From: Virgibacillus sp. AGTR
GTDB taxonomy: Bacteria; Bacillota; Bacilli; Bacillales; Amphibacillaceae
Assembly (NCBI RefSeq): GCF_016919725.2
Contig: NZ_JAJERH010000005.1
Location: 62,001 to 126,000 of the forward strand
Length of the DNA stretch: 64,000 nucleotides
Reading direction: 5' to 3'
The notes under the pieces are model-generated. The model had not been told where the DNA came from. It worked only from the letters and a program-made list of their open reading frames with translations, and did no database searches. Every line of letters starts with the position of its first letter. Positions within the stretch are counted from its first letter, which is position 1. A program made the translations under genes and the position numbers. Positions 1 to 64,000 of the stretch are shown piece after piece.

Positions 1-38
1 CCTTTTACCGCTCCTTTAAATTTACCTACCCATTTCAA
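1..38 (-). CDS. Start of the next phage late gene, probably portal protein (cut by window edge)
   Basis: A TTG codon ending at 38 follows a good ribosome binding site (GAAAGGTGGTGAG) and opens a frame reading LKWVGKFKGAVK up to the window edge. In tailed-phage late operons the gene after the terminase large subunit is usually the portal protein, so that is the inferred identity. Twelve codons are too few to prove it. Confidence 0.35.
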   Translation of the reverse strand, partial: MKWVGKFKGAVK

Positions 39-57
39 ACTCTCACCACCTTTCAAA

Positions 58-1848
58 TTAACTTAATAGATCATTTACAGAAACAAACTCTACATTCCCT
101 TCTCCTTTAGGCTCTATTAGCATATCAATGACATGTGTATGTGCATTCAAAGCAGCTGCAAAACCATCTATCTTTCTGCTGGAACTCTGCTTGGATGGCA
201 TCCAGTTACTATTACGATCCTTAACCAGCTTCACATTGTTAAGATACCAACGGAAAATTTTACTATTGTTAAATATAACTTTTCCATCGAGCATCATTTC
301 TTTAAAGTTCTGCATCGGACCTCCTAAAGTAAGATGTCCCTGCCTAACCTTCTCTGTGTTAAATCCATAGTTTTCCAATGATTTATTTAGATACAATGCT
401 TTAGCTTTGTCATAAGTTATCAATTTGATCATGTATTTTTCAGATTGCTCAATGAACCATTCATAAACGTATTCAAACTTTACATAGTCACCTGGAATAA
501 CCGTTAACTCTCCATCTGCTTTCCACTCATCTAATCTACGTTGGTTGCTATCTCTGTCATAACGAGCCTGTGGTATCCACGAATGAGAGAGAACAAATAT
601 CGAACCATCATCTAAAGGAAATTCAAGTGCTGCAGCTGTAAAATCTTCTGTTTCAGACAAATCATAACCGCCAACACACTCTTTTCCTTCTAGTTCCTTG
701 ATATCAATAATTCGTTTGTTTTTCTTAATAGTAGGTAAATCAACAAACGATAATTGATCTACGTTACTGAACAGATTGAACTGTTTCGTCATCCAATCCG
801 CGCGTTCTTGCGGATTTTTCTTTTCCTTTTTCCAGTCTGTAACAAGGTTTACGAAGTCCATCAAACCGATATTAGGATTGGCCTTTATCCAAAGCTCTGG
901 TTTGTCAGCCTCTTCTGGTTTGTCCAACTTTGCAATGTAGTAAAATGTTCGCTCGTCCAGATTGTCATCCAGATTCTCAAGACAGTCAGTAGCGTTTTCG
1001 TAATACTGAACCAGTGGACCATCCAGAACATATCCAGCCGTTGTAATGTAAATGATTAAGGGCTGTTTACGAGCCTGGCGTGATTTCTTAATAACATTAA
1101 TGAGTTTGAAATCTTTGAATTCGTGTATCTCATCAAAAATCCCAAGGTGTGTGTTCAAACCGTCTAACCGTTTACTGTCGGATGCTCTAGGTTGAATTTC
1201 TCCATACATCTTTTTATACTTGATTTTATTTCTTTGTGCCTTATATCGTTTTAGTAAGTACGGTGACTTCTCAACCATCGCCTTCGCCTCATCGAACAGT
1301 TCGTGCGCTTGCTGTTCCGCATTGGCTAAAACATAGATTCTGGCTCCATTTTCACCATCAAAACCTAACATATAGTTGGAAAGACCACTAATAAGCGTAG
1401 TTTTTCCATTCTTACGACCCACCATATCTAACGCTTCACGAAAACGGCGTATGCCAGTGTCTCGGTGTACCCAACCAAAAAGAGACCCGATCACAAAATG
1501 CTGCCATGGTTGCAACACTAATTGACCAAAGTCTCCTTTAGACGGTTTACATTTCTTCTCAATGAATCGAATTGGGCGATGACCTTTTTCCTCATCAAAT
1601 ATCCAAGGAAAGTCATCTGTTCCTTGTCTTTCCAAGTCTCTTATGTGCCGTTTTGCTGCTAAAATGTTTTCTTTACTTGCTGGAATAGACCCATCGATCA
1701 ATCTTTCAGCATACCAAGTTGTTAAAAGTTCAGGATAGGGTTGTTCGAGTATTCCACCCCAACTTTTCTGCTCTTTTTGATAAGTCTCCCACCATCTTTC
1801 AAGCTCGGTGTAGCTCATCTCCAAAAGTGGTTTAGAAGTCTTCATCAT
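58..1848 (-). CDS. terL: Phage terminase large subunit (TerL)
   Basis: ATPase and nuclease of the DNA-packaging motor. It cuts concatemeric phage DNA and pumps it into the prohead through the portal. The N-terminal ATPase has a Walker A-like GRKNGKTT at about residues 144-151 and a Walker B-like LGIFDEIHEF near residue 235. The C-terminal half contains acidic motifs (GGYDLSETEDFTA and a later TYDKAKA) fitting the RNase H-like nuclease. At 596 aa it has the usual length of the HK97-type TerL partner of P27-family TerS. The start overlaps the end of terS by 17 nt, so the two are translationally coupled. It looks intact, which suggests packaging was functional recently. Confidence 0.95.
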   Translation of the reverse strand: MMKTSKPLLEMSYTELERWWETYQKEQKSWGGILEQPYPELLTTWYAERLIDGSIPASKENILAAKRHIRDLERQGTDDFPWIFDEEKGHRPIRFIEKKCKPSKGDFGQLVLQPWQHFVIGSLFGWVHRDTGIRRFREALDMVGRKNGKTTLISGLSNYMLGFDGENGARIYVLANAEQQAHELFDEAKAMVEKSPYLLKRYKAQRNKIKYKKMYGEIQPRASDSKRLDGLNTHLGIFDEIHEFKDFKLINVIKKSRQARKQPLIIYITTAGYVLDGPLVQYYENATDCLENLDDNLDERTFYYIAKLDKPEEADKPELWIKANPNIGLMDFVNLVTDWKKEKKNPQERADWMTKQFNLFSNVDQLSFVDLPTIKKNKRIIDIKELEGKECVGGYDLSETEDFTAAALEFPLDDGSIFVLSHSWIPQARYDRDSNQRRLDEWKADGELTVIPGDYVKFEYVYEWFIEQSEKYMIKLITYDKAKALYLNKSLENYGFNTEKVRQGHLTLGGPMQNFKEMMLDGKVIFNNSKIFRWYLNNVKLVKDRNSNWMPSKQSSSRKIDGFAAALNAHTHVIDMLIEPKGEGNVEFVSVNDLLS

Positions 1849-2284
1849 CGTCGTTATCGCCTTCTAAATTTATCGCTAATCTCGCTCTTGCAGACGGAGA
1901 AAGACCTAAATCAGAAGCAAATGATCGCATTTGAGCAGCCGCATCCTTCATGCGTAAAATAAATGGGTTAGGTTTTCCATCAACCCACATTCCCTTTACT
2001 TTTACCTGCCTTTTAAATGAAAGGTACTGAGAGTATGCATCACAATATAAAGCTAAGTGACCAACATCGGCATCGTTAATTAATTCAACACTTAAAAGTA
2101 AGTCAGCTAATCGTTTAAATTCCTTTTTAGCTGTATCATTAAGCCAAGAAGGTGGGATAACATGATCCGCACTCATTTTCATCTTTTCTTCTTGTTCAGC
2201 TCGGCGCTTTAATTTGTCGACATTCTTCTTAGCTGGGTTTCCTTGTAATAGTTGTAACCTCGCTGGTTTTGCTGGGGTCGGCAT
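1832..2284 (-). CDS. terS: Phage terminase small subunit, P27 family
   Basis: DNA-recognition subunit of the terminase. It binds the packaging site and hands DNA to TerL. The 150-aa protein starts with the MPTPAKPARLQLLQGNP-type N-terminus common in the P27 family, continues as a helical domain (LNDTAKKEFKRLADLL, LYCDAYSQYL), and ends in a strongly acidic tail (EGDNDDDEDF). The ATG is preceded by a GGAGGTGGTGATATT ribosome binding site. The 138 bp upstream (2285-2422) between terS and the HNH gene has no gene. In phages with an HNH-terS-terL order this is a natural place for a cos site, but no direct evidence was seen. Confidence 0.92.
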   Translation of the reverse strand: MPTPAKPARLQLLQGNPAKKNVDKLKRRAEQEEKMKMSADHVIPPSWLNDTAKKEFKRLADLLLSVELINDADVGHLALYCDAYSQYLSFKRQVKVKGMWVDGKPNPFILRMKDAAAQMRSFASDLGLSPSARARLAINLEGDNDDDEDF

Positions 2285-2422
2285 AATATCACCACCTCCT
2301 TTTAAATGGTATTTTTCTTACATTTTTCACCTACCTAAAAATATTGATGGGCGGTTTTATTGTGAAGAAAGAAGTCATCCGGTCTGGAAAAATTTATTTT
2401 TCTTTTTTTCTTTTAAGGGGGG

Positions 2423-2746
2423 CTACCTTATTTCTTCATTTGCCCCAAACTCAACAACATTTATCTTTCTTTTTTTAGCACTCTTACGCTGTCCACCACC
2501 CTTTTCAGGGTGTTCTTTGTTGTGGCATGCATTACATAAGCTAATGAGATTATCTAATGTTAACGAAAGCTCCGGATATTCATCACGCGGTTTAATATGG
2601 TGAACCATATCAGCTGGTGTTATCTTCTTTCTTTTAAAACAGCGCTGACAAAGATAATGGTCACGTTTCAATGCAAGTGTTCTACACTTTAGCCAAGCAG
2701 CACTATTGAGAAACTTCTTAGATTCTTGTTCTTTCTTAGTTGCCAT
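2423..2746 (-). CDS. Phage HNH endonuclease
   Basis: A 107-aa HNH nuclease. The Cys4 zinc frame is visible as CQRC near residue 35 and CNAC near residue 92, enclosing the HNH core (DMVHHIKPRDEYPELSLTLDNLISLCNACHNKEH). Phage HNH proteins of this size encoded beside terS/terL assist terminase in specific cleavage at the packaging site; that role is inferred from the position. The N-terminus is basic and the C-terminal tail is rich in Lys/Arg. The gene lies 5 nt before the small hypothetical gene at 2752-3141. Confidence 0.92.
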   Translation of the reverse strand: MATKKEQESKKFLNSAAWLKCRTLALKRDHYLCQRCFKRKKITPADMVHHIKPRDEYPELSLTLDNLISLCNACHNKEHPEKGGGQRKSAKKRKINVVEFGANEEIR

Positions 2747-2751
2747 TTTAT

Positions 2752-3141
2752 TTAATCATCCAAAACATATTTACCTGTTTGTAAATGTATAGTTTCTTTG
2801 GCTGGTGCAGACTTGCCTGAGATATAATGGTCTAACTTTAACTCCATTCCACCACTTAAACCTTCCTGTGTTTTAGTTTCCCAATTTAAATGGACATTCT
2901 CTTTTCCATTTATCTCTTCACCTTTATAGACTACTTTTGGAACAGCAGTTTCATTTTCTAGTTCGATAACTAATAAACTAGTCTTATCTTTACCTGTAGC
3001 CCAATCTACACCTGCATGTATAGATTGATGTTCTTCTTTGGTTACAAACTGTATTTTTTCTTCATTCAAAGTTGATGGTGTATCTCCTATCCTCGGACCA
3101 TTCCCTTCTACTGGTCTTCTTGTACCTTCCTTGTTTTCCAT
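2752..3141 (-). CDS. Phage hypothetical protein (129 aa)
   Basis: Function not recognised. The start at 3141 is chosen because an AAAGGAGGAGTGAG site stands just upstream; the frame is open further to 3183 but without a site. The protein is hydrophilic, with an N-terminal Glu/Arg/Gly/Pro-rich stretch (MENKEGTRRPVEGNGPRIG) and a middle part containing GVDWATGKDKTSLLVIELE. No signal peptide, membrane segment or cysteine motif is visible. It lies in the late-gene block between a zinc-ribbon protein and the HNH nuclease. Confidence 0.7.
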   Translation of the reverse strand: MENKEGTRRPVEGNGPRIGDTPSTLNEEKIQFVTKEEHQSIHAGVDWATGKDKTSLLVIELENETAVPKVVYKGEEINGKENVHLNWETKTQEGLSGGMELKLDHYISGKSAPAKETIHLQTGKYVLDD

Positions 3142-3183
3142 TGATCTCACTCCTCCTTTTATACATAATAAAAAGACACCCAA

Positions 3184-3498
3184 TTAACTGAGTGTCTTTG
3201 CTTGTATTTTATTTTTTAAATCAACCATTTGCGGATCCAATATAGCTTTCTTATCACGAATCTTATTCAGTGTTTTCTTATACTTCGCTTGATCCGTAAT
3301 AGTTGGCAATGTTTCATATAGCTTTCTAATTTCTCTTTGTTTTCGTCTAATATCTGCATTAGTTACGTAAGAGATATAATGCTCATTACAATGTGGACAG
3401 GTGAAATATGTCTCTGTTATCCCTTTACCATGTTTCTTTTCCTGTAATCGAATAACAAATGTATTGCAACACCTTTCGCACATTATTGGTTCATTCAT
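3184..3498 (-). CDS. Phage zinc-ribbon protein
   Basis: A 104-aa protein with a treble-clef or zinc-ribbon pattern: CERC near the N-terminus and CPHC about 25 residues later. A Lys/Arg-rich helical tail follows (ADIRRKQREIRKLYETL). The ATG at 3498 is preferred over the in-frame ATGs at 3519 and 3516 because of the AGGTGATCAA site before it. The true start is only 5 nt from the end of the lipoprotein gene. Related small phage proteins are annotated variously; the sequence supports nucleic-acid or protein binding through zinc, nothing more exact. Confidence 0.7.
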   Translation of the reverse strand: MNEPIMCERCCNTFVIRLQEKKHGKGITETYFTCPHCNEHYISYVTNADIRRKQREIRKLYETLPTITDQAKYKKTLNKIRDKKAILDPQMVDLKNKIQAKTLS

Positions 3499-3502
3499 TT
3501 GA

Positions 3503-4105
3503 TCACCTACTTGCATCAAAATTTATAAAAAGAGAACCTAATTCTTGCGTATCAAAAAAACTAATTTCATAATCATTATCTTGATAGGTTAACTCACTAT
3601 CACCTGAATCTAAAAACTCATTAAATTTATTGTTGTACTTTTCGCCTTCCAATTGAAGAGTGTTGATAATAATAACTGCCGAGGCAATTCCTCTACTTAA
3701 ATATTGATCATTTTCTTTAGTTCCTGTAATTGCTAATTGATAACCATTCAAAGTTTTGTTTTCATTATATTTTGCTAATATAGAATAAGATGAACCATCT
3801 TCATCATAAAAATCTGACTCATACAGTTTTTTAGAATACCAGTTCTTTTCTTTTATTAATTTACCAAAATCATGCGGATTCAACATTTCCAATTCATAGT
3901 CTTCATCACTGAGGTTTATTGTTTCGATTCCTTCATTGTATTTTTTAACAAAGTCATTTAATTGGTCATCGGAAGCCTTGTTATCTAATCCATTCTCACT
4001 ATCTACTATCTTTGAATTATCATTTTCTTTTGCATTATTTTGTGAACAACCAATCATCAAAAATATCAATGAACATAAAAACAAAACAGCTAATACCTTC
4101 TTCAT
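3503..4105 (-). CDS. Prophage-encoded lipoprotein (cargo gene)
   Basis: A 200-aa predicted lipoprotein. It has an MKK start, a hydrophobic stretch and a lipobox LMIGC with Cys20, followed by an Asn/Asp/Lys/Ser-rich linker. The remaining ~150 residues form a mixed alpha/beta extracellular domain with no recognised fold. A GGGGGAGATTG ribosome binding site precedes the ATG. A terminator at 4179-4217 separates it from the regulator upstream, and a TATAAT-like hexamer lies between, so it may have its own promoter. This layout is typical of a lysogenic-conversion or superinfection-exclusion gene; the function is inference. Confidence 0.75.
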   Translation of the reverse strand: MKKVLAVLFLCSLIFLMIGCSQNNAKENDNSKIVDSENGLDNKASDDQLNDFVKKYNEGIETINLSDEDYELEMLNPHDFGKLIKEKNWYSKKLYESDFYDEDGSSYSILAKYNENKTLNGYQLAITGTKENDQYLSRGIASAVIIINTLQLEGEKYNNKFNEFLDSGDSELTYQDNDYEISFFDTQELGSLFINFDASR

Positions 4106-4178
4106 CCAATCTCCCCCACATAGTTCTTATGACTTAATTATGATGGAGTTGGAAATTATATGCAATACTTATTCACCT

Positions 4179-4217
4179 AAAAAAAATAGCATCCAAGCCC
4201 TTGCAAAACTTGGATGC
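4179..4217 (-). terminator. Rho-independent terminator after the late regulator gene
   Basis: Perfect 9-bp arms (GCATCCAAG at 4189-4197 and CTTGGATGC at 4209-4217) with an 11-nt loop. Read on the minus strand they are followed by a run of eight U residues (4179-4186). It ends transcription coming from the ArpU-like gene and isolates the lipoprotein gene. Confidence 0.85.
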
Positions 4218-4317
4218 ACCATTTACATATCTACAACATTACAATATATCGTAAACAACGTAACCGTAATACAGGTACCTATATTTTGTTTACAGTATCA
4301 TAATAACACATTAATAC

Positions 4318-4344
4318 GGACACTTTGTGGACAGTTTTCGGACA
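4318..4344 (-). repeat. Three TGTCC repeats with exact 11-bp spacing
   Basis: On the plus strand GGACA begins at 4318, 4329 and 4340, each copy separated by 6 nt, giving a period of one DNA helical turn. The array lies directly after the stop codon of the regulator at 4348-4872 and before the terminator and late genes. Same-face spacing suggests a protein-binding array, possibly for the neighbouring late regulator. Confidence 0.5.
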
Positions 4345-4347
4345 GAT

Positions 4348-4872
4348 TCAATTGCTAAACTTAATAGCATCTACCCCAAAAAAGATGACAGGTAAATCGG
4401 ATATTGCTTTTTCTATATATCTTCTCACCGTTCTTTCCTCAATATGTTCGATCTCTGCAATCTCTCTTGTAGTGTATTTCCTTTTGGATGTATATTTCTT
4501 TTCGAGAACCCTGTAGTATTTTAATTCCTCTTTACTGCAAGATTGTTTGTATGCTTCCATCTTCCCTCTGATAAAGTAGACCATTGCTATCGTTTTGGTT
4601 TTGCTTTGTTTAATTGATTCGATAGATTCAAGACTAATTGTTTCAATGTCTAAGTCTTGGATTGAAGTGTCCTGAAGTTTTTCTAAATCTGTTTCTAGTT
4701 TCTCACAATGCATAACCAATGATCTGTAATTTCGTAAAAGCAGCTTAATATTGTGCAACCTTCTATTTTGTTTTTCCCGTTCCTGCTGCCTTATCTCTTC
4801 TTTATATGCTTTGATTGCCTCCTGTGAGGCAGTCTGTGTAATTAGTTTCAACTGCTTTTCGGTTATATGCAT
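4348..4872 (-). CDS. Phage late transcription regulator, ArpU/RinA-like (sigma-70 region 4-like HTH)
   Basis: A 174-aa, mostly helical protein. Residues ~25-70 are a charged coiled coil (EEIRQQEREKQNRRLHNIK). The C-terminal part (YTTREIAEIEHIEERTVRRYIEKAI) is a helix-turn-helix of the sigma region 4 type, as in ArpU, RinA and Xpf-like phage regulators that switch on the late operon. The position fits this, between the replication genes and the packaging genes. The family assignment rests on the pattern, not on a search. Its start overlaps the stop of the gene at 4872-5147. Confidence 0.7.
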   Translation of the reverse strand: MHITEKQLKLITQTASQEAIKAYKEEIRQQEREKQNRRLHNIKLLLRNYRSLVMHCEKLETDLEKLQDTSIQDLDIETISLESIESIKQSKTKTIAMVYFIRGKMEAYKQSCSKEELKYYRVLEKKYTSKRKYTTREIAEIEHIEERTVRRYIEKAISDLPVIFFGVDAIKFSN

Positions 4873-5147
4873 TAGGATTCCTCCTTTACTCCTCCATAAA
4901 GGGAAGGTTGATTATTTAACTGCTTCGTTAATTCAAAAAATAGCTCTCTATTTCCAGTATCCAAAGCATAATCTATTAAAATGTTAAGAATATCTTCATC
5001 GGTAACGGATGTTTTGCAATCATATTCCATCTTTTCGTATGCAGGCTTTGAGCTATATGACACACTTGAAAGATATTTAGCCATTTCAACTTCATAAATT
5101 TTATTTAGTATTCTTTTCATGTAATCATCATTTTCGAAGTAGTACAT
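4872..5147 (-). CDS. Phage small protein with possible IDEAL-type motif
   Basis: 91 aa, acidic and helical. The C-terminal part (ILIDYALDTGNRELFFELTK) resembles the IDEAL motif found in short Bacillus proteins such as YpiB and in phage proteins; this is an eye match only. The start codon at 5147 shares a base with the stop of the upstream gene, and its own stop overlaps the next start, so it lies in a tightly coupled set. No function is assigned. Confidence 0.65.
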   Translation of the reverse strand: MYYFENDDYMKRILNKIYEVEMAKYLSSVSYSSKPAYEKMEYDCKTSVTDEDILNILIDYALDTGNRELFFELTKQLNNQPSLYGGVKEES

Positions 5148-5440
5148 TACGATTCTCCTTTCAGTGCTTCACAAAGCTTTATATACGCATTTGTCGCACA
5201 CTTATTTCCGTACCGCTCAACATCATCTAAAATATCTGTTGCTTCTTCAATAGCCTGTTTGTAGCGTTCGGCTCTTTTCATCTGGTTAATTCCGTATGAA
5301 TTATTTTGTCTTGCCATGAATTTAGCTGTGTCTAGTTTTTCCTCTAATTCCTGCACACGTTCTTTAAGGTTTTGCTTTTCATCTAAAAGAACATCATACT
5401 CAGACTCTTGAATAATAATTCTTCCTGTATAGTAGTCCAT
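5147..5440 (-). CDS. Phage coiled-coil hypothetical protein
   Basis: 97 aa. Residues ~12-45 form a heptad-rich coiled coil (EYDVLLDEKQNLKERVQELE), followed by a short helical domain with two cysteines. No recognised family. It begins 2 nt after the helicase gene ends, with a GGAGGGGTAGAG site, and overlaps the next start by 1 nt. Confidence 0.65.
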   Translation of the reverse strand: MDYYTGRIIIQESEYDVLLDEKQNLKERVQELEEKLDTAKFMARQNNSYGINQMKRAERYKQAIEEATDILDDVERYGNKCATNAYIKLCEALKGES

Positions 5441-5442
5441 CT

Positions 5443-6809
5443 CTACCCCTCCTTTACTTTCTCAATTCGTGCTTTTACAGCTTCCAGTAGGGCGTCTTGT
5501 CCTGCTGTTTTATCAGCCAGTCTCGATGCAACAGTCTCGTCTAATGTATTTTCAGCTACTAAATGGTGAATGATAACTCGTTCTTTTTGTCCTTGTCGAT
5601 CTAGCCTAGCATTTGCCTGTTGATATAATTCTAAAGACCAAGTTAATCCAAACCAAACAATGTTATGTCCGCCATCCTGTAAGTTTAATCCGTGACCAGC
5701 TGAAGCTGGATGTGTTAAAAGTAAAGGTATTTCTCCTTTATTCCACGCTTCGATATCCTCCGGACCTTCTAACTTTTTTGCTTCCGGGAATCTTTTCATG
5801 ATTCTAGACAGATCGTGCTTATACGTATAAAAGCAAAGGATTGTTTTCCCGTTTGCGGCTTCGATAAGATCTTCTAAAGCATCAAGTTTTGCATGGTGGA
5901 CTTCCTGCACATCTTTATTTTCGTCATACACAGCCCCATTGGCTATCTGTAGTAACTTATTAGACAAAACTGCTGCTGTATCAGCTGTTACGTCACTGTC
6001 GTCAAATGGCAATAGGAGATCTTTCTCTAGCTTCTCGTATTTTTTCCTAGTATTAGCTGTTAAAGTGACTGGCACCATCCGTTCTATTCTCTCCGGTAAG
6101 TCTAGCCAGTCTTTGGCACTCATACTGACACAAATATCTGATATCTTCTCATACACTCGATTCTCAGCTTCATCTTTTTGTTTCCATTCGTAGACAATAT
6201 GACCGTCACGTCTTCCTGGCGTGAAGTATCGATCTCGGTATCCGGTTATCGTTCTTCCTAAACGCTCTCCTTGGTCTAATAAATACAATTGTGCCCATAA
6301 ATCATGAAGACCGTTTGGTGTTGGTGTACCAGTTAAACCGATGATACGCTGCATTAGAGGCCTGACTCGACGCAAAGCACGGAAACGTTTGGATTTACTG
6401 GATTTAAAACTAGATAACTCGTCAATCACTACCGTATCAAATGGCCATTTACTACCTGTCATACTCACCAGCCAAGGTACATTTTCTCGATTGATTACAT
6501 ACACATCAGCTTCTGCCTTTAGTGCTTTTTCTCGTTGGGTTCTGGATCCAAGAATTTTAGATATCGTAATATGCTGCAGATGATCCCATTTAGCTGTTTC
6601 CCTACTCCACGTATCCTGCGCCACTCGTAAAGGAGCTATGACTAAAATTTTCCCTGCGTCAAAATACGTATTTTTCAACTCTTCTAGGGCAGTTAAGGTG
6701 ATAACGGTTTTTCCTAACCCAAGCCCATATCCAAAAATAGACCAGCTGCTGGCGTGTCAATAATCTTCTGTATAGCAAATTCTTGATATTGATGGGGTAT
6801 GAACTTCAT
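5443..6809 (-). pseudogene. SNF2-type phage DNA helicase, frameshifted at Walker A
   Basis: A superfamily 2 helicase of phage replication modules. Translation from the ATG at 6809 (coupled TGATG with the VRR-NUC gene) gives MKFIPHQYQEFAIQK...LFLDMGLG and then meets TAG at 6714-6716. Immediately after, another frame reads LGKTVITLTAL and continues for over 400 residues with IAPLRVA, a Walker B-like DTVVIDELSSF, GLTGTPTPNG, and the C-terminal helicase motifs ending DRQGQKERVIIHHLVA. Against the family pattern DMGLGKT the DNA holds about 5 extra bases (GGGCTTGGGTTAGG) inside the nucleotide-binding loop. An internal TTG at 6678 could start a 411-aa product, but without motif I. The cause may be mutation or an assembly error. 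Confidence 0.85.
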
Positions 6810-7093
6810 CAGGCACCACCTCCAATCTCTTTTATAAAATTGTCCACTTGCTGCTTAGATTCTAGTACATAGACCTCATGTTTACGTTTCTCAAGCTCCT
6901 GAATCCGTTTCTCCTGTAGCGGACTTAGCTTTCCATCAGGCGCCTTCATTTCTACAAAAAGGGTACGTCCTCGAGGTAAAATGCAAATGCGATCTGGCAC
7001 ACCTCTTCTACCAGGAGACACCCATTTGAAGCACAGACCTCCAAGCTGTTCAATTTTATCTTTTAGTCTTTTTTCTAATTGACTTTCTTTCAC
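6809..7093 (-). CDS. VRR-NUC domain nuclease
   Basis: A small stand-alone VRR-NUC protein of the PD-(D/E)XK superfamily. Visible motifs are the N-terminal helix with a conserved Glu (ESQLEKRLKD), KWVSPGRRGVPDRI containing the catalytic Asp, and FVEMKAPDGKLSPLQ containing the E-x-K pair. These nucleases are regular partners of SNF2 helicases in phage replication modules and probably act on branched DNA. The GTG at 7093 is chosen because it overlaps the upstream stop as GTGA with an AAAAGGTGGG site; a GTG at 7102 is also in frame. Its stop overlaps the helicase start as TGATG. Confidence 0.88.
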   Translation of the reverse strand: MKESQLEKRLKDKIEQLGGLCFKWVSPGRRGVPDRICILPRGRTLFVEMKAPDGKLSPLQEKRIQELEKRKHEVYVLESKQQVDNFIKEIGGGA

Positions 7094-7350
7094 GGGGCCC
7101 ACCTTTTCACATTTGACTTAGTACAGAAATCCCATCGGGTCAAAAGCTCCTTAATGAAAACTTCTGTACTCTGACTCTTTTTGGGATCCATTGAATCATC
7201 ATAAAACCAAACTTCATAAAACTGGACTTCTTCTCTTACTTTTAAGAAAGGGTTTGATACTCTGATAACCTCGTACTTACGGTTAAATAGTTCCAAGCGC
7301 CCGTTCTCAAACACTCTCATTCCATAAGGTAAATCCAAACTAAAATTCAC
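7090..7350 (-). CDS. Phage hypothetical protein (86 aa)
   Basis: Not recognised. The protein is rich in aromatic and charged residues with an apparent beta-strand character (RLELFNRKYEVIRVSNPFLK, QFYEVWFYDD). No membrane segment or cysteine motif. It is the first gene after the iteron-like noncoding region and overlaps the VRR-NUC start, so it belongs to the same replication operon. Confidence 0.65.
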   Translation of the reverse strand: MNFSLDLPYGMRVFENGRLELFNRKYEVIRVSNPFLKVREEVQFYEVWFYDDSMDPKKSQSTEVFIKELLTRWDFCTKSNVKRWAP

Positions 7351-7480
7351 GTGAATGCCTCCTCTGAATTAAGGGTATCAGCAAATCAGCATTATGCGCG
7401 TATTCTGCTGAAGTCTATTTAACCCCTATTTTTTATGTCTATGGGCTCTTAGTTTAGTTTAAAGTCTTATATCTAATTTT

Positions 7481-7615
7481 GCTGTTACTCCTGTTACTTT
7501 TCGGCTGACACCTTGCCCCTATTGATTTTGAGAGATAACAGCGAAGGTAACATCAACTTAATTCCGCTGTTACTCCTGTTACCTACTAAGTATCAGCAGG
7601 TAACACCAAGGTAAC
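7481..7615. repeat. Iteron-like GTTAC repeat region, candidate phage replication origin
   Basis: The 17-mer GCTGTTACTCCTGTTAC occurs twice, at 7481-7497 and 7566-7582. GGTAAC in the opposite orientation occurs at 7547-7552, 7599-7604 and 7610-7615. In total there are seven GTTAC/GTAAC words in about 135 bp. The surrounding 7351-7629 has no gene and is AT-rich on its left side. It lies directly after the primase-helicase gene. Direct iterons plus an inverted set next to a replication initiator are the usual build of a phage origin; that function is inferred. Confidence 0.55.
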
Positions 7616-7629
7616 AGTGGGGTGATGCC

Positions 7630-9984
7630 CTATTGTTTCTCTCTTTCAAATGCAGTTTGCAAACCGTAATCTTTGAATTTCTTCCTCTTTTCTAATTCTT
7701 TCCACCCAGGCATGTTTCGCATGATCTGTACAATGTCCTTGGCTTTCCAGTTTTCAAGGTCATTTTTTCGCCCTCCAAGGGCCTCTACCCAAATTTGCAC
7801 AGCACATACGCGCTGCCTGTATTCTGGTTCGTCCATGAATTCCTCTTGGACTGGGGTGTCTAAGAATTCCTGTATAAGACCAGTTCTTGGATTTTCTTCC
7901 ATATGGGCATCTTGAATGCGTTTCGCTTCTTCTTCCAGGCGCTTTGGCAACCGCAAACCCTCCCCCTGATCACAATAATGTTTTGCTTCTGCCCAGATTT
8001 GACCGACAAGCTCATCTGTTAAGTATGGTATATCCGGGTCCTCTTCATCCCGTAACACTCGCTTGACAGCCTTATTCTTATCAACTGGCACAGGCCAAAA
8101 CCGCCTGTTACCCGTCTGGTCTTTAAGAAAATTAAAGTTGTTAGTTGTCCCAAAAAATACGCATTTTCGTGGAAACTCAGAAATAACCCGATCATAAGCC
8201 ACTCTATACATATCTGTAGTTTTAGTGATAAAAGCTTTCACTTCTTCCACATCAGACTTGTTCATGGCTGATAACTCTGCTAGTTCAAATATCCAGGAGT
8301 TCTGCAGGTATTCTCCAGCTTCTTTAGAATCGAATTTTTTTAAAGCATCTGAAAACCATGGTCCACCTATCTTAGAAATAATGGCGCTCTTTCCCGAACC
8401 CTGACCTCCGGATAACACCAGAACATTGTCAAATTTCGTACCTGGTGCATAGATACGCTTTACTGCAGCGATTAGCATTTTGCGTGTAACGATTTTCGTA
8501 TACTCCGTATCATTTGCTCCAACGTAGTCAATCAGTAGCCTGTCCAACCGCGCCACCCCATCCCAAGTCAGGGATTCAAGATAGTCTTTAATCGGATGAA
8601 AACTGTTTTTTCTTGATACGTAAGTTAATGCATCTGTAATGACGCCCTGACCTTTTAAACCGTAATGTTTCCCTAACCAGTGCCTTAGCTGGGCATCATC
8701 GGCACCCAACCAAGGCTCATGGGATTGGATAGGATTTTTCTTGCGCCAAGGAAGGTTTCCGGAAATAACTTCTCTATTTTTAAAATCATCGTAAGCAAGG
8801 ATTCCTTTAAGCTTGCCATTAGTTAACAGTAATTCTGCGTTTTTAGCGTTACTTATCAAAACCCCCTGTTTTGTATATGACAACTCATCTTTCCAAGCAT
8901 CCGGATCCTGATCTTCCGTCTCTATATCATCTTGGAAATCTTCTTCTACGCTAGCAATTTTCTTATCGATCAACGCCCGTTTAATCTCAGGTAACTCATA
9001 GATAAATTCTTGCATGGCTGTGTAAGACGGATACTTAATGCTTGGCGTATTTTTCTTCACGTTGTCATCCATATCCCCGAATTTATGAAGGCGGACCAGG
9101 TCAAATAGATTTTTACTGTGGCCGTCTGCAGCTGGGTCACTATCCTGGTGGCTATATGCTAAAGCCTGATCCGGAAATACCTCGAGACCATTTGCAGAAG
9201 AACCGTGTAAATACGTATACCGATTTTCCATAGAACCCTGTTCATACTGATCAGATAGAAATTCTTCGATGCCTTCCTCAATGCTATAAGTCTGACAGAA
9301 TAAACCTACTACGCCATGCTTTTGCGTTGGGTCTTGCTGTTTCTTTCCGTTTTCCAGCGGCGCCTTACTTTCTGATTCATGTCTTGGCCACTCAGCTATA
9401 TCTGTCCAATCGATATACTCGTCAAGTATGCCATTAACATCTAGGGGCTCTCCTTCAGCTACTTCAAAGACTGGATCTGCATCCTTAGAACAACTAGGGA
9501 AATACATGAGTCTATGCAACTGAAACGTAGTGTGATCGAAATAAGTCATGCCTATGTTTTCTGCCAATTTACGGCTTACTGCTGCATACTCATCAGGAGT
9601 CATTTCACGATTAGCTGGAATTACTAAACGAAACTTCTGCCTGTTCGGTCGATGACTATGTGTGCTATAAATCAGATAGCTAGTACCACCAAGAACAAGG
9701 TCAACGTCTATCATGAAATCATCAGTGGCATAGTCAGCATCTAATGTAATTAACCATCGGCTCTCAATATTGACTTTTTTCCGTCTACCACTTCGGATGA
9801 GCCCGCCTACAAAGGCAGGTCCATCCTTAATGGCTCCTTGCTTTAATTTGGAGAGTTTGTCGTATTCGGCCATCGTCTCATTTGTTCGACGTAGCTTTAA
9901 CGTATCGATAAATTCTGGCCATTCTAGATAATCCACTGTCCAGTTTTTATCTGATCGATTACGGCCAAAGGATATTTCTAACAC
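7630..9984 (-). CDS. Phage replication protein: primase-like N-terminus plus VapE-type P-loop helicase
   Basis: A 784-aa two-part replication protein. The N-terminal ~200 residues have an archaeo-eukaryotic primase-like pattern (LDAD at residues 81-84; THSHRPNRQKFRLVIP near 110-123). Residues ~420-700 are a virulence-associated E (VapE) ATPase: SLTWDGVARLD near 471, Walker A SGGQGSGKS at ~525-533, IFELAELSAM, and CVFFGTTNNFNFLKDQTGNR with sensor residues. Known relatives combine priming and unwinding at phage origins. The GTG start at 9984 follows GGAGGGTGGCCT. The iteron region lies immediately downstream. Confidence 0.9.
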   Translation of the reverse strand: MLEISFGRNRSDKNWTVDYLEWPEFIDTLKLRRTNETMAEYDKLSKLKQGAIKDGPAFVGGLIRSGRRKKVNIESRWLITLDADYATDDFMIDVDLVLGGTSYLIYSTHSHRPNRQKFRLVIPANREMTPDEYAAVSRKLAENIGMTYFDHTTFQLHRLMYFPSCSKDADPVFEVAEGEPLDVNGILDEYIDWTDIAEWPRHESESKAPLENGKKQQDPTQKHGVVGLFCQTYSIEEGIEEFLSDQYEQGSMENRYTYLHGSSANGLEVFPDQALAYSHQDSDPAADGHSKNLFDLVRLHKFGDMDDNVKKNTPSIKYPSYTAMQEFIYELPEIKRALIDKKIASVEEDFQDDIETEDQDPDAWKDELSYTKQGVLISNAKNAELLLTNGKLKGILAYDDFKNREVISGNLPWRKKNPIQSHEPWLGADDAQLRHWLGKHYGLKGQGVITDALTYVSRKNSFHPIKDYLESLTWDGVARLDRLLIDYVGANDTEYTKIVTRKMLIAAVKRIYAPGTKFDNVLVLSGGQGSGKSAIISKIGGPWFSDALKKFDSKEAGEYLQNSWIFELAELSAMNKSDVEEVKAFITKTTDMYRVAYDRVISEFPRKCVFFGTTNNFNFLKDQTGNRRFWPVPVDKNKAVKRVLRDEEDPDIPYLTDELVGQIWAEAKHYCDQGEGLRLPKRLEEEAKRIQDAHMEENPRTGLIQEFLDTPVQEEFMDEPEYRQRVCAVQIWVEALGGRKNDLENWKAKDIVQIMRNMPGWKELEKRKKFKDYGLQTAFEREKQ

Positions 9985-9999
9985 AGGCCACCCTCCTTT

Positions 10000-11511
10000 C
10001 TATGCTGATAGATTCCTATTCCTCTTACGACGTTTTAACTTTTCAAGTTCGAATGCTTCTATGAAAGCAGCAACTTCTTTGGTCATGTTACAATTTCTAA
10101 AGCCACGGCATTGAATCACCCTATTCCGTTGAATTTCTACAGTAAAATAGGATTTATGAGGCGCATCATTCTTTCGAATAACATAAATGTCTGTATCACC
10201 TTCTGCATAGCGTTTCGCATACTGGCCAACACAATGCTTAAGTGCCTTACCCTCGTCAAATAGTTCTATGCTGGATGCTGCAGGTCTTATATGCAATCTG
10301 CCTTGCGTAAACGAGTACTTTTCTAAAGATGGAAGGCGCTTCTTAATCTGTTCGTTTACCTTTTCATCCACTTTAATTTTTATCCGCCGAGAGGTATCCT
10401 CGTGAGCTTTCTGCAAATTGTTCGGATATTTTATATGATCCTTCGTTACATCAAGACCAAGTTCTTCTGCTTCTTGCCAATAATCACGTAAATCTCTGAT
10501 TATAGAAGAAGTTGAATGATATGCTAGTAGAGATTTTGAACGCTGCTTTAACGCATATTTCGTTACAAAATCTAGTGGCTCATGTAGCTTTATAGCTTCC
10601 TCTATAAACAGATCATCTAGTAAATCTGCTGTTTCAAATGATACGGATAAACCATGCTTTTTTAGAGTTTGGTACACATAGAGTAATTCAGGACGAGGAA
10701 TAACTCGTTCACGTTTAAGCTGTTTTAGCTCCGATTTGGATAGCCGAATTACTTTTTCAAGCGTCTTCCCATTCCAGTTAATCGTCCCGTAAGTTCTAAG
10801 CCCTGTTAACTTCGCCTCAATGAATTTCCGGAAACCGATCTTCGTTAAATACTCAATGCAAGAATACCTTGCAGCTAAAGCAAAGAAATGAACAAGATCT
10901 TCTCTGCCATATAGATTTTTATAACTCTCCCACGTACTATATTGAAAAGGCGTATTTTGAACTGTAGTTGCCACATTCTCATGAGAGATGAATGTGCCTT
11001 TATATTGCATTAATCCTGTTGACTCAGAACGAATCTTCTTTAACTTAGACCATTCATCTCTCCAGCCGTTATACACCCTCTGTTCGCTGTATCCAGGTTC
11101 AAAAAGATACATGGAAACCTCCCTAAACATGGTTTTTACGTTCCTATAATCTCCATAGTCTCTTGTAACATGCAGTCCCATAGCGACAATGGTTTCTGGA
11201 TCCACTTGTGATTTTTCATACCAAACAACGTAGGCTTCCGTAAACAAATTCTTACGACCCCGGCCAGCACTCTTAACCACAATTGGGGAAGCACAATGTT
11301 GACAGGTCCAAGTTTCGTTATGTTTCAATGGTTGAAGTTGGTCAATCATATAATCTTTCTCACAGTGGGAGCAGTATCCATGCTGAATGCCTTTCACGGT
11401 TTTAACGAAGACATATCTACTTTCGTAAAAAACAATGTCCCTTACATAGTCAACCAACTCTTGACTAACTTCTTTTGGGAAATGTGCAAGAAATTCAGGA
11501 TCTAGTGACAT
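10000..11511 (-). CDS. PcfJ-like protein
   Basis: About 503 aa, matching the PcfJ-like family first named on the enterococcal plasmid pCF10. A zinc ribbon near the N-terminus has CSHC at ~47-50 and CQHC at ~70-73. The C-terminal domain contains the family hallmark LFDEGKALKHCVGQYAKRYAEG and YFTVEIQRNRVIQCRGFRN. The start at ATG 11511 is preferred, with GGGAGG nine bases upstream; a TTG at 11520 overlaps the PcfK stop but sits too close to that site. PcfJ biochemical function is unknown. It is paired with a PcfK-like gene, as on plasmids and other phages. Confidence 0.85.
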   Translation of the reverse strand: MSLDPEFLAHFPKEVSQELVDYVRDIVFYESRYVFVKTVKGIQHGYCSHCEKDYMIDQLQPLKHNETWTCQHCASPIVVKSAGRGRKNLFTEAYVVWYEKSQVDPETIVAMGLHVTRDYGDYRNVKTMFREVSMYLFEPGYSEQRVYNGWRDEWSKLKKIRSESTGLMQYKGTFISHENVATTVQNTPFQYSTWESYKNLYGREDLVHFFALAARYSCIEYLTKIGFRKFIEAKLTGLRTYGTINWNGKTLEKVIRLSKSELKQLKRERVIPRPELLYVYQTLKKHGLSVSFETADLLDDLFIEEAIKLHEPLDFVTKYALKQRSKSLLAYHSTSSIIRDLRDYWQEAEELGLDVTKDHIKYPNNLQKAHEDTSRRIKIKVDEKVNEQIKKRLPSLEKYSFTQGRLHIRPAASSIELFDEGKALKHCVGQYAKRYAEGDTDIYVIRKNDAPHKSYFTVEIQRNRVIQCRGFRNCNMTKEVAAFIEAFELEKLKRRKRNRNLSA

Positions 11512-11516
11512 CTTTT

Positions 11517-11867
11517 TCAACCTCCCAACGTCACATTAAATACAAGATCAGTTTCTGTCGTCTCTTGTTTAGCTGGCACAGTTGGCGTGACTGCCTTAGG
11601 ATTCCCAGCAATTTCAAAGTAATCGAAAACAACTGCAAATCCTTCTTCATCTGTTAACACGGCCATGTTTCCGACTTTTTTCTTTTCTGCTTCTTTGCGC
11701 ATACTGGCTAGACTGCCCTTAATCGTTTTACTTTTGACTAATATTTTTTCTGCGTCTTCCGGATTATGAGTAAGATGGTCCAATAAAAATTGGCCAATTA
11801 ATTTTACATATGGGTTGTTATCTTTCTTCATTTCATCCTTTATCTTTGTCTGTGCTTTCTTTAACAT
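11517..11867 (-). CDS. PcfK-like protein
   Basis: A 116-aa protein with the PcfK-type N-terminus (IKDEMKKDNNPYVKLIGQFLLDHL) and helix (KTIKGSLASMRKEAEKKKVGNMAVLTDEEGFAVVFDYFEI), then a short variable tail. It sits directly upstream of PcfJ with the stop just before its start. The anti-CRISPR AcrIIA9 has been reported as a member of the PcfK-like family, so Cas9 inhibition is one possible role. Most PcfK homologs are uncharacterised and a DNA-metabolism role is equally open. The family call is based on sequence pattern and the PcfJ neighbour. Confidence 0.72.
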   Translation of the reverse strand: MLKKAQTKIKDEMKKDNNPYVKLIGQFLLDHLTHNPEDAEKILVKSKTIKGSLASMRKEAEKKKVGNMAVLTDEEGFAVVFDYFEIAGNPKAVTPTVPAKQETTETDLVFNVTLGG

Positions 11868-11888
11868 GAGATCATCTCCTATGTTTAG

Positions 11889-12008
11889 TCACACCCAATC
11901 AACGTAGGTGAATGTTTCTGGTCTACTAAAATACGTGAAAACTGTTTGAATAAGATCCCCGTCTTCATTTTGTTCATGCACCACTAATACGTATATTTTC
12001 ATAGGCAT
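11889..12008 (-). CDS. Small phage protein coupled to DNA polymerase (39 aa)
   Basis: Its ATG overlaps the polymerase stop as TAATG, and an AAAGGA site lies before it; a second in-frame ATG is at 12002. The product begins MPMKIYVLVVHEQNEDGDL and ends TFTYVDWV. The MKIYVLV...ETFTYVDW pattern resembles short beta-rich phage proteins, but no function is known. It fills the 140-bp gap between the polymerase and PcfK. Confidence 0.55.
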   Translation of the reverse strand: MPMKIYVLVVHEQNEDGDLIQTVFTYFSRPETFTYVDWV

Positions 12009-13960
12009 TAATCCTTTATATAGTAGTCGGTTTCAAAGGCGTCAGCTGTTAACGGTAACCCTTTCGCCCATTTAATTGGTTGACCCATAATTTCCGTTAC
12101 TTCATCCAGACTACCTTCGTCATTCGGTACATCCAGTACAACTTCATCATGAACGTGCATGACAGTTTTATATCCGGCTTCTTCTAAGTTGATAATGGAA
12201 ATGCCCAGACAGTCTCTTGCAATAGCCTGAATGATGTTCTCCACCAGTTTGCCACCGTATGTGCCTATACGTTCCATTCCTCTCCCACCTGGTCCTTCAT
12301 ATGTGAGCTCATCTTTCCCCTCAAATTTCTGGTGTGGCTCGATTTTCGGTCTTACATAAGCTAGTTTTCTTCCAGATGGCAACTGAATGAAAAGCGTCCC
12401 AGATTCATAGATGAAGTTGACACCTTTCGGACCTTTCACTGTCGTCTTACCTCTAACCGCCTGCAATGCATTCGCTTCTGTGTCGTACCATAGCTGTTTA
12501 ATTTTCGGGTTAGCATCACGCCAGGTTCTCACCAGTTCAGGTAGTTCCTCTTCATCAATCCCCATATCCAACGCACCCATTTGAATCAGTGCCCCAGGTC
12601 CACCTTGATAGCCAAGAGCCAATTCCGAAACTTTTCCTTTTTGACGTAAAGGGCTGCCTTTATCGATTTCATCAATCGGTACGTTAAACATGGTAGATGC
12701 AGAAGCCTCATAGATTTTACCGTGACTGTTAAATACATCTAAACGCCACTGCTCCCCTGCCAACCATGCAATGACTCGTGCTTCGATAGCGGAAAAGTCA
12801 GATACAATAAAGCGTCCTCCGGGTGTCGGTGTGAAAGCTGGGCGTAACAGCTGAGACAACGTATCTGGTACATCACCGTAGAGGATTTCCAATAGTTCAA
12901 AATCCCCTTGCTTTAATATCTCCCTCGCTAGACTTAAATCTTTCAATTCATTTTTACGAAGATTATGAATTTGTACCAAACGTCCTGCCCACCGACCTGT
13001 CCGATTGGCACCATAAAACTGAAGGATACCTCGTATACGGCTATCACTACATACAGAACGTTTCATAGTTGCGTACTTTGTCACAGACGTCCTGGCCAAT
13101 TCTTGACGAGTCTCCAAAGCTTCTTGTACAGCTGGATTATTCGCCTTTTTGATTAGCCCTGGTACCGTATCTTTGGTTAAGCTTTTTACCTCTTCACCGG
13201 TTTGTTCCTTTATCCATTTTTTCAATTGGGGAAGGCTATTCGGATTATCCAACCCCGTTATCTCTGCAGCTCGATTCAGCAGGCGATCTTTATATTGCTT
13301 ATCACAAGCAATGGCTTGCTTAACTAAATCTTGATCAAGATAAACACCACGATCGTTGATGTGCTGATCAACTTGCCACAATCTATTCTCTTGTTCAGGT
13401 ATCGGAAACTTTTCTAGCTTTTTGCGAATCTCTCGTTCTACCACCACATCTTGACGACAGTATTCAATGAATTGCTGCCATTTATCTTCATCATGATGTG
13501 GATAGTTCCTAGTACGCTTTCCATTTGCCTTTGTTGGTTTACAGGGTACGGAAAAATATTTAATTAGATTCTTACCCTTTTGATCTTTCTCTACATCCAG
13601 ATTCATCGCTTTGGCCACGCCACCGAGGTGGTTAGGTAAACCTAAAGTTAGGGCATGAACAGAGCTACAGCGCCATTGTGCAGGATCCATTTCAAGGTCA
13701 AAGTGCTTTGCAATACAAGTCCGTTCAAAATTGGCGTTGAATGCAGTTTTTATGACATTTGGATTTTCCAATGCTTCCATCACCTTGTCCGGAACATCTT
13801 CAAAATCTAGTAAGTCGATGACAGTAACCGGTTCATCTTCAAAAGCGTAAGCGAATAATAGAATTTCAAAGTCTGGATCTTCTACGTATCGATAAACACC
13901 CGATTTGATTAAATCCGTGCCTGAATACGTCTCAATATCAATAGAAAGTATGTCGTTCAT
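12008..13960 (-). CDS. Phage DNA polymerase, family A with 3'-5' exonuclease
   Basis: A 650-aa family A replicase. The N-terminal DEDD exonuclease starts with LSIDIET (Asp8, Glu10) and has NANFERTCIAKHF. The polymerase domain shows GRWAGRLVQIHNL, then RFIVSDFSAIEARVIAWLAGE (motif A), RQKGKVSELALGYQGG (motif B, finger helix) and HVHDEVVLDV (motif C). All catalytic acids are present, so it should be active. The start has a GGAGGTACTCGC site. It is encoded between the DUF2815/DUF2800 genes and PcfK, the usual order in this type of phage replication module. Confidence 0.95.
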   Translation of the reverse strand: MNDILSIDIETYSGTDLIKSGVYRYVEDPDFEILLFAYAFEDEPVTVIDLLDFEDVPDKVMEALENPNVIKTAFNANFERTCIAKHFDLEMDPAQWRCSSVHALTLGLPNHLGGVAKAMNLDVEKDQKGKNLIKYFSVPCKPTKANGKRTRNYPHHDEDKWQQFIEYCRQDVVVEREIRKKLEKFPIPEQENRLWQVDQHINDRGVYLDQDLVKQAIACDKQYKDRLLNRAAEITGLDNPNSLPQLKKWIKEQTGEEVKSLTKDTVPGLIKKANNPAVQEALETRQELARTSVTKYATMKRSVCSDSRIRGILQFYGANRTGRWAGRLVQIHNLRKNELKDLSLAREILKQGDFELLEILYGDVPDTLSQLLRPAFTPTPGGRFIVSDFSAIEARVIAWLAGEQWRLDVFNSHGKIYEASASTMFNVPIDEIDKGSPLRQKGKVSELALGYQGGPGALIQMGALDMGIDEEELPELVRTWRDANPKIKQLWYDTEANALQAVRGKTTVKGPKGVNFIYESGTLFIQLPSGRKLAYVRPKIEPHQKFEGKDELTYEGPGGRGMERIGTYGGKLVENIIQAIARDCLGISIINLEEAGYKTVMHVHDEVVLDVPNDEGSLDEVTEIMGQPIKWAKGLPLTADAFETDYYIKD

Positions 13961-13988
13961 GCGAGTACCTCCAAATAAGATAGTTAAT

Positions 13989-14195
13989 TTATTCCTGGTA
14001 CCTAAATAAATCGCCTGGTTGACAATTTAACAATTTACACAGTTGTGAAATCGTGCTAAACCGAACCCCAGCACCTTTATTGTTATACAAATTTGAGATA
14101 GTCGTTCTTGATAAAGTAGTTTTATCTTTAATTTGCTGTATATTTAATTGCCGTTCAGCCATAAGTACCCTTAAATTACAATGTACAGAACTCAT
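13989..14195 (-). CDS. Small Cro/CI-type HTH regulator (68 aa)
   Basis: A single XRE helix-turn-helix domain over nearly the whole protein (VLMAERQLNIQQIKDKTTLS, then RTTISNLYNNKGAGVRF). It ends with LCKLLNCQPGDLFRYQE, as in YozG-like minimal regulators. The start has a GGAGGTATTTTC site. It sits inside the replication operon rather than at the lysogeny switch, so it may tune early transcription; its target is unknown. Confidence 0.85.
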   Translation of the reverse strand: MSSVHCNLRVLMAERQLNIQQIKDKTTLSRTTISNLYNNKGAGVRFSTISQLCKLLNCQPGDLFRYQE

Positions 14196-14251
14196 GAAAA
14201 TACCTCCGAGCTAGTTTAATAGAAAGAGGGAGTAAAAACTCCCCCTGTTTC

Positions 14252-14818
14252 TTAGCTTAAAAAGTCGTCATCATCGTCTCCATCATCTTCTAGATCGTCA
14301 AAGTCATCTTCTGCACGACTACGGCCACCTAAGAAGTCCCCATCTTCCCATTTCTGAATGTTATTTAAACCTACAGCAACCCCTTTATTTCCGTTCGTAT
14401 CGAAAGGATAAAAGTTAATGCTAACTCGAACGTAACAACCGCTGTACACTTCAGTCGTATCGATAATTTCTTCACGATGACGGTCCACAATACCTGGCTT
14501 GTTTTTACTAGAAGCATTTAGGAAATAGTGGTCTTCGTATGCCTCCCCTTTTTCATCTGCTTCTTCGTCTCCATCACGAACTGGAGTATGGATGTTTTTA
14601 GGAATCTTACCTCCCCATTTTTCGTTCTTGCCAAGTTCTTTTGCTGTTTCAACAGCTGCTTTAATTTTTTTCATTGTTGTTTTATCTGACTTTGGAATGA
14701 GTATGGAAGTGCTATACTTAGCATCCCCTCCGTTAATGGATTTCGGCTCCCAAATATTCGCAAAGCTTAAACGTACTTTTCCTGTAATCACTTTTGTATC
14801 TGTATTTGTAACTGCCAT
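14252..14818 (-). CDS. DUF2815 family phage protein, probable ssDNA-binding protein
   Basis: 188 aa from the ATG at 14818, which has an AAAGGAG site nine bases upstream. It begins MAVTNTDTKVITGKVRLSFA, followed by YSTSILIPKSDKTTMKKI, a beta-rich OB-like middle part and a highly acidic C-terminal tail (DDLEDDGDDDDDFLS). An acidic tail is the usual signature of phage single-stranded DNA-binding proteins, which recruit partners through it. DUF2815 proteins are regularly encoded beside DUF2800 and the family A polymerase, as here. The frame is continuous with the upstream 83-codon ORF. Confidence 0.82.
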   Translation of the reverse strand: MAVTNTDTKVITGKVRLSFANIWEPKSINGGDAKYSTSILIPKSDKTTMKKIKAAVETAKELGKNEKWGGKIPKNIHTPVRDGDEEADEKGEAYEDHYFLNASSKNKPGIVDRHREEIIDTTEVYSGCYVRVSINFYPFDTNGNKGVAVGLNNIQKWEDGDFLGGRSRAEDDFDDLEDDGDDDDDFLS

Positions 14819-15067
14819 TTTTTCATTTCTCCTTTGTTGTTTAAAATTAGTTCCCCATCTTCCAGAGGAAAATTGATCTACATGATCATCAGCTATATCG
14901 CCCATTGATTTCAGACCTTTCGAATTTGGAATTTTTCTAGCCTCAAAGCGATATTTCATCCAGTCACTACCTATCTTCTTACGTAAAACTTTGTAGGCTT
15001 TGGTCTTTGACGGTTCAGTAATACCAAAAACAAACTTTTTTGATACGGTACTATATATCCCGTACAA
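14819..15067 (-). CDS. Upstream 83-codon ORF fused in frame to DUF2815
   Basis: From a TTG at 15067 (GAGGA site ten bases upstream) the frame reads MYGIYSTVSKKFVFGITEPS and ends GRWGTNFKQQRRNEK, then runs into the DUF2815 ATG without a stop. Its first ~50 residues look like an independent small basic phage protein (KTKAYKVLRKKIGSDWMKY). The later part translates the DUF2815 leader and ribosome binding site. It is therefore either a separate gene that lost its stop codon or the N-terminus of a 271-aa fusion. No function is recognised. Confidence 0.45.
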
Positions 15068-15069
15068 TT

Positions 15070-15186
15070 TTAAAATTCCTCACAATCTTCACAGCTCCTC
15101 GGATAACCCGGATCATCGCCGTCTAGTAGCTCACCGCAATGCTGGCAAATGTATCCTTCATGGATTAACTCAACAGTTTCTCCCAT
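15070..15186 (-). CDS. Rubredoxin-like/zinc-ribbon micro-protein (38 aa)
   Basis: The ATG overlaps the DUF2800 stop as TAATG. The product begins MGETVELIHEGYICQHCGEL and has two Cys pairs, CQHC at 14-17 and CEDC at 32-35, enclosing LLDGDDPGYPRS. This is the layout of a minimal zinc ribbon. Similar short cysteine proteins occur between DUF2800 and DUF2815 genes in phages of this group. Function unknown. Confidence 0.7.
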   Translation of the reverse strand: MGETVELIHEGYICQHCGELLDGDDPGYPRSCEDCEEF

Positions 15187-16364
15187 TACTTGAAATCCTC
15201 AGCCGCACTTGCTGCAGATGATAACGCTGGACGCTTGTCCGACTCTGGAGCAAGTTTTGGTTTTCCTGGCGGTTTGATGATAAAGTCTTTCAATAAGGTA
15301 TCGAACTGTTTTTTACCTAACGCTTTCTGCATATCTGTGATGCCTTTGATTTCCGTAGGTTTATGAATCTCATCCTCACTGTAGCCTTCTAAGATTAATA
15401 GATCTTGGACAGCTTCTTTATCGGCATAGATACGGTTGCTTCTACCTTCAACCACCTTCCAACCAGGATAAGACACCCCATGTTTGTAGGCTTGATCCAG
15501 CGCATGTCCCTCGATATCAGACACCCATGATTTCAGCTCATCTGCCTTGGCCAAGACGTCGGCAATTTCAACAGGGCTTAGGAGATCTGGCTCTTTAAAT
15601 TCATGTTTGGCCAATTCAAGATTAGCCTCCGCCCTCACTCGACATTCAGCTCTTGCTTTACAAAAGCGACAGTGAGAGCCAGCTTCAAAAGTCTCACTAC
15701 CCTCAGCTGCTTCTTCTGCAGTAGGCTTGACTACTTCTTCCGCCCACTTTAAAAGTTCATCTGCAGCTAACTCCTCCGTAGAAACACTGTCCAATCTTGG
15801 TTGAATGATCGTCATACGGACCGTTTCGATATCATAGAGCAAATCATATTCGTTGTACGCACCTAATCCATATAAACGCATTTGACTGTTGTTTTCTGCT
15901 GAAACAAGTACACCTTTGCCATACTTTAAATCGATGACCTCCATAACCCCATCAGCTATAACCAACACGTCGCCAGTTCCAAACCCTTCAGGTACCCACT
16001 GAGAAAAATCGAGACGTTGTTCTAAAAGCACCAAGGCGTCTTTCGTTTTTGCTTTAGCTTCGTTTACTCTCTCCACTACAAGATCTGTGTAGTTCTCACA
16101 GTGGTCAAGCATTTCTTGGCTGAAATACTCACCCTTCTTGTGTTTTTTCAATCGCCCGGAATACTGGCGCTTTGTTATTTCGCCAATCTTATACTGCAGC
16201 ATGAGTTCGGATAATTCATGCGCTGCAGTTCCCTCTTCAGCAAATGACGTGGTGACATCTGGGTATTGACTTTCTAGCTTCACACTACCTGGACAAGCTA
16301 ACCATCTACTAGAGCCAGATGCACTTAACTTGGCGTGTGCTCGCTCTGCGTGGTTTTGGCTCAT
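15186..16364 (-). CDS. DUF2800 family phage protein (PD-(D/E)XK-like nuclease)
   Basis: 392 aa. The N-terminus reads MSQNHAERAHAKLSASGSSR, then RWLACPGS and EEGTAAHELSELML, as in RecB/Cas4-like phage nucleases. The core has GFGTGDVLVIADGVMEVIDLKYG, giving the D...D-x-K catalytic pattern. C-terminal cysteines (HCRFCKARAEC) with the first Cys suggest an Fe-S cluster of the AddB/Cas4 type. It probably acts as an exonuclease in phage recombination or replication together with the DUF2815 protein. The start overlaps the end of the upstream gene by 4 nt. Confidence 0.87.
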   Translation of the reverse strand: MSQNHAERAHAKLSASGSSRWLACPGSVKLESQYPDVTTSFAEEGTAAHELSELMLQYKIGEITKRQYSGRLKKHKKGEYFSQEMLDHCENYTDLVVERVNEAKAKTKDALVLLEQRLDFSQWVPEGFGTGDVLVIADGVMEVIDLKYGKGVLVSAENNSQMRLYGLGAYNEYDLLYDIETVRMTIIQPRLDSVSTEELAADELLKWAEEVVKPTAEEAAEGSETFEAGSHCRFCKARAECRVRAEANLELAKHEFKEPDLLSPVEIADVLAKADELKSWVSDIEGHALDQAYKHGVSYPGWKVVEGRSNRIYADKEAVQDLLILEGYSEDEIHKPTEIKGITDMQKALGKKQFDTLLKDFIIKPPGKPKLAPESDKRPALSSAASAAEDFK

Positions 16365-16741
16365 AGATTCTCCAACCTTTCTAAGTACTCGGCACGCTTT
16401 TCTTCCGGAATCTTTGAAATTGCATTCACACCTAATTCACTAAGAAGTTCTTTGATTTCAGCCTTTTTACCAGACTTGGAGACTTCTGCCGTCTTAGCAC
16501 GTATGTCTTCAATAGCAGGGACCTCAGCCTCTTGTTTCTCTTCTTTTTCCGGTTTCGGTTCCTCTTTTTTAGACTTTTTCTCTTCCTTAGGTGTCTCCTT
16601 CTTCGTTTCTTTTTTCGAATCAGGCTTGTCCTTCTGTTTGACTGGCTTCGATTCAACTACTGGTGCAGACCCCAACGCATTCGCTAAATTATTCAAAGCA
16701 CCTACTAATTCTGGTGCGTTTATATTCACTTCTACTTTCAT
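16361..16741 (-). CDS. Phage protein with long Lys/Glu-rich linker (126 aa)
   Basis: Three parts are visible: an N-terminal beta-hairpin or helix (MKVEVNINAPELVGALNNLA), a ~60-residue low-complexity linker of Lys, Glu and Pro, and a C-terminal helical domain of about 45 residues (SGKKAEIKELLSELGVNAIS). A two-domain tether architecture fits a protein that bridges other replication or recombination proteins. Its stop overlaps the start of the DUF2800 gene. An AGGAGGTCAAATAA site precedes the ATG. Confidence 0.72.
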   Translation of the reverse strand: MKVEVNINAPELVGALNNLANALGSAPVVESKPVKQKDKPDSKKETKKETPKEEKKSKKEEPKPEKEEKQEAEVPAIEDIRAKTAEVSKSGKKAEIKELLSELGVNAISKIPEEKRAEYLERLENL

Positions 16742-16788
16742 TTATTTGACCTCCTGTGTTATGATAATGTTGACTATTTGGTATGAGC

Positions 16789-16977
16789 TCACTGATTGCC
16801 GTCAGTGAGTTTTTCTTCTAACTCTTCTAACTCTTCTAACTCACCAGAAACGCCATAGAACATTTCTATTAAATTTTCATAGGCAAGCCATTTCAAGTCA
16901 TCAGATAGATTGATGAACTCTTCCTTTGTTAATTCTTCAGGTGACTTACCAGTTTCATCTTCAAAACAGTTACCCAC
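16789..16977 (-). CDS. Small acidic phage protein (62 aa)
   Basis: A GTG start at 16977 with a GAGAGGTGAG site. The product begins MGNCFEDETGKSPEELTKEE and is strongly acidic, ending in an ELEELEELEEKL repeat made by a tandem 9-bp DNA repeat (ctaactctt) near 16817-16846. It could be a DNA mimic or simply a helical adaptor; no family is recognised. Confidence 0.6.
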   Translation of the reverse strand: MGNCFEDETGKSPEELTKEEFINLSDDLKWLAYENLIEMFYGVSGELEELEELEEKLTDGNQ

Positions 16978-16991
16978 TTAACTCACCTCTC

Positions 16992-17054
16992 TTAAATAAT
17001 TATTGCTATAATCAAAGCTATAGCCAGTGCACCTGCGAAACTTCCTAGCTTCAT
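16992..17054 (-). CDS. 20-residue hydrophobic peptide gene
   Basis: An ATG at 17054 follows a near-perfect ribosome binding site, GAAAGGAGGTGAGGAT. The frame reads MKLGSFAGALAIALIIAIII and stops at 16992-16994. It is a single membrane-spanning segment with one positive residue. The strong site and a position between two genes make it more than chance, though there is no homology evidence. It may be a holin-like or toxin-like micro-peptide. Confidence 0.45.
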   Translation of the reverse strand: MKLGSFAGALAIALIIAIII

Positions 17055-17069
17055 ATCCTCACCTCCTTT

Positions 17070-17336
17070 CTAAGAAATACATGCTACCCTTACAATCTTT
17101 CTTCCTTTAACAAAAACACGATAAAGGTTGTTCGTTTTAATTTCTCGGAATCCGTAATAGCCAACCATTGTTTCCCTTACTGCTTTTTCTTGGTCAGCAG
17201 TCATATAAAATTCAGCAACATAATCATAGTAGCTCCCTTTTCTCTGAATAAATTTTTCACCCCATTCGAGAGGAAGGAGGTAGATACTCTTTTCATAAAA
17301 CGTTTCACTCCCATAGGAGATATGTCTGCTTTTCAC
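17070..17336 (-). CDS. Phage hypothetical protein (88 aa)
   Basis: Not recognised. The GTG start at 17336 is chosen because GAGGAGG lies six bases upstream; a TTG at 17351 would start inside that site. The sequence alternates basic and aromatic stretches (YEKSIYLLPLEWGEKFIQRK; AEFYMTADQEKAVRETM) and ends in a beta-rich NLYRVFVKGRKIVRVACIS. No signal or membrane segment. Confidence 0.6.
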   Translation of the reverse strand: MKSRHISYGSETFYEKSIYLLPLEWGEKFIQRKGSYYDYVAEFYMTADQEKAVRETMVGYYGFREIKTNNLYRVFVKGRKIVRVACIS

Positions 17337-17347
17337 TTGAGTCCTCC

Positions 17348-17437
17348 TCAATAATTAATAAGTAGAAACCAATTACCAAGTGCCACAACTGCAAATAACA
17401 CTACATATGTCCAATCCGATTCTATGAGTTTGTTCAA
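17348..17437 (-). CDS. 29-residue single-pass membrane peptide gene
   Basis: A TTG start at 17437 overlaps the upstream stop as TTGA and has AGGAGG nine bases before it. The product has the form LNKLIESDWTYV followed by a hydrophobic segment (VLFAVVALGNWFLLI) and NY. It is a typical small membrane peptide of phage early regions. It is supported by the coupling and the ribosome binding site, not by homology. Confidence 0.5.
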   Translation of the reverse strand: MNKLIESDWTYVVLFAVVALGNWFLLINY

Positions 17438-17706
17438 AACCAGTGCCTCCTGATGGCATCTTTCTTTTTCTCGTTTCCCTTAATATCCTCCGTTGTTTTA
17501 TCCCACTGGTCCTTTTCATTACGTAAGATTGCTAGATTGTCCATATAGCTTGCAACATTTCTAAAATGTGTCGCTGCTTTAGAAAACTCAGCTGTCGCTA
17601 CACTCTCCAAAGCAACCATCAAATCGCTATCAAATAAGTTTAAATTTTTGTTAGCCTTATCCTGATCATCCTTTTTAAACATTTCCAAGTTGGATGGATG
17701 AGTCAT
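17434..17706 (-). CDS. Phage hypothetical helical protein (90 aa)
   Basis: Not recognised. Hydrophilic and helical, with MVALESVATAEFSKAATHF in the centre and a Lys/Asp-rich C-terminus ending RRHWF. The stop overlaps the start of the 29-residue membrane peptide. It starts 15 nt after the next gene with a GGAGGGG site. Confidence 0.62.
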   Translation of the reverse strand: MTHPSNLEMFKKDDQDKANKNLNLFDSDLMVALESVATAEFSKAATHFRNVASYMDNLAILRNEKDQWDKTTEDIKGNEKKKDAIRRHWF

Positions 17707-17721
17707 TGTTATTCCCCTCCT

Positions 17722-17919
17722 TCATCTAGCAGTTTCTTTAACTTTTTCATATAAGTTAGCTATTCCTGAATGTACTTTTTCATTTGGTAATGAAAAGAGC
17801 ATTTCCATGTCTTTCTGTAATAACTCAGCACGTTGTTTACGTATTTCTGGATAGTTACTTAAAATGTCGTCGAATCTTTTTTGTAACAGCTGTAAATGTA
17901 ATTGATTAGGATCTGTCAT
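17722..17919 (-). CDS. Phage hypothetical helical protein (65 aa)
   Basis: Not recognised. Predicted fully helical (LQLLQKRFDDILSNYPEIRK; AELLQKDMEMLFSLP), with no cysteines and no membrane segment. It forms part of the early small-gene cassette. Confidence 0.6.
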   Translation of the reverse strand: MTDPNQLHLQLLQKRFDDILSNYPEIRKQRAELLQKDMEMLFSLPNEKVHSGIANLYEKVKETAR

Positions 17920-17958
17920 TTTGGTTCACCATTTGATTTGTCATTATTAATTCCCTCT

Positions 17959-18141
17959 CTACAATTGAATTGTTGTTAATTCATCCTTTGTAAATGCTTC
18001 TAATTCACCATTATCTAAACTAACTGTAATTGGATATCTTGACTCATCATCAACATGAACAATTATCCCTTTCACTCCAATGTGTCTACCGTTAGTAGTC
18101 TCATACTTATCAGTTACAATAATTCGATCGTTAACATGCAC
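17959..18141 (-). CDS. Phage small beta-barrel-like protein
   Basis: About 60 aa if started at the GTG at 18141 (GAGG five bases upstream). An in-frame ORF reaches back to 18210 inside the neighbouring gene. The sequence (VHVNDRIIVTDKYETTNGRH, then GVKGIIVHVDD and ITVSLDNGELEAFTKDEL) has the strand pattern of a KOW/SH3-like small barrel. No function is assigned. Confidence 0.58.
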   Translation of the reverse strand: MHVNDRIIVTDKYETTNGRHIGVKGIIVHVDDESRYPITVSLDNGELEAFTKDELTTIQL

Positions 18142-18148
18142 CTTCACC

Positions 18149-18373
18149 TCACCCCCAAGTCCCGTTGATATAATATTTAAACCATTCACCGTTTTCGTAA
18201 TGCACTTCAAAGCAACGTTCAGGAAAATTACGCTTTACTTTCTTAATGTTATCTAGGCTATAATGTTTGCGTTCTTCAGTACCCATAGCTTGGTTGTGTG
18301 CTTCATGCGTATTTTTCAACATTTTCAGTTCATGCTCTTGTAAATGTTTAGCGGCTGGTATTTTTTCAGACAT
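18149..18373 (-). CDS. Phage hypothetical protein (74 aa)
   Basis: Not recognised. The N-terminus is helical and His/Lys/Glu-rich (KHLQEHELKMLKNTHEAHNQ); the C-terminus is beta-like with aromatic residues (CFEVHYENGEWFKYYINGTW). The start overlaps the stop of the upstream zinc-ribbon gene by 8 nt, so the two are probably coupled. Confidence 0.6.
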   Translation of the reverse strand: MSEKIPAAKHLQEHELKMLKNTHEAHNQAMGTEERKHYSLDNIKKVKRNFPERCFEVHYENGEWFKYYINGTWG

Positions 18374-18575
18374 TTTGGTTCACCTTAGAAGAACACTCTA
18401 AACAATAAATAGCCGTACCAGCTAAGTCGCGACCATCTTTTACAAGGTCAGCAACTTCTTCAATGCTGATGTCAAATTCTTTTGCACACTTTGGACAGAA
18501 AGATCGAAATTCATCGCCATATAAATCAACTTTTATTTCTACGTCCCTATTTAATTTAGCTTTGATATAAATCAT
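18366..18575 (-). CDS. Phage zinc-ribbon protein (69 aa)
   Basis: Two Cys-x2-Cys pairs are visible, CPKC near residue 27 and CLEC near residue 58, making a small zinc-binding domain. The N-terminal strand (MIYIKAKLNRDVEIKVDLYG) is followed by a helix (ISIEEVADLVKDG). The ATG stands 0 nt after the ancestral stop of the rha gene and uses the AAGGAGG inside its tail. Confidence 0.65.
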   Translation of the reverse strand: MIYIKAKLNRDVEIKVDLYGDEFRSFCPKCAKEFDISIEEVADLVKDGRDLAGTAIYCLECSSKVNQNV

Positions 18576-18710
18576 TTAATTAGCCTCCTTTTCTTCTCGT
18601 TCTATCAATGGCAGGACCCCTTCACGTTTCAAAATTTCATAAATGAACAACCGTCCTTTTTGCGTTCACTTTGTACTGATTCTAGAATTATCGGCATCAA
18701 TGACATGTGT
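18576..18710 (-). pseudogene. Out-of-frame remnant of the antirepressor C-terminus
   Basis: Read in another frame than the rha gene, this stretch gives THVIDADNSRISTK, a TGA stop, then TQKGRLFIYEILKREGVLPL and IEREEKEAN before TAA at 18576-18578. TQKGRLFIYE...GVLPLIER is the conserved end of KilA-C/ANT antirepressor domains, where the preceding residue is normally Trp; here TGG has become TGA. It marks an internal deletion and frame change in the rha gene. Confidence 0.75.
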
Positions 18711-19258
18711 GCTTGTTTGAACTGAATGCCTAACTCATGTAGTTTTTTATTTAACTTGATAGCACTCATACCATAATCTTTAGCTATTTTGCTGACAGAT
18801 AATAGCAACTTATTCTGAAGCACCGTGTCATAGTAAGACGCTTTTGGCTGTAATTCACTGTTTTGTTGCGTCAGAACTAAGTTCTTGGTTTGAAGTTTTT
18901 CGTTTTCCTCTACTTGCCCTACCAGTTGAATCAAGGCTTCTTTATAAGTGCCAGGTAACATGAAGTTTTGTTGGCTGTTTTCCAATTCCTCAATTCTCTT
19001 AATTACTTTGAAACGAGTTTTAGCATCATACTTTAAAGCTAGTTGCATTGCTCCGTCTTTGCCGAAGGTGTAACATGGTCTTTTTTCGCCTTTTTTATCT
19101 TTATAAGTAACGAGTCCAAAAATGGACTGGTTGATTTCTTCCTCTAATTCTTTAATCTCCTTCCGATAATCTCGCATAACATGTTGATGTTTCTTCCCTA
19201 CAATTTCTGCAATATCTAAGCTGGTCATTTTGATATCACTTTTTATTAACTCGTTCAT
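18629..19258 (-). CDS. rha: Rha-family phage antirepressor/regulator, C-terminus truncated
   Basis: 209 aa as now read. The N-terminal Rha domain is intact (MTSLDIAEIVGKKHQHVMRD, then KRPCYTFGKDGAMQLALKYD). A coiled-coil linker follows, and the first half of a KilA-C/ANT domain (PKASYYDTVLQNKLLLSVSK, then IAKDYGMSAIKLNKKLHELG). After GIQFKQ the expected domain core is missing and the frame ends in unrelated residues; the true C-terminus persists out of frame at 18576-18710. Such proteins antagonise repressors or act in early regulation. The truncated form may keep DNA binding but probably lost part of its function. Confidence 0.8.
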   Translation of the reverse strand: MNELIKSDIKMTSLDIAEIVGKKHQHVMRDYRKEIKELEEEINQSIFGLVTYKDKKGEKRPCYTFGKDGAMQLALKYDAKTRFKVIKRIEELENSQQNFMLPGTYKEALIQLVGQVEENEKLQTKNLVLTQQNSELQPKASYYDTVLQNKLLLSVSKIAKDYGMSAIKLNKKLHELGIQFKQAHMSLMPIILESVQSERKKDGCSFMKF

Positions 19259-19434
19259 GAGTTCTCCCCTCCTATATATTCATTCAACAACTTTGGAGAA
19301 ATATGATATGTCCACTTTGACGACATTTTAACTGCTACTCCTATAGGCAAAATGTTTTGTTGTAGGCCTATCCTTATAAACTGTTCTGACTTCCCTAATT
19401 TTTTGGCAGCATCTTGAACCGACACAGTGTTCAA
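19255..19434 (-). CDS. Small HTH DNA-binding protein, excisionase-like (59 aa)
   Basis: A TTG start at 19434 with a strong AAGGAGGGAAGGAA site. The product begins LNTVSVQDAAKKLGKSEQFI and continues RIGLQQNILPIGVAVKM. That is the MerR/Xis-type winged-helix start (V-x-x-AAKKLG-x-S) seen in phage excisionases and small plasmid regulators. Its stop overlaps the rha ATG. The position, next to the Cro-like gene and in the early operon, fits excisionase or early regulator. Confidence 0.7.
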   Translation of the reverse strand: MNTVSVQDAAKKLGKSEQFIRIGLQQNILPIGVAVKMSSKWTYHISPKLLNEYIGGENS

Positions 19435-19446
19435 TTCCTTCCCTCC

Positions 19447-19686
19447 TTATGAAATCTTTTCGGTTTCCATTACGGAAACTTTTTTCGTAAAAAAAATTTC
19501 CATTCTGTCTTTAGATACTTCCAACTTATTTGCTATCAAAGAAAAGTCCTCCACAGTTAGGGCAATTTTCCCATTTTCTTTTTTAGAATAAGCACTTTTG
19601 GAAATACCAAGAACATCAGCCATTTCTTGAACAGTTAATCCTTGAGCGATTCTTTCTGCCTTTAGACGGTTATAATTGAATCTCAC
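19447..19686 (-). CDS. Cro-like phage regulator (XRE HTH)
   Basis: 79 aa with one helix-turn-helix domain (RLKAERIAQGLTVQEMADVL, then GISKSAYSKKENGKIALTVE). GTG start with a GAGGGTGATAAA site. It is the first gene of the leftward early operon, divergent from the CI-like repressor, so it is the Cro equivalent. A full operator-like palindrome lies inside its 3' end (19463-19479). Confidence 0.88.
   Translation of the reverse strand: MRFNYNRLKAERIAQGLTVQEMADVLGISKSAYSKKENGKIALTVEDFSLIANKLEVSKDRMEIFFTKKVSVMETEKIS
19463..19479. promoter_or_regulatory. Operator-like palindrome inside the cro-like gene
   Basis: GTTTCC-ATTAC-GGAAAC, perfect 6-bp half-sites separated by 5 bp, identical in half-sites to the site in the repressor promoter. 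It sits in the coding sequence, about 250 bp downstream of the early promoter, where a bound repressor could block elongation or form a loop. Confidence 0.6.
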
Positions 19687-19719
19687 TTTATCACCCTCTT
19701 TCGTCTCTTTGTTGAGTCA

Positions 19720-19749
19720 ATAATAAAACATAGTTTCCATTGTGTCAAC
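19720..19749 (-). promoter_or_regulatory. Early (cro-side) promoter with overlapping operator
   Basis: On the minus strand: -35 TTGACA (19743-19748), 17-bp spacer, -10 TATTAT (19720-19725). An imperfect operator GTTTCC-ATTGT-GTCAAC (19733-19749) covers the spacer and the -35 box. Repressor bound here would shut off the lytic early operon. Confidence 0.8.
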
Positions 19750-19792
19750 GAATTTTCTTTAAATACTTGGAAATAATATTTTTTATTAATTA

Positions 19793-19821
19793 TTGTTTCC
19801 TAACAGGAAACATGATATAAT
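19793..19821 (+). promoter_or_regulatory. Repressor promoter with embedded operator
   Basis: -35 TTGTTT (19793-19798), 17-bp spacer, -10 TATAAT (19816-19821). A perfect operator GTTTCC-TAACA-GGAAAC at 19795-19811 lies across the -35 box and spacer. This arrangement suggests negative autoregulation of the repressor and competition with the Cro-like protein. Confidence 0.8.
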
Positions 19822-19842
19822 TTGTTTTAGGAGGTGATACAC

Positions 19843-20490
19843 ATGAGAAACTCAATCGAAATCGCTCAGTATATTAAAAAATTAAGGAAAATAAAAGGGC
19901 TATCAGCAGTTGAACTTGCCAATAGAGTTGGTGTTACAAAAGGGACAATCTCAAGATATGAAAATGGAACAAGAAAAATACCAATGGATGATATACCTAA
20001 ATTCGCAAGTGTCTTGGACGTCTCACCAGTTGACATCATGATTGAATCAGAAGACGAAGCAACAATTAATTATATTGAATTTCCTTTTATCCCAGCTACT
20101 GTATCTGCGGGTCTTCCATTAGAAATAAAAAGTCTTGATGAAAATGACTTGGAGTACCTTTCTATACCTGACAACATCATGGGTAAGTGGGCAGTTCATT
20201 CCGACATCTTTTTAATGAGAGTCAATGGAGATTCAATGAACAGAGTTATAACTCATGGATCATTAATTGCGATTAAGCCGGTGTCTTTTTCGGGATTGAA
20301 GGATGGAGACATTGTAGTCTATAGTGATGGAGGTGATTATGCAGTCAAAAGGTATTATCGCCGTGGTGACGAAATACTTTTTAAACCAGATTCGACTGAT
20401 GTTATGTTTGGGGAGTACAGAACGAATATAGATAATGCTGATTTGATGATCCATGGAAAAGTTGTTGTCTACATTGTGGAACTAGATTAA
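19843..20490 (+). CDS. CI/LexA-like phage repressor (XRE HTH + S24 peptidase)
   Basis: 215 aa from the ATG at 19843, which has a perfect AGGAGGTGATACAC site; a GTG at 19834 is also in frame. Residues ~5-65 are an HTH (GLSAVELANRVGVTKGTISR). The C-terminal S24 domain has the catalytic Ser in VNGDSM (~131) and Lys in YAVKRY (~169), with a likely self-cleavage Ala-Gly at ~89-90 (ATVSAGLP). It keeps the prophage silent and is released by RecA-stimulated self-cleavage in family members. It is divergent from the Cro-like gene. Confidence 0.93.
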   Translation: MRNSIEIAQYIKKLRKIKGLSAVELANRVGVTKGTISRYENGTRKIPMDDIPKFASVLDVSPVDIMIESEDEATINYIEFPFIPATVSAGLPLEIKSLDENDLEYLSIPDNIMGKWAVHSDIFLMRVNGDSMNRVITHGSLIAIKPVSFSGLKDGDIVVYSDGGDYAVKRYYRRGDEILFKPDSTDVMFGEYRTNIDNADLMIHGKVVVYIVELD

Positions 20491-20513
20491 ATTACCAACG
20501 TTGATAATTTAAC

Positions 20514-20543
20514 AGGCAGACTAGCTACCTGCCTCTTTTTTTT
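20514..20543 (+). terminator. Terminator between repressor and integrase
   Basis: AGGCAG (20514-20519) pairs with CTGCCT (20529-20534), followed by C and a run of eight T residues. It separates repressor from integrase transcription. Confidence 0.85.
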
Positions 20544-20569
20544 ATAAAACTCGAAGGAGTTGAAAAAAT

Positions 20570-21607
20570 ATGAAAAACCCAAATGGGTATGGATCTGTAT
20601 TTAAGTTATCTGGTAAACGAAGAAAACCTTTTTGCGCAAGAATTACAGTTGGTTGGGAGGTAGACAACAAAACAGAAAAAGCGAAGCAAAAATACAAAAC
20701 AATTGGATACTTTGAAACAAGACCTGAAGCCATGATTGCTCTTGCAGAATATAATAAAAACCCTTATGACATCGATAATAAAAAGGTAACGTTTGAAGAA
20801 GTATTCCAGCTGTGGAAAAAAGAAAAATACTCTTCTTTTTCTGATAGTAATATAAGAGGATATAATGCTGCCTATGCTTTATCAGATACGTTACATGCAA
20901 TACCTTTTAAAGATATTAAAAAGGCACATATGCAGGCGGTTATTAGTGGATTAGATAAGTCCTACAGCATGAAGAAAAGAATCAAGACTCTATACAATCA
21001 ACTTTTTAAATTTGCTTTGCAAAACGATATTGTAGAAAAAGATTACTCAAAATTTATAGAACTAGGTAAAGATGAAACAAATAGTGACAGAGAGCCGTTT
21101 TCTGATGTTGAAATTAAAAAACTATGGGATAACATAGAAAAAGCAGAAAACGCTGATATGGCTCTTATAATGATTTATACAGGCATGCGACCAAGTGAAC
21201 TATTAGAGGTAGAGAGCAATAACATTAACCTTAATGAAAGATATTTAGTTGGTGGAATAAAAACAGAAGCAGGTAAAGATCGCATCATACCAATAAATAA
21301 AAAAATCCTTCCGCTAATTGAAAAACGGATGGACTCAAACAAAAAGTATTTAGTTAGAAACAGTCTTGGAGATAAAATGACCTATAATAGTTTTCGAAAA
21401 GACTACTGGGTACCGCTTACGACATCTTTAAAATTGAACCATAAAGCCCACGATTGTAGACATACATTTGCTACACTAATGGATAATGCGGGAGCTAACA
21501 AAGTAGCTGTTAAGAAAATAATGGGACATGCTTCTCGGGACATCACGGAAAAAGTATACACCCATAAAAACATCGAGGAACTGATAAAAGCTATTGACTT
21601 GATTTAG
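20570..21607 (+). CDS. int: Phage tyrosine integrase
   Basis: 345 aa. The N-terminal arm-binding domain (NGYGSVFKLSGKRRKPFCAR) is AP2-like, a core-binding domain covers ~75-165, and the catalytic domain carries Arg207 (TGMRPSE), Lys231, His294 and Arg297 (HDCRHTF), His320 (MGHASRD) and nucleophile Tyr330 (VYTH). The full catalytic set is present, so it should be active. It stands at the right border of the prophage with its 3' end towards the attachment site. AAGGAG ten bases before the ATG. Confidence 0.95.
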   Translation: MKNPNGYGSVFKLSGKRRKPFCARITVGWEVDNKTEKAKQKYKTIGYFETRPEAMIALAEYNKNPYDIDNKKVTFEEVFQLWKKEKYSSFSDSNIRGYNAAYALSDTLHAIPFKDIKKAHMQAVISGLDKSYSMKKRIKTLYNQLFKFALQNDIVEKDYSKFIELGKDETNSDREPFSDVEIKKLWDNIEKAENADMALIMIYTGMRPSELLEVESNNINLNERYLVGGIKTEAGKDRIIPINKKILPLIEKRMDSNKKYLVRNSLGDKMTYNSFRKDYWVPLTTSLKLNHKAHDCRHTFATLMDNAGANKVAVKKIMGHASRDITEKVYTHKNIEELIKAIDLI

Positions 21608-21755
21608 AAATTTTGTCTATTACTTGTATATTACGTGTAAAATTTTATAGAATTTTACACGAATGAAAAAAATCTATAAACCCTTATAAATCAAGTGTTT
21701 TAATGGTTGTTAATCAACCTGAAAGTTATCAAGAAGTTAACGCCACTCTTAAGTC
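21608..21755. other. Right prophage border: candidate attachment region
   Basis: Between the integrase stop and the spmB stop lies 148 bp of noncoding AT-rich DNA. It holds a perfect palindrome (CGTGTAAAATT at 21634-21644 and AATTTTACACG at 21651-21661, 6-nt loop, no T-run), more like a protein-binding site or att arm than a terminator. The chromosome must resume before 21756. The exact core cannot be set without the other border, which is outside the window. Confidence 0.55.
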
Positions 21756-22289
21756 TTATCCAAATAATATGGATACAATAACGATTGATGCTATTATACC
21801 AATTAAATCAGCTAATAGTCCAACTTTCAACGCATATCGCATCTTTTTAATTCCAATAGCACCAAAATATATTGTTAAAATATATAGTGTTGTATCCGTA
21901 CTGCCCTGCATCGTTGATGCTAACCTACCAATAAATGAATCGGGGCCGTGTGTATCAATTAATTCTGTTGTCATTCCCAGTGCAGCAGTACCTGATATGG
22001 GTCTTACTAAAGCTAGGGGAATGATATCGGGTGGTATCCCAACCATCGTTAACAAGGGGGATATCAACTGAATAAAAGCTTCTAGTGCACCAGAGCTACG
22101 AAGTATGGATATTGACACAATCATACCAACTAAAAAAGGAAGTAAGGAAAATGCCATTTTGACTCCTTCCTTTCCTCCTTCAACAAATAATTCATATGAG
22201 GGAACTTTCTTAAACGTAGCTGTAACCAAAACAATTGCGATAAAACAAGGGATTAACCAGGCGCTCACTGTCGTTATTAATTCCATCAC
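21756..22289 (-). CDS. spmB: Spore maturation protein SpmB
   Basis: 177-aa membrane protein with four to five hydrophobic segments and the nucleoside-transporter-gate (Gate) motif GMIVSISILRSSGALEAFI, then LVRPISGTAALGMTTELI. SpmA and SpmB act in the mother cell or forespore membrane during spore core dehydration. The start is either GTG 22289 or ATG 22286, both after a GGAGG site. It directly follows spmA. In B. subtilis the next gene is rluB; here the prophage follows. Confidence 0.93.
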   Translation of the reverse strand: MMELITTVSAWLIPCFIAIVLVTATFKKVPSYELFVEGGKEGVKMAFSLLPFLVGMIVSISILRSSGALEAFIQLISPLLTMVGIPPDIIPLALVRPISGTAALGMTTELIDTHGPDSFIGRLASTMQGSTDTTLYILTIYFGAIGIKKMRYALKVGLLADLIGIIASIVIVSILFG

Positions 22290-22874
22290 TTATGTCCTCC
22301 ACTTGCTCTTATAATGAAAAATACGATCAATTACTATGGCACTTAAAGAAGAAACCAATGTAGCTAATATCGTTGCCCCTACAATTTCTGTAGGAGAAAC
22401 GGAATTGTACTGCATTCGAATAGCAATTACCGTAGTTGGTATTAACGTGAGGCTAGATGTATTTAAGGCCAGAAATGTAATCATCGATCGTGAAGCAGTA
22501 TCATCTCCACTTAATTGTTTCATTTGCTCCATTGCTTTTATTCCCATAGGAGTAGCTGCATTTCCTAAACCAAATATATTGGCAGTAAAATTAGAAAGTA
22601 TATAACCAATAGCTGGATGATCTTTGGGGATATCCGGAAATAACCGGACGACTATTGGACGAAAGAGCCTTGCAAGGATACTTAGAATACCTGCTTCTTC
22701 AGCAATTTTCATAATACCTAACCAAAATACAAGCACACTTATTAGCCCAATGGACAATGTTACGGCTTCATTTGCACTTTCGAAAATTGCCTCGTTAACC
22801 TTGTCCATTGTTCCATTTAGCATGGCGTAGAAAATTCCAACTAGTGCCATAGCAGCCCAAATCACATTTACCAT
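22290..22874 (-). CDS. spmA: Spore maturation protein SpmA
   Basis: 194-aa membrane protein with a Gate domain (VFWLGIMKIAEEAGILSILA; YILSNFTANIFGLGNAATPMG; FLALNTSSLTLIPTTVIAIR). It is needed with SpmB and DacB for normal spore cortex and core dehydration. Its start overlaps the end of dacB by 7 nt, which indicates a dacB-spmA-spmB operon as in B. subtilis. Confidence 0.94.
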   Translation of the reverse strand: MVNVIWAAMALVGIFYAMLNGTMDKVNEAIFESANEAVTLSIGLISVLVFWLGIMKIAEEAGILSILARLFRPIVVRLFPDIPKDHPAIGYILSNFTANIFGLGNAATPMGIKAMEQMKQLSGDDTASRSMITFLALNTSSLTLIPTTVIAIRMQYNSVSPTEIVGATILATLVSSLSAIVIDRIFHYKSKWRT

Positions 22875-23980
22875 TTGACACCAACACCAACTACTTGTTG
22901 AAGCAACGATATAAATGACTCAAAAATAGTTTTCCGCTGTTCTAATTTTTGTTCATTTCGTAATACATCCGTTTCGGCAATTTCTTTGCCATCTAAGTAG
23001 AATACATTTTTACCGATTCGTTCACTGGTTATTTCCGATGCATCCTTTACTATATACAATTGATTTGTTACTTTCGCTTTTTCTTTATCGGTTAGGGGGT
23101 ACGCAATATCATCCTGCATATAGCCGGACATTACTTTGGAGCTTTCATTTAACTTAAAGGATATAGATTTCTCCTCTGCAATTTTTTCCATATCATAATT
23201 CGTAAACCCCCATTCAAACATCTGGATATGATCACGCCAATCATCTGGAGCATCTAATGTTACAGCTATAAGGCTCATTCCATCCTTTTCAGCGGAAGAT
23301 ACGAGTGTTCTTCCCGTTTTTTTGGTATAGCCTGTTTTTCCACCAGTGCAATAATCATAATATTGCGTTAATAATTTATTTTTATTTTGCCAGCTGTATG
23401 TTCGATTTTCTGACAAATACGATTGGGCACCTGTAATTTTTCTAAACGTTTTATTTTTCATTGCGTAGCTCATTAAGATTGCCATATCGTATGCAGAAGA
23501 ATAATGGCTATCCGAATCAAGACCATGAGGGTTATCGAAGTGTGTATGATTCATCCCAAGCCATTTCGCTTTTTCGTTCATGAGATAAACAAACCCCTCT
23601 TCACTCCCGCCAATATGCTCACTTATAGCAACAGCTGCATCATTCCCTGATCGAAGCATAAGCCCATAAACCAGATCGTTAATTGTCATTTTTTCTCCCT
23701 GCTCTAAATAAATCGAGGAGCCCTCCGTGTATATTGCTTTTCGGCTTGTCTTTGCCTTCTCTTGCATTTTCCCCGATTCAATTGCAATAATCGCGGTCAT
23801 AATTTTCGTAATACTCGCAATCGATTCTGGATCATGAGCATTCTTTTCAAATAATACTCTACCAGTAGATTGCTCCATTAATATCGCATTTTGACCAGAT
23901 ATTTCCGGCTTTGCTTGTCCAATGGAAGGGAAAAATAGCAAGATAATAAGTACTATTATACCAACTGTTACAATGCGCAT
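22868..23980 (-). CDS. dacB: Sporulation D-alanyl-D-alanine carboxypeptidase DacB
   Basis: 370-aa S11 peptidase. It has a signal peptide (residues 1-23, ending GQA), the catalytic SITK at 56-59, RSGNDAA (SxN) and GGKTGYT (KTG). A C-terminal domain follows that helps anchor such enzymes at the membrane. It trims cortex peptide side chains and thereby controls cross-linking in the spore. A candidate sigma-E promoter stands upstream. The product is exported to the space between the forespore membranes. Confidence 0.93.
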   Translation of the reverse strand: MRIVTVGIIVLIILLFFPSIGQAKPEISGQNAILMEQSTGRVLFEKNAHDPESIASITKIMTAIIAIESGKMQEKAKTSRKAIYTEGSSIYLEQGEKMTINDLVYGLMLRSGNDAAVAISEHIGGSEEGFVYLMNEKAKWLGMNHTHFDNPHGLDSDSHYSSAYDMAILMSYAMKNKTFRKITGAQSYLSENRTYSWQNKNKLLTQYYDYCTGGKTGYTKKTGRTLVSSAEKDGMSLIAVTLDAPDDWRDHIQMFEWGFTNYDMEKIAEEKSISFKLNESSKVMSGYMQDDIAYPLTDKEKAKVTNQLYIVKDASEITSERIGKNVFYLDGKEIAETDVLRNEQKLEQRKTIFESFISLLQQVVGVGVKW

Positions 23981-24015
23981 AAGCAGGTTTCCTCCTACGG
24001 TGGTGTTGTCTATAC

Positions 24016-24043
24016 AGTTTATGCATGTACAATTGAGATATGA
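24016..24043 (-). promoter_or_regulatory. Candidate sigma-E promoter of the dacB operon
   Basis: On the minus strand a TCATATC -35-like box (24037-24043) is followed, after 13 bp, by CATAAACT (24016-24023). This fits the sigma-E pattern (ATA-type -35; CATA...T -10). B. subtilis dacB is sigma-E dependent. Some 35 bp separate it from the ATG. Confidence 0.5.
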
Positions 24044-24197
24044 TTAAAAGAAACAGTTTCGCGTTAGATATTCTATTATGATTGACTTACATTATTGTTC
24101 TTTACTGGTTTTTAGGATTTATCCCTCATATAACTGGCAGTAAGACCCCTACTTCAAGTAATAAAGGAAAAGCAATATGGGAAAGTGTGGAGTCCAC

Positions 24198-24303
24198 TGC
24201 CAGTAAATGTCCGATTGGTTCAAGGACCTTTAGGTCATACTCTTGTGGTACTAACCATCCGTAGGCGATAAACAAATCCCCCACGGATGGAAGTTTCTCT
24301 TTA
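24198..24303 (+). mobile_element. Decayed TnpB/IS605-type right-end fragment (copy 1)
   Basis: The first 24 bases (24198-24221) are identical to the complement of 60276-60299. The fragment holds a hairpin (CCATCCGT ... ACGGATGG) and ends GGATGGAAGTTTC, as does copy 2. Translation of both copies gives a shared reading frame with TASKCPIGS, in a setting like the C-terminal tail of TnpB-type proteins. No transposase gene remains. The whole 23,981-24,697 interval otherwise holds only a 53-codon ORF, a repeat fragment and a promoter. Confidence 0.5.
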
Positions 24304-24346
24304 TTGAATATGCGATGTGAATTTATAGAGCGTGGGAAGGATTTAC

Positions 24347-24508
24347 ATGAGTGAAGAATTAGATATATATAGAAAAGCAAATGAGACGTCTGTATGCATG
24401 AAAGCTAATGGAAGCATTTCATATCGAACCTTTAGTAATGGAGATCCTTTAACAGTTCAAAAAAAGCCTAACACGTTGAGGCATGGACAAAAGTACTTTA
24501 TTTTTTAA
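24347..24508 (+). CDS. Possible small gene of unknown function (53 aa)
   Basis: ATG with a GGGAAGGA site six bases upstream. The product begins MSEELDIYRKANETSVCMKA and ends RHGQKYFIF. No family is recognised. It stands alone between a transposon remnant and sodF, on the strand opposite its neighbours, so it may be noise or a fragment of a lost gene. Confidence 0.3.
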   Translation: MSEELDIYRKANETSVCMKANGSISYRTFSNGDPLTVQKKPNTLRHGQKYFIF

Positions 24509-24555
24509 TCTGTTTACTTCAAAGAAGTTCTATCATCACTCCATCCAAAATACTT

Positions 24556-24601
24556 CACTTTCCGCGGGCATGGCTTCAACTTCCTCGCACAGCTAAGAAC
24601 G
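24556..24601 (-). repeat. Fragment of repeat family B
   Basis: On the minus strand it reads GCGAGGAAGTTGAAGCCATG then CCCGCGGAAAGTGAAG, matching the right arm (CCCGCGGAAAGCGAAG) of the family B element at 26057-26182. The left arm is absent, so it is a truncated copy. Confidence 0.5.
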
Positions 24602-24697
24602 CCCTCAAATGCATTAACAAAATACCTATGCCAATTGTTCATTAAAGGAACAGCAGTTTATAACCTACTTTTGTAATTTATAGATACTGCACATCAA

Positions 24698-25576
24698 TTA
24701 GAATAAGTTCCACATTAGACTTTTGGCTTTTTTATACCTATTATTTACATTATTCCAATTGACAACATTCCACCAATTCTCGATATATGCTTTTTTGTCG
24801 GTTTTATATTGCAAGTAATAAGCATGTTCCCACATATCTAATACTAATAAGGGGATGATATCAGCAATTTGAAAGAATTGATGTTTTTCAAAGGACTGAA
24901 CCCCTAGCTTTCCGTTCCTCGGGTTCCAATATAGAAGAGCCCAACCATCTCCTTCAACGGAGGTTGCAGTTTTGGTAAACAACGATTTAAATTGCTCCCA
25001 TGTGCCAAAATCGTTGTTCAATTTTTGCGATAATTCACCTTCTGGCTGCTTTGTTGAATTGGGAGTCATATTGAACCAAAAAATGGTATGCAGTTGGTGT
25101 CCTGATCCATGAAAAGCTTGTTCCCTAAGCCAATATTTCATAAATTTAGCATCTGGCTTTTTAATATATAGTTCTTTCTCCGCTTTATTTAATCCATCGA
25201 CATAACCTTGATGATGCTTGTCATGATGTAATCGCATTATTTCTTCACTAATGTAAGGTTCGAGCGCATTGTATGCATATGGCAGAGCCGGAAGTTTCCG
25301 TTGTCCATATGGAATTCCCTTATTTCTATTGTTTATTTGTTTCGAATGTTTGATATCAAACAAAATTCGCTCTCCTTCTGCATTTATTGCTGTTAAGTCA
25401 TGTTGACTGATGAATTGTTCCGATTCCTTTAAGTGAAGAATGGTAGATTGCCAACTTCTTAAGCGTTCCAATATTTGTTCATTTTTGTCTTGCGATAGAG
25501 ATTCATCTAACCCCCGACTTATGTCATTTCCCCAATCCATAAGATCATTTAAATATTGATGTACTGTATTATCCAT
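24698..25576 (-). CDS. sodF: Superoxide dismutase, SodF type with N-terminal extension
   Basis: 292 aa from the ATG at 25576 (AGAGGTGGTTAAT site). An extra helical domain of ~95 residues precedes the Fe/Mn-SOD fold, as in B. subtilis SodF. The SOD part starts LPALPYAYNALEPYISEEIM. Metal ligands are visible: His in LHHDKHHQGYV, His in HQLHTIFW, and Asp and His in LDMWEHAYYLQY. The usual GGGH before the second ligand is GSGH here, which is tolerated. It probably detoxifies superoxide in the cytosol or forespore. It replaces the genes seen here in B. subtilis. Confidence 0.9.
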   Translation of the reverse strand: MDNTVHQYLNDLMDWGNDISRGLDESLSQDKNEQILERLRSWQSTILHLKESEQFISQHDLTAINAEGERILFDIKHSKQINNRNKGIPYGQRKLPALPYAYNALEPYISEEIMRLHHDKHHQGYVDGLNKAEKELYIKKPDAKFMKYWLREQAFHGSGHQLHTIFWFNMTPNSTKQPEGELSQKLNNDFGTWEQFKSLFTKTATSVEGDGWALLYWNPRNGKLGVQSFEKHQFFQIADIIPLLVLDMWEHAYYLQYKTDKKAYIENWWNVVNWNNVNNRYKKAKSLMWNLF

Positions 25577-25606
25577 ATTAACCACCTCTATGTACCATAT
25601 GCCCAT

Positions 25607-26056
25607 TTGCTCTGTCTGTGCATATAGGTAAAGAGGACAGATTACTTATTAGAATGGTTTTTAATCGTTCGACATTCTGCTTCACCGCATAAGAAAAACG
25701 GAGCAAAATTCGCTCAGTCCTTATCACTAAATGCTCAGATTTACGCTTCCTCTAGTAGCTATTATGGAATAATAGCTACTGCTTGCTTGACCACCACTCC
25801 GGCTGCCCACTTCCCTTTCCGTGGGGTTTGTCCTTCAGCTAACTTTTTTAGCAAAACCCGCTCAAAAAAGTGGATCTTCAGGTCAAACATTTCCCACAGG
25901 AGTTGAAGTGGCCGGCCTTCGCTATTATCAGGCTCTACAACGCTAGCATGAAGTAACACAGCTGCTTTTATACTCACGGATAGCGATTTTCACTTTACCC
26001 ATTGTAAAAAAAGTCAACCTATTTACTTATGACAAGAATTGTTGCACCTTCTCATA
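25607..26056. other. Intergenic stretch without a supported gene
   Basis: Part of a ~980-bp gap between sodF and scpB. A 71-codon minus-strand frame (25762-25977, containing RKGKWAAGVVV) has no ribosome binding site and a GC-richer, repeat-like character, so it was not called. Otherwise nothing recognised. The rest of the gap holds repeat families B and A. Confidence 0.4.
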
Positions 26057-26182
26057 GCGGAGACGAATTACGTAGACTCCTGCGGGATTAGCGCGAGCCG
26101 AAAATCCACTTTGCAACGTGTTCTTCTTTGCAAAGTTAGTTGAGGCCCGTGCCCGCGGAAAGCGAAGCAATTCGTCGGAGCA
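26057..26182. repeat. Repeat family B, copy 1 (stem-forming)
   Basis: Bounded by complementary arms: GCGGAGACGAATT at the left and AATTCGTCGGAGC at the right, with inner CTCCTGCGGG facing CCCGCGGAAAG. A related copy is at about 46,970-47,090 and a fragment at 24556-24601. The GC-rich arms contrast with the AT-rich surroundings. Elements of this form are scattered between genes in several Bacillaceae. Confidence 0.7.
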
Positions 26183-26265
26183 TTGCCAATATACATCAAA
26201 CATTTCAAAATAACTACTTGGCTTAACGCAGTCATTGCACTGATTTTATACTTTCTTAACTTAGA

Positions 26266-26466
26266 ACAAAAGCGCTAGCGCCCGATTAGAAACGTAATTA
26301 CTGGAGTGAGCCAATGGAGATAAAGGAAATACGGTGAGCTTGTGAGCCAATGAGGACTTAGATTAGGGCGATTCATGGAGTCGCTACGTTTCTGGGTGCT
26401 GGAGCTGGACACGGCTCAACACGCCCATATTTATCTACATAGGCAATTTTTATAATTTCCTAGACT
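26266..26466. repeat. Repeat family A, copy 1 (~200 bp dispersed element)
   Basis: Starts ACAAAAGCGCTAGCGCCC and contains GAGATAAAGGAAATACGGTG, ATGAGGACTTAGATTAGGGC, GGTGCTGGAGCTGGACACGG and CTCAACACGCCCATATTTAT. The same ordered blocks recur at 37378, 46664 and 60771. The left AGCGCCC..AGAAACGTA and right TACGTTTCTGGGTGCT segments are complementary, giving a long stem. Confidence 0.85.
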
Positions 26467-26590
26467 ACAAAAAAACGCTTGCCGCTTCTTCAAGGAACTT
26501 GCACTTCCAGTTGAAGGTATATTGCAACGCGCTTTTTATTTAAATGAATCAGTACATTCGTTACTTTAAAGCAACATATAGCATATTAAA

Positions 26591-27187
26591 TTAGTCTGTA
26601 TTTCTATTCGATAGGTTTTCGCTGAATCGTTCAAAAAACAAATCCGCCTCCGATTCCAGCTCATCTGACCCTGTATTTTCTGGAAGTGGTGGTAACTCCT
26701 CAAGTGATGTCAAACCAAAATAAGTTAAAAACTCTTTAGAGGTAGCAAATAATATGGGTTTTCCTACGCTATCCTTTCTCCCCACCTCTTCAATTAAAAG
26801 CCGAGAAAGAAGCGTTTGAACTGGTCGATCACTCTTTACTCCTCTAATTTCTTCTATTTCTGTTCTTGTAATTGGCTGCTGATAGGCAATAATTGCAAGA
26901 GTTTCTAACGCGGCTTGAGACATCCTTGTCGTTTGAGGAGTTTCTAACAGCTTTTTATAATAAGGACTATGCTCTGGTTTTGTTGTTAAATGATATACTT
27001 CATGAGCCTGCATGATCATAATGCCCCGATCGGTATTGTCATAGTCATACTTAAGCTCTTCAATTAAGTGTTCGACTGTTGCTTCCGTAATTTCTAATAC
27101 TTTAGACAACTGTTTAATCGTTATTCCTTCATTTCCTGAAGCAAACAACAGACCTTCAACAATTGCCTTTAATTTCGTAATTTCCAC
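26591..27187 (-). CDS. scpB: Segregation and condensation protein B
   Basis: 198-aa kleisin-associated winged-helix protein. Two winged-helix domains are visible: LKAIVEGLLFASGNEGITIK near the N-terminus, and the family signature ALETLAIIAYQQPITRTEIE with IRGVKSDRPVQTLLSRLLI. With ScpA it regulates the SMC ATPase that compacts and segregates the chromosome. It begins 2 nt after scpA, so the two are cotranscribed. Confidence 0.96.
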   Translation of the reverse strand: MEITKLKAIVEGLLFASGNEGITIKQLSKVLEITEATVEHLIEELKYDYDNTDRGIMIMQAHEVYHLTTKPEHSPYYKKLLETPQTTRMSQAALETLAIIAYQQPITRTEIEEIRGVKSDRPVQTLLSRLLIEEVGRKDSVGKPILFATSKEFLTYFGLTSLEELPPLPENTGSDELESEADLFFERFSENLSNRNTD

Positions 27188-27189
27188 CT

Positions 27190-27927
27190 TTATTCCTCCA
27201 TGTTATACACATATAAAGCTTCCAACTGTTCCGTTTGTTCACAATATACTTGATTCTCTTTCATTAATTCTAAAAGAGCAATAAATGTTACAACGATGTG
27301 TGATCGTGATTGATATGTAAATAGATCATCAAATAATATTCCATCCTTTGCTTCATTTACAACACGTAAAACCTCTTCCATTCTTTGCTCAATAGATATT
27401 TCTGCTCGCTTAATTTTTGTATCTAGTGGTTGATTCCATTTCTTTCGCTCTAACATTTTATTCAATGCATTTAACATATCATATACGGAGGTATCACCTT
27501 GAACGACTGCAGGGACTTCCTGTACATAATTATCAAATTCGATAGGTGGCCTTGTGAAAATCTGATTTGCTTCTATTTCCTTCTCCTGTAGCTGGACAGC
27601 TGCTTCCTTATACTTTCTATATTCTATTAATCGCTGCATCAATTCTTCCCGTGGGTCTTCCATATATTCCTCCGATTCTTCCTCTAACTCGGGCTTTGGT
27701 AGTAGCATTTGACTTTTAATCTCAACAAGCGTCGCTGCCATAACTAAATATTCACTTGCAATATTTAATTCAAGGCGTTGCATTGTATGAATATAAGTCA
27801 TATACTGCTCTGTAATTGTTGCAACCGGAATATCATAAATATCAATCTCGTATTGATTAATCAAATGCAGTAATAAATCAAGCGGGCCTTCAAATGTATC
27901 TAATTTAACCTGGTAAGCTTGATTCAA
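27190..27927 (-). CDS. scpA: Segregation and condensation protein A (kleisin)
   Basis: About 245 aa. The N-terminal SMC-binding domain begins YQVKLDTFEGPLDLLLHLIN. A central acidic linker (EEESEEYMEDPREEL) and a C-terminal winged helix (VVTFIALLELMKENQVYCEQ) follow. It bridges the SMC heads in the condensin ring. The TTG at 27927 is favoured because a GGGACGG site precedes it and the length then matches relatives; an ATG at 27945 without a site is also in frame. Confidence 0.94.
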   Translation of the reverse strand: MNQAYQVKLDTFEGPLDLLLHLINQYEIDIYDIPVATITEQYMTYIHTMQRLELNIASEYLVMAATLVEIKSQMLLPKPELEEESEEYMEDPREELMQRLIEYRKYKEAAVQLQEKEIEANQIFTRPPIEFDNYVQEVPAVVQGDTSVYDMLNALNKMLERKKWNQPLDTKIKRAEISIEQRMEEVLRVVNEAKDGILFDDLFTYQSRSHIVVTFIALLELMKENQVYCEQTEQLEALYVYNMEE

Positions 27928-28069
27928 CTTATTCCGTCCCTTCATTCAAAAATTATATCATTAATTATAAACGCCCATACACGAATTGATCTACCGTCAT
28001 ACGTTATTAATGTAAGATAAATGTTATCACAAAACATTTATGCTAAGAAGAAAAAGGAGGTATTTCATC

Positions 28070-28159
28070 ATGAGTGGTGGATATGGATACGGCGGAGGAT
28101 TCGCGTTAATCGTTGTATTGTTCATTTTATTAATTATTGTCGGTGCTGCTTGGCTCTAA
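28070..28159 (+). CDS. YjcZ-type small sporulation protein (29 aa)
   Basis: ATG with an AAAAAGGAGG site eight to nine bases upstream. The product begins MSGGYGYGGGFALIVVLFIL and ends IVGAAWL. A Gly/Tyr-rich head and one hydrophobic segment are the mark of the YjcZ family of spore-associated membrane peptides (SscA-like), usually made late in the mother cell. It is divergent from scpA and shares a bidirectional terminator with ribT. Confidence 0.88.
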   Translation: MSGGYGYGGGFALIVVLFILLIIVGAAWL

Positions 28160-28197
28160 GTAAATAACTTACATGTTAACCAGCACACGAAAATAAA

Positions 28198-28224
28198 AGC
28201 CGGCCCCAATATAGGGCTGGCTTT

Positions 28225-28226
<2 letters not shown>
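28198..28226. terminator. Bidirectional terminator between the YjcZ gene and ribT
   Basis: AGCCGGCCC (28198-28206) faces GGGCTGGCT (28214-28222). A T-run follows on the plus strand and an A-run precedes it (T-run on the minus strand), so it can end both converging transcripts. Confidence 0.85.
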
Positions 28227-28605
<379 letters not shown>

Positions 28606-28776
28606 TCATTAACGTTATAACTTATGAAAACTTTGGGAAGTTAATTATATTCCGCGTAGTTAGACGTTGTAAATTTCTGTAGTATTATTCCATAAGCTAC
28701 AGTTGGAGTTTGTAATTATATTTATGCATGTAAAAACGTATTTGTCAAATTTAGAATTACTATTTATATGTGAATG

Positions 28777-29241
28777 TTATTTGTTAATCCATTTTTTCTT
28801 TCGTACAAGCTGTAACATTTTATACCCATCTGTCTGTTTCCCTTTGTATGCAAAAGGTAACAAATTCATTAAAGCTATCCAACCGTTAAATAACATCGAT
28901 AGATGAATAAAGGGGTTAGGATGGCTCTGATGAATAGCCCAAAGTATAACAGATACACATCCACTCATAACTGGGCCAAACAGCGAAATAAGAATCTTTT
29001 CACGTGGTCGATAACTAGGAGTCCGCTCACTTAATGCGATCCCACCCAAGAAAAATAGTGGAAACAGCGTAATATAAAATTTATTGAAATTAAAGGATAT
29101 TCCTTTTTTGCCTGTCCCAATAGATATATAGATTCGGTCTGCACCAACCAACCATGCAGCTATAGCATGGCCAAATTCATGTATAAATATACTAATTGGA
29201 GCAATTATTGCTAGTAAATAAACAAGCATTATCAATTCCAT
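28777..29241 (-). CDS. M50-family (site-2 protease-like) membrane metalloprotease
   Basis: 154-aa membrane protein. The zinc-binding HEFGH is at residues ~21-25 in the first membrane segment, and NLLPFAYKGKQTDGYKML supplies the third ligand (Asp). Three to four hydrophobic segments make a minimal S2P core without a PDZ domain. The usual NPDG is replaced by GKQTDG, as in several small M50 proteins. Substrate unknown; it stands alone between ribT and ppiB. Confidence 0.85.
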   Translation of the reverse strand: MELIMLVYLLAIIAPISIFIHEFGHAIAAWLVGADRIYISIGTGKKGISFNFNKFYITLFPLFFLGGIALSERTPSYRPREKILISLFGPVMSGCVSVILWAIHQSHPNPFIHLSMLFNGWIALMNLLPFAYKGKQTDGYKMLQLVRKKKWINK

Positions 29242-29268
29242 CTATTCCATCCTTTAGGAAAAACAAAC

Positions 29269-29706
29269 CTATTCGCTGTACACTTTTACTTCCTTCATCA
29301 CATCGCCATTTTGCATTGATTTAGCAAATTCAATACCAGATGTCACTTGTCCAAAAACGGTATGAACCCCGTTAAGATGTGGTTGTGGCTCATGTACAAT
29401 GAAAAATTGACAGCTTCCTGTATCTTTGCCAGCATGAGCCATTGATAGTGATCCTTCTAAATGTTTATGTGGATTACCTTCTGTTTCACACTTAATCGTA
29501 TATCCTGCTGAACCAGTTCCGTTACCATTTGGGCAGCCTCCTTGACTTACGAAACCTGGAATTACACGATGAAATGTTAAACCATTATAAAATCCATCAT
29601 TCACCAATTTTTCAAAGTTAGCAACTGTATTTGGTGCTGCGTCTTCATATAAATCAAATTCAATTTTATTATTATTTTCCATTACAATATATCCTTTTTT
29701 AGCCAT
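29269..29706 (-). CDS. ppiB: Peptidyl-prolyl cis-trans isomerase (cyclophilin)
   Basis: 145 aa from the ATG at 29706 (AAAGGAGACTTAAAC site). Cyclophilin motifs: [13 protein letters not shown] with the catalytic Arg, [19 protein letters not shown], and [12 protein letters not shown]. It is a cytosolic protein-folding enzyme. Same neighbour order (ppiB by lysA/ribT) as B. subtilis. Confidence 0.95.
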
Positions 29707-29791
29707 GTTTAAGTCTCCTTTTCTATTTTCAACTATCGTACATTTTATCACTTAATTTAACGAAAGAAAAGAATTGTTGTTGACATCAGTA

Positions 29792-31099
29792 CTATTCGTA
29801 ACTTAAATCGTGACTAATAATATCTTGATAGCTCTCACGTTTAACAACTAATTTATCTTGGCTATCCTCTACAAAAACGACAGCTGGTTTAGCAAAACGA
29901 TTATAGTGATTTGCCATCGAATATCCATACGCACCAGTTGAAAAAACAGCGAGAATATCGCCATGATCTACTTTCGGAAGAGGAAGATCCCAAATTAACA
30001 TGTCGCCTGATTCACAACATTTACCAGCGATTGATACTTCGCTGATTGGAGGAGCACTGGCTTTATTTGCTATTACAGCCTCGTATTTAGCTTGGTATAA
30101 CGCTGGCCTTAAGTTATCTGTCATACCGCCATCGACAGATACATAATTTCTAATACCAGGGATATGTTTAATAGCACCTACTGTATATAGTGTTAGTCCT
30201 GCATTTCCAGCAATAGCTCTTCCTGGCTCTAACCATATTTCAGGCATTGGTATTGCTAGCATTTGTACATGTTTTTTGACTTCTGTCACCAGTTCTTTAA
30301 CATAGATATCATAAGAAATTGGCGATTCTTCTGAAGTATAGCGAATTCCATAACCTCCACCTAGATTTAATACTTCAGGTATGAATCCATACGTATTCTT
30401 CCAGTTTTTAAGTTCTTGGAATAATACCTCTGTAGCGATCAAGAAACGATCTGTTTCGAAGATTTGTGATCCTATGTGGCAATGTAATCCTTTAAACTTA
30501 ATAAATTCATGATTCCACAATAATTTAAAGGCTTCTTCAGCTTGGCCGTTATTCAGATTAAAGCCGAATTTTGAATCTTCATTACCAGTCATTATGTATT
30601 GATGCGTCTTCGACTCTATTCCAGGTGTAACACGCATTAAAACATCCATTTGCTTGTTATATTCCTTTAATAATCTTCCAATAAGCTCAATTTCTCGAAA
30701 ATTATCAACCACTATACAACCAATATCGTTTTCAATTGCCATGCGCAGCTCATTCAAACTTTTATTATTTCCATGGAGATGGATTTTTTCAGTTGGAAAT
30801 TCTGCTTGCAGCGCTGTGTACAATTCGCCCTCAGAAACCACATCTAAACACATGTTCTCCTGTTTCATTATTTGTAACATAGCAATACTTGAAAAAGCTT
30901 TACTTGCATAGGCAACTTTAGCTGTAACCTCCATTTTATCAAAGGTCTCGATAAATGCTTTGCAATTGTTACGTATTATATTTACATCATAGACATATAG
31001 TGGTGTGCCATACTTTTGTGCAAGTTCGACAGCATCTGCCCCACCTATAACTAGATGCCCTTTGTCGTTTACCTCAAATGGATGGTTATCAATAATCAT
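29792..31099 (-). CDS. lysA: Diaminopimelate decarboxylase
   Basis: 435-aa PLP enzyme, last step of lysine synthesis (meso-diaminopimelate to lysine). The PLP lysine is in VAYASKAFSS (Lys67), the phosphate-binding loop in NLGGGYG, and the active-site CCESGDML is near residue 350. It has the usual length. It follows spoVAF in the same direction but with a terminator between. No lysine riboswitch is seen in the 210-bp gap upstream. Confidence 0.96.
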   Translation of the reverse strand: MIIDNHPFEVNDKGHLVIGGADAVELAQKYGTPLYVYDVNIIRNNCKAFIETFDKMEVTAKVAYASKAFSSIAMLQIMKQENMCLDVVSEGELYTALQAEFPTEKIHLHGNNKSLNELRMAIENDIGCIVVDNFREIELIGRLLKEYNKQMDVLMRVTPGIESKTHQYIMTGNEDSKFGFNLNNGQAEEAFKLLWNHEFIKFKGLHCHIGSQIFETDRFLIATEVLFQELKNWKNTYGFIPEVLNLGGGYGIRYTSEESPISYDIYVKELVTEVKKHVQMLAIPMPEIWLEPGRAIAGNAGLTLYTVGAIKHIPGIRNYVSVDGGMTDNLRPALYQAKYEAVIANKASAPPISEVSIAGKCCESGDMLIWDLPLPKVDHGDILAVFSTGAYGYSMANHYNRFAKPAVVFVEDSQDKLVVKRESYQDIISHDLSYE

Positions 31100-31240
31100 T
31101 GTGAAAGTCCTCCATAATGGTTTTCTGAATTTATAATTAAAAACTTTATCATAATAAAATATAAATGAAAAGAGGATGGCTCAAAAGTATATTATTCACA
31201 TCATAATTCGAACGATTAAAACTAGTCTCACTATAACTCT

Positions 31241-31285
31241 AAAAGAAAAATAATGGGTGAAATCATTGGTTGATGACTTTACCCA
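31241..31285 (-). terminator. Terminator after spoVAF
   Basis: TGGGTGAAATCAT (31254-31266) faces ATGACTTTACCCA (31273-31285) with two mismatches. On the minus strand a T-rich run follows. It separates spoVAF from lysA. Confidence 0.7.
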
Positions 31286-31309
31286 CTACCATTAGTATGT
31301 TTATTTGTT

Positions 31310-32791
31310 CTATTTTTTTGAGGGTTGACGGTAATTATTTTTCGGGTGGACAATACTAGGTCGACTATTTGTAAACGGCATAGGGATTCGCACAATCGTA
31401 TGTAGCATGGCTTTTGCATTAAATGGCATAAACGGCCATAAATAAGGTGTTTTTAAGGATTTTAAGCTTGCTAATACGATGAGGTGAACCAAGAATAACC
31501 CAATAAACCCATAAAGTCCAAACATGCCGGTAATAATAACAAACAGGATGTTAACAATTTTATTCGAGATACTAAGCTCATAACTTGGTGTTACATAAGA
31601 TCCAATTGCGCTTATAGAGACATAGAGGATTACTTCCGGACTAAACATTCCCACATCAATAGCAATTTGTCCAATCAATACAGCAGCAATCAATCCCATC
31701 GAGGTTGAAAGCGGATTTGGCGTATGGATTGCTGCCATTCGTAAAAATTCAATTCCGACCATCGCCATTACAATTTGAACCGGAATAGATATATTACCGT
31801 CTTCATTTGGCCCGATAAAAGCCAACTCTTTTGGTAATAGCTCCGGCTCCATTACAAATAATAACCATAATGGTAACAAGTACATGGAAGCAAAAACTGC
31901 AAAAAATCGAATCCAACGCACAAACGTTCCGATGGCTGGTGTTTGTCGATATTCTTCAGCATGCTGTAAATGATGAAAAAAAGTCGTTGGTAATATGATC
32001 ACACTGGGCGATGTATCAACCGTAATTAATACATGACCTTCCAGTAGGTGATTAGCTGCTACGTCCGGTCTTTCTGTATAACGAACGAGTGGGTATGGTA
32101 TCCATTTACGATTTATGATAAATTCATCAATTGTTTTATCTGCCATCGAGATACCATCAATTTCAATTGCCTCAATTCGTTCTTTTATAAGATGTATTAA
32201 TCCTTCATCCGCAACATCCTGAATATAACTAAGACATACGTCTGTTTTTGATCGCTCACCCACTTTTAACATTTCATTCCGTAGTCTAGCATCTCGAATC
32301 CTTCTTCTAGTCAAAGCAGTATTTTCAATAATGTTTTCCGTGTATCCATCACGTGAACCACGAACAACACGTTCTGTATCAGGTTCTTCTGGGGTTCTTC
32401 CCGGATAATTCCTAACGTCAACAATAAATGCGTAATCCTCACCATCTACAAACACAACAATGAGTCCTGATAGCATTTGATCCACTGCTTCATCCATTGT
32501 TTTTGCTTGATTCACCTGTTGATGGAGTAAACGATTTTCTATAATCTCTGGTAGCTTTTTGCTATTTGACTCATGATCATTTAAATTCACTAATTCTTTT
32601 ATTAAATCTTGAATGATGATGGAATCACATAAACCAGTTACATAATATATTTGTACCTTTCTTTTCAAAAGTACAATTTCACGAAACCCAAGATCAAACG
32701 ATACACCGATACCAAGTCGTTTTTTTAAATAGTTTTCTGTATCCTTTATTTTTGGAGAGATTGGTATTTTCTTATCTTTATTATTCATCAT
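31310..32791 (-). CDS. spoVAF: Stage V sporulation protein AF
   Basis: 493-aa member of the GerA spore-germination receptor A-subunit family. The N-terminal domain is hydrophilic, and the hallmark RDARLRNEMLKVGERSKTDV with IGTFVRWIRFFAVFASMYLL precedes four to five membrane segments. A basic tail ends the protein. SpoVAF works with the SpoVA channel that moves dipicolinate into and out of the spore core. It follows spoVAB directly here, without AC, AD and AE between. Confidence 0.93.
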   Translation of the reverse strand: MMNNKDKKIPISPKIKDTENYLKKRLGIGVSFDLGFREIVLLKRKVQIYYVTGLCDSIIIQDLIKELVNLNDHESNSKKLPEIIENRLLHQQVNQAKTMDEAVDQMLSGLIVVFVDGEDYAFIVDVRNYPGRTPEEPDTERVVRGSRDGYTENIIENTALTRRRIRDARLRNEMLKVGERSKTDVCLSYIQDVADEGLIHLIKERIEAIEIDGISMADKTIDEFIINRKWIPYPLVRYTERPDVAANHLLEGHVLITVDTSPSVIILPTTFFHHLQHAEEYRQTPAIGTFVRWIRFFAVFASMYLLPLWLLFVMEPELLPKELAFIGPNEDGNISIPVQIVMAMVGIEFLRMAAIHTPNPLSTSMGLIAAVLIGQIAIDVGMFSPEVILYVSISAIGSYVTPSYELSISNKIVNILFVIITGMFGLYGFIGLFLVHLIVLASLKSLKTPYLWPFMPFNAKAMLHTIVRIPMPFTNSRPSIVHPKNNYRQPSKK

Positions 32792-32806
32792 GTATCGCCT
32801 CGATTC

Positions 32807-33235
32807 TTATTGTTTTACAAAATAAACCCATTGAAATATCGATCCAGCTATTTTACCAAACACAATTGCCATTAATAGCCACATTGTGTGCTTTTCAATA
32901 CCTATTCGTTTATATAGTATTGGGAATACATTTAAAACCTCGGTTAATGCTGCAGCAAGCATTCCGTTAAATATTCCTTGTAATATACCCCAGATCATAA
33001 TAAATACAAAGGAGTAATTCCAGGTAATATTAGTGAATGACAAAAACGTACCAAAAAGTGACCCAAGCAAAATACATGCCGCATAAATATTAAGAAATGG
33101 TTCTGTTTTACTCAGTTGAATAAGCCGAGGAACAATACCTAAGACAGTAATAAATGCTACATAACCACCCCCAACAGCAAGACCACCAGCAAAGCCAATA
33201 ATTAATTCGATGAGGCTATTTAGGAGGGGGGGCAT
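32807..33235 (-). CDS. spoVAB: Stage V sporulation protein AB
   Basis: 142-aa membrane protein with four segments. Its GGLAVGGGYVAFITVLGIVP, AALTEVLNVFPILYKRIGI and FGKIAGSIFQWVYF match SpoVAB. The start overlaps the end of spoVAA by 20 nt. It is part of the spore dipicolinate uptake system in the forespore inner membrane. Confidence 0.92.
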   Translation of the reverse strand: MPPLLNSLIELIIGFAGGLAVGGGYVAFITVLGIVPRLIQLSKTEPFLNIYAACILLGSLFGTFLSFTNITWNYSFVFIMIWGILQGIFNGMLAAALTEVLNVFPILYKRIGIEKHTMWLLMAIVFGKIAGSIFQWVYFVKQ

Positions 33236-33833
33236 CGTTTAATTTATTCTCATAATGAATCACATAATTATCGAGATCCTGCTGATAGTTATAAATTTCT
33301 ACTTCTAAGGGGCTGGGCTCTTCATTAAACCGTTTATTAAACCAATGGTTAAAGAACAATAACATGCCAATACCTAATCCAAACGAATAGGGAATTTGAA
33401 GCCATAATGGAAATTCTTTTTCTTGACCTGTTAGTAAGTAATGAATTTTTTGGTGAACTTCCTGCATACTCACATCATAATGGAAATTCATAATCGTCAT
33501 CGCTGTCCCAACGAATAAAAGAATCCAAACACCAATTGCAATCATTACGGATGGTGACTTCTTTTTCTCTTGGATACGTATTATGGTTTGCGGTGGTCCG
33601 ATTAGTTGGAATTCCAGGTTGGTGAAATCATGATTTAAATGCTCTATAATTAAAAAGCTGTCAAGGATTACAATGTTTTTATCTTTTTTTGTTATTCGAT
33701 AAATAGGTAAATTTTCCAGCTTTTCTTTCTCTGACGCATTAGTCGAAAGATATGCAATATCTTTAAGCTTTAATTCTTGATAACCTATTATCTCCATATT
33801 TTTTTTCATTCGTAAATATACCTGTTCTGCCAT
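33216..33833 (-). CDS. spoVAA: Stage V sporulation protein AA
   Basis: 205 aa. The hydrophilic N-terminal half has two small alpha/beta subdomains. Two membrane segments follow (IAIGVWILLFVGTAMTIMNF; SFGLGIGMLLFFNHW). Length and layout match SpoVAA. It is the first gene of the spoVA operon, expected to be read by sigma-G in the forespore; no promoter is proposed with confidence in the 365-bp upstream gap. Confidence 0.92.
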   Translation of the reverse strand: MAEQVYLRMKKNMEIIGYQELKLKDIAYLSTNASEKEKLENLPIYRITKKDKNIVILDSFLIIEHLNHDFTNLEFQLIGPPQTIIRIQEKKKSPSVMIAIGVWILLFVGTAMTIMNFHYDVSMQEVHQKIHYLLTGQEKEFPLWLQIPYSFGLGIGMLLFFNHWFNKRFNEEPSPLEVEIYNYQQDLDNYVIHYENKLNDAPPPK

Positions 33834-34056
33834 AAAATCATCCCTTATTGCGTTAATCTATAGCTAGTATTTGTCATTATTGCAATAATTATCACGAAGA
33901 ATTACTAATACAGGTTTGGACATCGCTAAATCGAATATATGTAAAAACGAATAATAATTCTAAGCTAATTATACTTACGGGAAAGGTTTCAGGAAGAACA
34001 TAATCAGCTATGATTAACTGACCAATATACATTCCTCTTTTAATAAAATAAACGAT

Positions 34057-34115
34057 AAAAACCGAACTAATATCCGGATATTAACTTCGTATAATCGGAT
34101 TATCGTTCGGTTTTT
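34057..34115. terminator. Large terminator after the spoIIA operon
   Basis: AAAACCGAACTAATATCCG (34057-34075) faces CGGATTATCGTTCGGTTTT (34096-34114), with one bulge, and T/A-runs at both ends. It ends the sigF transcript and insulates spoVAA. Apart from it, the 33,834-34,198 gap shows nothing recognised. Confidence 0.8.
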
Positions 34116-34198
34116 ACATATATTAATTTCTTTTGAACTTGTAGAGATAAACAGCATTATTTTTTCTGTATTTTCGTACTTACGAATGTTTTTCCATT

Positions 34199-34954
34199 TT
34201 ATGAATCAATATTTACTTTCATCTCATGTAAAATCTTTTTCTCCAGCCTAGATACTTGAACTTGCGATATCCCAAGTCGATCTGCTACTTCTGATTGTGT
34301 CTGATCTTTATAATATCTCAAGTAAACAATTAATCTTTCTCTTTCACTCAACCCCCTAATAGCTTCTTGCAGGGTTAGTTTTTCGAACCATTTTGAATCC
34401 TGATCTGATATTTGATCTAGTAGAGTAATTGGATCTCCATCATTTTCAAATACTGTTTCATGAATAGACTGTGGTGATTTTCCAGCTTCTTGAGCGTGAA
34501 CAACATCTTCAGAAGAAATTTCTAACGCATCTGCAATCTCGTTCACGGTTGGTGATCTGCCTAGTTGTTTTGTTAATTCATCTTTCTTTTTACGGATTCT
34601 ATTACCTGTCTCTTTAAGAGAACGACTAACTTTGACAGTACCGTCATCTCGAATAAACCGTTGGATTTCACCGATTATCATTGGTACTGCATAAGTTGAA
34701 AAGCGTACATCATACGAAAGATCAAACTTATCTATTGATTTTATTAAACCAATACTTCCAATTTGAAATAAATCATCGGGGTCATATCCTCTATTTATAA
34801 ATCGTTGTACAACGGACCATACGAGACGGATATTTTTTTCTACTAATATATCTCGTGCTGCTTTATCTCCCTTTTGACTTTTGTCGATTAGTCCTTTTAC
34901 TTCTTCATCCGTCAAGGTCTCGTTTCTGTTATCACCTTTTACGTTAACATTCAT
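34199..34954 (-). CDS. sigF: Forespore sigma factor F
   Basis: 251-aa sigma-70 family factor. Region 2 has PDDLFQIGSIGLIKSIDKFD, then FSTYAVPMIIGEIQRFIRDD. Region 4 has YLRYYKDQTQSEVADRLGIS and VQVSRLEKKIL. It is the first forespore-specific sigma factor, held inactive by SpoIIAB until septation. Third gene of the spoIIA operon. Confidence 0.97.
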   Translation of the reverse strand: MNVNVKGDNRNETLTDEEVKGLIDKSQKGDKAARDILVEKNIRLVWSVVQRFINRGYDPDDLFQIGSIGLIKSIDKFDLSYDVRFSTYAVPMIIGEIQRFIRDDGTVKVSRSLKETGNRIRKKKDELTKQLGRSPTVNEIADALEISSEDVVHAQEAGKSPQSIHETVFENDGDPITLLDQISDQDSKWFEKLTLQEAIRGLSERERLIVYLRYYKDQTQSEVADRLGISQVQVSRLEKKILHEMKVNIDS

Positions 34955-34969
34955 AGGCAGAACCTTTCA

Positions 34970-35410
34970 CTATGAACACACCGTTTTGCTTTTCGTAAGC
35001 TGCTTAGTCATGTGTACGGTTGTTCCTTTATCAGGTATGGATATGACCTCAACAGTATCCATAAAATTCTCAATAATCGTAAAGCCCATCCCCGATCTTT
35101 CTAATTCTGGCTTGGAAGTATAAAGCGGCTGGCGCGCCTCGTCCACATCGCTAATTCCAATTCCCTCGTCCTTTATCGTTAATTCCACTTCACCATCTAT
35201 TAATGCACAGGTAATATATACTTGATGATGTGCTTCATTATTATAACCATGAATGATGCAGTTTGTGACAGCTTCAGAAACTACAGTTTTTATTTCTGTT
35301 AGCTCGTCCATTGTTGGGTCAACCTGACTGACAAAAGCAGCGACGGTAACTCTAGCAAATGATTCATTTTCGCTAATACTAGCAAATTGCACTGCCATTT
35401 CATTTTTCAT
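34970..35410 (-). CDS. spoIIAB: Anti-sigma F factor and kinase SpoIIAB
   Basis: 146-aa GHKL-fold serine kinase. N-box [13 protein letters not shown]1-box DEGIGI, and G2-box RSGMGFTI are all present. It binds sigma-F and phosphorylates SpoIIAA on a serine. Its start overlaps the spoIIAA stop by 4 nt. Confidence 0.97.
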
Positions 35411-35760
35411 GATGCCACCCCCAAAGTCTCTAATGCAAATGCTTCATTCTCCTCAAGACGAACAATTTTAAATAATCCTGACATTTCAAATAAACGTTTA
35501 ACCGGCGGAGAAATAGAACATACGACCATTTCTCCACCAAGTTGTAATACTTCCTTATATCTGCCTAACACAACACCTAACCCTGAGCTATCCATAAAAG
35601 TCATTGCTTCAAGATTTAATAACACATGCTTTACATCATTTTTGTACATAATCTCTTTCCACTCATTTCGTAATAACTCTGCTTCATGATGATCTAATTC
35701 ACCAGAGAGTCTGACGATCAAGACATCTTCTTTAATAGCAAATGTTGAACTAAGACCCAT
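35407..35760 (-). CDS. spoIIAA: Anti-anti-sigma factor SpoIIAA
   Basis: 117-aa STAS-domain protein. The phosphorylated serine is in [12 protein letters not shown] (Ser58, as in B. subtilis). Unphosphorylated it frees sigma-F from SpoIIAB. AAAAGGAGGAAAGACT precedes the ATG, and a candidate sigma-H promoter lies 40-70 bp upstream. Confidence 0.97.
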
Positions 35761-35800
35761 AGTCTTTCCTCCTTTTTATACAAAAACTGTATTTATTTCA

Positions 35801-35828
35801 TTTCTTGATTTGATGGGTCGATTCCTGC
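35801..35828 (-). promoter_or_regulatory. Candidate sigma-H promoter of spoIIAA-spoIIAB-sigF
   Basis: On the minus strand GCAGGAATC (35820-35828) fits the sigma-H -35 pattern (RnAGGAwWW). CAAGAAA (35801-35807), 12 bp on, is a weaker fit to the -10 (RnnGAAT). The B. subtilis operon is sigma-H and Spo0A-P controlled. Confidence 0.4.
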
Positions 35829-35870
35829 TACATGACAAAAGAAGAACTTATTCGGTTAAAATAGTATGTT

Positions 35871-37043
35871 TTATTCATTTTTCGCTATTCTTTGCAAGGT
35901 TCTCTTTAACAAAGTAAAGTACGATGCTTCATCTATTGTTTCTTTGATCGTTAAATCTGTTCGAGAGATAATTTCATCTCCATTTTTAACTATTAACTCG
36001 CCTACTTTATCCCCTCTAAAAATCGGCAGAGATAATGCATGGTGAACGTTAACTTCGGTTGCTATATCGTCCATTGATTCACCTTTTTTATGAAGTGTAC
36101 TAATAGATTCGGATGCCACAACATCTGTTATTGTTTTATCAGCCTTCAACAGCTTAAGATCGGTTATTTTATCGCCCTTCTCAAATAATTTATTGGTTTG
36201 ATAATGATTAAATGCAAAATCCAACATTCCTGAAACAGCAGCGTTCCGTTCTTTTGTTGTTTTTGCCCCCATAACAACGGCAATGACTCGCATTTCCTCT
36301 TTTTCAGCTGTAGCCGTCAGACAATACTTCGCTTCATTTGTATAACCAGTTTTTAGGCCATCAACACCTGGATAGAATTTCACTAGTTTATTTGTATTAA
36401 CAAGCCAAAATTCATTATCCTGCCCCTTACGTAAATAATCTTCATAAATGGATGTATAGTCTGTAATGGATTCATACTTTAATAATTCCTTTGCCATTAT
36501 TGACATATCATAAGATGTACTATAATGATCCTCGGCAGGTAAACCAGTTGCATTTTGAAATTTCGTGTCCTTTAAATCTAATTCCTTGACCTTATCATTC
36601 ATCTTTTTGACAAATGCTTTTTCGCTACCAGCAATTCTTTCAGCTAGTGCTACACTAGCATCATTTCCAGATGCTACAGCTACGCCCTTAAGTAAATCCT
36701 GCACACTCATTTCTTCTCCTGATTCTAAGAAAATTTGAGAACCTCCCATAGACGCAGCGCGATCACTAACGCGTACCGTTTCATCCAGTTTTAATTTTCC
36801 CTCATCCAGAGCCTCCATAATTAAAAGCAATGTCATTATTTTCGTCATACTTGCAGGTGGTAATTTCTCATGTGCATTTTTATCGAATAAAACCTCACCT
36901 GTGTCTCTCTCCATTAGAATTGCCGATTTAGTATTCTCTGCAAGCTTTTCCGTGTCAGAACCCGTTTCCTCTGCAAAAACAGGTGAGCTTAGATGAATTA
37001 ACAACGTGATAACCATACTAACAACCAAAAGACCTCTTTTCAT
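35871..37043 (-). CDS. dacF: D-alanyl-D-alanine carboxypeptidase DacF
   Basis: 390 aa from the ATG at 37043 (GGAGGGTATAAGG site). It has a signal peptide ending VFA (residue 24), the catalytic SMTK at 65-68, VASGNDAS and DGLKTGYT, then the C-terminal PBP5-like beta domain and an amphipathic anchor helix (FTLLKRTLQRIAKN). DacF tunes spore peptidoglycan cross-linking in the forespore. It precedes spoIIAA by 110 bp, as in B. subtilis. Confidence 0.95.
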   Translation of the reverse strand: MKRGLLVVSMVITLLIHLSSPVFAEETGSDTEKLAENTKSAILMERDTGEVLFDKNAHEKLPPASMTKIMTLLLIMEALDEGKLKLDETVRVSDRAASMGGSQIFLESGEEMSVQDLLKGVAVASGNDASVALAERIAGSEKAFVKKMNDKVKELDLKDTKFQNATGLPAEDHYSTSYDMSIMAKELLKYESITDYTSIYEDYLRKGQDNEFWLVNTNKLVKFYPGVDGLKTGYTNEAKYCLTATAEKEEMRVIAVVMGAKTTKERNAAVSGMLDFAFNHYQTNKLFEKGDKITDLKLLKADKTITDVVASESISTLHKKGESMDDIATEVNVHHALSLPIFRGDKVGELIVKNGDEIISRTDLTIKETIDEASYFTLLKRTLQRIAKNE

Positions 37044-37377
37044 CCTTATACCCTCCAATAAAGTGAATCCTTTTTCAGAAGGAAGTTATCTTATTTTCAC
37101 TTCTGAAATCATGCGAACAAAGGTAGCAAACGCTAAGTCTTGAACATGAAAAGATCGATGTTCAGAAACCTTTATGCCAAACGTCTATTTACAGATATTC
37201 TGTAAACAAACAATTCGTTTTTTACAGGCTGTCCTTTCTCGGTAAGTGTATTGTTAATTCGAGCGTTAGGATCCTGTCTACCTAAAATAAACTATATACA
37301 TTCAGCATAACCAATTGCAGTTCCCAATATACGTTTATTCATGAGTAAAGATCGTTAAAAATGATCACTGTAACAAG

Positions 37378-37575
37378 AACAAAAGCGGAAGCGCCCGTCT
37401 AGAAGCGTAGCGACTGGAGCGAGTCAATGGAGATAAAGGAATAACGGTGTGCTTGCGAGCCGATGATGACTTAGATTAGGGCGATTCGTGAAGTCGCCTC
37501 GTTTCTGAAGGCTGGTGCTGAACGCAGCTCGTCCATATTGATCCACATGCGCTAATTTTATAATTTCCTATACTC
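37378..37575. repeat. Repeat family A, copy 2
   Basis: Begins ACAAAAGCGGAAGCGCCC and keeps the family blocks GAAGCGTAGCGACTGGAGCG, GAGATAAAGGAATAACGGTG, GATGATGACTTAGATTAGGG and CGATTCGTGAAGTCGCC. The right side (GCTGGTGCTGAACGCAGCTC) has diverged. It fills a third of the 596-bp gap between dacF and pdp; the rest of that gap shows nothing recognised. Confidence 0.85.
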
Positions 37576-37654
37576 AAATAAAATCTCTCTGTTCGTCACA
37601 TTTACAAACAGAGAGATTACATGTTTAGATCTATTAATTTAGCGGCAAATTATT

Positions 37655-38959
37655 TTATTTAGTAACTGTGTCATATATTAACGTAGGTGCATCTATTATC
37701 TCTTCAGAAATGGTTATGCTTGCATATAGTTTTTCTTTCACTTCATCTACATTTTCAGAATTGGAATGAATGGTTAATAAAGACTCACCAGCTTCAACCT
37801 TGTCTCCAATTTTTTTATGCAATACTAGTCCAACAGCAAGGTCAATTTCTGATTCTTTTGTAGCTCTTCCAGCACCTAACATCATTGCTGCAGTACCAAT
37901 ATCATCAGCAATGATTTCGGCAACTGTTCCTCCCTTTTTGGCCGGCAGGTCTACTTTAAAGGAAGCTTGAGGCAGCAAATGTGGCTGATCTACAACTGTT
38001 GCATCTCCACCTTGTGAAGATAGAAATGTTTTGAATTGATTTAATGCCTTGCCATTATGCAGATTTTCTTGAAGTTTTGCTCTGGCTTCTTCTAGGGTTT
38101 CGGCTTTCTCAGCTAAAACAACCATTTGACTTCCTAATGTTAAACAAAGCTCCGTAAGATCTTTTGGCCCTTTGCCTTGTAATGTGTCAATAGCCTCATT
38201 AATTTCTAGTGCATTACCAATTGCATTTCCTAACGGCTGGCTCATGTCAGAAATTACTGCCATCGTATTTCTTCCAACTTTATTTCCAATGGTTACCATT
38301 GCTTTTGCTAATGCCTTGGCATCATTTAGTTCTTTCATAAAGGCACCTGCGCCAGTTTTTACATCTAGAACGATGGCATCAGCGCCTGAAGCAATTTTCT
38401 TACTCATGATGGAGCTAGCAATTAGTGGTATTGAATTGACTGTTGCAGTAACGTCTCTTAATCCATATAATTTTTTGTCAGCAGGAGTTAAGTTCCCAGA
38501 TTGGCCCACTACAGCTACCTTGTTTTTATTGACAAGCTCAATAAATTCATCGTTAGTTATTTCTACATGAAATCCAGGAACGGCTTCTAGTTTATCAATT
38601 GTTCCACCAGTGTGACCTAAGCCCCTTCCACTCATTTTAGCAACTGGGACGCCTAAAGAGGCCACCAATGGTGCTAAAATTAATGTAGTCGTATCACCAA
38701 CACCACCAGTTGAATGCTTATCTACTTTAATCCCATCAATTTCAGATAAATCGATTTGATCGCCAGATTCTACCATCGCTTTGGTAATTTGCGCACGTTC
38801 ATCATCCGTCATATCTTGAAAATAAATAGCCATTAACAATGCACTAGCCTGATAATCTGGAATGTTACCATTGGTATAGCCATCTATAAAATAGTTAATT
38901 TCTTCTGTTGTTAAGGCTTGACCATTGCGTTTTTTCTCAATAATGTCATACATTCTCAT
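37655..38959 (-). CDS. pdp: Pyrimidine-nucleoside phosphorylase
   Basis: 434-aa glycosyltransferase family 3 enzyme that splits thymidine or uridine with phosphate. The N-terminal helical domain is followed by the phosphate-binding [18 protein letters not shown] and [18 protein letters not shown]. The C-terminal biotin/lipoyl-like domain has [20 protein letters not shown]. It is the last gene of a drm-punA-pdp salvage operon, 13 nt after punA. Confidence 0.96.
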
Positions 38960-38972
38960 TTTTTATCACCTT

Positions 38973-39800
38973 TTAATCATTTTGGGGTAATGTTTCTATT
39001 ACTTTTTTCACAAATGTTAAGAAGGATTCTCTTACTTGCTCTGTTGTTTCTATTACTTCATGATGCGTTAAAGGCTGATCTAAGATTCCCGCAGCCATGT
39101 TAGAAATACAAGAGATTCCTAACACACGAATACCTGCATGTCCAGCTACAGTCACTTCAGGAACCGTAGACATACCGACTGCATCCCCACCTAACGTACG
39201 AAGCATACGTACTTCTGCTGGTGTTTCATAAGCTGGGCCAGTATTTCCTACATATACACCTTTTTGTACATGTAATTGAATGTCTTTTGCGCATGCCTCC
39301 GCGTGTGCAATTAGCGATTTATCATAGACATTGGACATATCTGGAAAACGGACTCCTAAATGTTCATCATTCTTACCAATGAGCGGACTATCTCCCATAT
39401 TATTGATATGATCGGAAATTAACATCAAATCACCAGGCTTGAAATCTTCATTTATACCGCCAGCTGCGTTTGTAACAATAATAGATTCAATACCTAGTTC
39501 TTTCATTACCCGAACTGGAAAAGTTACTTGTTGCATTGTGTAACCCTCATAATAGTGAAAACGTCCTTGCATGGCAATAACTTGCTTTCCTTTTAATGTT
39601 CCCGCAACTAGCTGTCCCTTATGACCAGCAACAGTGGATTCTGGAAAATCAGGAATATCCTTATATGGAATAGTAATTGGGCTTTCTATTTCCTCTGCCA
39701 GTACTCCTAGTCCAGAGCCAAGAATCAAACCAATCTCTGGTTTCTTATCTAGCTTCTGCTGCAAAAATTCACTTGCTTCTCGAACTGCGCTATAATTCAT
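38973..39800 (-). CDS. punA: Purine-nucleoside phosphorylase
   Basis: 275-aa trimeric-type enzyme. Motifs: LILGSGLG, MQGRFHYYEGYTMQQVTFPV (phosphate and ribose binding), IVTNAAGGINEDFKPGDLML and VGMSTVPEVTVAGHAG. It cleaves guanosine and inosine. One nucleotide after drm, so cotranscribed. Confidence 0.96.
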   Translation of the reverse strand: MNYSAVREASEFLQQKLDKKPEIGLILGSGLGVLAEEIESPITIPYKDIPDFPESTVAGHKGQLVAGTLKGKQVIAMQGRFHYYEGYTMQQVTFPVRVMKELGIESIIVTNAAGGINEDFKPGDLMLISDHINNMGDSPLIGKNDEHLGVRFPDMSNVYDKSLIAHAEACAKDIQLHVQKGVYVGNTGPAYETPAEVRMLRTLGGDAVGMSTVPEVTVAGHAGIRVLGISCISNMAAGILDQPLTHHEVIETTEQVRESFLTFVKKVIETLPQND

Positions 39801-39801
39801 T

Positions 39802-40995
39802 TTATAAATCCCCCTTAGGTTTAATATCCTTTAGAAAGCTTATTCCATACGTAGGCATGTTCACCTCAAAATTATCAGCAATTGTAGCTCCTATATCTGC
39901 AAATGTCTGACGTAATGGTAATTCTTTTCCTTCGACAATACCTTTATGATGTACCAACAAAGGAACAAATTCCCGAGTATGGTCCGTACCGTGATGTATA
40001 GGGTCATTTCCATGATCAGCTGTAATAATTAATAAATCATCATCCTTCATTTCTGCAAGAACTTCAGGCAGTCTAGCATCGTAGGCCTCCAACGCTTCTC
40101 CATAACCTTGAGGATCTCTACGATGACCATATTTTGCATCAAAGTCAACTAAATTTAAGAAGCTAATTCCAGTAAAATCCTTCTTCATTGATGCAACTAA
40201 CTGTGTCATCCCATCATCGTTATCCTCCGTTCGAATCGCTTCAGTGACTCCCTCACCATCATAAATATCTGAAATCTTCCCTAGAGCAATAACATCATAA
40301 TTATTTTCTTCTAATTCATTCATGACAGTTTTCCCAAAAGGTTTGAGTGCATAATCATGTCGATTAGAGGTCCTCTCAAACGCCCCTGGTTTCCCAATAA
40401 ATGGGCGAGCAATCACCCGACCGACCATATACTTCTCATCTAACGTTAGTTCTCTCGCAATTTCGCATATACGATATTGCTCTTCAATGGGAATAACATC
40501 CTCATGGGCAGCTATTTGCAATACAGAGTCAGCAGAGGTATATACAATTAAGGAGCCTGTTTCCATATGCTCAGCGCCTAATTCTTTAATGATTTCTGTA
40601 CCTGAAGCTGGTTTATTACCAATAACTTTCCGCCCAGCCTTTTCCTCTAGCTCTTCAATTAATTCTTCAGGGAATCCTTCAGGGAACGTTCTGAAAGGCT
40701 GTTCGATATGCAAGCCCATAATTTCCCAATGACCAGTCATCGTATCTTTTCCGTTGGAGGCTTCCTGCATCTTTGTATAATGTGCTTTCGGTGAATCCGC
40801 TTTATCAATTCCTGCAATTGGTCGAATATTGCTTAAACCCAACCTTCCCATATTTGGCATATGTAGACCTTTCATATGCGACGCAATATGGCCAAGTGTA
40901 TCAGCGCCTTTATCATTAAATTTATTAGCATCAGATGCTTCTCCAATTCCCACTGAGTCCAATACAATTAAAAATACACGCTTGAAATTTTTCAT
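39802..40995 (-). CDS. deoB: Phosphopentomutase
   Basis: 397-aa alkaline-phosphatase-superfamily mutase (drm in B. subtilis). Metal-binding motifs: [13 protein letters not shown], the phospho-acceptor Thr in [24 protein letters not shown], and [19 protein letters not shown]. It converts (deoxy)ribose-1-phosphate from the two phosphorylases to the 5-phosphate. First gene of the salvage operon; GGAGGGATATACC site before the ATG. Confidence 0.96.
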
Positions 40996-41089
40996 GGTAT
41001 ATCCCTCCTAAATATTATATTCCCACGATAGCCATGAAGTATGTCTATAATTCGTTGTAGGATGTCAGACGACTTAAAAAAATAAAAAG

Positions 41090-41983
41090 CTATGCTCTTG
41101 GATGATAGTTCATATATATATCTTTTAATCTAGCTTTCGTAACATGTGTATAAATTTGGGTTGTAGATATATCAACATGTCCAAGCATTTCTTGAACTAA
41201 ACGCAAATCTGCACCATTCTCAAGTAAATGAGTTGCAAATGAATGCCTTAATGTATGCGGTGTAATTTTCTTATGAATTCCTGCTTCAAGCGCTGCTTTT
41301 TTTAATATTTTCCAAAATCCTTGGCGTGTCAACGGTTTACCGTGCTGATTGACAAATAAAATATTACTATCTCCTTGGCGTTTAATTAACTTACCGCGGG
41401 CTTGCTGCAAATAGTTTTCCACTGCCTGGATAGCAACATTACCTAGAGGAACGATCCGTTCCTTCGCTCCTTTTCCAAAGCACTGTACAAACCCCATGGT
41501 TAAATGAAGATCAGATATTTTTAAATGGATCATTTCACTTACTCGAAGACCTGTAGCATATAGTAGTTCTAACATTGCTTTATTACGTATATGTAATGCA
41601 GTATCTGAAGGTAAACTTAATAATGCTTCTATTTCTTGGATCGATAATACATCTGGAAGCTTTCGTTCCTTCTTAGGTGTTTCAATATGTAAGCTAGCAT
41701 CATGTGTTACGACTTGCTCCCGAATTAAAAATTGATGAAATGCACGAATAGATGAAATATGACGCGCAATTGTCGCAGAGGATTTCCCATCGTCTTTTAA
41801 CACATAAAGAAAATTGGTAATATCATTTCTTGTAACTTGTTCCCAGTTAGCTTTGTTTACAGAGGTTTTAATAAAATCTATATATGCTGTTAAGTCACGT
41901 CGATAAGAAGTTAATGTATTATCTGATAATCCTCTTTCAATTAATAAATAGTGATAAAAATCCTCTGCAATATCTGAAATCAT
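41090..41983 (-). CDS. xerD: Site-specific tyrosine recombinase XerD
   Basis: 297 aa. A SAM-like core-binding domain (residues ~1-90) precedes the catalytic domain with Arg in [29 protein letters not shown] and Tyr in IYTHV. With CodV/XerC it resolves chromosome dimers at dif. It is a core gene (ripX locus) and unrelated to the prophage integrase. It starts 3 nt after yqzK. Confidence 0.95.
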
Positions 41984-41986
41984 CTT

Positions 41987-42193
41987 TTACTCTCCTAGCC
42001 GGAAAAATAAGTTCAATCGATCAAAAAAAGTTGGTTCTTCATTAAATACTTTTACTGCTGGTCCCTCTGGTGGATCATATCGATGATATTGTTCATATTC
42101 TGCATGCATTATTCGTAAACCAAAATAAAATAAAAATGTACACGCAATAAAGATGACGAACACCTTTACCATATCCCACAGTATTCTTTTCAT
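41987..42193 (-). CDS. yqzK: YqzK-family small membrane protein
   Basis: 68 aa: one membrane segment (KVFVIFIACTFLFYFGLRIM) then a hydrophilic tail beginning HAEYEQYHRYDPPEGPAVKV. The position between fur and xerD and this YHRYDPPEG tail match YqzK/DUF4227. Function unknown; probably coupled to xerD. Confidence 0.85.
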   Translation of the reverse strand: MKRILWDMVKVFVIFIACTFLFYFGLRIMHAEYEQYHRYDPPEGPAVKVFNEEPTFFDRLNLFFRLGE

Positions 42194-42403
42194 TTATTGT
42201 GCTCCTCTAATCATAATATATCCTATTAAAAGATATGCCAGAAAAGAAGAACAATATACATAATACTATCATTCAAATGGGAAAAAATCTGTAATTACAA
42301 TGTACCGCTTTTAACTTGGTTTGTAAATTATTTTCTTTTAAATAAAAAAAGGCTGCTAGTAAGTATTGGAAACGCTAACTAGCAAAACTTGCATGGTAAC
42401 TAG

Positions 42404-42862
42404 CTAACTAGAAGCGTTCATAGTAACAGCCTGACATTGTTTACAGATGCCATGAAAAGTTAAACGATGGTCTTTTACTTGAAATCCCCATTCATTTTGA
42501 ACAATTTTCTCCACATCTTCGAGTAAATCATCTTCGATTTCTTCTACTGAACCACATTCCGTACATACCAAATGATGATGAAAATGTTTAGCTCCTTCTT
42601 TACGAAGATCATAGCGTGATACACCATCACCAAAATTTATTTTATCCACAATCTTTAGTTCTGATAATAATTCTAATGTACGATATACTGTAGCTAAACC
42701 AATTTCTGGAGCTTTTTCCTTAACAAGCAGGTATACATCTTCTGCACTTAAATGATCGTCTTCCCTTTCCAGCAAGACTCTAACAGTCGCTTCTCGTTGA
42801 GGAGTAAGCTTATAGCTTTGCGAATGCAGTTGTTTTTTTATCCGATCAATTCGATGTTCCAT
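42404..42862 (-). CDS. fur: Ferric uptake regulator Fur
   Basis: 152 aa. The N-terminal winged helix has YKLTPQREATVRVLLE and GLATVYRTLELLSELKIVDK. Metal sites are HFHHHLVC with a CxxC (CTECG) and a C-terminal CKQC. It represses iron uptake genes when Fe2+ is bound. A strong sigma-A promoter and a PerR-type box lie upstream. Confidence 0.93.
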   Translation of the reverse strand: MEHRIDRIKKQLHSQSYKLTPQREATVRVLLEREDDHLSAEDVYLLVKEKAPEIGLATVYRTLELLSELKIVDKINFGDGVSRYDLRKEGAKHFHHHLVCTECGSVEEIEDDLLEDVEKIVQNEWGFQVKDHRLTFHGICKQCQAVTMNASS

Positions 42863-42892
42863 GACAGGTTCCCTCCCTCATATCCCACCTTT

Positions 42893-42921
42893 ATTATATG
42901 CACCGATTAAAAGTGTGTCAA
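42893..42921 (-). promoter_or_regulatory. Sigma-A promoter of fur
   Basis: On the minus strand TTGACA (42916-42921), 17-bp spacer, TATAAT (42893-42898): a consensus promoter about 30 bp upstream of the fur start. Such a strong promoter implies that control comes from a repressor. Confidence 0.85.
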
Positions 42922-42944
42922 AATAAAATATTATTATTTTATAT

Positions 42945-42959
42945 TTATAATAATTATAG
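42945..42959. promoter_or_regulatory. PerR box upstream of the fur promoter
   Basis: TTATAATAATTATAG matches the PerR/Fur-family 7-1-7 palindrome TTATAATNATTATAA in 14 of 15 positions. It lies 24 bp upstream of the fur -35 box. PerR control of fur is known in B. subtilis, so this is likely the same circuit. Confidence 0.65.
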
Positions 42960-42973
42960 TTTAAGTTTGATTA

Positions 42974-43609
42974 TTAGTAAAATGATCGGATTAACATTTG
43001 CATTGCTTCATTGGAAACAAAAGATTCTAGTAAAGCAGCTATACAAGAGAAGGCGACTAGAAATGAAAATAATGTTACATATTTACCAAATGGCTGGAAT
43101 ACAGGTTGTGCCATTTTTCTTGTAAATAATTTACTCAATAAGGTCAATGAGAAAATCATGGATAAACTTCCGGCGGTAATATAAATAGGAATAATTAACA
43201 TATTTTGTGGTGCAATCGACAGTGCCGCCAATAATAATCCATCAAAACCAAGCTGATTGACAATAAACCCTACAGAAAATCCCACTACAAGCCCTTTAAT
43301 AAAAATTAACACCCAAACCAATGGCAAGCCAATTACTGAAAGTCCTAATATAAATAATAGTAGCAAATATTTAGTATGGTACAAGAAGCTACTTTTAAAA
43401 ATATCCATGCGTTCCATTTCTTGATTATCAGCAATTTGTCCAAAAAATCGTTCTAAATAAAAGAATAGATCCTGTTTTTGAATAAAATTCATACTATTAA
43501 CGAGGATAGCTCCAAATATAATCCCTGTTAGAAATAAAATAACCATAAAAAGATAAATCGTGGCATGTTCTTTTACATGAGTCGTTAGAAGTGTTTTATT
43601 TTTGTACAT
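42974..43609 (-). CDS. spoIIM: Stage II sporulation protein M
   Basis: 211-aa polytopic membrane protein with five segments (YLFMVILFLTGIIFGAILVN; YLLLLFILGLSVIGLPLVWV; GLVVGFSVGFIVNQLGFDGL). With SpoIID and SpoIIP it forms the septal peptidoglycan-degrading DMP complex that drives engulfment; SpoIIM recruits the others to the septum. Normal length. It is expected to be sigma-E dependent. Confidence 0.93.
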   Translation of the reverse strand: MYKNKTLLTTHVKEHATIYLFMVILFLTGIIFGAILVNSMNFIQKQDLFFYLERFFGQIADNQEMERMDIFKSSFLYHTKYLLLLFILGLSVIGLPLVWVLIFIKGLVVGFSVGFIVNQLGFDGLLLAALSIAPQNMLIIPIYITAGSLSMIFSLTLLSKLFTRKMAQPVFQPFGKYVTLFSFLVAFSCIAALLESFVSNEAMQMLIRSFY

Positions 43610-43700
43610 TGGAATCCTCCATTCAATATACTGCTATACTAAAAACTATGAAGAATTCCAATTAAAAATACCAAGTTTTCTATTATCCTACTAGATGAAT

Positions 43701-44870
43701 TTAGGTTAATTTAATCGTACCGTATCTACCTCCACCGCCTTCGATAATCTTTAGCTTGCCTTGACGCATCTGAATAATTGCATGAGCTAAATCGCTTGGA
43801 ATCACCGAGGTTAATTCCTCGAAAGTTGCGTGATGAATCACTTGCATTTCCGTATCAAACGCAGTTAACAGTTTTTCATACGTTCTCTTTCCCAATTTAG
43901 GAAGATACTCTAATGGAGCTTGGTACGTATATGGTGGCCTATCATTAGTAGGAGCACTTATGTCTTTTAATTCTAAGATTCTATCCGACACACCTTTAAT
44001 AAGTTTGTTCGAAAAACAATGAGGACAGTTTTGAACATTTAACGAAACGACCGAAAAGCATTGATTACACACCGTTTTATGATATTTACCTAGTCGCGGA
44101 TTCATACCGTAGTTATGGGCAATTTTTCTGTTCTGCTGTTGGTGCAGTGCCAAATACAATTCGTTAAATGAAGGCTCCATCATACATATTATTTGATATT
44201 CTCTTGCTATTTTTGCTAAGGAGTGTGCATCAGAGTTAGAAAGAAACGTATAATCATGTAGTTCTTGAATTTGATCTGCCATATGAGTATCCGAACTTAG
44301 ACCTAATTCTATTCCATCAATCAAATCACGATCAAATACCTCTGATAATGTTTGCTCCACACCTTTCCCATACAAGCTTTTAAATGGCGTAAACACATGA
44401 GCTGGAATAAATATTCCTTTTAGCTGCTTTACTTTATATTGCAGCTCTTTTCCTGTACCGTAATACCTCTGAGAACTTAGACCAATGTTCTTCATTCGCT
44501 GACGTAGCCATGCAGAAAATTGTTGCATGTATTGCAAGGTTGGAAAATAACAAAGTACATGAATCGGGCCCTGACAAGCTTCATCATAGACTTCGATTTC
44601 TGAACCGAGAATTAAAGTAACTTTTTCAAACCGAATGCCTCCATCAACCAATTCATATGCTTTGCCTTCTTCAATTAATTCCATAATCTCCTGTTGTACA
44701 GCGGGCGCCTGACAATCTATAACACCTATTAAATCCATACCTTTATTACGACTGGATTCCTCTAACACACTCGTTAGCGTTAAATTTTTTGAAGCGGTAA
44801 TTTTGACGGGATGATCGTACTTATCTCGGCCAATATGAATGTGTAAATCAGAAAAATACGGCTTAAGCAA
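43701..44870 (-). CDS. endoQ: Endonuclease Q family DNA-repair nuclease (PHP domain)
   Basis: 389 aa. The N-terminal PHP-like metal domain shows DLHIHIGRD, then ASKNLTLTSV, IGVIDCQAP and TFLSNSDAHSLAK. A Cys4 zinc finger follows (CNQC...CPHC, ~268-290). The C-terminus has a helix-hairpin-helix-like YLPKLGKRTYEKLL. EndoQ enzymes, first described in Thermococcales and also in Bacillus pumilus, nick 5' of deaminated bases and abasic sites. B. subtilis has yqxK at this locus. It abuts nudF with a 1-nt gap or overlap. Confidence 0.8.
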   Translation of the reverse strand: MLKPYFSDLHIHIGRDKYDHPVKITASKNLTLTSVLEESSRNKGMDLIGVIDCQAPAVQQEIMELIEEGKAYELVDGGIRFEKVTLILGSEIEVYDEACQGPIHVLCYFPTLQYMQQFSAWLRQRMKNIGLSSQRYYGTGKELQYKVKQLKGIFIPAHVFTPFKSLYGKGVEQTLSEVFDRDLIDGIELGLSSDTHMADQIQELHDYTFLSNSDAHSLAKIAREYQIICMMEPSFNELYLALHQQQNRKIAHNYGMNPRLGKYHKTVCNQCFSVVSLNVQNCPHCFSNKLIKGVSDRILELKDISAPTNDRPPYTYQAPLEYLPKLGKRTYEKLLTAFDTEMQVIHHATFEELTSVIPSDLAHAIIQMRQGKLKIIEGGGGRYGTIKLT

Positions 44871-45416
44871 TTATTTCATCCCCAGTGCATGTAAATATAA
44901 GATTGCGTAATTTGTTTTGGCATCATGAATCTCTTCCTGTTCCACTAGTTGCTTTGCTTCTTCAAGTGTTAACTTTCTAATACTAATAAATTCATCTTCA
45001 TCGCCCGCTATTGGTTGATCAACTAACTCTAACGTATCTGTGATATAAATATACATTCGTTCATTCGCAAACCCTGGCGAAGTATAAAAGGAAGTAACAA
45101 AAGAAAGATCTTTCGTTGTGTAGCCTGTCTCTTCTTCTAATTCTCTAATCGCTGTTTCTTCGGGATCTTCTCCAACTTCTAACTTTCCTGCTGGTATCTC
45201 AATTAACGATTTTTCTAGTGGCTTACGATATTGTTCAACAACTACAATTTTATTATCCTTCGTTATTGGTATTATTGCCACAGCACCAGGATGATCTATG
45301 ATTTCACGTTTTGCCGTCTTACCGTCAGGCAATACAACATCATCCACTTTTAAATGTACAACTTTCCCATCATAAATAACTTCCGAACTAATTGTCTTTT
45401 CTTCAAATTTCTTCAT
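44871..45416 (-). CDS. nudF: ADP-ribose pyrophosphatase NudF (Nudix)
   Basis: 181 aa from the ATG at 45416 (AAGGGTGATAGTA site). The Nudix box is complete: GKLEVGEDPEETAIRELEEE then TG. It hydrolyses ADP-ribose to AMP and ribose-5-phosphate. Directly followed by the EndoQ gene, so the two are probably an operon. Confidence 0.95.
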   Translation of the reverse strand: MKKFEEKTISSEVIYDGKVVHLKVDDVVLPDGKTAKREIIDHPGAVAIIPITKDNKIVVVEQYRKPLEKSLIEIPAGKLEVGEDPEETAIRELEEETGYTTKDLSFVTSFYTSPGFANERMYIYITDTLELVDQPIAGDEDEFISIRKLTLEEAKQLVEQEEIHDAKTNYAILYLHALGMK

Positions 45417-45552
45417 TACTATCACCCTTCAACCAAATTTCTGTTTCTATTCTAGCATAATTATACTGCGGTCATTTCAATTAATTGTTTTACCAATTAC
45501 TTCAATTTACAATAAACATATACCATAAACATTGGAATGGAGGCTAGCTAAA

Positions 45553-46464
45553 ATGAAAAAAAATCAGATTGGAAGTTCAGACATATATATTTCTCAACTT
45601 ACGCTGGGGTGTATGTCACTTGGAAAAGACACTGCTAAAGCAAAAAGCATGATTGATATGGCATTAGAGCATGGAATCAATCATTTAGATACAGCTGATT
45701 TATATGATTTTGGAGATAATGAAGAAATTGTTGGATCGGCTATTAAACACAGACGAGAAGATGTAGTGCTTACAACAAAAGTCGGAAATCATTTTAATAG
45801 AGAGACGAGAAAATGGTATTGGGACCCTTCGAAAGAACACATCCAACAAGGTGTTAAAGCCAGTCTAAAACGCTTGAATACGGACTATATCGATTTTTAT
45901 ATGCTACATGGTGGGACAATTGACGATCCAATTGATGAAACAATAGAAGCTTTTGAAATACTTAAAAAAGAAGGTTTAATCCGAGCATACGGTATATCTT
46001 CTATTCGCCCAAACGTTATTCGAGAATATGTAAAACGCTCTGCAATGGATGGTATAATGATGCAATACAATTTATTGGATCGCCGACCAGAAGAAGAAAT
46101 ACTTGACCTTTTAGATGAAAATAACATTAGCGTTCTAGCTCGTGGTCCATTAGCAAAAGGAATATTAAGTAATCAAGCAGCGAAGCAAATCGCCGCTAAA
46201 GGAGAAACAGGATATTTAGATTATTCCTATAAAGAATTACAATCTATAAATGACGAGCTAACCAAACTTAGCTCTAATAAAAATGAGCTATCTTTCCGCT
46301 ATATACTAAAGCATCCGGCTGTTGCTAGTGTAGTTTTCGGAGCTAGCTCAATTGATCAATTAAAAGAAAATATCAACGGCGACTTTAACAAAGAATTACA
46401 GGATGATACGTATCATAACCTAAAAAAAATCACTAAACCAGTTACTTATCAAGCACATAGATAA
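45553..46464 (+). CDS. yqkF: Aldo/keto reductase (YqkF-like)
   Basis: 303 aa from the ATG at 45553 (GGAGGCTAGCTAAA site). AKR tetrad: Asp and Tyr in HLDTADLYDFGDNEE, Lys in VVLTTKVGNHF, His in YMLHGGTIDDP. The NADPH site lies in the C-terminal part (SVVFGASSIDQLKENI). Substrate unknown. It is on the plus strand, divergent from nudF, in the place of yqkF in B. subtilis. Confidence 0.9.
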   Translation: MKKNQIGSSDIYISQLTLGCMSLGKDTAKAKSMIDMALEHGINHLDTADLYDFGDNEEIVGSAIKHRREDVVLTTKVGNHFNRETRKWYWDPSKEHIQQGVKASLKRLNTDYIDFYMLHGGTIDDPIDETIEAFEILKKEGLIRAYGISSIRPNVIREYVKRSAMDGIMMQYNLLDRRPEEEILDLLDENNISVLARGPLAKGILSNQAAKQIAAKGETGYLDYSYKELQSINDELTKLSSNKNELSFRYILKHPAVASVVFGASSIDQLKENINGDFNKELQDDTYHNLKKITKPVTYQAHR

Positions 46465-46529
46465 GAGGTTTCCTTGGTTCGTGTTAGCAAATAGAGTTAA
46501 AAACACTCGTACTAGTTACGTAGACGTGA

Positions 46530-46600
46530 CCACCCACCTGTCATCTGTTAGGATTCATGGACCCATTGGATGTCTTCCTTTCGATAGGGAGCCTCACCAT
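46530..46600 (-). other. M-box-like (Mg2+ riboswitch) sequence fragment
   Basis: On the minus strand GGTGAGGCTCC (46588-46598) is followed by CCAATGGGTC (46560-46569), two strings found in this order in the M-box (ykoK/mgtE leader) aptamer. The segment between them is much shorter than in a working M-box, and no magnesium transporter gene follows. It is therefore a fragment, a relative or a coincidence. Confidence 0.35.
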
Positions 46601-46607
46601 TTCAAAT

Positions 46608-46640
46608 AAAGTGAAACTTCAATCTGTAGGGTCTTACTGC
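46608..46640. repeat. Short AAAGTGAAACTTC repeat shared with the IS-end fragments
   Basis: AAAGTGAAACTTC (46608-46620) also occurs at 60173-60185, at the end of IS fragment copy 2. The adjoining GTAGGGTCTTACTGC is the complement of a motif at about 24,132-24,147. These joined pieces suggest a third, more decayed element. Confidence 0.4.
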
Positions 46641-46663
46641 TTGTTGTATGTGGATCAATAGAA

Positions 46664-46854
46664 ACAAAAGCGCAAGCACCTGAATAGAAACGTAGCGACT
46701 GGAGCGAGTCAACGGAGATAAAGGAATTCACGGTGTGCTGGCGAGCCGATGATGACTTAGATTAGGGCGGTCGCCTTCCTGGGCGCTGGAGCTGGAATCG
46801 GCTCAACACGCCCATAATTATCCGTATGGGCAAACTCTATAATTTCTTAGAGTA
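46664..46854. repeat. Repeat family A, copy 3
   Basis: Begins ACAAAAGCGCAAGCACC and carries GAAACGTAGCGACTGGAGCG, GATGATGACTTAGATTAGGG and GGGCGCTGGAGCTGGAATCG. It ends in the shared tail CGGCTCAACACGCCCATAAT ... TATAATTTCTTAGA. It sits beside the MITE-like unit in the 736-bp gap between yqkF and yqkB. Confidence 0.85.
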
Positions 46855-46860
46855 TGATAA

Positions 46861-47152
46861 AAGAAGCTGAGACAAAAGAATGAAGAAATAATTGAAAACG
46901 AACGATAATTAGGTTTAACTTAATTATCGTTCGTTTATTGATCAGAACAATTCATTTAGCACCTGAAATAAGCGAGACTCTGGCGGGAACTGCACGAGTC
47001 TGAAGATTCACGTGGTAACGTGTTTTTCTTTACCAAGTTAGCTGAGGCCTTGCCCGCGGAAAACGATTATAGTTTCACGGTGCGGCGATGATAACATGAT
47101 TATTCGTATTTTGAGTAAAGAAGTTGTGTTTTGTCCCAACCTCTTTCTTTAT
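46861..47152. mobile_element. MITE-like unit with inverted ends, carrying repeat family B copy 2
   Basis: The left end GAAGCTGAGACAAAA and right end TTTTGTCCCAACCTCTTT are inverted relatives of each other. Inside are a perfect hairpin (AAACGAACGATAATTA at 46896-46911 facing TAATTATCGTTCGTTT at 46921-46936) and a family B element (about 46,970-47,090, with GACTCTGGCGGGAACTGCAC and TTGCCCGCGGAAAACGATTA). No coding capacity. Size and ends fit a non-autonomous element. Confidence 0.5.
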
Positions 47153-47200
47153 CTAAAATTCCTTTGTATCGACCTTTGAAAAGGTGAATAAAGCTTTCCT

Positions 47201-47536
47201 TTATTTAATAATGTCCTCTGGGGAAATAAACAGATTAAGAATTCCTTCAGGACTCGATAGACGAAACATTCCTTTGTTATAATCTAACCTCATCTTTTTC
47301 GCAAAAAATATGGCTTGTTGGTTTTCAACATATACCGTAAAATCTTTGTTTTTTATTTGTTGATAGTTGGTTTTCTGTTGATCTGTAAAGCGTAACGTCG
47401 GAATTCCGTTCACACCACAGCCACAGCCTTCTATATCATACCAAAATAACAAATAAGGATCGTGTTGCTTCTCTAACTCTGCTAATTTGTCTTTTGCTTT
47501 TTGCGATATATTAAGCTCAATTTCATTGTTCTTCAT
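47201..47536 (-). CDS. yqkB: YqkB-like HesB/IscA-fold protein
   Basis: About 111 aa (a TTG at 47554 is also in frame). An IscA-like beta-sandwich protein with one cysteine cluster, EGCGCGVNG, instead of the three-Cys A-type layout. That is typical of the YqkB/YneR group, whose Fe-S role is unproven. It overlaps no neighbour but lies 1 nt after yqjQ ends and is probably expressed separately or at the end of the yqjPQ unit. Confidence 0.8.
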   Translation of the reverse strand: MKNNEIELNISQKAKDKLAELEKQHDPYLLFWYDIEGCGCGVNGIPTLRFTDQQKTNYQQIKNKDFTVYVENQQAIFFAKKMRLDYNKGMFRLSSPEGILNLFISPEDIIK

Positions 47537-47554
47537 CTTTACGTCAACCCTCAA

Positions 47555-48352
47555 TTATTTTTTGGCAAACTGCTTTTTTAATACTCGTTCCATAGGTCCA
47601 GGAAGCACCTGATATAATCTGCTTCCTGCATCCATCCACCATGGTAAATTGATTTCTCGTTTCTTTACAAACAAATAACGAATGATTTTTTGTGCCACCT
47701 GATCTGGATCAAGCATATATTTTTGAACGTTCTTTTGATAGGTTCCATCTGGATCTGCAGAAAGAAAAAAATTAGTTTGAACAGGTCCTAAATTTACGGC
47801 AGTTACTTCTATTTTACTATCCGTTAATTCTTGTCGAAGCCCATTAGTAAAACCCAATACTGCATGCTTGGTTGCACTATAGATCGCTGCCTTTGGCGTA
47901 GCAAGCTTTCCAGCTTGTGAAGCGATATTAATGATGTGTGCTTCTCCTTCAAGTGTAGCAAAATAAGGAAGTATCTGCTTCGTTATTTGGATTAGCGCAT
48001 GAACATTTAATTGAAACATTCGCTCAATATCTTCTTCATTCATGTGCATGACATCTTCAAAAATTCCTATTCCCGCATTATTTATTAGACCTTGGATTTT
48101 TTGATGTTCAGTTAAGATATTGGCTATCACTTGTGTACGGTCTTTACGATGCCCTAAGTCCACCTTATAAACATAGCATTCTACAGAAAATTGTTTCTCT
48201 ATCTGCTCCTTGATCTTTTCTAATTTATTTATAGAACGAGCCAATATAATTGGTATACCACCATTTTTCGCAATGTGCCATGTTAGCCTCTCTCCAATGC
48301 CACTTGAAGCTCCAGTAATGATAATCTTTTTACCTGATATCTTAGTTTGCAT
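47555..48352 (-). CDS. yqjQ: Short-chain dehydrogenase (YqjQ)
   Basis: 265-aa SDR. NAD(P)-binding GASSGIGERL, then NNAGIGIF, catalytic Ser in INIASQAGK and YSATKHA (Tyr-x3-Lys). The C-terminus is basic. The ATG at 48352 is preferred by homolog length; it overlaps the yqjP end by 11 nt, so translation is coupled. Substrate unknown. Confidence 0.88.
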   Translation of the reverse strand: MQTKISGKKIIITGASSGIGERLTWHIAKNGGIPIILARSINKLEKIKEQIEKQFSVECYVYKVDLGHRKDRTQVIANILTEHQKIQGLINNAGIGIFEDVMHMNEEDIERMFQLNVHALIQITKQILPYFATLEGEAHIINIASQAGKLATPKAAIYSATKHAVLGFTNGLRQELTDSKIEVTAVNLGPVQTNFFLSADPDGTYQKNVQKYMLDPDQVAQKIIRYLFVKKREINLPWWMDAGSRLYQVLPGPMERVLKKQFAKK

Positions 48353-49310
48353 AATAAATAAGCTTTCCATCCTCCGTTTTTTTAGTAATACGTCCCTCGT
48401 TCTCTAAATAATCTAATTGGCCAATTGTTTCAGACATCGTGAGATCGATTTGATTTTTGAATTGCCTTGGAAATATTTGTGTGCATAATTGAAACGGTGT
48501 TTGCGGCTGAGTTATTAATAAATCAAAGACCTTATCTGCTCTTTCCTGCTGTTTTTTTAGTCTGTTTTCGATTAAGCTCTTAGGTTTTTGTACCACCTGA
48601 CCATGTCCTGGTAACACACAGTCCACTCGCAAATCAATACATTTTTGTAAATTACGGCGATATTGAAGCATAGGCTTTGGTCTAAATTCGATCGACTCGC
48701 CCGGTGATGGTGGTTCCATAAGTGGATTAGAAGAAATATGCTCTAATATATGATCTCCCCCAACTAGTAGCCGATCGGTTTTACGTAAAAAAGAAAGATG
48801 ACTTTGCGCATGACCTTTCGTATCAATCACTTGCCAACCTGGATGACCAGGAAGTTCATCTCCTTCATCTATAAAACGGGTTAGTTCACCTTTTCCTACA
48901 TAATTTAATGGCGCACTCAATTTATTTAAATACGGAAGAAATGTTTCTGGTATGCCAGAAAGCGAAAAATACTTCTCAAAAAATTGCTTATAATGCTGAA
49001 GATATAATTCATCACGTTGGATCCATGGATCCACATTAGCATGTGCAATTATACGCTCTGCTCTGGGAAACTGATCAATTAATCCTATATGATCAGGATG
49101 ATGGTGCGTTAAAATCACTTGTTCAATGTCTTTTGGAAAATAACCCATTCGCTTTAGTTGTTCTTTGAGTGTCTCCCAAGCTTCCTTTGTCTTTACACCT
49201 GCATCTATGATAGAAAGCAAATCGCCTTTTAACAGATAGATATGAACATCACCTACTGCAAAAGGGGTGGGTACCGTTATTTGACTAATCGTTTTATCCA
49301 TTACTTTCAT
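48342..49310 (-). CDS. yqjP: Metallo-beta-lactamase-fold hydrolase (YqjP)
   Basis: 322 aa from the ATG at 49310 (GGAGG nine bases upstream). The MBL motif LTHHHPDHIGL, DTKGHAQSHLSF, VGGDHI and PGHGQVV are present. A C-terminal winged-helix-like tail (FQLCTQIFPRQFKNQIDLTM) is typical of this group. Possible thioesterase or glyoxalase-like activity; substrate unknown. First gene of the yqjP-yqjQ unit, with a palindrome at its 5' side. Confidence 0.87.
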   Translation of the reverse strand: MKVMDKTISQITVPTPFAVGDVHIYLLKGDLLSIIDAGVKTKEAWETLKEQLKRMGYFPKDIEQVILTHHHPDHIGLIDQFPRAERIIAHANVDPWIQRDELYLQHYKQFFEKYFSLSGIPETFLPYLNKLSAPLNYVGKGELTRFIDEGDELPGHPGWQVIDTKGHAQSHLSFLRKTDRLLVGGDHILEHISSNPLMEPPSPGESIEFRPKPMLQYRRNLQKCIDLRVDCVLPGHGQVVQKPKSLIENRLKKQQERADKVFDLLITQPQTPFQLCTQIFPRQFKNQIDLTMSETIGQLDYLENEGRITKKTEDGKLIYYAN

Positions 49311-49324
49311 ACTTACATTCCTCC

Positions 49325-49346
49325 AAAATGAATGATCATTCATTTT
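49325..49346. promoter_or_regulatory. 22-bp perfect palindrome upstream of yqjP
   Basis: The core is TGAATGATCATTCA, extended by AAAA and TTTT to 22 bp of perfect symmetry. It lies about 15 bp before the yqjP start, on top of its probable leader. The half-site TGAATGA is that of FadR-type TetR repressors, though the FadR site has a 4-bp longer centre. It is likely a repressor operator. Confidence 0.55.
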
Positions 49347-49450
49347 TAATCTATTTTACCTTGTCACACTCACATTGTCGATTAATTACTATCATTTTGG
49401 ATAAACTCTTTCGGTACCTCGACGGATTGATCATACGCATCTCAATTTAT

Positions 49451-51073
49451 TCAGTTACAAAACAAACGATGTATTGCTCTTTCTACTATTTTCGGCAAAT
49501 ACTCAAAACTATACGTGATCTCTAGTCGCTCTGTCCATTGATGAGGATCTTTTCCTAACGGACCTATATTTAAAACAGGCATCGTTAATTGTTCCATGAC
49601 ATCTTCCGGAATTTCAAAACCATTATTTTGTAATGGCATATTAGACGTATAGTTTTTTAAACTTCCTAGCGTTGAAGGAGGTCCAACGAAGCTTAAATCT
49701 GACAGACCAGTAAAAAACTCCGATACAGTTAAGTTAATTTGATTTTTCTCTTTCGTATACGTCGTAATTTCCTTCATCACTTGCTGAATGTATGGATCTG
49801 TTCCTGAAGAAACTGCTGGGTAAAACGGTGGACAATAGAATAAAATGATCATTGGAGCTAAATCTTTACACATAGATGCTAAATCCTGGACAAGTAATGT
49901 AGAAAAATCCCTATCTTCCTCTGTGCGTTGACTAACCAATAAATTCTGCCTACGATTAATCTCTGCTTGTCCATAACGTTTGACAGCTTCCTGATATAAT
50001 TCTTCATACATCATTACATTAACTTTAATTAGCGGCATGGTAAAATCGGTGGCAATTTCAGAGAAATGATCCGCTTTTTCCTGGATATAGTGCTCTATAT
50101 TTTGGGCAGCGTCCATCGCACCTTGAAGCAATTTTAAATTTATATCATGTAAGGATTGTTTCATATATAAGACATTATACATGGCAATTGCTGATTGAGG
50201 GGTCTTTACGGAATAATTCTCTTTTAAATCCCGTTGCATCAGACTAACTGGTGGAGGCGTTACTTCATCACCAATTCTTTCTATAAAAGCTTCATCAAGC
50301 TCTAGCTGTTGTGACAAGAAACTAATCATTAAATTAGGATTAACGCCTGAAAAAGGTTCTCCCACATGCGACTCTTTACCGTAACAATAAAATCCCGGTA
50401 ATATTTTTCCAATTGAACCAGTATATACATAATAAGCTTCATCGCCAGGATATTTGCTAAACATTGGCTCACCGTTTAAACATGCCAGATATGTTAGCTT
50501 CTGCTTTTCCTTCCATTCATGGAGTATAGGTAAAGCTGTTAACATTCCTTTTGAATTGACTTCTTCATCCGGAACAGTAAGTAATAGTATATTACCATCA
50601 AACTCACCGTCAATTGCTTTCTCGAGCATAGAAAGGTGTACTGTTAAACCTGCCTTCATATCCATTGTGCCTCTTCCAAACAACCAGTCTCCAGTCTCCA
50701 TATCTTGCTGAACCGCTTTAGATAATCGTTCCTTTTGTTTATACAATTCTTTTGTCAATGCTTTTGGATGAAATGCAAGGTTTTGTAGTGATCCAAAATC
50801 TTCAACATCCACAACATCAAAGTGACTTAACAAGATTATCGTTTTGTCAGTTTCATTTTTACTCTTAACAAAGGCCGTCAGTAACCTTCTGCCATCATCC
50901 AAACCATGAAGCTTTAAATACGAAGGATTTGTTTGAAAATATTGGTTTTGTTCTAACAAATGATACATATACTCTGCTAAAGCAATCTCTGCTGAAGATC
51001 CAGTTACACTTTGATAATTGACGAGTGAGCATAACAGATTCGTAAGTTCTTCCTTTGTTTGCCATGTTTTCAA
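49451..51073 (-). CDS. rocB: RocB-like M20 peptidase
   Basis: 540 aa. M20 metallopeptidase signature: SHFDVVD near residue 100, then GRGTMDMKAGLTVHLSM and PDEEVNSKGM. The length and N-terminal MKTWQTKEELTNLLCSLVNY match RocB of arginine degradation. In B. subtilis rocB is in the rocABC operon, so a role here in arginine use is inferred by homology only. It is transcribed away from the plus-strand gene cluster on its right. Confidence 0.88.
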   Translation of the reverse strand: MKTWQTKEELTNLLCSLVNYQSVTGSSAEIALAEYMYHLLEQNQYFQTNPSYLKLHGLDDGRRLLTAFVKSKNETDKTIILLSHFDVVDVEDFGSLQNLAFHPKALTKELYKQKERLSKAVQQDMETGDWLFGRGTMDMKAGLTVHLSMLEKAIDGEFDGNILLLTVPDEEVNSKGMLTALPILHEWKEKQKLTYLACLNGEPMFSKYPGDEAYYVYTGSIGKILPGFYCYGKESHVGEPFSGVNPNLMISFLSQQLELDEAFIERIGDEVTPPPVSLMQRDLKENYSVKTPQSAIAMYNVLYMKQSLHDINLKLLQGAMDAAQNIEHYIQEKADHFSEIATDFTMPLIKVNVMMYEELYQEAVKRYGQAEINRRQNLLVSQRTEEDRDFSTLLVQDLASMCKDLAPMIILFYCPPFYPAVSSGTDPYIQQVMKEITTYTKEKNQINLTVSEFFTGLSDLSFVGPPSTLGSLKNYTSNMPLQNNGFEIPEDVMEQLTMPVLNIGPLGKDPHQWTERLEITYSFEYLPKIVERAIHRLFCN

Positions 51074-51233
51074 GCGTATCCCTCCAGTATTTAGTATAAA
51101 TTACAAACTTTATAAGACATTGACTTTTACATGAAAATCAAACACAATGATTAAAAGTAAAGCACGATCGAATGAGAGCATTGCTCAACAGGACTTTGTG
51201 TGATGTCAAATGCAACTAAAGAGGTGGATAAGA

Positions 51234-51968
51234 TTGAAAACCAACATATTTGCACATCGTGGTGCTAGCAAATATGCACCTGAGAATACAATGCCTGCTT
51301 TTCAGAAAGCGTATCATATGAATGCAGATGGGATTGAAACTGATGTACAGTTAACAAAAGATAATATCCCTGTACTTATACATGATGAAAATGTAAAACG
51401 TACAACCAATTCGGTAGGTCTTGTAAGTAAATTATCCTATCAAGAATTAAAAGAATTGGATGCAGGTAGCTGGTTTTCACCTGAATTTAAGGGAATTAAG
51501 ATACCTACACTTGATGAGTTTCTCAATTGGATTAAAGATAAGCCTTTATATTTAAATATTGAACTAAAAAATAATAAAATAGATTATACAGATATAGAAT
51601 CTATTGTTTATCAAGCAATCTCTAACTATCAGTTATTAAATCGTACCACAATTTCGACTTTTAATCCAAATAGCGTTAAGAGGTTGAAAGAATATTCTAA
51701 TTCTCTTGAGGTCGCTTTTCTAACGTCCAAACGATATAAAAGTCCTATCCGTGTAGCTAAAGAGCTTGGAGCTAATGCACTCCATCTGAAATATCGACTC
51801 TTACACCGTGAATTAGTCGAAAATATTCATAAAGAAAATATGAAATTAAGAATCTATACCGTAAATAAACCAGTAAGAATTATGCGATCGTTCAACCATC
51901 AGGTTGATGGAATTTTCACAGATGTACCTGATCTGGCATTTCATTATCGAGAATCAGTAACCGATTAA
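51234..51968 (+). CDS. Glycerophosphodiester phosphodiesterase
   Basis: About 244 aa from a TTG start at 51234 (AGAGGTGG site); an ATG at 51210 lacks one. The GDPD signature is complete: FAHRGASKYAPENTMPAFQK (general acid/base His), IETDVQLTKDNIPVLIHDE (metal Glu and Asp), and LNIELKN. Cytosolic type, no signal peptide. It releases glycerol-3-phosphate from phosphodiesters. First gene of a plus-strand run with namA, rnz and an aldehyde dehydrogenase. Confidence 0.9.
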   Translation: MKTNIFAHRGASKYAPENTMPAFQKAYHMNADGIETDVQLTKDNIPVLIHDENVKRTTNSVGLVSKLSYQELKELDAGSWFSPEFKGIKIPTLDEFLNWIKDKPLYLNIELKNNKIDYTDIESIVYQAISNYQLLNRTTISTFNPNSVKRLKEYSNSLEVAFLTSKRYKSPIRVAKELGANALHLKYRLLHRELVENIHKENMKLRIYTVNKPVRIMRSFNHQVDGIFTDVPDLAFHYRESVTD

Positions 51969-51987
51969 TTAATATAGGAGGCCAAAA

Positions 51988-53013
51988 ATGAGCAAGTCAT
52001 CACAATTATTTTCATCAATTGAACTAAAAGATGTATCATTAAAGAATCGAATTGTTATGTCTCCAATGTGTATGTATTCGTGTATACAGGAAGATGGAAT
52101 GCTTACGTCATTTCATAAAACACATTATATTTCTCGTGCCGTTGGTCAAATTGGGTTAATTATGCTCGAAGCATCAGCAGTCCAAATGGAAGGTAGGATC
52201 TCCGCACAAGATTTAGGCATATGGAGTGATGACCATGTTTTAGGATTAAAACAACTGAATGAAGAACTACATAGTTACGGAGCTAAGACGGCTATACAGC
52301 TTGCCCATGCAGGAAGAAAAGCTGAACTATCTTCTGCTATTTATGCACCGTCTGCTATCGCATTTAATGATACTTTCCAAGAGCCGCTAGAAATGTCACA
52401 AAATGATATTGACGATACAATTAATGCATTCAAAGACGGTGCGAGACGTGCCGCTGAAGCTTCGTTCGATGTTATAGAAATACATGGAGCACATGGATAT
52501 TTAATTAATCAATTTTTATCACCATTGACTAATCACCGTACGGATGCATATGGAGGAAGTAAAGAGAATCGATACCGCTTTTTAAAAGAGATTATTGCTT
52601 CGATCAAAACTGTTTGGAATGGGCCAATTTTTGTACGAATTTCCACAGATGAGTACGATAACAACGGAAATAGCCTAGAAGATATACTCTACTTTTGTTC
52701 TCAGTTAAAAGAGGACGGTGTCGACTTAATTGATTGCAGCTCTGGTGGAGTCGTCCCTGCAACGATCAATACTTACCCGGGTTACCAACTTAGACGCTGT
52801 GAAACAATTAAACAAGATGTCTCTATTGCTACTGGAGCAGTTGGTTTAATTACCTCAGGAAAACAAGCTGAAGAGATTATTCAAAACAAACGAGCAGACT
52901 TAGTCTTTATCGGTAGGTCATTACTGAAAAATCCTTATTGGGCTAAAGAAGCAGCTGCTGAATTAAACTATGACTTAAAGGCACCTAAGCAATATATCAG
53001 AGGCTGGAAATAA
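51988..53013 (+). CDS. namA: NADPH dehydrogenase NamA (old yellow enzyme)
   Basis: 341-aa FMN enzyme of the YqjM class. N-terminal [15 protein letters not shown] with the Cys of thermophilic-like OYEs, [30 protein letters not shown], and the phosphate loop at the C-terminus ([14 protein letters not shown]). It reduces activated C=C bonds in electrophiles. Short 19-nt gap to the previous gene; AGGAGG site. Confidence 0.95.
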
Positions 53014-53029
53014 TACTGGAGGTTATACG

Positions 53030-53947
53030 ATGGAGTTGATTTTTCTTGGAACAGGAGCAGGTGTACCCTCCAAACAAAGAAACGTGTCATCCGTAGCACT
53101 TTCCATGCTACAAGAATTAAATAGTGTTTGGTTATTTGACTGTGGAGAAGCAACCCAACATCAAATTCTCCATACATCAATTAAGCCAAGAAAAATTAAT
53201 AAAATTTTTATCACTCATTTGCATGGTGACCATATCTTTGGTCTACCTGGCTTCTTAAGTAGTCGATCTTTTCAAGGTGGTGAAGATCCGTTAACTATTT
53301 ATGGTCCTAAGGGAATTCAGCAATTTGTTGAAACGAGTTTAGGTGTAAGTGATACTCATCTTAATTATTCATTATTGTTTGTGGAAATTGAGAATAATAT
53401 GGTAGTGAAAGATAGTCACTTTTCAGTCCATATACAAGCGTTAGATCACGCAATTCCTAGTTTTGGATTTCGTATTATGGAGCAGGATAAACCTGGAGAA
53501 TTACTAGTAAATAAATTAAAAGACATAGGGATTAAACCTGGACCTATTTACAAACAAATAAAAGAAAATGAAGTTGTGGTAACGGAAGCTGGTAGGAAAA
53601 TTTATCGAAAAGATGTTATTGGACAGGATAAAAAAGGGAGAGTAGTAGCTATATTAGGTGATACAAGGTATTCAACAAATTACATATCTTTGGTTAAAGA
53701 TGCTGACGTTCTAGTTCATGAAGCCACATTTAGCCATGATAAGTCTATTCTTGCTAAGCGATATTTCCACTCAACAACGACGCAAGCTGCAGAACTTGCC
53801 AAAAAAGGCAACTGCAAGCGCCTAATACTTACTCATATCTCATCAAGATACCAAAAGGAAGAAAATGAGCAACTTTTACAGGAGGCCCAAATGATCTTCC
53901 CACATACAGAAATTGCATATGACTTCTCTAGTTTTTTGATTAATTAA
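53030..53947 (+). CDS. rnz: Ribonuclease Z
   Basis: 305-aa tRNA 3'-processing endonuclease of the MBL fold. [37 protein letters not shown] (zinc site), the exosite arm (residues ~150-200), LGDTRYS and HEATFSHD, then HFHSTT-like [13 protein letters not shown]. It cuts precursor tRNAs lacking an encoded CCA. Same place as yqjK in B. subtilis, next to namA. Confidence 0.95.
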
Positions 53948-53960
53948 AGGAGGGCTTTCT

Positions 53961-55331
53961 ATGTCACAAATTGAATCGATTATTGCTGACCAACGAGCAT
54001 TTTTCTTAAATGGCAATACGATGAATTTTAATAGCCGCAAAGAACAACTTCAGAAACTTAAAAGTATGCTAAAGGAAAATGAACCTGCTATATATAAAGC
54101 ATTAAAAACAGATCTAAATAAATCCAAACATGAAACACTAACAACTGAATTAGGATTTTTAATAACCGAATTAGATCATACACTGAAGCATTTAAGAGAT
54201 TGGATGGAACCTATTAAGGTTTCTGCTCCAATCACCCATAAAGGAACAAAAAACTTTATTATGAAGGAGCCTTACGGAGTTTGTCTGATCATGGCACCTT
54301 GGAATTATCCTTTACAGTTAGCGCTCGCACCAGTAATTGGTGCACTAGCTGCAGGTAATTGTGCTGTAATTAAACCTTCTGAAGATGCACCAGCTACTTC
54401 AGCATTATTGCGTGAAATGATTAGGGAATACTTTGATCCATCTTATTTAACAGTCATTGAAGGCGCAAAAGAAATTGCTCAGGAGCTTTTACAACAGCGT
54501 TTTGATTATATCTTCTTTACTGGTAGTACCCAGACTGGGAAAATTATTATGAGAGAAGCAAGTAATCACTTAACTCCTGTAACACTTGAATTGGGAGGTA
54601 AAAGCCCCGTTATCGTTGATAAAGATGCTAATATTAATCTAGCAGCAAAGCGTATTGTCTGGGGTAAATTTACGAATGCTGGCCAAACTTGTGTTGCTCC
54701 AGATTACTTATATGTACACGAAAAGGTTAAATTTAAATTATTAAAAGCCATGAAGAAATATATGAAGAGCTTCTATGGTAAAAGCCCTTTATCAAATAAA
54801 GACTATATCCGAATCATCAACGAAAAGCATTTCGATCGGTTACATACTTATTTATCTACAGGAACTATTCTACATGGCGGTGAATCGAATCGAAACCTAT
54901 TAAAAATTGAACCTACGATTCTTGACAAAATCACGTGGGACGATCCAATTATGCAGGAAGAAATATTTGGACCAATCCTTCCGGTACTTACGTTTAAGGA
55001 TATAGAAGATGCAGTTGGAGTAGTTAAAATGCAAGAAAAACCTCTAGCTTTATATTACTTTGGAGAAAATGAAAATACGCAACAACAAATTATGCAGTAC
55101 TTATCATTCGGTGGTGGTAGTATAAATGATACACTTTACCATCTAGCTAATCCACATCTTCCGTTTGGTGGTGTTGGTGCAAGTGGCATGGGAGCATATC
55201 ATGGAAAATATAGCTTTAATACGTTTTCTCATAAGAAGAGCATCTTAAAACAAACAACAAAATTTGATATTCCATTCCGTTATCCCGGTGGAAAACTGTC
55301 ACAAACAATTATAAATAAAATTATGAAATAA
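53961..55331 (+). CDS. Aldehyde dehydrogenase (class 3 type)
   Basis: 456-aa NAD(P)-dependent enzyme of the short class 3 ALDH form. Motifs: PYGVCLIMAPWNYPLQLALA, FFTGSTQTGKIIM, LELGGKSP (general base Glu) and TNAGQTCVAPDY (catalytic Cys). The C-terminus has an HKKSIL-type membrane-near tail. It probably oxidises fatty or aromatic aldehydes. It ends the plus-strand unit and runs towards dinB, with a structured hairpin between. Confidence 0.92.
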   Translation: MSQIESIIADQRAFFLNGNTMNFNSRKEQLQKLKSMLKENEPAIYKALKTDLNKSKHETLTTELGFLITELDHTLKHLRDWMEPIKVSAPITHKGTKNFIMKEPYGVCLIMAPWNYPLQLALAPVIGALAAGNCAVIKPSEDAPATSALLREMIREYFDPSYLTVIEGAKEIAQELLQQRFDYIFFTGSTQTGKIIMREASNHLTPVTLELGGKSPVIVDKDANINLAAKRIVWGKFTNAGQTCVAPDYLYVHEKVKFKLLKAMKKYMKSFYGKSPLSNKDYIRIINEKHFDRLHTYLSTGTILHGGESNRNLLKIEPTILDKITWDDPIMQEEIFGPILPVLTFKDIEDAVGVVKMQEKPLALYYFGENENTQQQIMQYLSFGGGSINDTLYHLANPHLPFGGVGASGMGAYHGKYSFNTFSHKKSILKQTTKFDIPFRYPGGKLSQTIINKIMK

Positions 55332-55367
55332 TGACAATGTAAAAATCTCGAGTAATATACATTAAAG

Positions 55368-55478
55368 AAAAAGCCGAACTTAAATTCGAAACACACTGGT
55401 GCGGGCCCTGGTAGTTAGAGTAAAAATCTAACATCTAGGGATAATCACCACTGGAGAAATCGAATTAGTTCGGCTTTT
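55368..55478. other. 110-bp structured inverted repeat between convergent genes
   Basis: The outer arms AAGCCGAACTTAAATTCGA (55371-55389) and TCGAATTAGTTCGGCTT (55460-55476) are flanked by A- and T-runs. Inside are a second hairpin (GTTAGA facing TCTAAC) and shorter pairings (CCCT/AGGG; GGTG/CACC). It can end both transcripts, but the internal structure is far more complex than a terminator needs. The rest of the 335-bp gap shows nothing recognised. Confidence 0.65.
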
Positions 55479-55666
55479 AATTGGATCATCTTGTATATTA
55501 TTCATTATTCAACTATACTATTTAAATCAGCAATCTGTGTAGAAATATTGAAATATAGCTGATTTCCACTACATTGTTAATTTCATCATTTCATATAAAA
55601 TGGTGCTTTCTATAGCCTACTATCTTGTTAAGACAAGTATTTAGCTCAATATGTACCTGCCTCATT

Positions 55667-56914
55667 TTAACGCTTAAAATCATCCAAGAAATCTTTTTGA
55701 AAGCTCGTACTTGGACTTTGATTATCCGTATTGGTAGTATTCCATGAGATAAACGGATTTTTTCCGTATTTCTCAGATAGCTCATTAATCGTTTTATATA
55801 ACTTTTCTTTTCCCGCCACTTTTTCATATGAAAATAGATCGAGTTGCTGTGCAATATTTTGCTTCTCTTCTACATCCTGTACAGTAATTCCCAATAGTCT
55901 AATTGGTTCTAGATTCCAATGCTTTTGCAATAATTCATTTGCGATTATTAAGATATCTTCTTTTGACTCAATATAGTTTCTTAATTTTTTGCTTCGTGTA
56001 ATAGTCTTCCGATCATGATAGCGAATCATTACTTGTATGCTACGTCCAACTGCTTGTTTTCGCTTTAATCGACGTGCTACATTTTCGGCGAGGTAATGCA
56101 TCAATGCTCTAATTTCTGTTTCATCTGTAGTATCCTGCGGTAGTGTTTTTGAGTTACCAATACTTTTAAATTCATAGACAGCATCAGGATCTACAGGACG
56201 TTGATCCACACCATTTGCTCGATTTTTTAGTCGTTCACCATTAATTCCAAGTATTTGTTTTAATTCGTAGACATTCCCACGCGCAAGATCACCTATTGTC
56301 TCTATCCCTATTCCTTTTAATTTAGTGGCTGTTTTCCCTCCTACTCCATACATTTCTTCAATTGGTAACGGCCACAGCATTGAGGGCATCTCACGCTTTC
56401 TTAATACTGTAATTCCCATTGGCTTCTTCATGTCGGATGCCATTTTTGCAAGAAATTTATTTGGTGCTATCCCAATACTGCATGGCAAATCGAGCTCTCT
56501 AGCTATTCTTTTCTGTAAATTGGCTGCTATATCTAAAGGTGTACCCATTCCTTTACTTTCCGTTACATCCATATAGCCTTCATCGATAGATACGGGTTGT
56601 ACAAATGGAGTTATTTCTGAAAGCATTTTGAAAATCTCTCTAGAGGCTGTTCGATAGCGTTCAAAATTAGGGCGTAGGACAATTAATTCAGGACATAGTT
56701 TTTTAGCCTTCCATAGATTCATTGTCGTTTTTACCCCTTTAGCCCTTGCTTCATAACTGCTTGTTACAACAATTCCTCGTCTCTCTTCAGGATTACCAGC
56801 AATGGCTACAGGCCTGCCCTTAAGTTTCGGGTTATACGCCATCTCAACTGAAGCATAGAAGCAATTCATATCAATATGGAAGATAACTCTTCGCTTCGTA
56901 GCTTGATTCGTCAT
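55667..56914 (-). CDS. dinB: DNA polymerase IV (Y family)
   Basis: 415 aa from the ATG at 56914 (AAGGAGC site). Palm motifs HIDMNCFYASVEMAYNPKLK and VSIDEGYMDVT hold the catalytic acids. The HhH thumb (VGGKTATKLKGIGIETIGDL) and little-finger domain follow. A C-terminal clamp-binding peptide (QLDLFSYE) is present. It performs translesion synthesis. Same location as yqjH (polY1) in B. subtilis. Confidence 0.95.
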   Translation of the reverse strand: MTNQATKRRVIFHIDMNCFYASVEMAYNPKLKGRPVAIAGNPEERRGIVVTSSYEARAKGVKTTMNLWKAKKLCPELIVLRPNFERYRTASREIFKMLSEITPFVQPVSIDEGYMDVTESKGMGTPLDIAANLQKRIARELDLPCSIGIAPNKFLAKMASDMKKPMGITVLRKREMPSMLWPLPIEEMYGVGGKTATKLKGIGIETIGDLARGNVYELKQILGINGERLKNRANGVDQRPVDPDAVYEFKSIGNSKTLPQDTTDETEIRALMHYLAENVARRLKRKQAVGRSIQVMIRYHDRKTITRSKKLRNYIESKEDILIIANELLQKHWNLEPIRLLGITVQDVEEKQNIAQQLDLFSYEKVAGKEKLYKTINELSEKYGKNPFISWNTTNTDNQSPSTSFQKDFLDDFKR

Positions 56915-56981
56915 ACATATACTGCTCCTTAATACGGACAATTTAATATCACTTTTAATCCATTATAACATACCAAAGAAA

Positions 56982-57012
56982 AAACCCTTTAAGCGTTGCA
57001 CTTAAAGGGTTT
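56982..57012 (-). terminator. Terminator after the YqjE-like gene
   Basis: AAACCCTTTAAG (56982-56993) faces CTTAAAGGGTTT (57001-57012); on the minus strand a run of T residues follows. It ends the mce-yqjD-yqjE transcript before dinB. Confidence 0.85.
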
Positions 57013-57018
57013 ACTTTG

Positions 57019-58143
57019 TTAATTTTTTGCTGCTTCCTGGATAATTGCTGTAACTAACTCTGTTACTTTAACCAAATCTTCTACTTTGATCCGTTCATTT
57101 GTTGTGTGGATTTCTTCATAACCAACAGCAAGATTGACAGTCGGGATTCCGTGACCTGCTATAACATTTGCATCACTACCCCCACCACTTTTTAGCAATT
57201 TACTTTCTCGACCAATGGCCTTGGCAGCATTACGTGCAACTTCAACTACTAAATCGCCTTCCTGTTGTTTATATCCAGGATACATGACCTTAACCGATAC
57301 TTCAGCGGTACCACCAAATTCTTTAGCAGTATTTTCAAAAGCATCCTTCATTTTTTTAACTTGTACTTCCATTTTTTTCGGATCCAATGACCGGGCCTCA
57401 GCTAAGATCTCGACATGATCTACAACGATATTCGTTTGCTTACCGCCTTCAAATCGACCAATATTAGCTGTTGTTTCATCATCAATTCTTCCGAGTGGCA
57501 TTTTAGCTATTGCCTTCGCAGCTAAGGTTATAGCTGACACTCCTTTTTCAGGAGCTACGCCAGCATGAGCTGTTTTTCCTTTAATTACGGCAAATACCTT
57601 TGCTTGGGTAGGTGCGGCTACAACGATATCACCTACATCTCCATTACTGTCTATTGCATAACCGTATTTTGCATGGAGCATGGATGGATCCAGTGCCTTC
57701 GCTCCTACTAAACCAGATTCTTCACCTACAGTTATTACAAATTGAACATCACCATGCTCTAAATTATTTTCATTAACTGTACGGATAGTCTCTAGAATTG
57801 CGGCCAAACCCGCTTTATCGTCCGCACCTAAAATGGTGGTTCCATCCGAAATAATGTAACCATCTTTAATACTAGGGTTAATGGCTTTACCAGGAACTAC
57901 AGTATCCATATGTGAGGTAAAGTAGATTGGGTCTACACTATCTTTGGTGCCTTTCCAATTACAAATTAAGTTACCAGCACCATGCCCTGTTGTTGATTTA
58001 CTGGCATCCTCTATAACCTCTAATCCTAAATTAGAGAACTTCTCCTTTAACACTTTTGCTATTTCTGTTTCTTGTCCTGTCTCAGAATCAATTTTAACTA
58101 GTTCAAAAAATTCTTCTAAAAGACGTTCTTCATTAATTAGCAA
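57019..58143 (-). CDS. yqjE: M20 family peptidase (YqjE, tripeptidase T-like)
   Basis: 374 aa. Di-zinc site: FTSHMDTVVPG, ILGADDKAGLAAIL, VGEESGLVGA and the C-terminal GYEEIHTTNERI. Lid domain at ~180-290 (GKTAHAGVAPEKG). It is a cytosolic aminopeptidase or tripeptidase of the PepT-like group. It follows yqjD by 22 nt and is probably in its operon. Confidence 0.92.
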   Translation of the reverse strand: MLINEERLLEEFFELVKIDSETGQETEIAKVLKEKFSNLGLEVIEDASKSTTGHGAGNLICNWKGTKDSVDPIYFTSHMDTVVPGKAINPSIKDGYIISDGTTILGADDKAGLAAILETIRTVNENNLEHGDVQFVITVGEESGLVGAKALDPSMLHAKYGYAIDSNGDVGDIVVAAPTQAKVFAVIKGKTAHAGVAPEKGVSAITLAAKAIAKMPLGRIDDETTANIGRFEGGKQTNIVVDHVEILAEARSLDPKKMEVQVKKMKDAFENTAKEFGGTAEVSVKVMYPGYKQQEGDLVVEVARNAAKAIGRESKLLKSGGGSDANVIAGHGIPTVNLAVGYEEIHTTNERIKVEDLVKVTELVTAIIQEAAKN

Positions 58144-58165
58144 AACAAATCCTCCTATACATCAA

Positions 58166-59716
58166 TTATAATGGGATATTACCGTGTTTCTTACTAGGAC
58201 GATCCTCTGTTTTATTTTGGAGCATTTCCAAAGCTTCAATTAGCTTTAATCTGGTGTCACGAGGATCAATAATATCATCCACCATTCCTAAACTAGCAGC
58301 CTCATAAGGATTTGCAAAACGTTGCAGATATGTACGTATTTTTTCTGCTTGTAACTGATCCGGATCATGACTCGTATCAACTTCGTTAGCAAACATAATA
58401 GGGACAGCTCCCTCGGCCCCCATAACAGCGATTTCTGCATTCGGCCATGCATAGACAATGTCTGCTCCAAGTGATTTACTATTTAATGCCACAAAGGCAC
58501 CACCATATGCTTTTCGCAGAATCACTGTTACTTTTGGAACCGTTGCTTCTGCATATGCGTAAAGTAGCTTAGCGCCATGACGTATAATTCCATCATGTTC
58601 CTGTTTAATACCTGGGATAAATCCAGTAACGTCTTCTATGGTTACCAAGGCTATATCAAATGCATCACAAAAACGAATAAACCGAGCCGCTTTATCACTT
58701 GAATTGATATCTAATCCACCAGCTAAATACTTTGGTTGATTACAAATCATCCCAACCGTTTGCCCATTAATTTTTGCAAATCCAACAACAATATTTTTAG
58801 CAAAATGTTGATGCACCTCAAAGAAACTACCTGAATCAACTATATTGTTTATTACTTTTTTTACATCATAAGGTGATCTGCTATCAAAAGGAACTATCTC
58901 TATTAAATCACTTCCATTGGATAATTCACAGTAATTTGCAATATCTTCTGCTTTTTCTTGATCAAAAGCAGGCAAATAATGAATTAATTGACGAACGGTT
59001 TCCAATGCTTCTTCTTCCGTATTTGTTTGAAAGTGAGCATTTCCACTCTGTTTATTGTGGATGGAAGCTCCCCCCAGTTCCTCTCCTGCTATTTGCTCTC
59101 CAGTAGCTTTCTCTATTACTTTCGGACCCGTAATAAACATTTGTGATGTTTGTTTAACCATTATAATGAAATCAGTAAGCGCTGGTGAATAAACTGCTCC
59201 ACCTGCACTTGGTCCCATAATTACCGATATTTGAGGTATTAAACCAGAATACTTAACATTTCTGTAAAAAACTTGACCATATCCATCTAAAGAAGATACA
59301 CCTTCCTGTATACGAGCACCACCAGAATCAATTAATCCTACAATCGGAATTCTATTTTTTGCAGCTAAGTCCATAACAGCAGTAATCTTCTTCGCGTGCA
59401 TTTCTCCTAGTGCTCCACCATAAACGGTAAAATCTTGAGCAAATAGGTAAATAGATCTACCATTAACTTTTCCGTAGCCAGTTACGACACCCTCACCATT
59501 ACTATCAACGGCTATGCTGTTACACGAAGAACAAACTCTCTGTTTCATGAAAGGATTTATTTCTACAAAAGATTGCTTATCTAGTAACACTTTAATTCTT
59601 TCCCTTGCTGTTAATTTCCCTTTTTCATGTTGTTTACGAATCCGCTCTTCTCCACCACCAAGCTTTATTTGCTTTCTCTTTTCATATAATTCCGTGATTT
59701 TATCATACATATCCAC
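58166..59716 (-). CDS. yqjD: Acyl-CoA carboxylase carboxyltransferase subunit (YqjD)
   Basis: About 516 aa from the GTG at 59716; an ATG at 59737 overlaps mce by 16 nt. Two crotonase-like halves: GGARIQEGVSSLDGYGQVFY with GPSAGGAVYSPALTDF, and GFIPGIKQEHDGIIRHGAKL with AYGGAFVALNSKSLGADIVY. It is the propionyl- or methylmalonyl-CoA carboxyltransferase/decarboxylase beta type. With mce beside it, a role in methylmalonyl-CoA or propionyl-CoA turnover is likely; a biotin carboxylase subunit is not encoded here. Confidence 0.9.
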   Translation of the reverse strand: MDMYDKITELYEKRKQIKLGGGEERIRKQHEKGKLTARERIKVLLDKQSFVEINPFMKQRVCSSCNSIAVDSNGEGVVTGYGKVNGRSIYLFAQDFTVYGGALGEMHAKKITAVMDLAAKNRIPIVGLIDSGGARIQEGVSSLDGYGQVFYRNVKYSGLIPQISVIMGPSAGGAVYSPALTDFIIMVKQTSQMFITGPKVIEKATGEQIAGEELGGASIHNKQSGNAHFQTNTEEEALETVRQLIHYLPAFDQEKAEDIANYCELSNGSDLIEIVPFDSRSPYDVKKVINNIVDSGSFFEVHQHFAKNIVVGFAKINGQTVGMICNQPKYLAGGLDINSSDKAARFIRFCDAFDIALVTIEDVTGFIPGIKQEHDGIIRHGAKLLYAYAEATVPKVTVILRKAYGGAFVALNSKSLGADIVYAWPNAEIAVMGAEGAVPIMFANEVDTSHDPDQLQAEKIRTYLQRFANPYEAASLGMVDDIIDPRDTRLKLIEALEMLQNKTEDRPSKKHGNIPL

Positions 59717-59721
59717 GATGT

Positions 59722-60144
59722 TCACTTCTCCTGACATAATTCAAATAATACACCATTTGCTACACTTGGATGAAGAAATGCTATTTGTTGCCCATCAGCT
59801 CCTATTTGTATTTCTTCATCTATTGCCTGAATACCTTTCTGCTTCAAAAGGTCTACCCGTTGCTGGATATCGTCGACTGCTAGTGCAATATGGTGCAAGC
59901 CTTCTCCTCGTTTGTTAATAAATTCAGCTACTGTAGAAGTTGTGGTGATTGGTTCGATTAATTCTAAATAAGCTTCTCCCACTTTTAAAAAGGCCACTCT
60001 AATGGATTGCGAATCGATTGTTTCCATTTGTGTCAACTTAAGACCTAAACACATCATGTAAAAAGGCAAAGATTCCTCTATATTCTTAACTGCTATTCCA
60101 ATATGCGTAATGTGATTGACAGCTTTCGTATCAGACGAATTCAT
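59722..60144 (-). CDS. mce: Methylmalonyl-CoA epimerase (YqjC)
   Basis: 140-aa VOC-fold enzyme. HIGIAVKNIEESLPFYMMCL and HHIALAVDDIQQRVDLL provide the metal His residues, with Glu in VLFELCQEK at the end. It interconverts the R and S forms of methylmalonyl-CoA, next to the carboxyltransferase gene, with which it overlaps or nearly overlaps. Confidence 0.92.
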   Translation of the reverse strand: MNSSDTKAVNHITHIGIAVKNIEESLPFYMMCLGLKLTQMETIDSQSIRVAFLKVGEAYLELIEPITTTSTVAEFINKRGEGLHHIALAVDDIQQRVDLLKQKGIQAIDEEIQIGADGQQIAFLHPSVANGVLFELCQEK

Positions 60145-60172
60145 TTTCAGCCCCCTATTTGTATGTTTATAT

Positions 60173-60299
60173 AAAGTGAAACTTCCATCCAGCTTTTACT
60201 AAAACAAATACGTACAAAGGCTTAAATCGCCACGTCCTGTGGCAACGCCTTTGTGACCTACTTCCATGTAGGCCCGAACCAATCGGACATTTACTGGCA
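60173..60299 (-). mobile_element. Decayed TnpB/IS605-type right-end fragment (copy 2)
   Basis: On the minus strand it starts with the 24 bases shared with copy 1 (60276-60299). Hairpin sequence follows (GGCCTACATGGAAGTAGGTC; GCGTTGCCACAGGACGTGGC) and it ends CTGGATGGAAGTTTCACTTT. Translation upstream gives TASKCPIGSG as in copy 1. The fold and end motif recall the omega-RNA/right end of IS605 and IS1341 elements. There is no tnpB gene. Confidence 0.55.
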
Positions 60300-60558
60300 G
60301 TCGTTTCCTCACTTATCATTAGTGATTTCATTTTATTGCTTGATGTGAGGGTTTTACGACAAGTTACATGTGAAATACATTCGTATGTTGATTCATCCAT
60401 AAGCAATCACCTATACTAGCTTATTGATCATTTTCACGAGAAAGAACATTGGAGCTGAAAAACGCTTAAATAGTGAGATAAATGTTTATTACCACTTGTC
60501 CAAAAGTAGTTTTCAAGGTAAAATAAACGTAGTATTTTAGGAGTGAAGGAGGATTTGT

Positions 60559-60666
60559 ATGTCCCAAAAATCAAAGCGTGCTCGAAGAACGAAAATTATT
60601 GTATATATTATGATAATTGCAATGCTCCTATCCACTTTGACAGCAGGTCTAGCATTGTTTATATAA
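60559..60666 (+). CDS. prli42: Stressosome-associated membrane peptide Prli42
   Basis: 35 aa: MSQKSKRARRTKIIVYIMII then AMLLSTLTAGLALFI. A short basic N-terminus plus one membrane helix with LLSTLTAGL is the Prli42 signature. In Listeria Prli42 tethers the stressosome to the membrane for stress sensing. Strong GAAGGAGGATTTGT site. It is on the plus strand between mce and yqjA, in an 850-bp gap that also holds a transposon fragment and a repeat. Confidence 0.85.
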   Translation: MSQKSKRARRTKIIVYIMIIAMLLSTLTAGLALFI

Positions 60667-60770
60667 GAATATTAACTATGGGATATCATTAAGAAGGACA
60701 CTAGCTCATAATTTCCTGAACTTATACCGCTTACTAATGTTTGTCCATAACGAATTACGTCATAAAATGA

Positions 60771-60960
60771 ACAAAAGCGCAAGCGCCCGAATAGAAACGT
60801 AGCGACTGGAGCGAGTCAGCGGAGTTAAAGGAATCACGGTGATTTTGCGAACCGCTGATGACTTAGATTAGGACGATTCGTGAAGTCGGCTAGATTCTGG
60901 GCGCTGGAGCTAGTCGCGGCTCAACGCGCTCATATTTATCTACACGGTTTTCCTAGACTA
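60771..60960. repeat. Repeat family A, copy 4
   Basis: Begins ACAAAAGCGCAAGCGCCC and carries GAAACGTAGCGACTGGAGCG, GCTGATGACTTAGATTAGGA, GATTCGTGAAGTCGGC and GGGCGCTGGAGCTAGTCGCG. It ends with CTCATATTTATCTACACGG and TCCTAGACTA. It lies beside the yqjA terminator. Confidence 0.85.
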
Positions 60961-60962
60961 TT

Positions 60963-60996
60963 AAAAAAGACTGTACCACACATGGGTCCAGTCTTT
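60963..60996 (-). terminator. Terminator of yqjA
   Basis: AAAGACTG (60966-60973) faces CAGTCTTT (60989-60996), overlapping the last bases of yqjA. On the minus strand it is followed by a T-run. Confidence 0.75.
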
Positions 60997-61975
60997 ATGC
61001 TTCTTTGCTTGTTCTTCTCTTAGGTCTAACATCACTTTCTTTAAACCTTTTTTTCAATAATAGATAGTCTTCAATATCATGTAATAATCGAAAAAGGTTT
61101 GCTCTCGTTTCAAATTCTTCTCTCGAACATGGAAGGTCCTCTCTATCGAAATCCTTTCGCAATTGCTCTAATTCCTCTAGGTAGATAATTGCTGTATTCC
61201 CAGGATGTACAGCTTTCGATAGCCCTTCAAAGAAGGAGGCAATTTTTTCCGTTATCGAGTCTTTTTTGGGCAATTTAGTTACAAGTGGAAGCATTCGCTG
61301 TAATAATTCAAATTGTCTTGATCGCATACGAAAATAATCACGATATGGGTGCTTATTGCGTAATATATGATTTTCTTTATCACGCTCTACTAAGTCCGCT
61401 GCTTCGACCAGTAGCTGTTCAATTCTTGTTATTTCATTTCCATCCCATACAATATTCCTATTGCGTACATATAATGCGATTTCATATAGCACGGACTGAA
61501 AATTTTCTTCCAATTCTCGTTGCTTTTCTTTTAACTTTTTATCTAGGCTTGGCATATATAAGTTTAGTAATAATCCAGTTCCAATACCAATGATTATTAA
61601 TAGAAATTGATCAACTAAGAAATCATAATCTAAATAATGTGCACCGTATAAATTTAAAATAATAACTGAGCTTGTTGCAATACCCTGTGTAATATTTAAA
61701 TACACCGTTATTGGGATAAAGATTGCTAGTAATAAGCCAACCACTGCTGGATGATAGCCTATATAATGAAAAAATAGAATGGACAGAATAGATGCAATAA
61801 TACATGCTAAAAAGCGATTCCATGCACTTAAAAAAGATTGTTTTCGTGATGGTTGGATACATAAAATGGTAAGAATACCAGCTGATACAAAATTTGTTAC
61901 TCCTAATAATTGAGCTATCCAAATAGCAATAGGTGTTCCTATAGCTGTTTTAATAGTTCGATAGCCTATCTTCAC
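60995..61975 (-). CDS. yqjA: Aromatic acid exporter family membrane protein (YqjA)
   Basis: 326 aa. The N-terminal half holds four to six membrane segments (LSILFFHYIGYHPAVVGLLL; YDFLVDQFLLIIIGIGTGLL). The C-terminal half is a long helical cytosolic domain with Glu/Lys/Arg-rich coiled coil. This is the DUF939 / aromatic acid exporter 1 layout. Substrate unknown. Confidence 0.9.
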   Translation of the reverse strand: MKIGYRTIKTAIGTPIAIWIAQLLGVTNFVSAGILTILCIQPSRKQSFLSAWNRFLACIIASILSILFFHYIGYHPAVVGLLLAIFIPITVYLNITQGIATSSVIILNLYGAHYLDYDFLVDQFLLIIIGIGTGLLLNLYMPSLDKKLKEKQRELEENFQSVLYEIALYVRNRNIVWDGNEITRIEQLLVEAADLVERDKENHILRNKHPYRDYFRMRSRQFELLQRMLPLVTKLPKKDSITEKIASFFEGLSKAVHPGNTAIIYLEELEQLRKDFDREDLPCSREEFETRANLFRLLHDIEDYLLLKKRFKESDVRPKRRTSKEA

Positions 61976-62012
61976 GTTCCATTCTCCTTTACCGTTCCAC
62001 TCAGGTTACCGG

Positions 62013-62048
62013 AAAAAAAGGCTGACCTACGATAACATAGAGACAGCC
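62013..62048 (-). terminator. Terminator of brxB
   Basis: GGCTG (62020-62024) faces CAGCC (62044-62048), with outer CCTA/TAG pairs helping. A run of T residues follows on the minus strand. Confidence 0.65.
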
Positions 62049-62075
62049 CTCATTTCATATCTAATCAAACAATTT

Positions 62076-62507
62076 TTAGACTTCTTCACAATGCTTATCA
62101 AATATCGTTTGAAGCTTACTTATGACATCCATAGCACTATGTCCTTCAATATCATGTCGTTCTAACATGGTTACTATTTTACCATCTTTCAAAAAGGCAA
62201 ATGAAGGTGAAGAAGGTGGATAACCTTCAAAATATTGTCTTGCTTTTTCTGTTGCTTCTTTATCTTGGCCAGCAAATACTGTCACTAATTGATCTGGGCG
62301 TTTATCATAATGTATGGAATTAGCAGCAGCTGGTCTTGCGATTCCACCAGCACATCCACATACTGAATTAACCATTACTAACGTTGTACCCTCTTTAGTA
62401 AGTGCTTGATCCACTTCTTCAGGTGTTGTTAGTTCTTGATAACCAGCCTCTCTAATATCCTTACGCGCAGCATCTACAACATCATTCATAAATATGTTAA
62501 AATCCAT
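62076..62507 (-). CDS. brxB: Bacilliredoxin BrxB (YqiW)
   Basis: 143 aa, thioredoxin-like fold with the CGC active site ([10 protein letters not shown], Cys50 and Cys52). It removes bacillithiol from S-bacillithiolated proteins after oxidative stress. It stands after bkdB as in B. subtilis. Confidence 0.94.
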
Positions 62508-62615
62508 TAAAAATCAAACCCCTCACTTGAAGTAACTTTTATACTATAGATAGGATACCAGCATCAGTTTGATATTTCAATTAAATACGTTCTCCGAACA
62601 AGGAATTATATTGTT

Positions 62616-63887
62616 CTAATACACATTAATTGTATTTTCATTCATATTCTCTAAAATTTCTTTCACACGTGCGAGGAAGTTGCCGCAAACAAGACCATCC
62701 AATATACGATGATCTAAAGATAAGGATAAATTAACCATGTCACGAGCTGCAAACATATCATTAACGATCATTGGTCGCTTCACAATAGATTCAACCTGCA
62801 AAATTGCTGCCTGTGGATGATTGATAACGCCCATGGAGTGGATAGAACCAAAGGAACCAGTATTATTAACGGTAAATGTACCGCCCTTCATATCATCGCC
62901 AGTTAATTTGTTAGTTCTTGCCTTTATTGCTAGTTCATGAATTTGCTTAGCAATTCCTTTTATACTTTTATCGTCTGCATGATGAATCACAGGCACGAAT
63001 AATTCTTCGTCTTTCGCTACCGCGATCGATAAATTAATATCCTTACGCTGAATAATCTTATCTTCTGCCCATGTACTATTTAGTTGTGGGAATTCTTTTA
63101 AGCTTTGAGCTACAGCTTTCACAAAAAATGCAAAAAATGTTAATCCGTAGCCTTCTTTTTGCTTGAACGAATCCTTTATTTTATTTCTGTATGTAACAAG
63201 ATCTGTTACATCTACTTCAACAGTCATCCAAGCATGAGGAATTTCTTGTTTAGATCGAACCATATTTTGGGCGATCGCTTTACGCACTCCTGTAACTGGG
63301 ATTTCGATATCACCTGTTTGCATAGTCGGCTGTGGTTTCGACGGAGATTCTTTTGCTTGTTTATTTTCAACAGTTGGTGTTACAGCTTTATTGTCATGTT
63401 CTGTAGGAGCTGGTATCTTACCAGAAGAAATTAGCTTTTCGATATCCTTTCTAGTAATTCTACCTGCTTTACCTGTGCCTTCTACCTGTTCAAGATCTAT
63501 ATTATTTTCTTGCGCCATTCGTAATACAGCTGGAGAATAACGTTTTTTCATAGACTGATCTTTTGCATCATTAGAGCTGTCCATATCGGTTTGCTGCTTA
63601 TTCTCCTTGCTCGGTTCTGAACCTTTTGCGGCACCAGCACTACTTGCTTCCGTATCGATATAACACATTAAATCTCCAACTGCAATGGTGTCCCCTTCTT
63701 GAGCAACTAATTCCTTAATTGTTCCAGTAAAGGAGGATGGCACTTCTGCATTTACTTTATCTGTCATTACTTCAGCAATAGGATCATACTTATTCACTTT
63801 ATCTCCAACATTAACGAGCCAAGAACTAATCGTCCCCTCTGTAACACTCTCACCCAATTGTGGCATATTAATTTTTTCTTTCGCCAT
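62616..63887 (-). CDS. bkdB: Branched-chain 2-oxoacid dehydrogenase E2 (dihydrolipoyl acyltransferase)
   Basis: 423 aa. The lipoyl domain has the lipoylated Lys44 (AEVMTDKVNAEV), the E1/E3-binding domain reads YSPAVLRMAQENNIDLEQVE, and the catalytic domain ends with SLDHRILDGLVCG (His and Asp). Asp/Ser/Lys-rich linkers separate the domains. It makes branched acyl-CoA starters for branched fatty acids. It follows the E1-beta gene by 20 nt. Confidence 0.95.
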   Translation of the reverse strand: MAKEKINMPQLGESVTEGTISSWLVNVGDKVNKYDPIAEVMTDKVNAEVPSSFTGTIKELVAQEGDTIAVGDLMCYIDTEASSAGAAKGSEPSKENKQQTDMDSSNDAKDQSMKKRYSPAVLRMAQENNIDLEQVEGTGKAGRITRKDIEKLISSGKIPAPTEHDNKAVTPTVENKQAKESPSKPQPTMQTGDIEIPVTGVRKAIAQNMVRSKQEIPHAWMTVEVDVTDLVTYRNKIKDSFKQKEGYGLTFFAFFVKAVAQSLKEFPQLNSTWAEDKIIQRKDINLSIAVAKDEELFVPVIHHADDKSIKGIAKQIHELAIKARTNKLTGDDMKGGTFTVNNTGSFGSIHSMGVINHPQAAILQVESIVKRPMIVNDMFAARDMVNLSLSLDHRILDGLVCGNFLARVKEILENMNENTINVY

Positions 63888-63907
63888 TTGTGGTCTACCT
63901 CCTTTAA

Positions 63908-64000
63908 TTAAAATTCTGCAAGTTCCCGCATTGCTTTTTCCACTTTGTCTGGATTAATCATAAAATATTTTTCCATTGTTGGCGCATATGGCATTGCTGG
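63908..64000 (-). CDS. bkdAB: C-terminal end of 2-oxoisovalerate dehydrogenase E1 beta (cut by window edge)
   Basis: The 30 visible residues (PAMPYAPTMEKYFMINPDKV, then EKAMRELAEF) are the typical E1-beta C-terminus. It belongs to the bkd operon with the E2 gene. The rest is outside the window. Confidence 0.82.
   Translation of the reverse strand, partial: PAMPYAPTMEKYFMINPDKVEKAMRELAEF

Follow-up and report, generated by a model that had tools for sequence, protein, structure and literature searches.

To our knowledge, the evidence for translational bypassing in bacteria and their phages comes essentially from gene 60 of phage T4 alone. In that gene, bypassing of 50 nt has been proven, and the site combines a Gly take-off codon, an adjacent stop codon, a 5' stem-loop and a Gly landing codon (PMC11194080, PMC5009743). 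Counterparts of bypassing over shorter distances have long been presumed (PMC5009743). In stop-hops, a stop codon is flanked by two matched codons, and no natural in-frame occurrence is known (PMC5009743). In the mitochondria of Magnusiomyces, byps are many short non-coding blocks, for which imperfect landing codons are tolerated through two-out-of-three pairing (PMC5009743). In the terminase gene of Streptomyces phage Hau3, bypassing is considered likely without having been shown, and an upstream Shine-Dalgarno-like sequence was proposed to help (PMC5009743).

We analyzed a stretch of 64,000 nucleotides from Virgibacillus sp. AGTR, here called the window, in which a prophage helicase gene lies on the minus strand. 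The ATG start codon of the helicase (6807..6809) overlaps the TGA stop codon of an upstream, translationally coupled gene (6809..7102, minus strand) with a VRR-NUC domain (Pfam PF08774, VRR_NUC, E 1.8e-9). From the ATG (6809-6807), the frame opens with the N-terminal start MKFxPHxYQ common to the helicase and its relatives, and runs for 31 codons (MKFIPHQYQEFAIQKIIDTPAAGLFLDMGLG) to ...GLFLDMGLG, where it ends at TAG (6716-6714), as a sequence-only reading of this DNA had described. The helicase frame resumes with KTVITLTA... (KTVITLTALEELK...; 5443..6711, minus strand) and continues for 422 amino acids to a stop codon at 5443. The same reading had counted about five extra bases against DMGLGKT, and the count was correct: the five bases TAGGA (6712..6716, minus strand) are in excess of DMGLGKT coding, and KT resumes in another frame. 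The two frames are split by a non-coding gap, and joining them restores the Walker A motif of the family. The downstream part matched the Pfam domain SNF2-rel_dom (PF00176, E 7.8e-20), and a Helicase_C match (E 8.4e-5) fell just under its own cut-off; with SNF2-related and C-terminal helicase domains both present, the gene is a phage SNF2-related helicase. A second phage-type SNF2 helicase in the same genome of 215 contigs (L002, G000:C150:61194-62417), 48% identical, has an uninterrupted frame.

The insert is probably a programmed translational bypass (stop-hop) site that restores DMGLGKT. The proposed take-off codon is GGT (6717..6719, minus strand), which is codon 31 and the second Gly of DMGLG, and the TAG overlaps the proposed landing triplet GGA (6714-6712). 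Like T4 gene 60, the site would combine a Gly take-off codon with an immediate stop codon, a Gly landing and a structure upstream of take-off in a phage gene, and the first open reading frame is short in both (46 codons in T4 gene 60 and 31 codons in the helicase). Unlike T4 gene 60, with its gap of 50 nt, the helicase has a gap of 4 to 12 nt in many phages of many hosts, and the gene itself differs, the site lying inside Walker A of an SNF2 helicase. The geometry of the synthetic stop-hops is shared by CTT-TAG-CTG in L064 and GGT-TGA-GGT in L037; while the prior stop-hops were synthetic constructs, the helicase sites are natural. Short non-coding blocks and imperfect landing triplets are shared with the Magnusiomyces byps, but the byps are mitochondrial, occur in many genes and are apparently independent of mRNA context, whereas the helicase has one site in one gene with a conserved RNA helix. 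The Hau3 terminase is likewise a phage gene with a short gap, but it is a different gene and is tied to UUA codon usage.

Relatives of the helicase were gathered with only the downstream part as the query, so that the choice did not depend on whether they carried an insert. Within the same short run of Walker A codons, a small insertion was present in 13 of the 78 IMG/VR relatives having the region and in 10 of the 80 best genome relatives, the latter including Desulfosporosinus hippei, Paenibacillus paeoniae, Paenibacillus koleovorans and Clostridium guangxiense. Combined, the two unbiased sets had the insert in 23 of 158 relatives (a baseline of about 15%), far more than expected by chance at these codons. 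Among these 158 relatives, there was no longer insert such as an intron or intein, and the maximum was 12 nt. A search of IMG/VR with a pattern of Walker A codons, a stop codon and AARAC, all within 20 nt, gave at least 120 matches; among the matches listed (80 loci), most were helicases with an intact N-terminal part, a stop codon directly after GLG, an insert of 4 to 12 nt and an intact KTVIT.... When 399 genomes of the phylum were scanned with a tighter pattern, 4 genomes matched, including that of the window, while the reversed control pattern had no matches in the same genomes.

Overall, the collection reached at least 147 distinct Gly-type cases and also included a smaller Leu-type group; the counts are drawn from public contigs with related sequences, in which redundancy was lowered and some remains. 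In about 150 distinct copies, from phages or prophages, an insert of 4 to 12 bases that almost always opens with a stop codon lies at one codon junction, and all three frame phases are represented. Erysipelothrix phage phi1605 and three Ca. Heliusvirales phages are among the sequenced phages with this layout, and the insert-bearing gene is usually annotated as a truncated helicase preceded by a short hypothetical ORF. In L424 (PV036457.1 34855-36225), L425, L423 and L422, the site is masked by the annotation, including a CDS that begins in another frame. One metagenome contig (L012) has as its position 1 the Lys codon right after the insert site, and this end is perhaps an assembly break where populations bearing and lacking the insert were mixed. 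Two-piece tblastn matches on plasmids of Pyramidobacter, S. aureus and P. amylolyticus were set aside, as their indels lie away from this site. In the open-access papers searched, we found no description of the insert site.

A second element, GGAGGTGATGCC-NN-ATG-AAG-TTC, was found at the start codon of the Gly-type insert-bearing copies and not of the intact ones. It emerged unexpectedly when the codons of insert-bearing and intact copies were compared, which showed codon 2 fixed as AAG and codon 3 as TTC in the insert-bearing ones. The Shine-Dalgarno sequence of the window, GGAGGTG (6817..6823, minus strand), is extended to GGAGGTGAT in most insert-bearing relatives, and the mean match to the 16S tail was 8.7 nt in insert-bearing copies and 6.1 nt in intact copies. 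A GCC triplet ahead of the start codon (6812..6814, minus strand) can pair with the GGY take-off codon, and GGTG[AG]TGCC was present in 105 of 143 insert-bearing copies and in 0 of 101 intact copies. When the start element (GGTGATGCCNNATGAAGTTC) alone was used for a scan blind to the insert, 80 loci were found, 79 of which were this helicase; 74 of the 79 had the insert, compared with about 15% in the unbiased sets.

The start region can also pair with the Walker A codons. In the window, the strand AAGUUCAU of codons 2 to 4 (6799..6806, minus strand) forms 8 of 8 pairs with AUGGGCUU of codons 28 to 30 (6721..6728, minus strand), which encode Met-Gly-Leu of Walker A just upstream of the stop codon. 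In this link between start region and take-off codons, the helicase differs from T4 gene 60. Paired cells made up 94% in 97 non-redundant insert-bearing copies and 64.5% in 57 intact copies, while slid controls reached at most 46%, and the observed counts of paired cells and double changes were matched by 0 of 500 shuffles. In partition functions, the mean helix probability was 0.51; it fell to 0.00-0.02 after synonymous codon resampling and was 0.00 in intact copies. Arg (AGG) at codon 2 occurred only alongside CTC, so that the pair was kept. Copies with GMG in place of GLG have the helix shifted by a few bases with 7 to 11 pairs, and in L059, in which the stop codon comes a few codons earlier, the helix lies directly ahead of that stop codon (p 0.005). 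The helix is not universal, since RNAalifold without constraint gave no consensus structure, unlike the constrained counts and the partition functions, and since the helix is absent from the Leu-type copies and from the L152/L202/L218 group. Of 138 insert-bearing copies, the helix was significant at 0.05 in only 65 when each copy was taken by itself. In a divergent family of phage SNF2 proteins (L124, L158, L213, L222 and L226; KTFIGSEKM...CQKSK), GLG is likewise followed by a stop-containing insert; the family also has a GGTGATG-like leader and its own long duplex between start and Walker A, which is individually weaker (p 0.00-0.13). Two other pairings were considered. Pairing between the take-off region and 16S rRNA, in the manner of a Shine-Dalgarno sequence, was unconvincing, as the CTC-GGC variants do not fit. 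A nested second helix between the long Shine-Dalgarno sequence and downstream ATCACC codons appeared in some individual folds, yet the ATCACC codons did not differ significantly between insert-bearing and intact copies.

The collection pattern made no demand for the synonymous codon choices ahead of the stop codon, where GGC-(TTR or CTC)-GGY is fixed in insert-bearing copies. The first Gly codon was GGC in 131 of 147 insert-bearing copies and in 25 of 129 intact copies, and the Leu codon of the insert-bearing copies was TTG, TTA or CTC. While the second Gly, the proposed take-off codon, was any GGN in intact copies, it was GGT or GGC in 145 of 146 insert-bearing copies. The stop codon directly followed the take-off codon in 146 of the 147 Gly-type cases, a set gathered largely by a stop-like-codon pattern and therefore biased in its stop frequencies, and in 68 of 74 copies chosen by the start element, which provided an unbiased check. 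The stop codons were mainly TAG and TGA. In inserts of at least 6 nt, in which the stop codon is free of the landing-triplet constraint, TGA was preferred (40 of 49) and TAA was depleted. Over all inserts, T followed the stop codon in 2 of 146 cases against a background of 25%, a deficit for which the landing triplet accounts in part.

The landing triplet, which is the three bases before the Lys codon, was GGC, GGA or GGT in 83 of 147 insert-bearing copies. The remaining 64 triplets were imperfect, differing from GG[ACT] by one mismatch (AGC, AGT, AGA, GAC, GAT or CGC), with C or T as the third base in 62, making landing looser than in T4 gene 60. GGG was found in 0 of 147 insert-bearing copies, compared with 27% of intact copies at that codon (p 4e-9). 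These rules fit the prediction that tRNA-Gly (anticodon GCC) would re-pair through at least two good pairs. Six of the 74 copies chosen by the start element (L434, L442, L451, L438, L440 and L444), some of them near-identical to one another, have an insert that opens with the sense codon TCG, CCA or CTG; their landing triplets follow the same rule, and they are possible hops over a sense codon. In the Leu-type copies (L050, L064, L065, L066 and L285), the site is one codon earlier in Walker A and the start-site helix is absent; their sequences are CTT-TAG-CTG, CTT-TAA-CTG, CTT-TGA-CTA, CTA-TGAA-CTA and CTC-TAG with CTA one frame on. We saw no distinctive nascent peptide in the helicase, unlike in T4 gene 60; the N-terminal peptide is alike in intact copies and has no distinct motif.

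In a tree built from the downstream protein, in which Leu-type copies were unlabelled, the insert state changed at least 15 times among 16 carriers. The helix changed together with the insert in independent pairs (mean 7.0 with and 0.5 against; median sign-test p 0.04). The nearest relatives of the window (L008 and L237) are without the insert, and their start regions are without the full start element. Horizontal transfer of the whole N-terminal block was also considered. At equal downstream divergence, the N-terminal middle of carriers was little or no more alike than that of non-carriers, and wholesale block transfer thus fails to explain the shared ends.

The sequence-only reading had offered a crippling mutation, an assembly error or a slippage site, and had favored a broken gene and a recent event. 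An inactivating mutation would leave a dead helicase, and a mutational hot spot at short repeats such as GGGCTTGGG would give recurrent small insertions; the insert does resemble an imperfect repeat, and the many changes on the tree and the intact close relatives of the prophage agree with such an origin. However, the dN/dS of insert-bearing copies was 0.117 in the N-terminal part and 0.079 in the downstream part (first 30 codons), while that of intact copies was 0.099 and 0.076 and that of a frame-shifted control was about 1. The insert-bearing gene is under strong purifying selection on both flanks, equal to that of intact copies, and with dN/dS at about 0.1 on both sides it is not a pseudogene. 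GLG and KT are conserved on either side of the insert, and a hot spot would not predict a stop at the first codon, the fixed codons, the landing rules or a second element 90 nt upstream. We therefore consider mutation very unlikely. Homologs sharing the layout and a conserved site, named beforehand as evidence against a broken gene, were found, and the recurrence in about 150 distinct copies does not support a recent event. An error of assembly or sequencing might be suspected in a draft of 215 contigs, but the layout recurs in about 150 independent records, drawn from both isolates and metagenomes, and the window also has the matching start element and helix, which leaves error with a negligible probability.

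The slippage proposal was right in pointing to recoding but not in its single frame, since inserts of 4 to 12 bases in every phase indicate a hop rather than slippage into one fixed frame. A -1 shift does restore the frame in the window, yet in relatives with inserts of 4, 5, 6 and 7 nt the shifts needed at this position are +1, -1 and 0. The site thus lacks the single frame change of a conserved slippery sequence, and classical -1 slippage at GGGTTAG fails because other copies need other phases. Shifting or stop readthrough would also put extra residues into the Walker A loop; a hop would not alter DMGLGKT, and the landing rules fit re-pairing ahead of AAR; ordinary frameshifting or readthrough is accordingly improbable. 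About equally improbable is excision of the insert from the mRNA, as a tiny intron or by helix-guided RNA processing. This would be compatible with all frame phases and with a helix adjoining the site, but the stop type, the depletion of TAA and the tRNA re-pairing rules are signatures of translation, and we know of no enzyme that removes 4 to 12 nt from bacterial mRNA. A self-splicing intron or intein does not fit inserts of at most 12 nt without a large conserved intervening sequence. Alternatively, the helix could be a mere translational operator for autoregulation at the helicase start, with re-initiation giving a split or Walker-A-less protein. The start codon sits between two helix parts, the Shine-Dalgarno sequence is unusually long and an internal start is annotated in some records. 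Against this, GLG and KT are conserved though useless unless joined, no start codon is conserved at KT, and helix and insert occur together; we regard such an operator as quite unlikely.

In the bypass that we favor, the ribosome would read codons 1 to 31 until GGU is in the P site and the stop codon in the A site. The peptidyl-tRNA-Gly would then detach from GGU, move forward by 5 bases here (4 to 12 in relatives) and re-pair on the landing triplet right before AAA-ACC, and continued translation would yield the full helicase with an unchanged DMGLGKT. The helix between codons 2 to 4 and Met-Gly-Leu, lengthened by pairing of GCC with GGY, probably favors the forward movement. Because the take-off-side strand sits inside the ribosome when GGY is in the P site, the helix would close only after forward movement; closing behind the ribosome, it would capture the vacated take-off codon and make the move hard to reverse. 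We infer the hop itself, this direction of the helix effect and the efficiency of the hop.

We consider it rather likely that these sites form a widespread natural class of short helix-directed stop hops in the ATP-binding loop of phage helicases, which possibly act as a switch on helicase synthesis. If so, these would be the first bypass sites of bacterial viruses to form a large family, and the approximately 150 natural variants in gap length, stop codon, landing codon and helix register would provide a comparative data set on the requirements for hopping. In many phages, current annotation splits or truncates the helicase, and some genes called "pseudogenes" for a stop codon in the P-loop may be functional. 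Why a hop would lie inside the ATPase loop of a helicase is a testable question. Possible answers are control of helicase dose, neutral fixation, or the shielding of a conserved DNA target against a nuclease, as a review suggested for gene 60 (PMC5009743).

The window also contains an ORF of 200 amino acids (3503-4105, minus strand) with a lipoprotein-like signal (MKKVLAVLFLCSLIFLMIGCS). It sits in the prophage with the helicase module on one side and the HNH/terminase genes on the other, and is possibly a lysogenic conversion gene.
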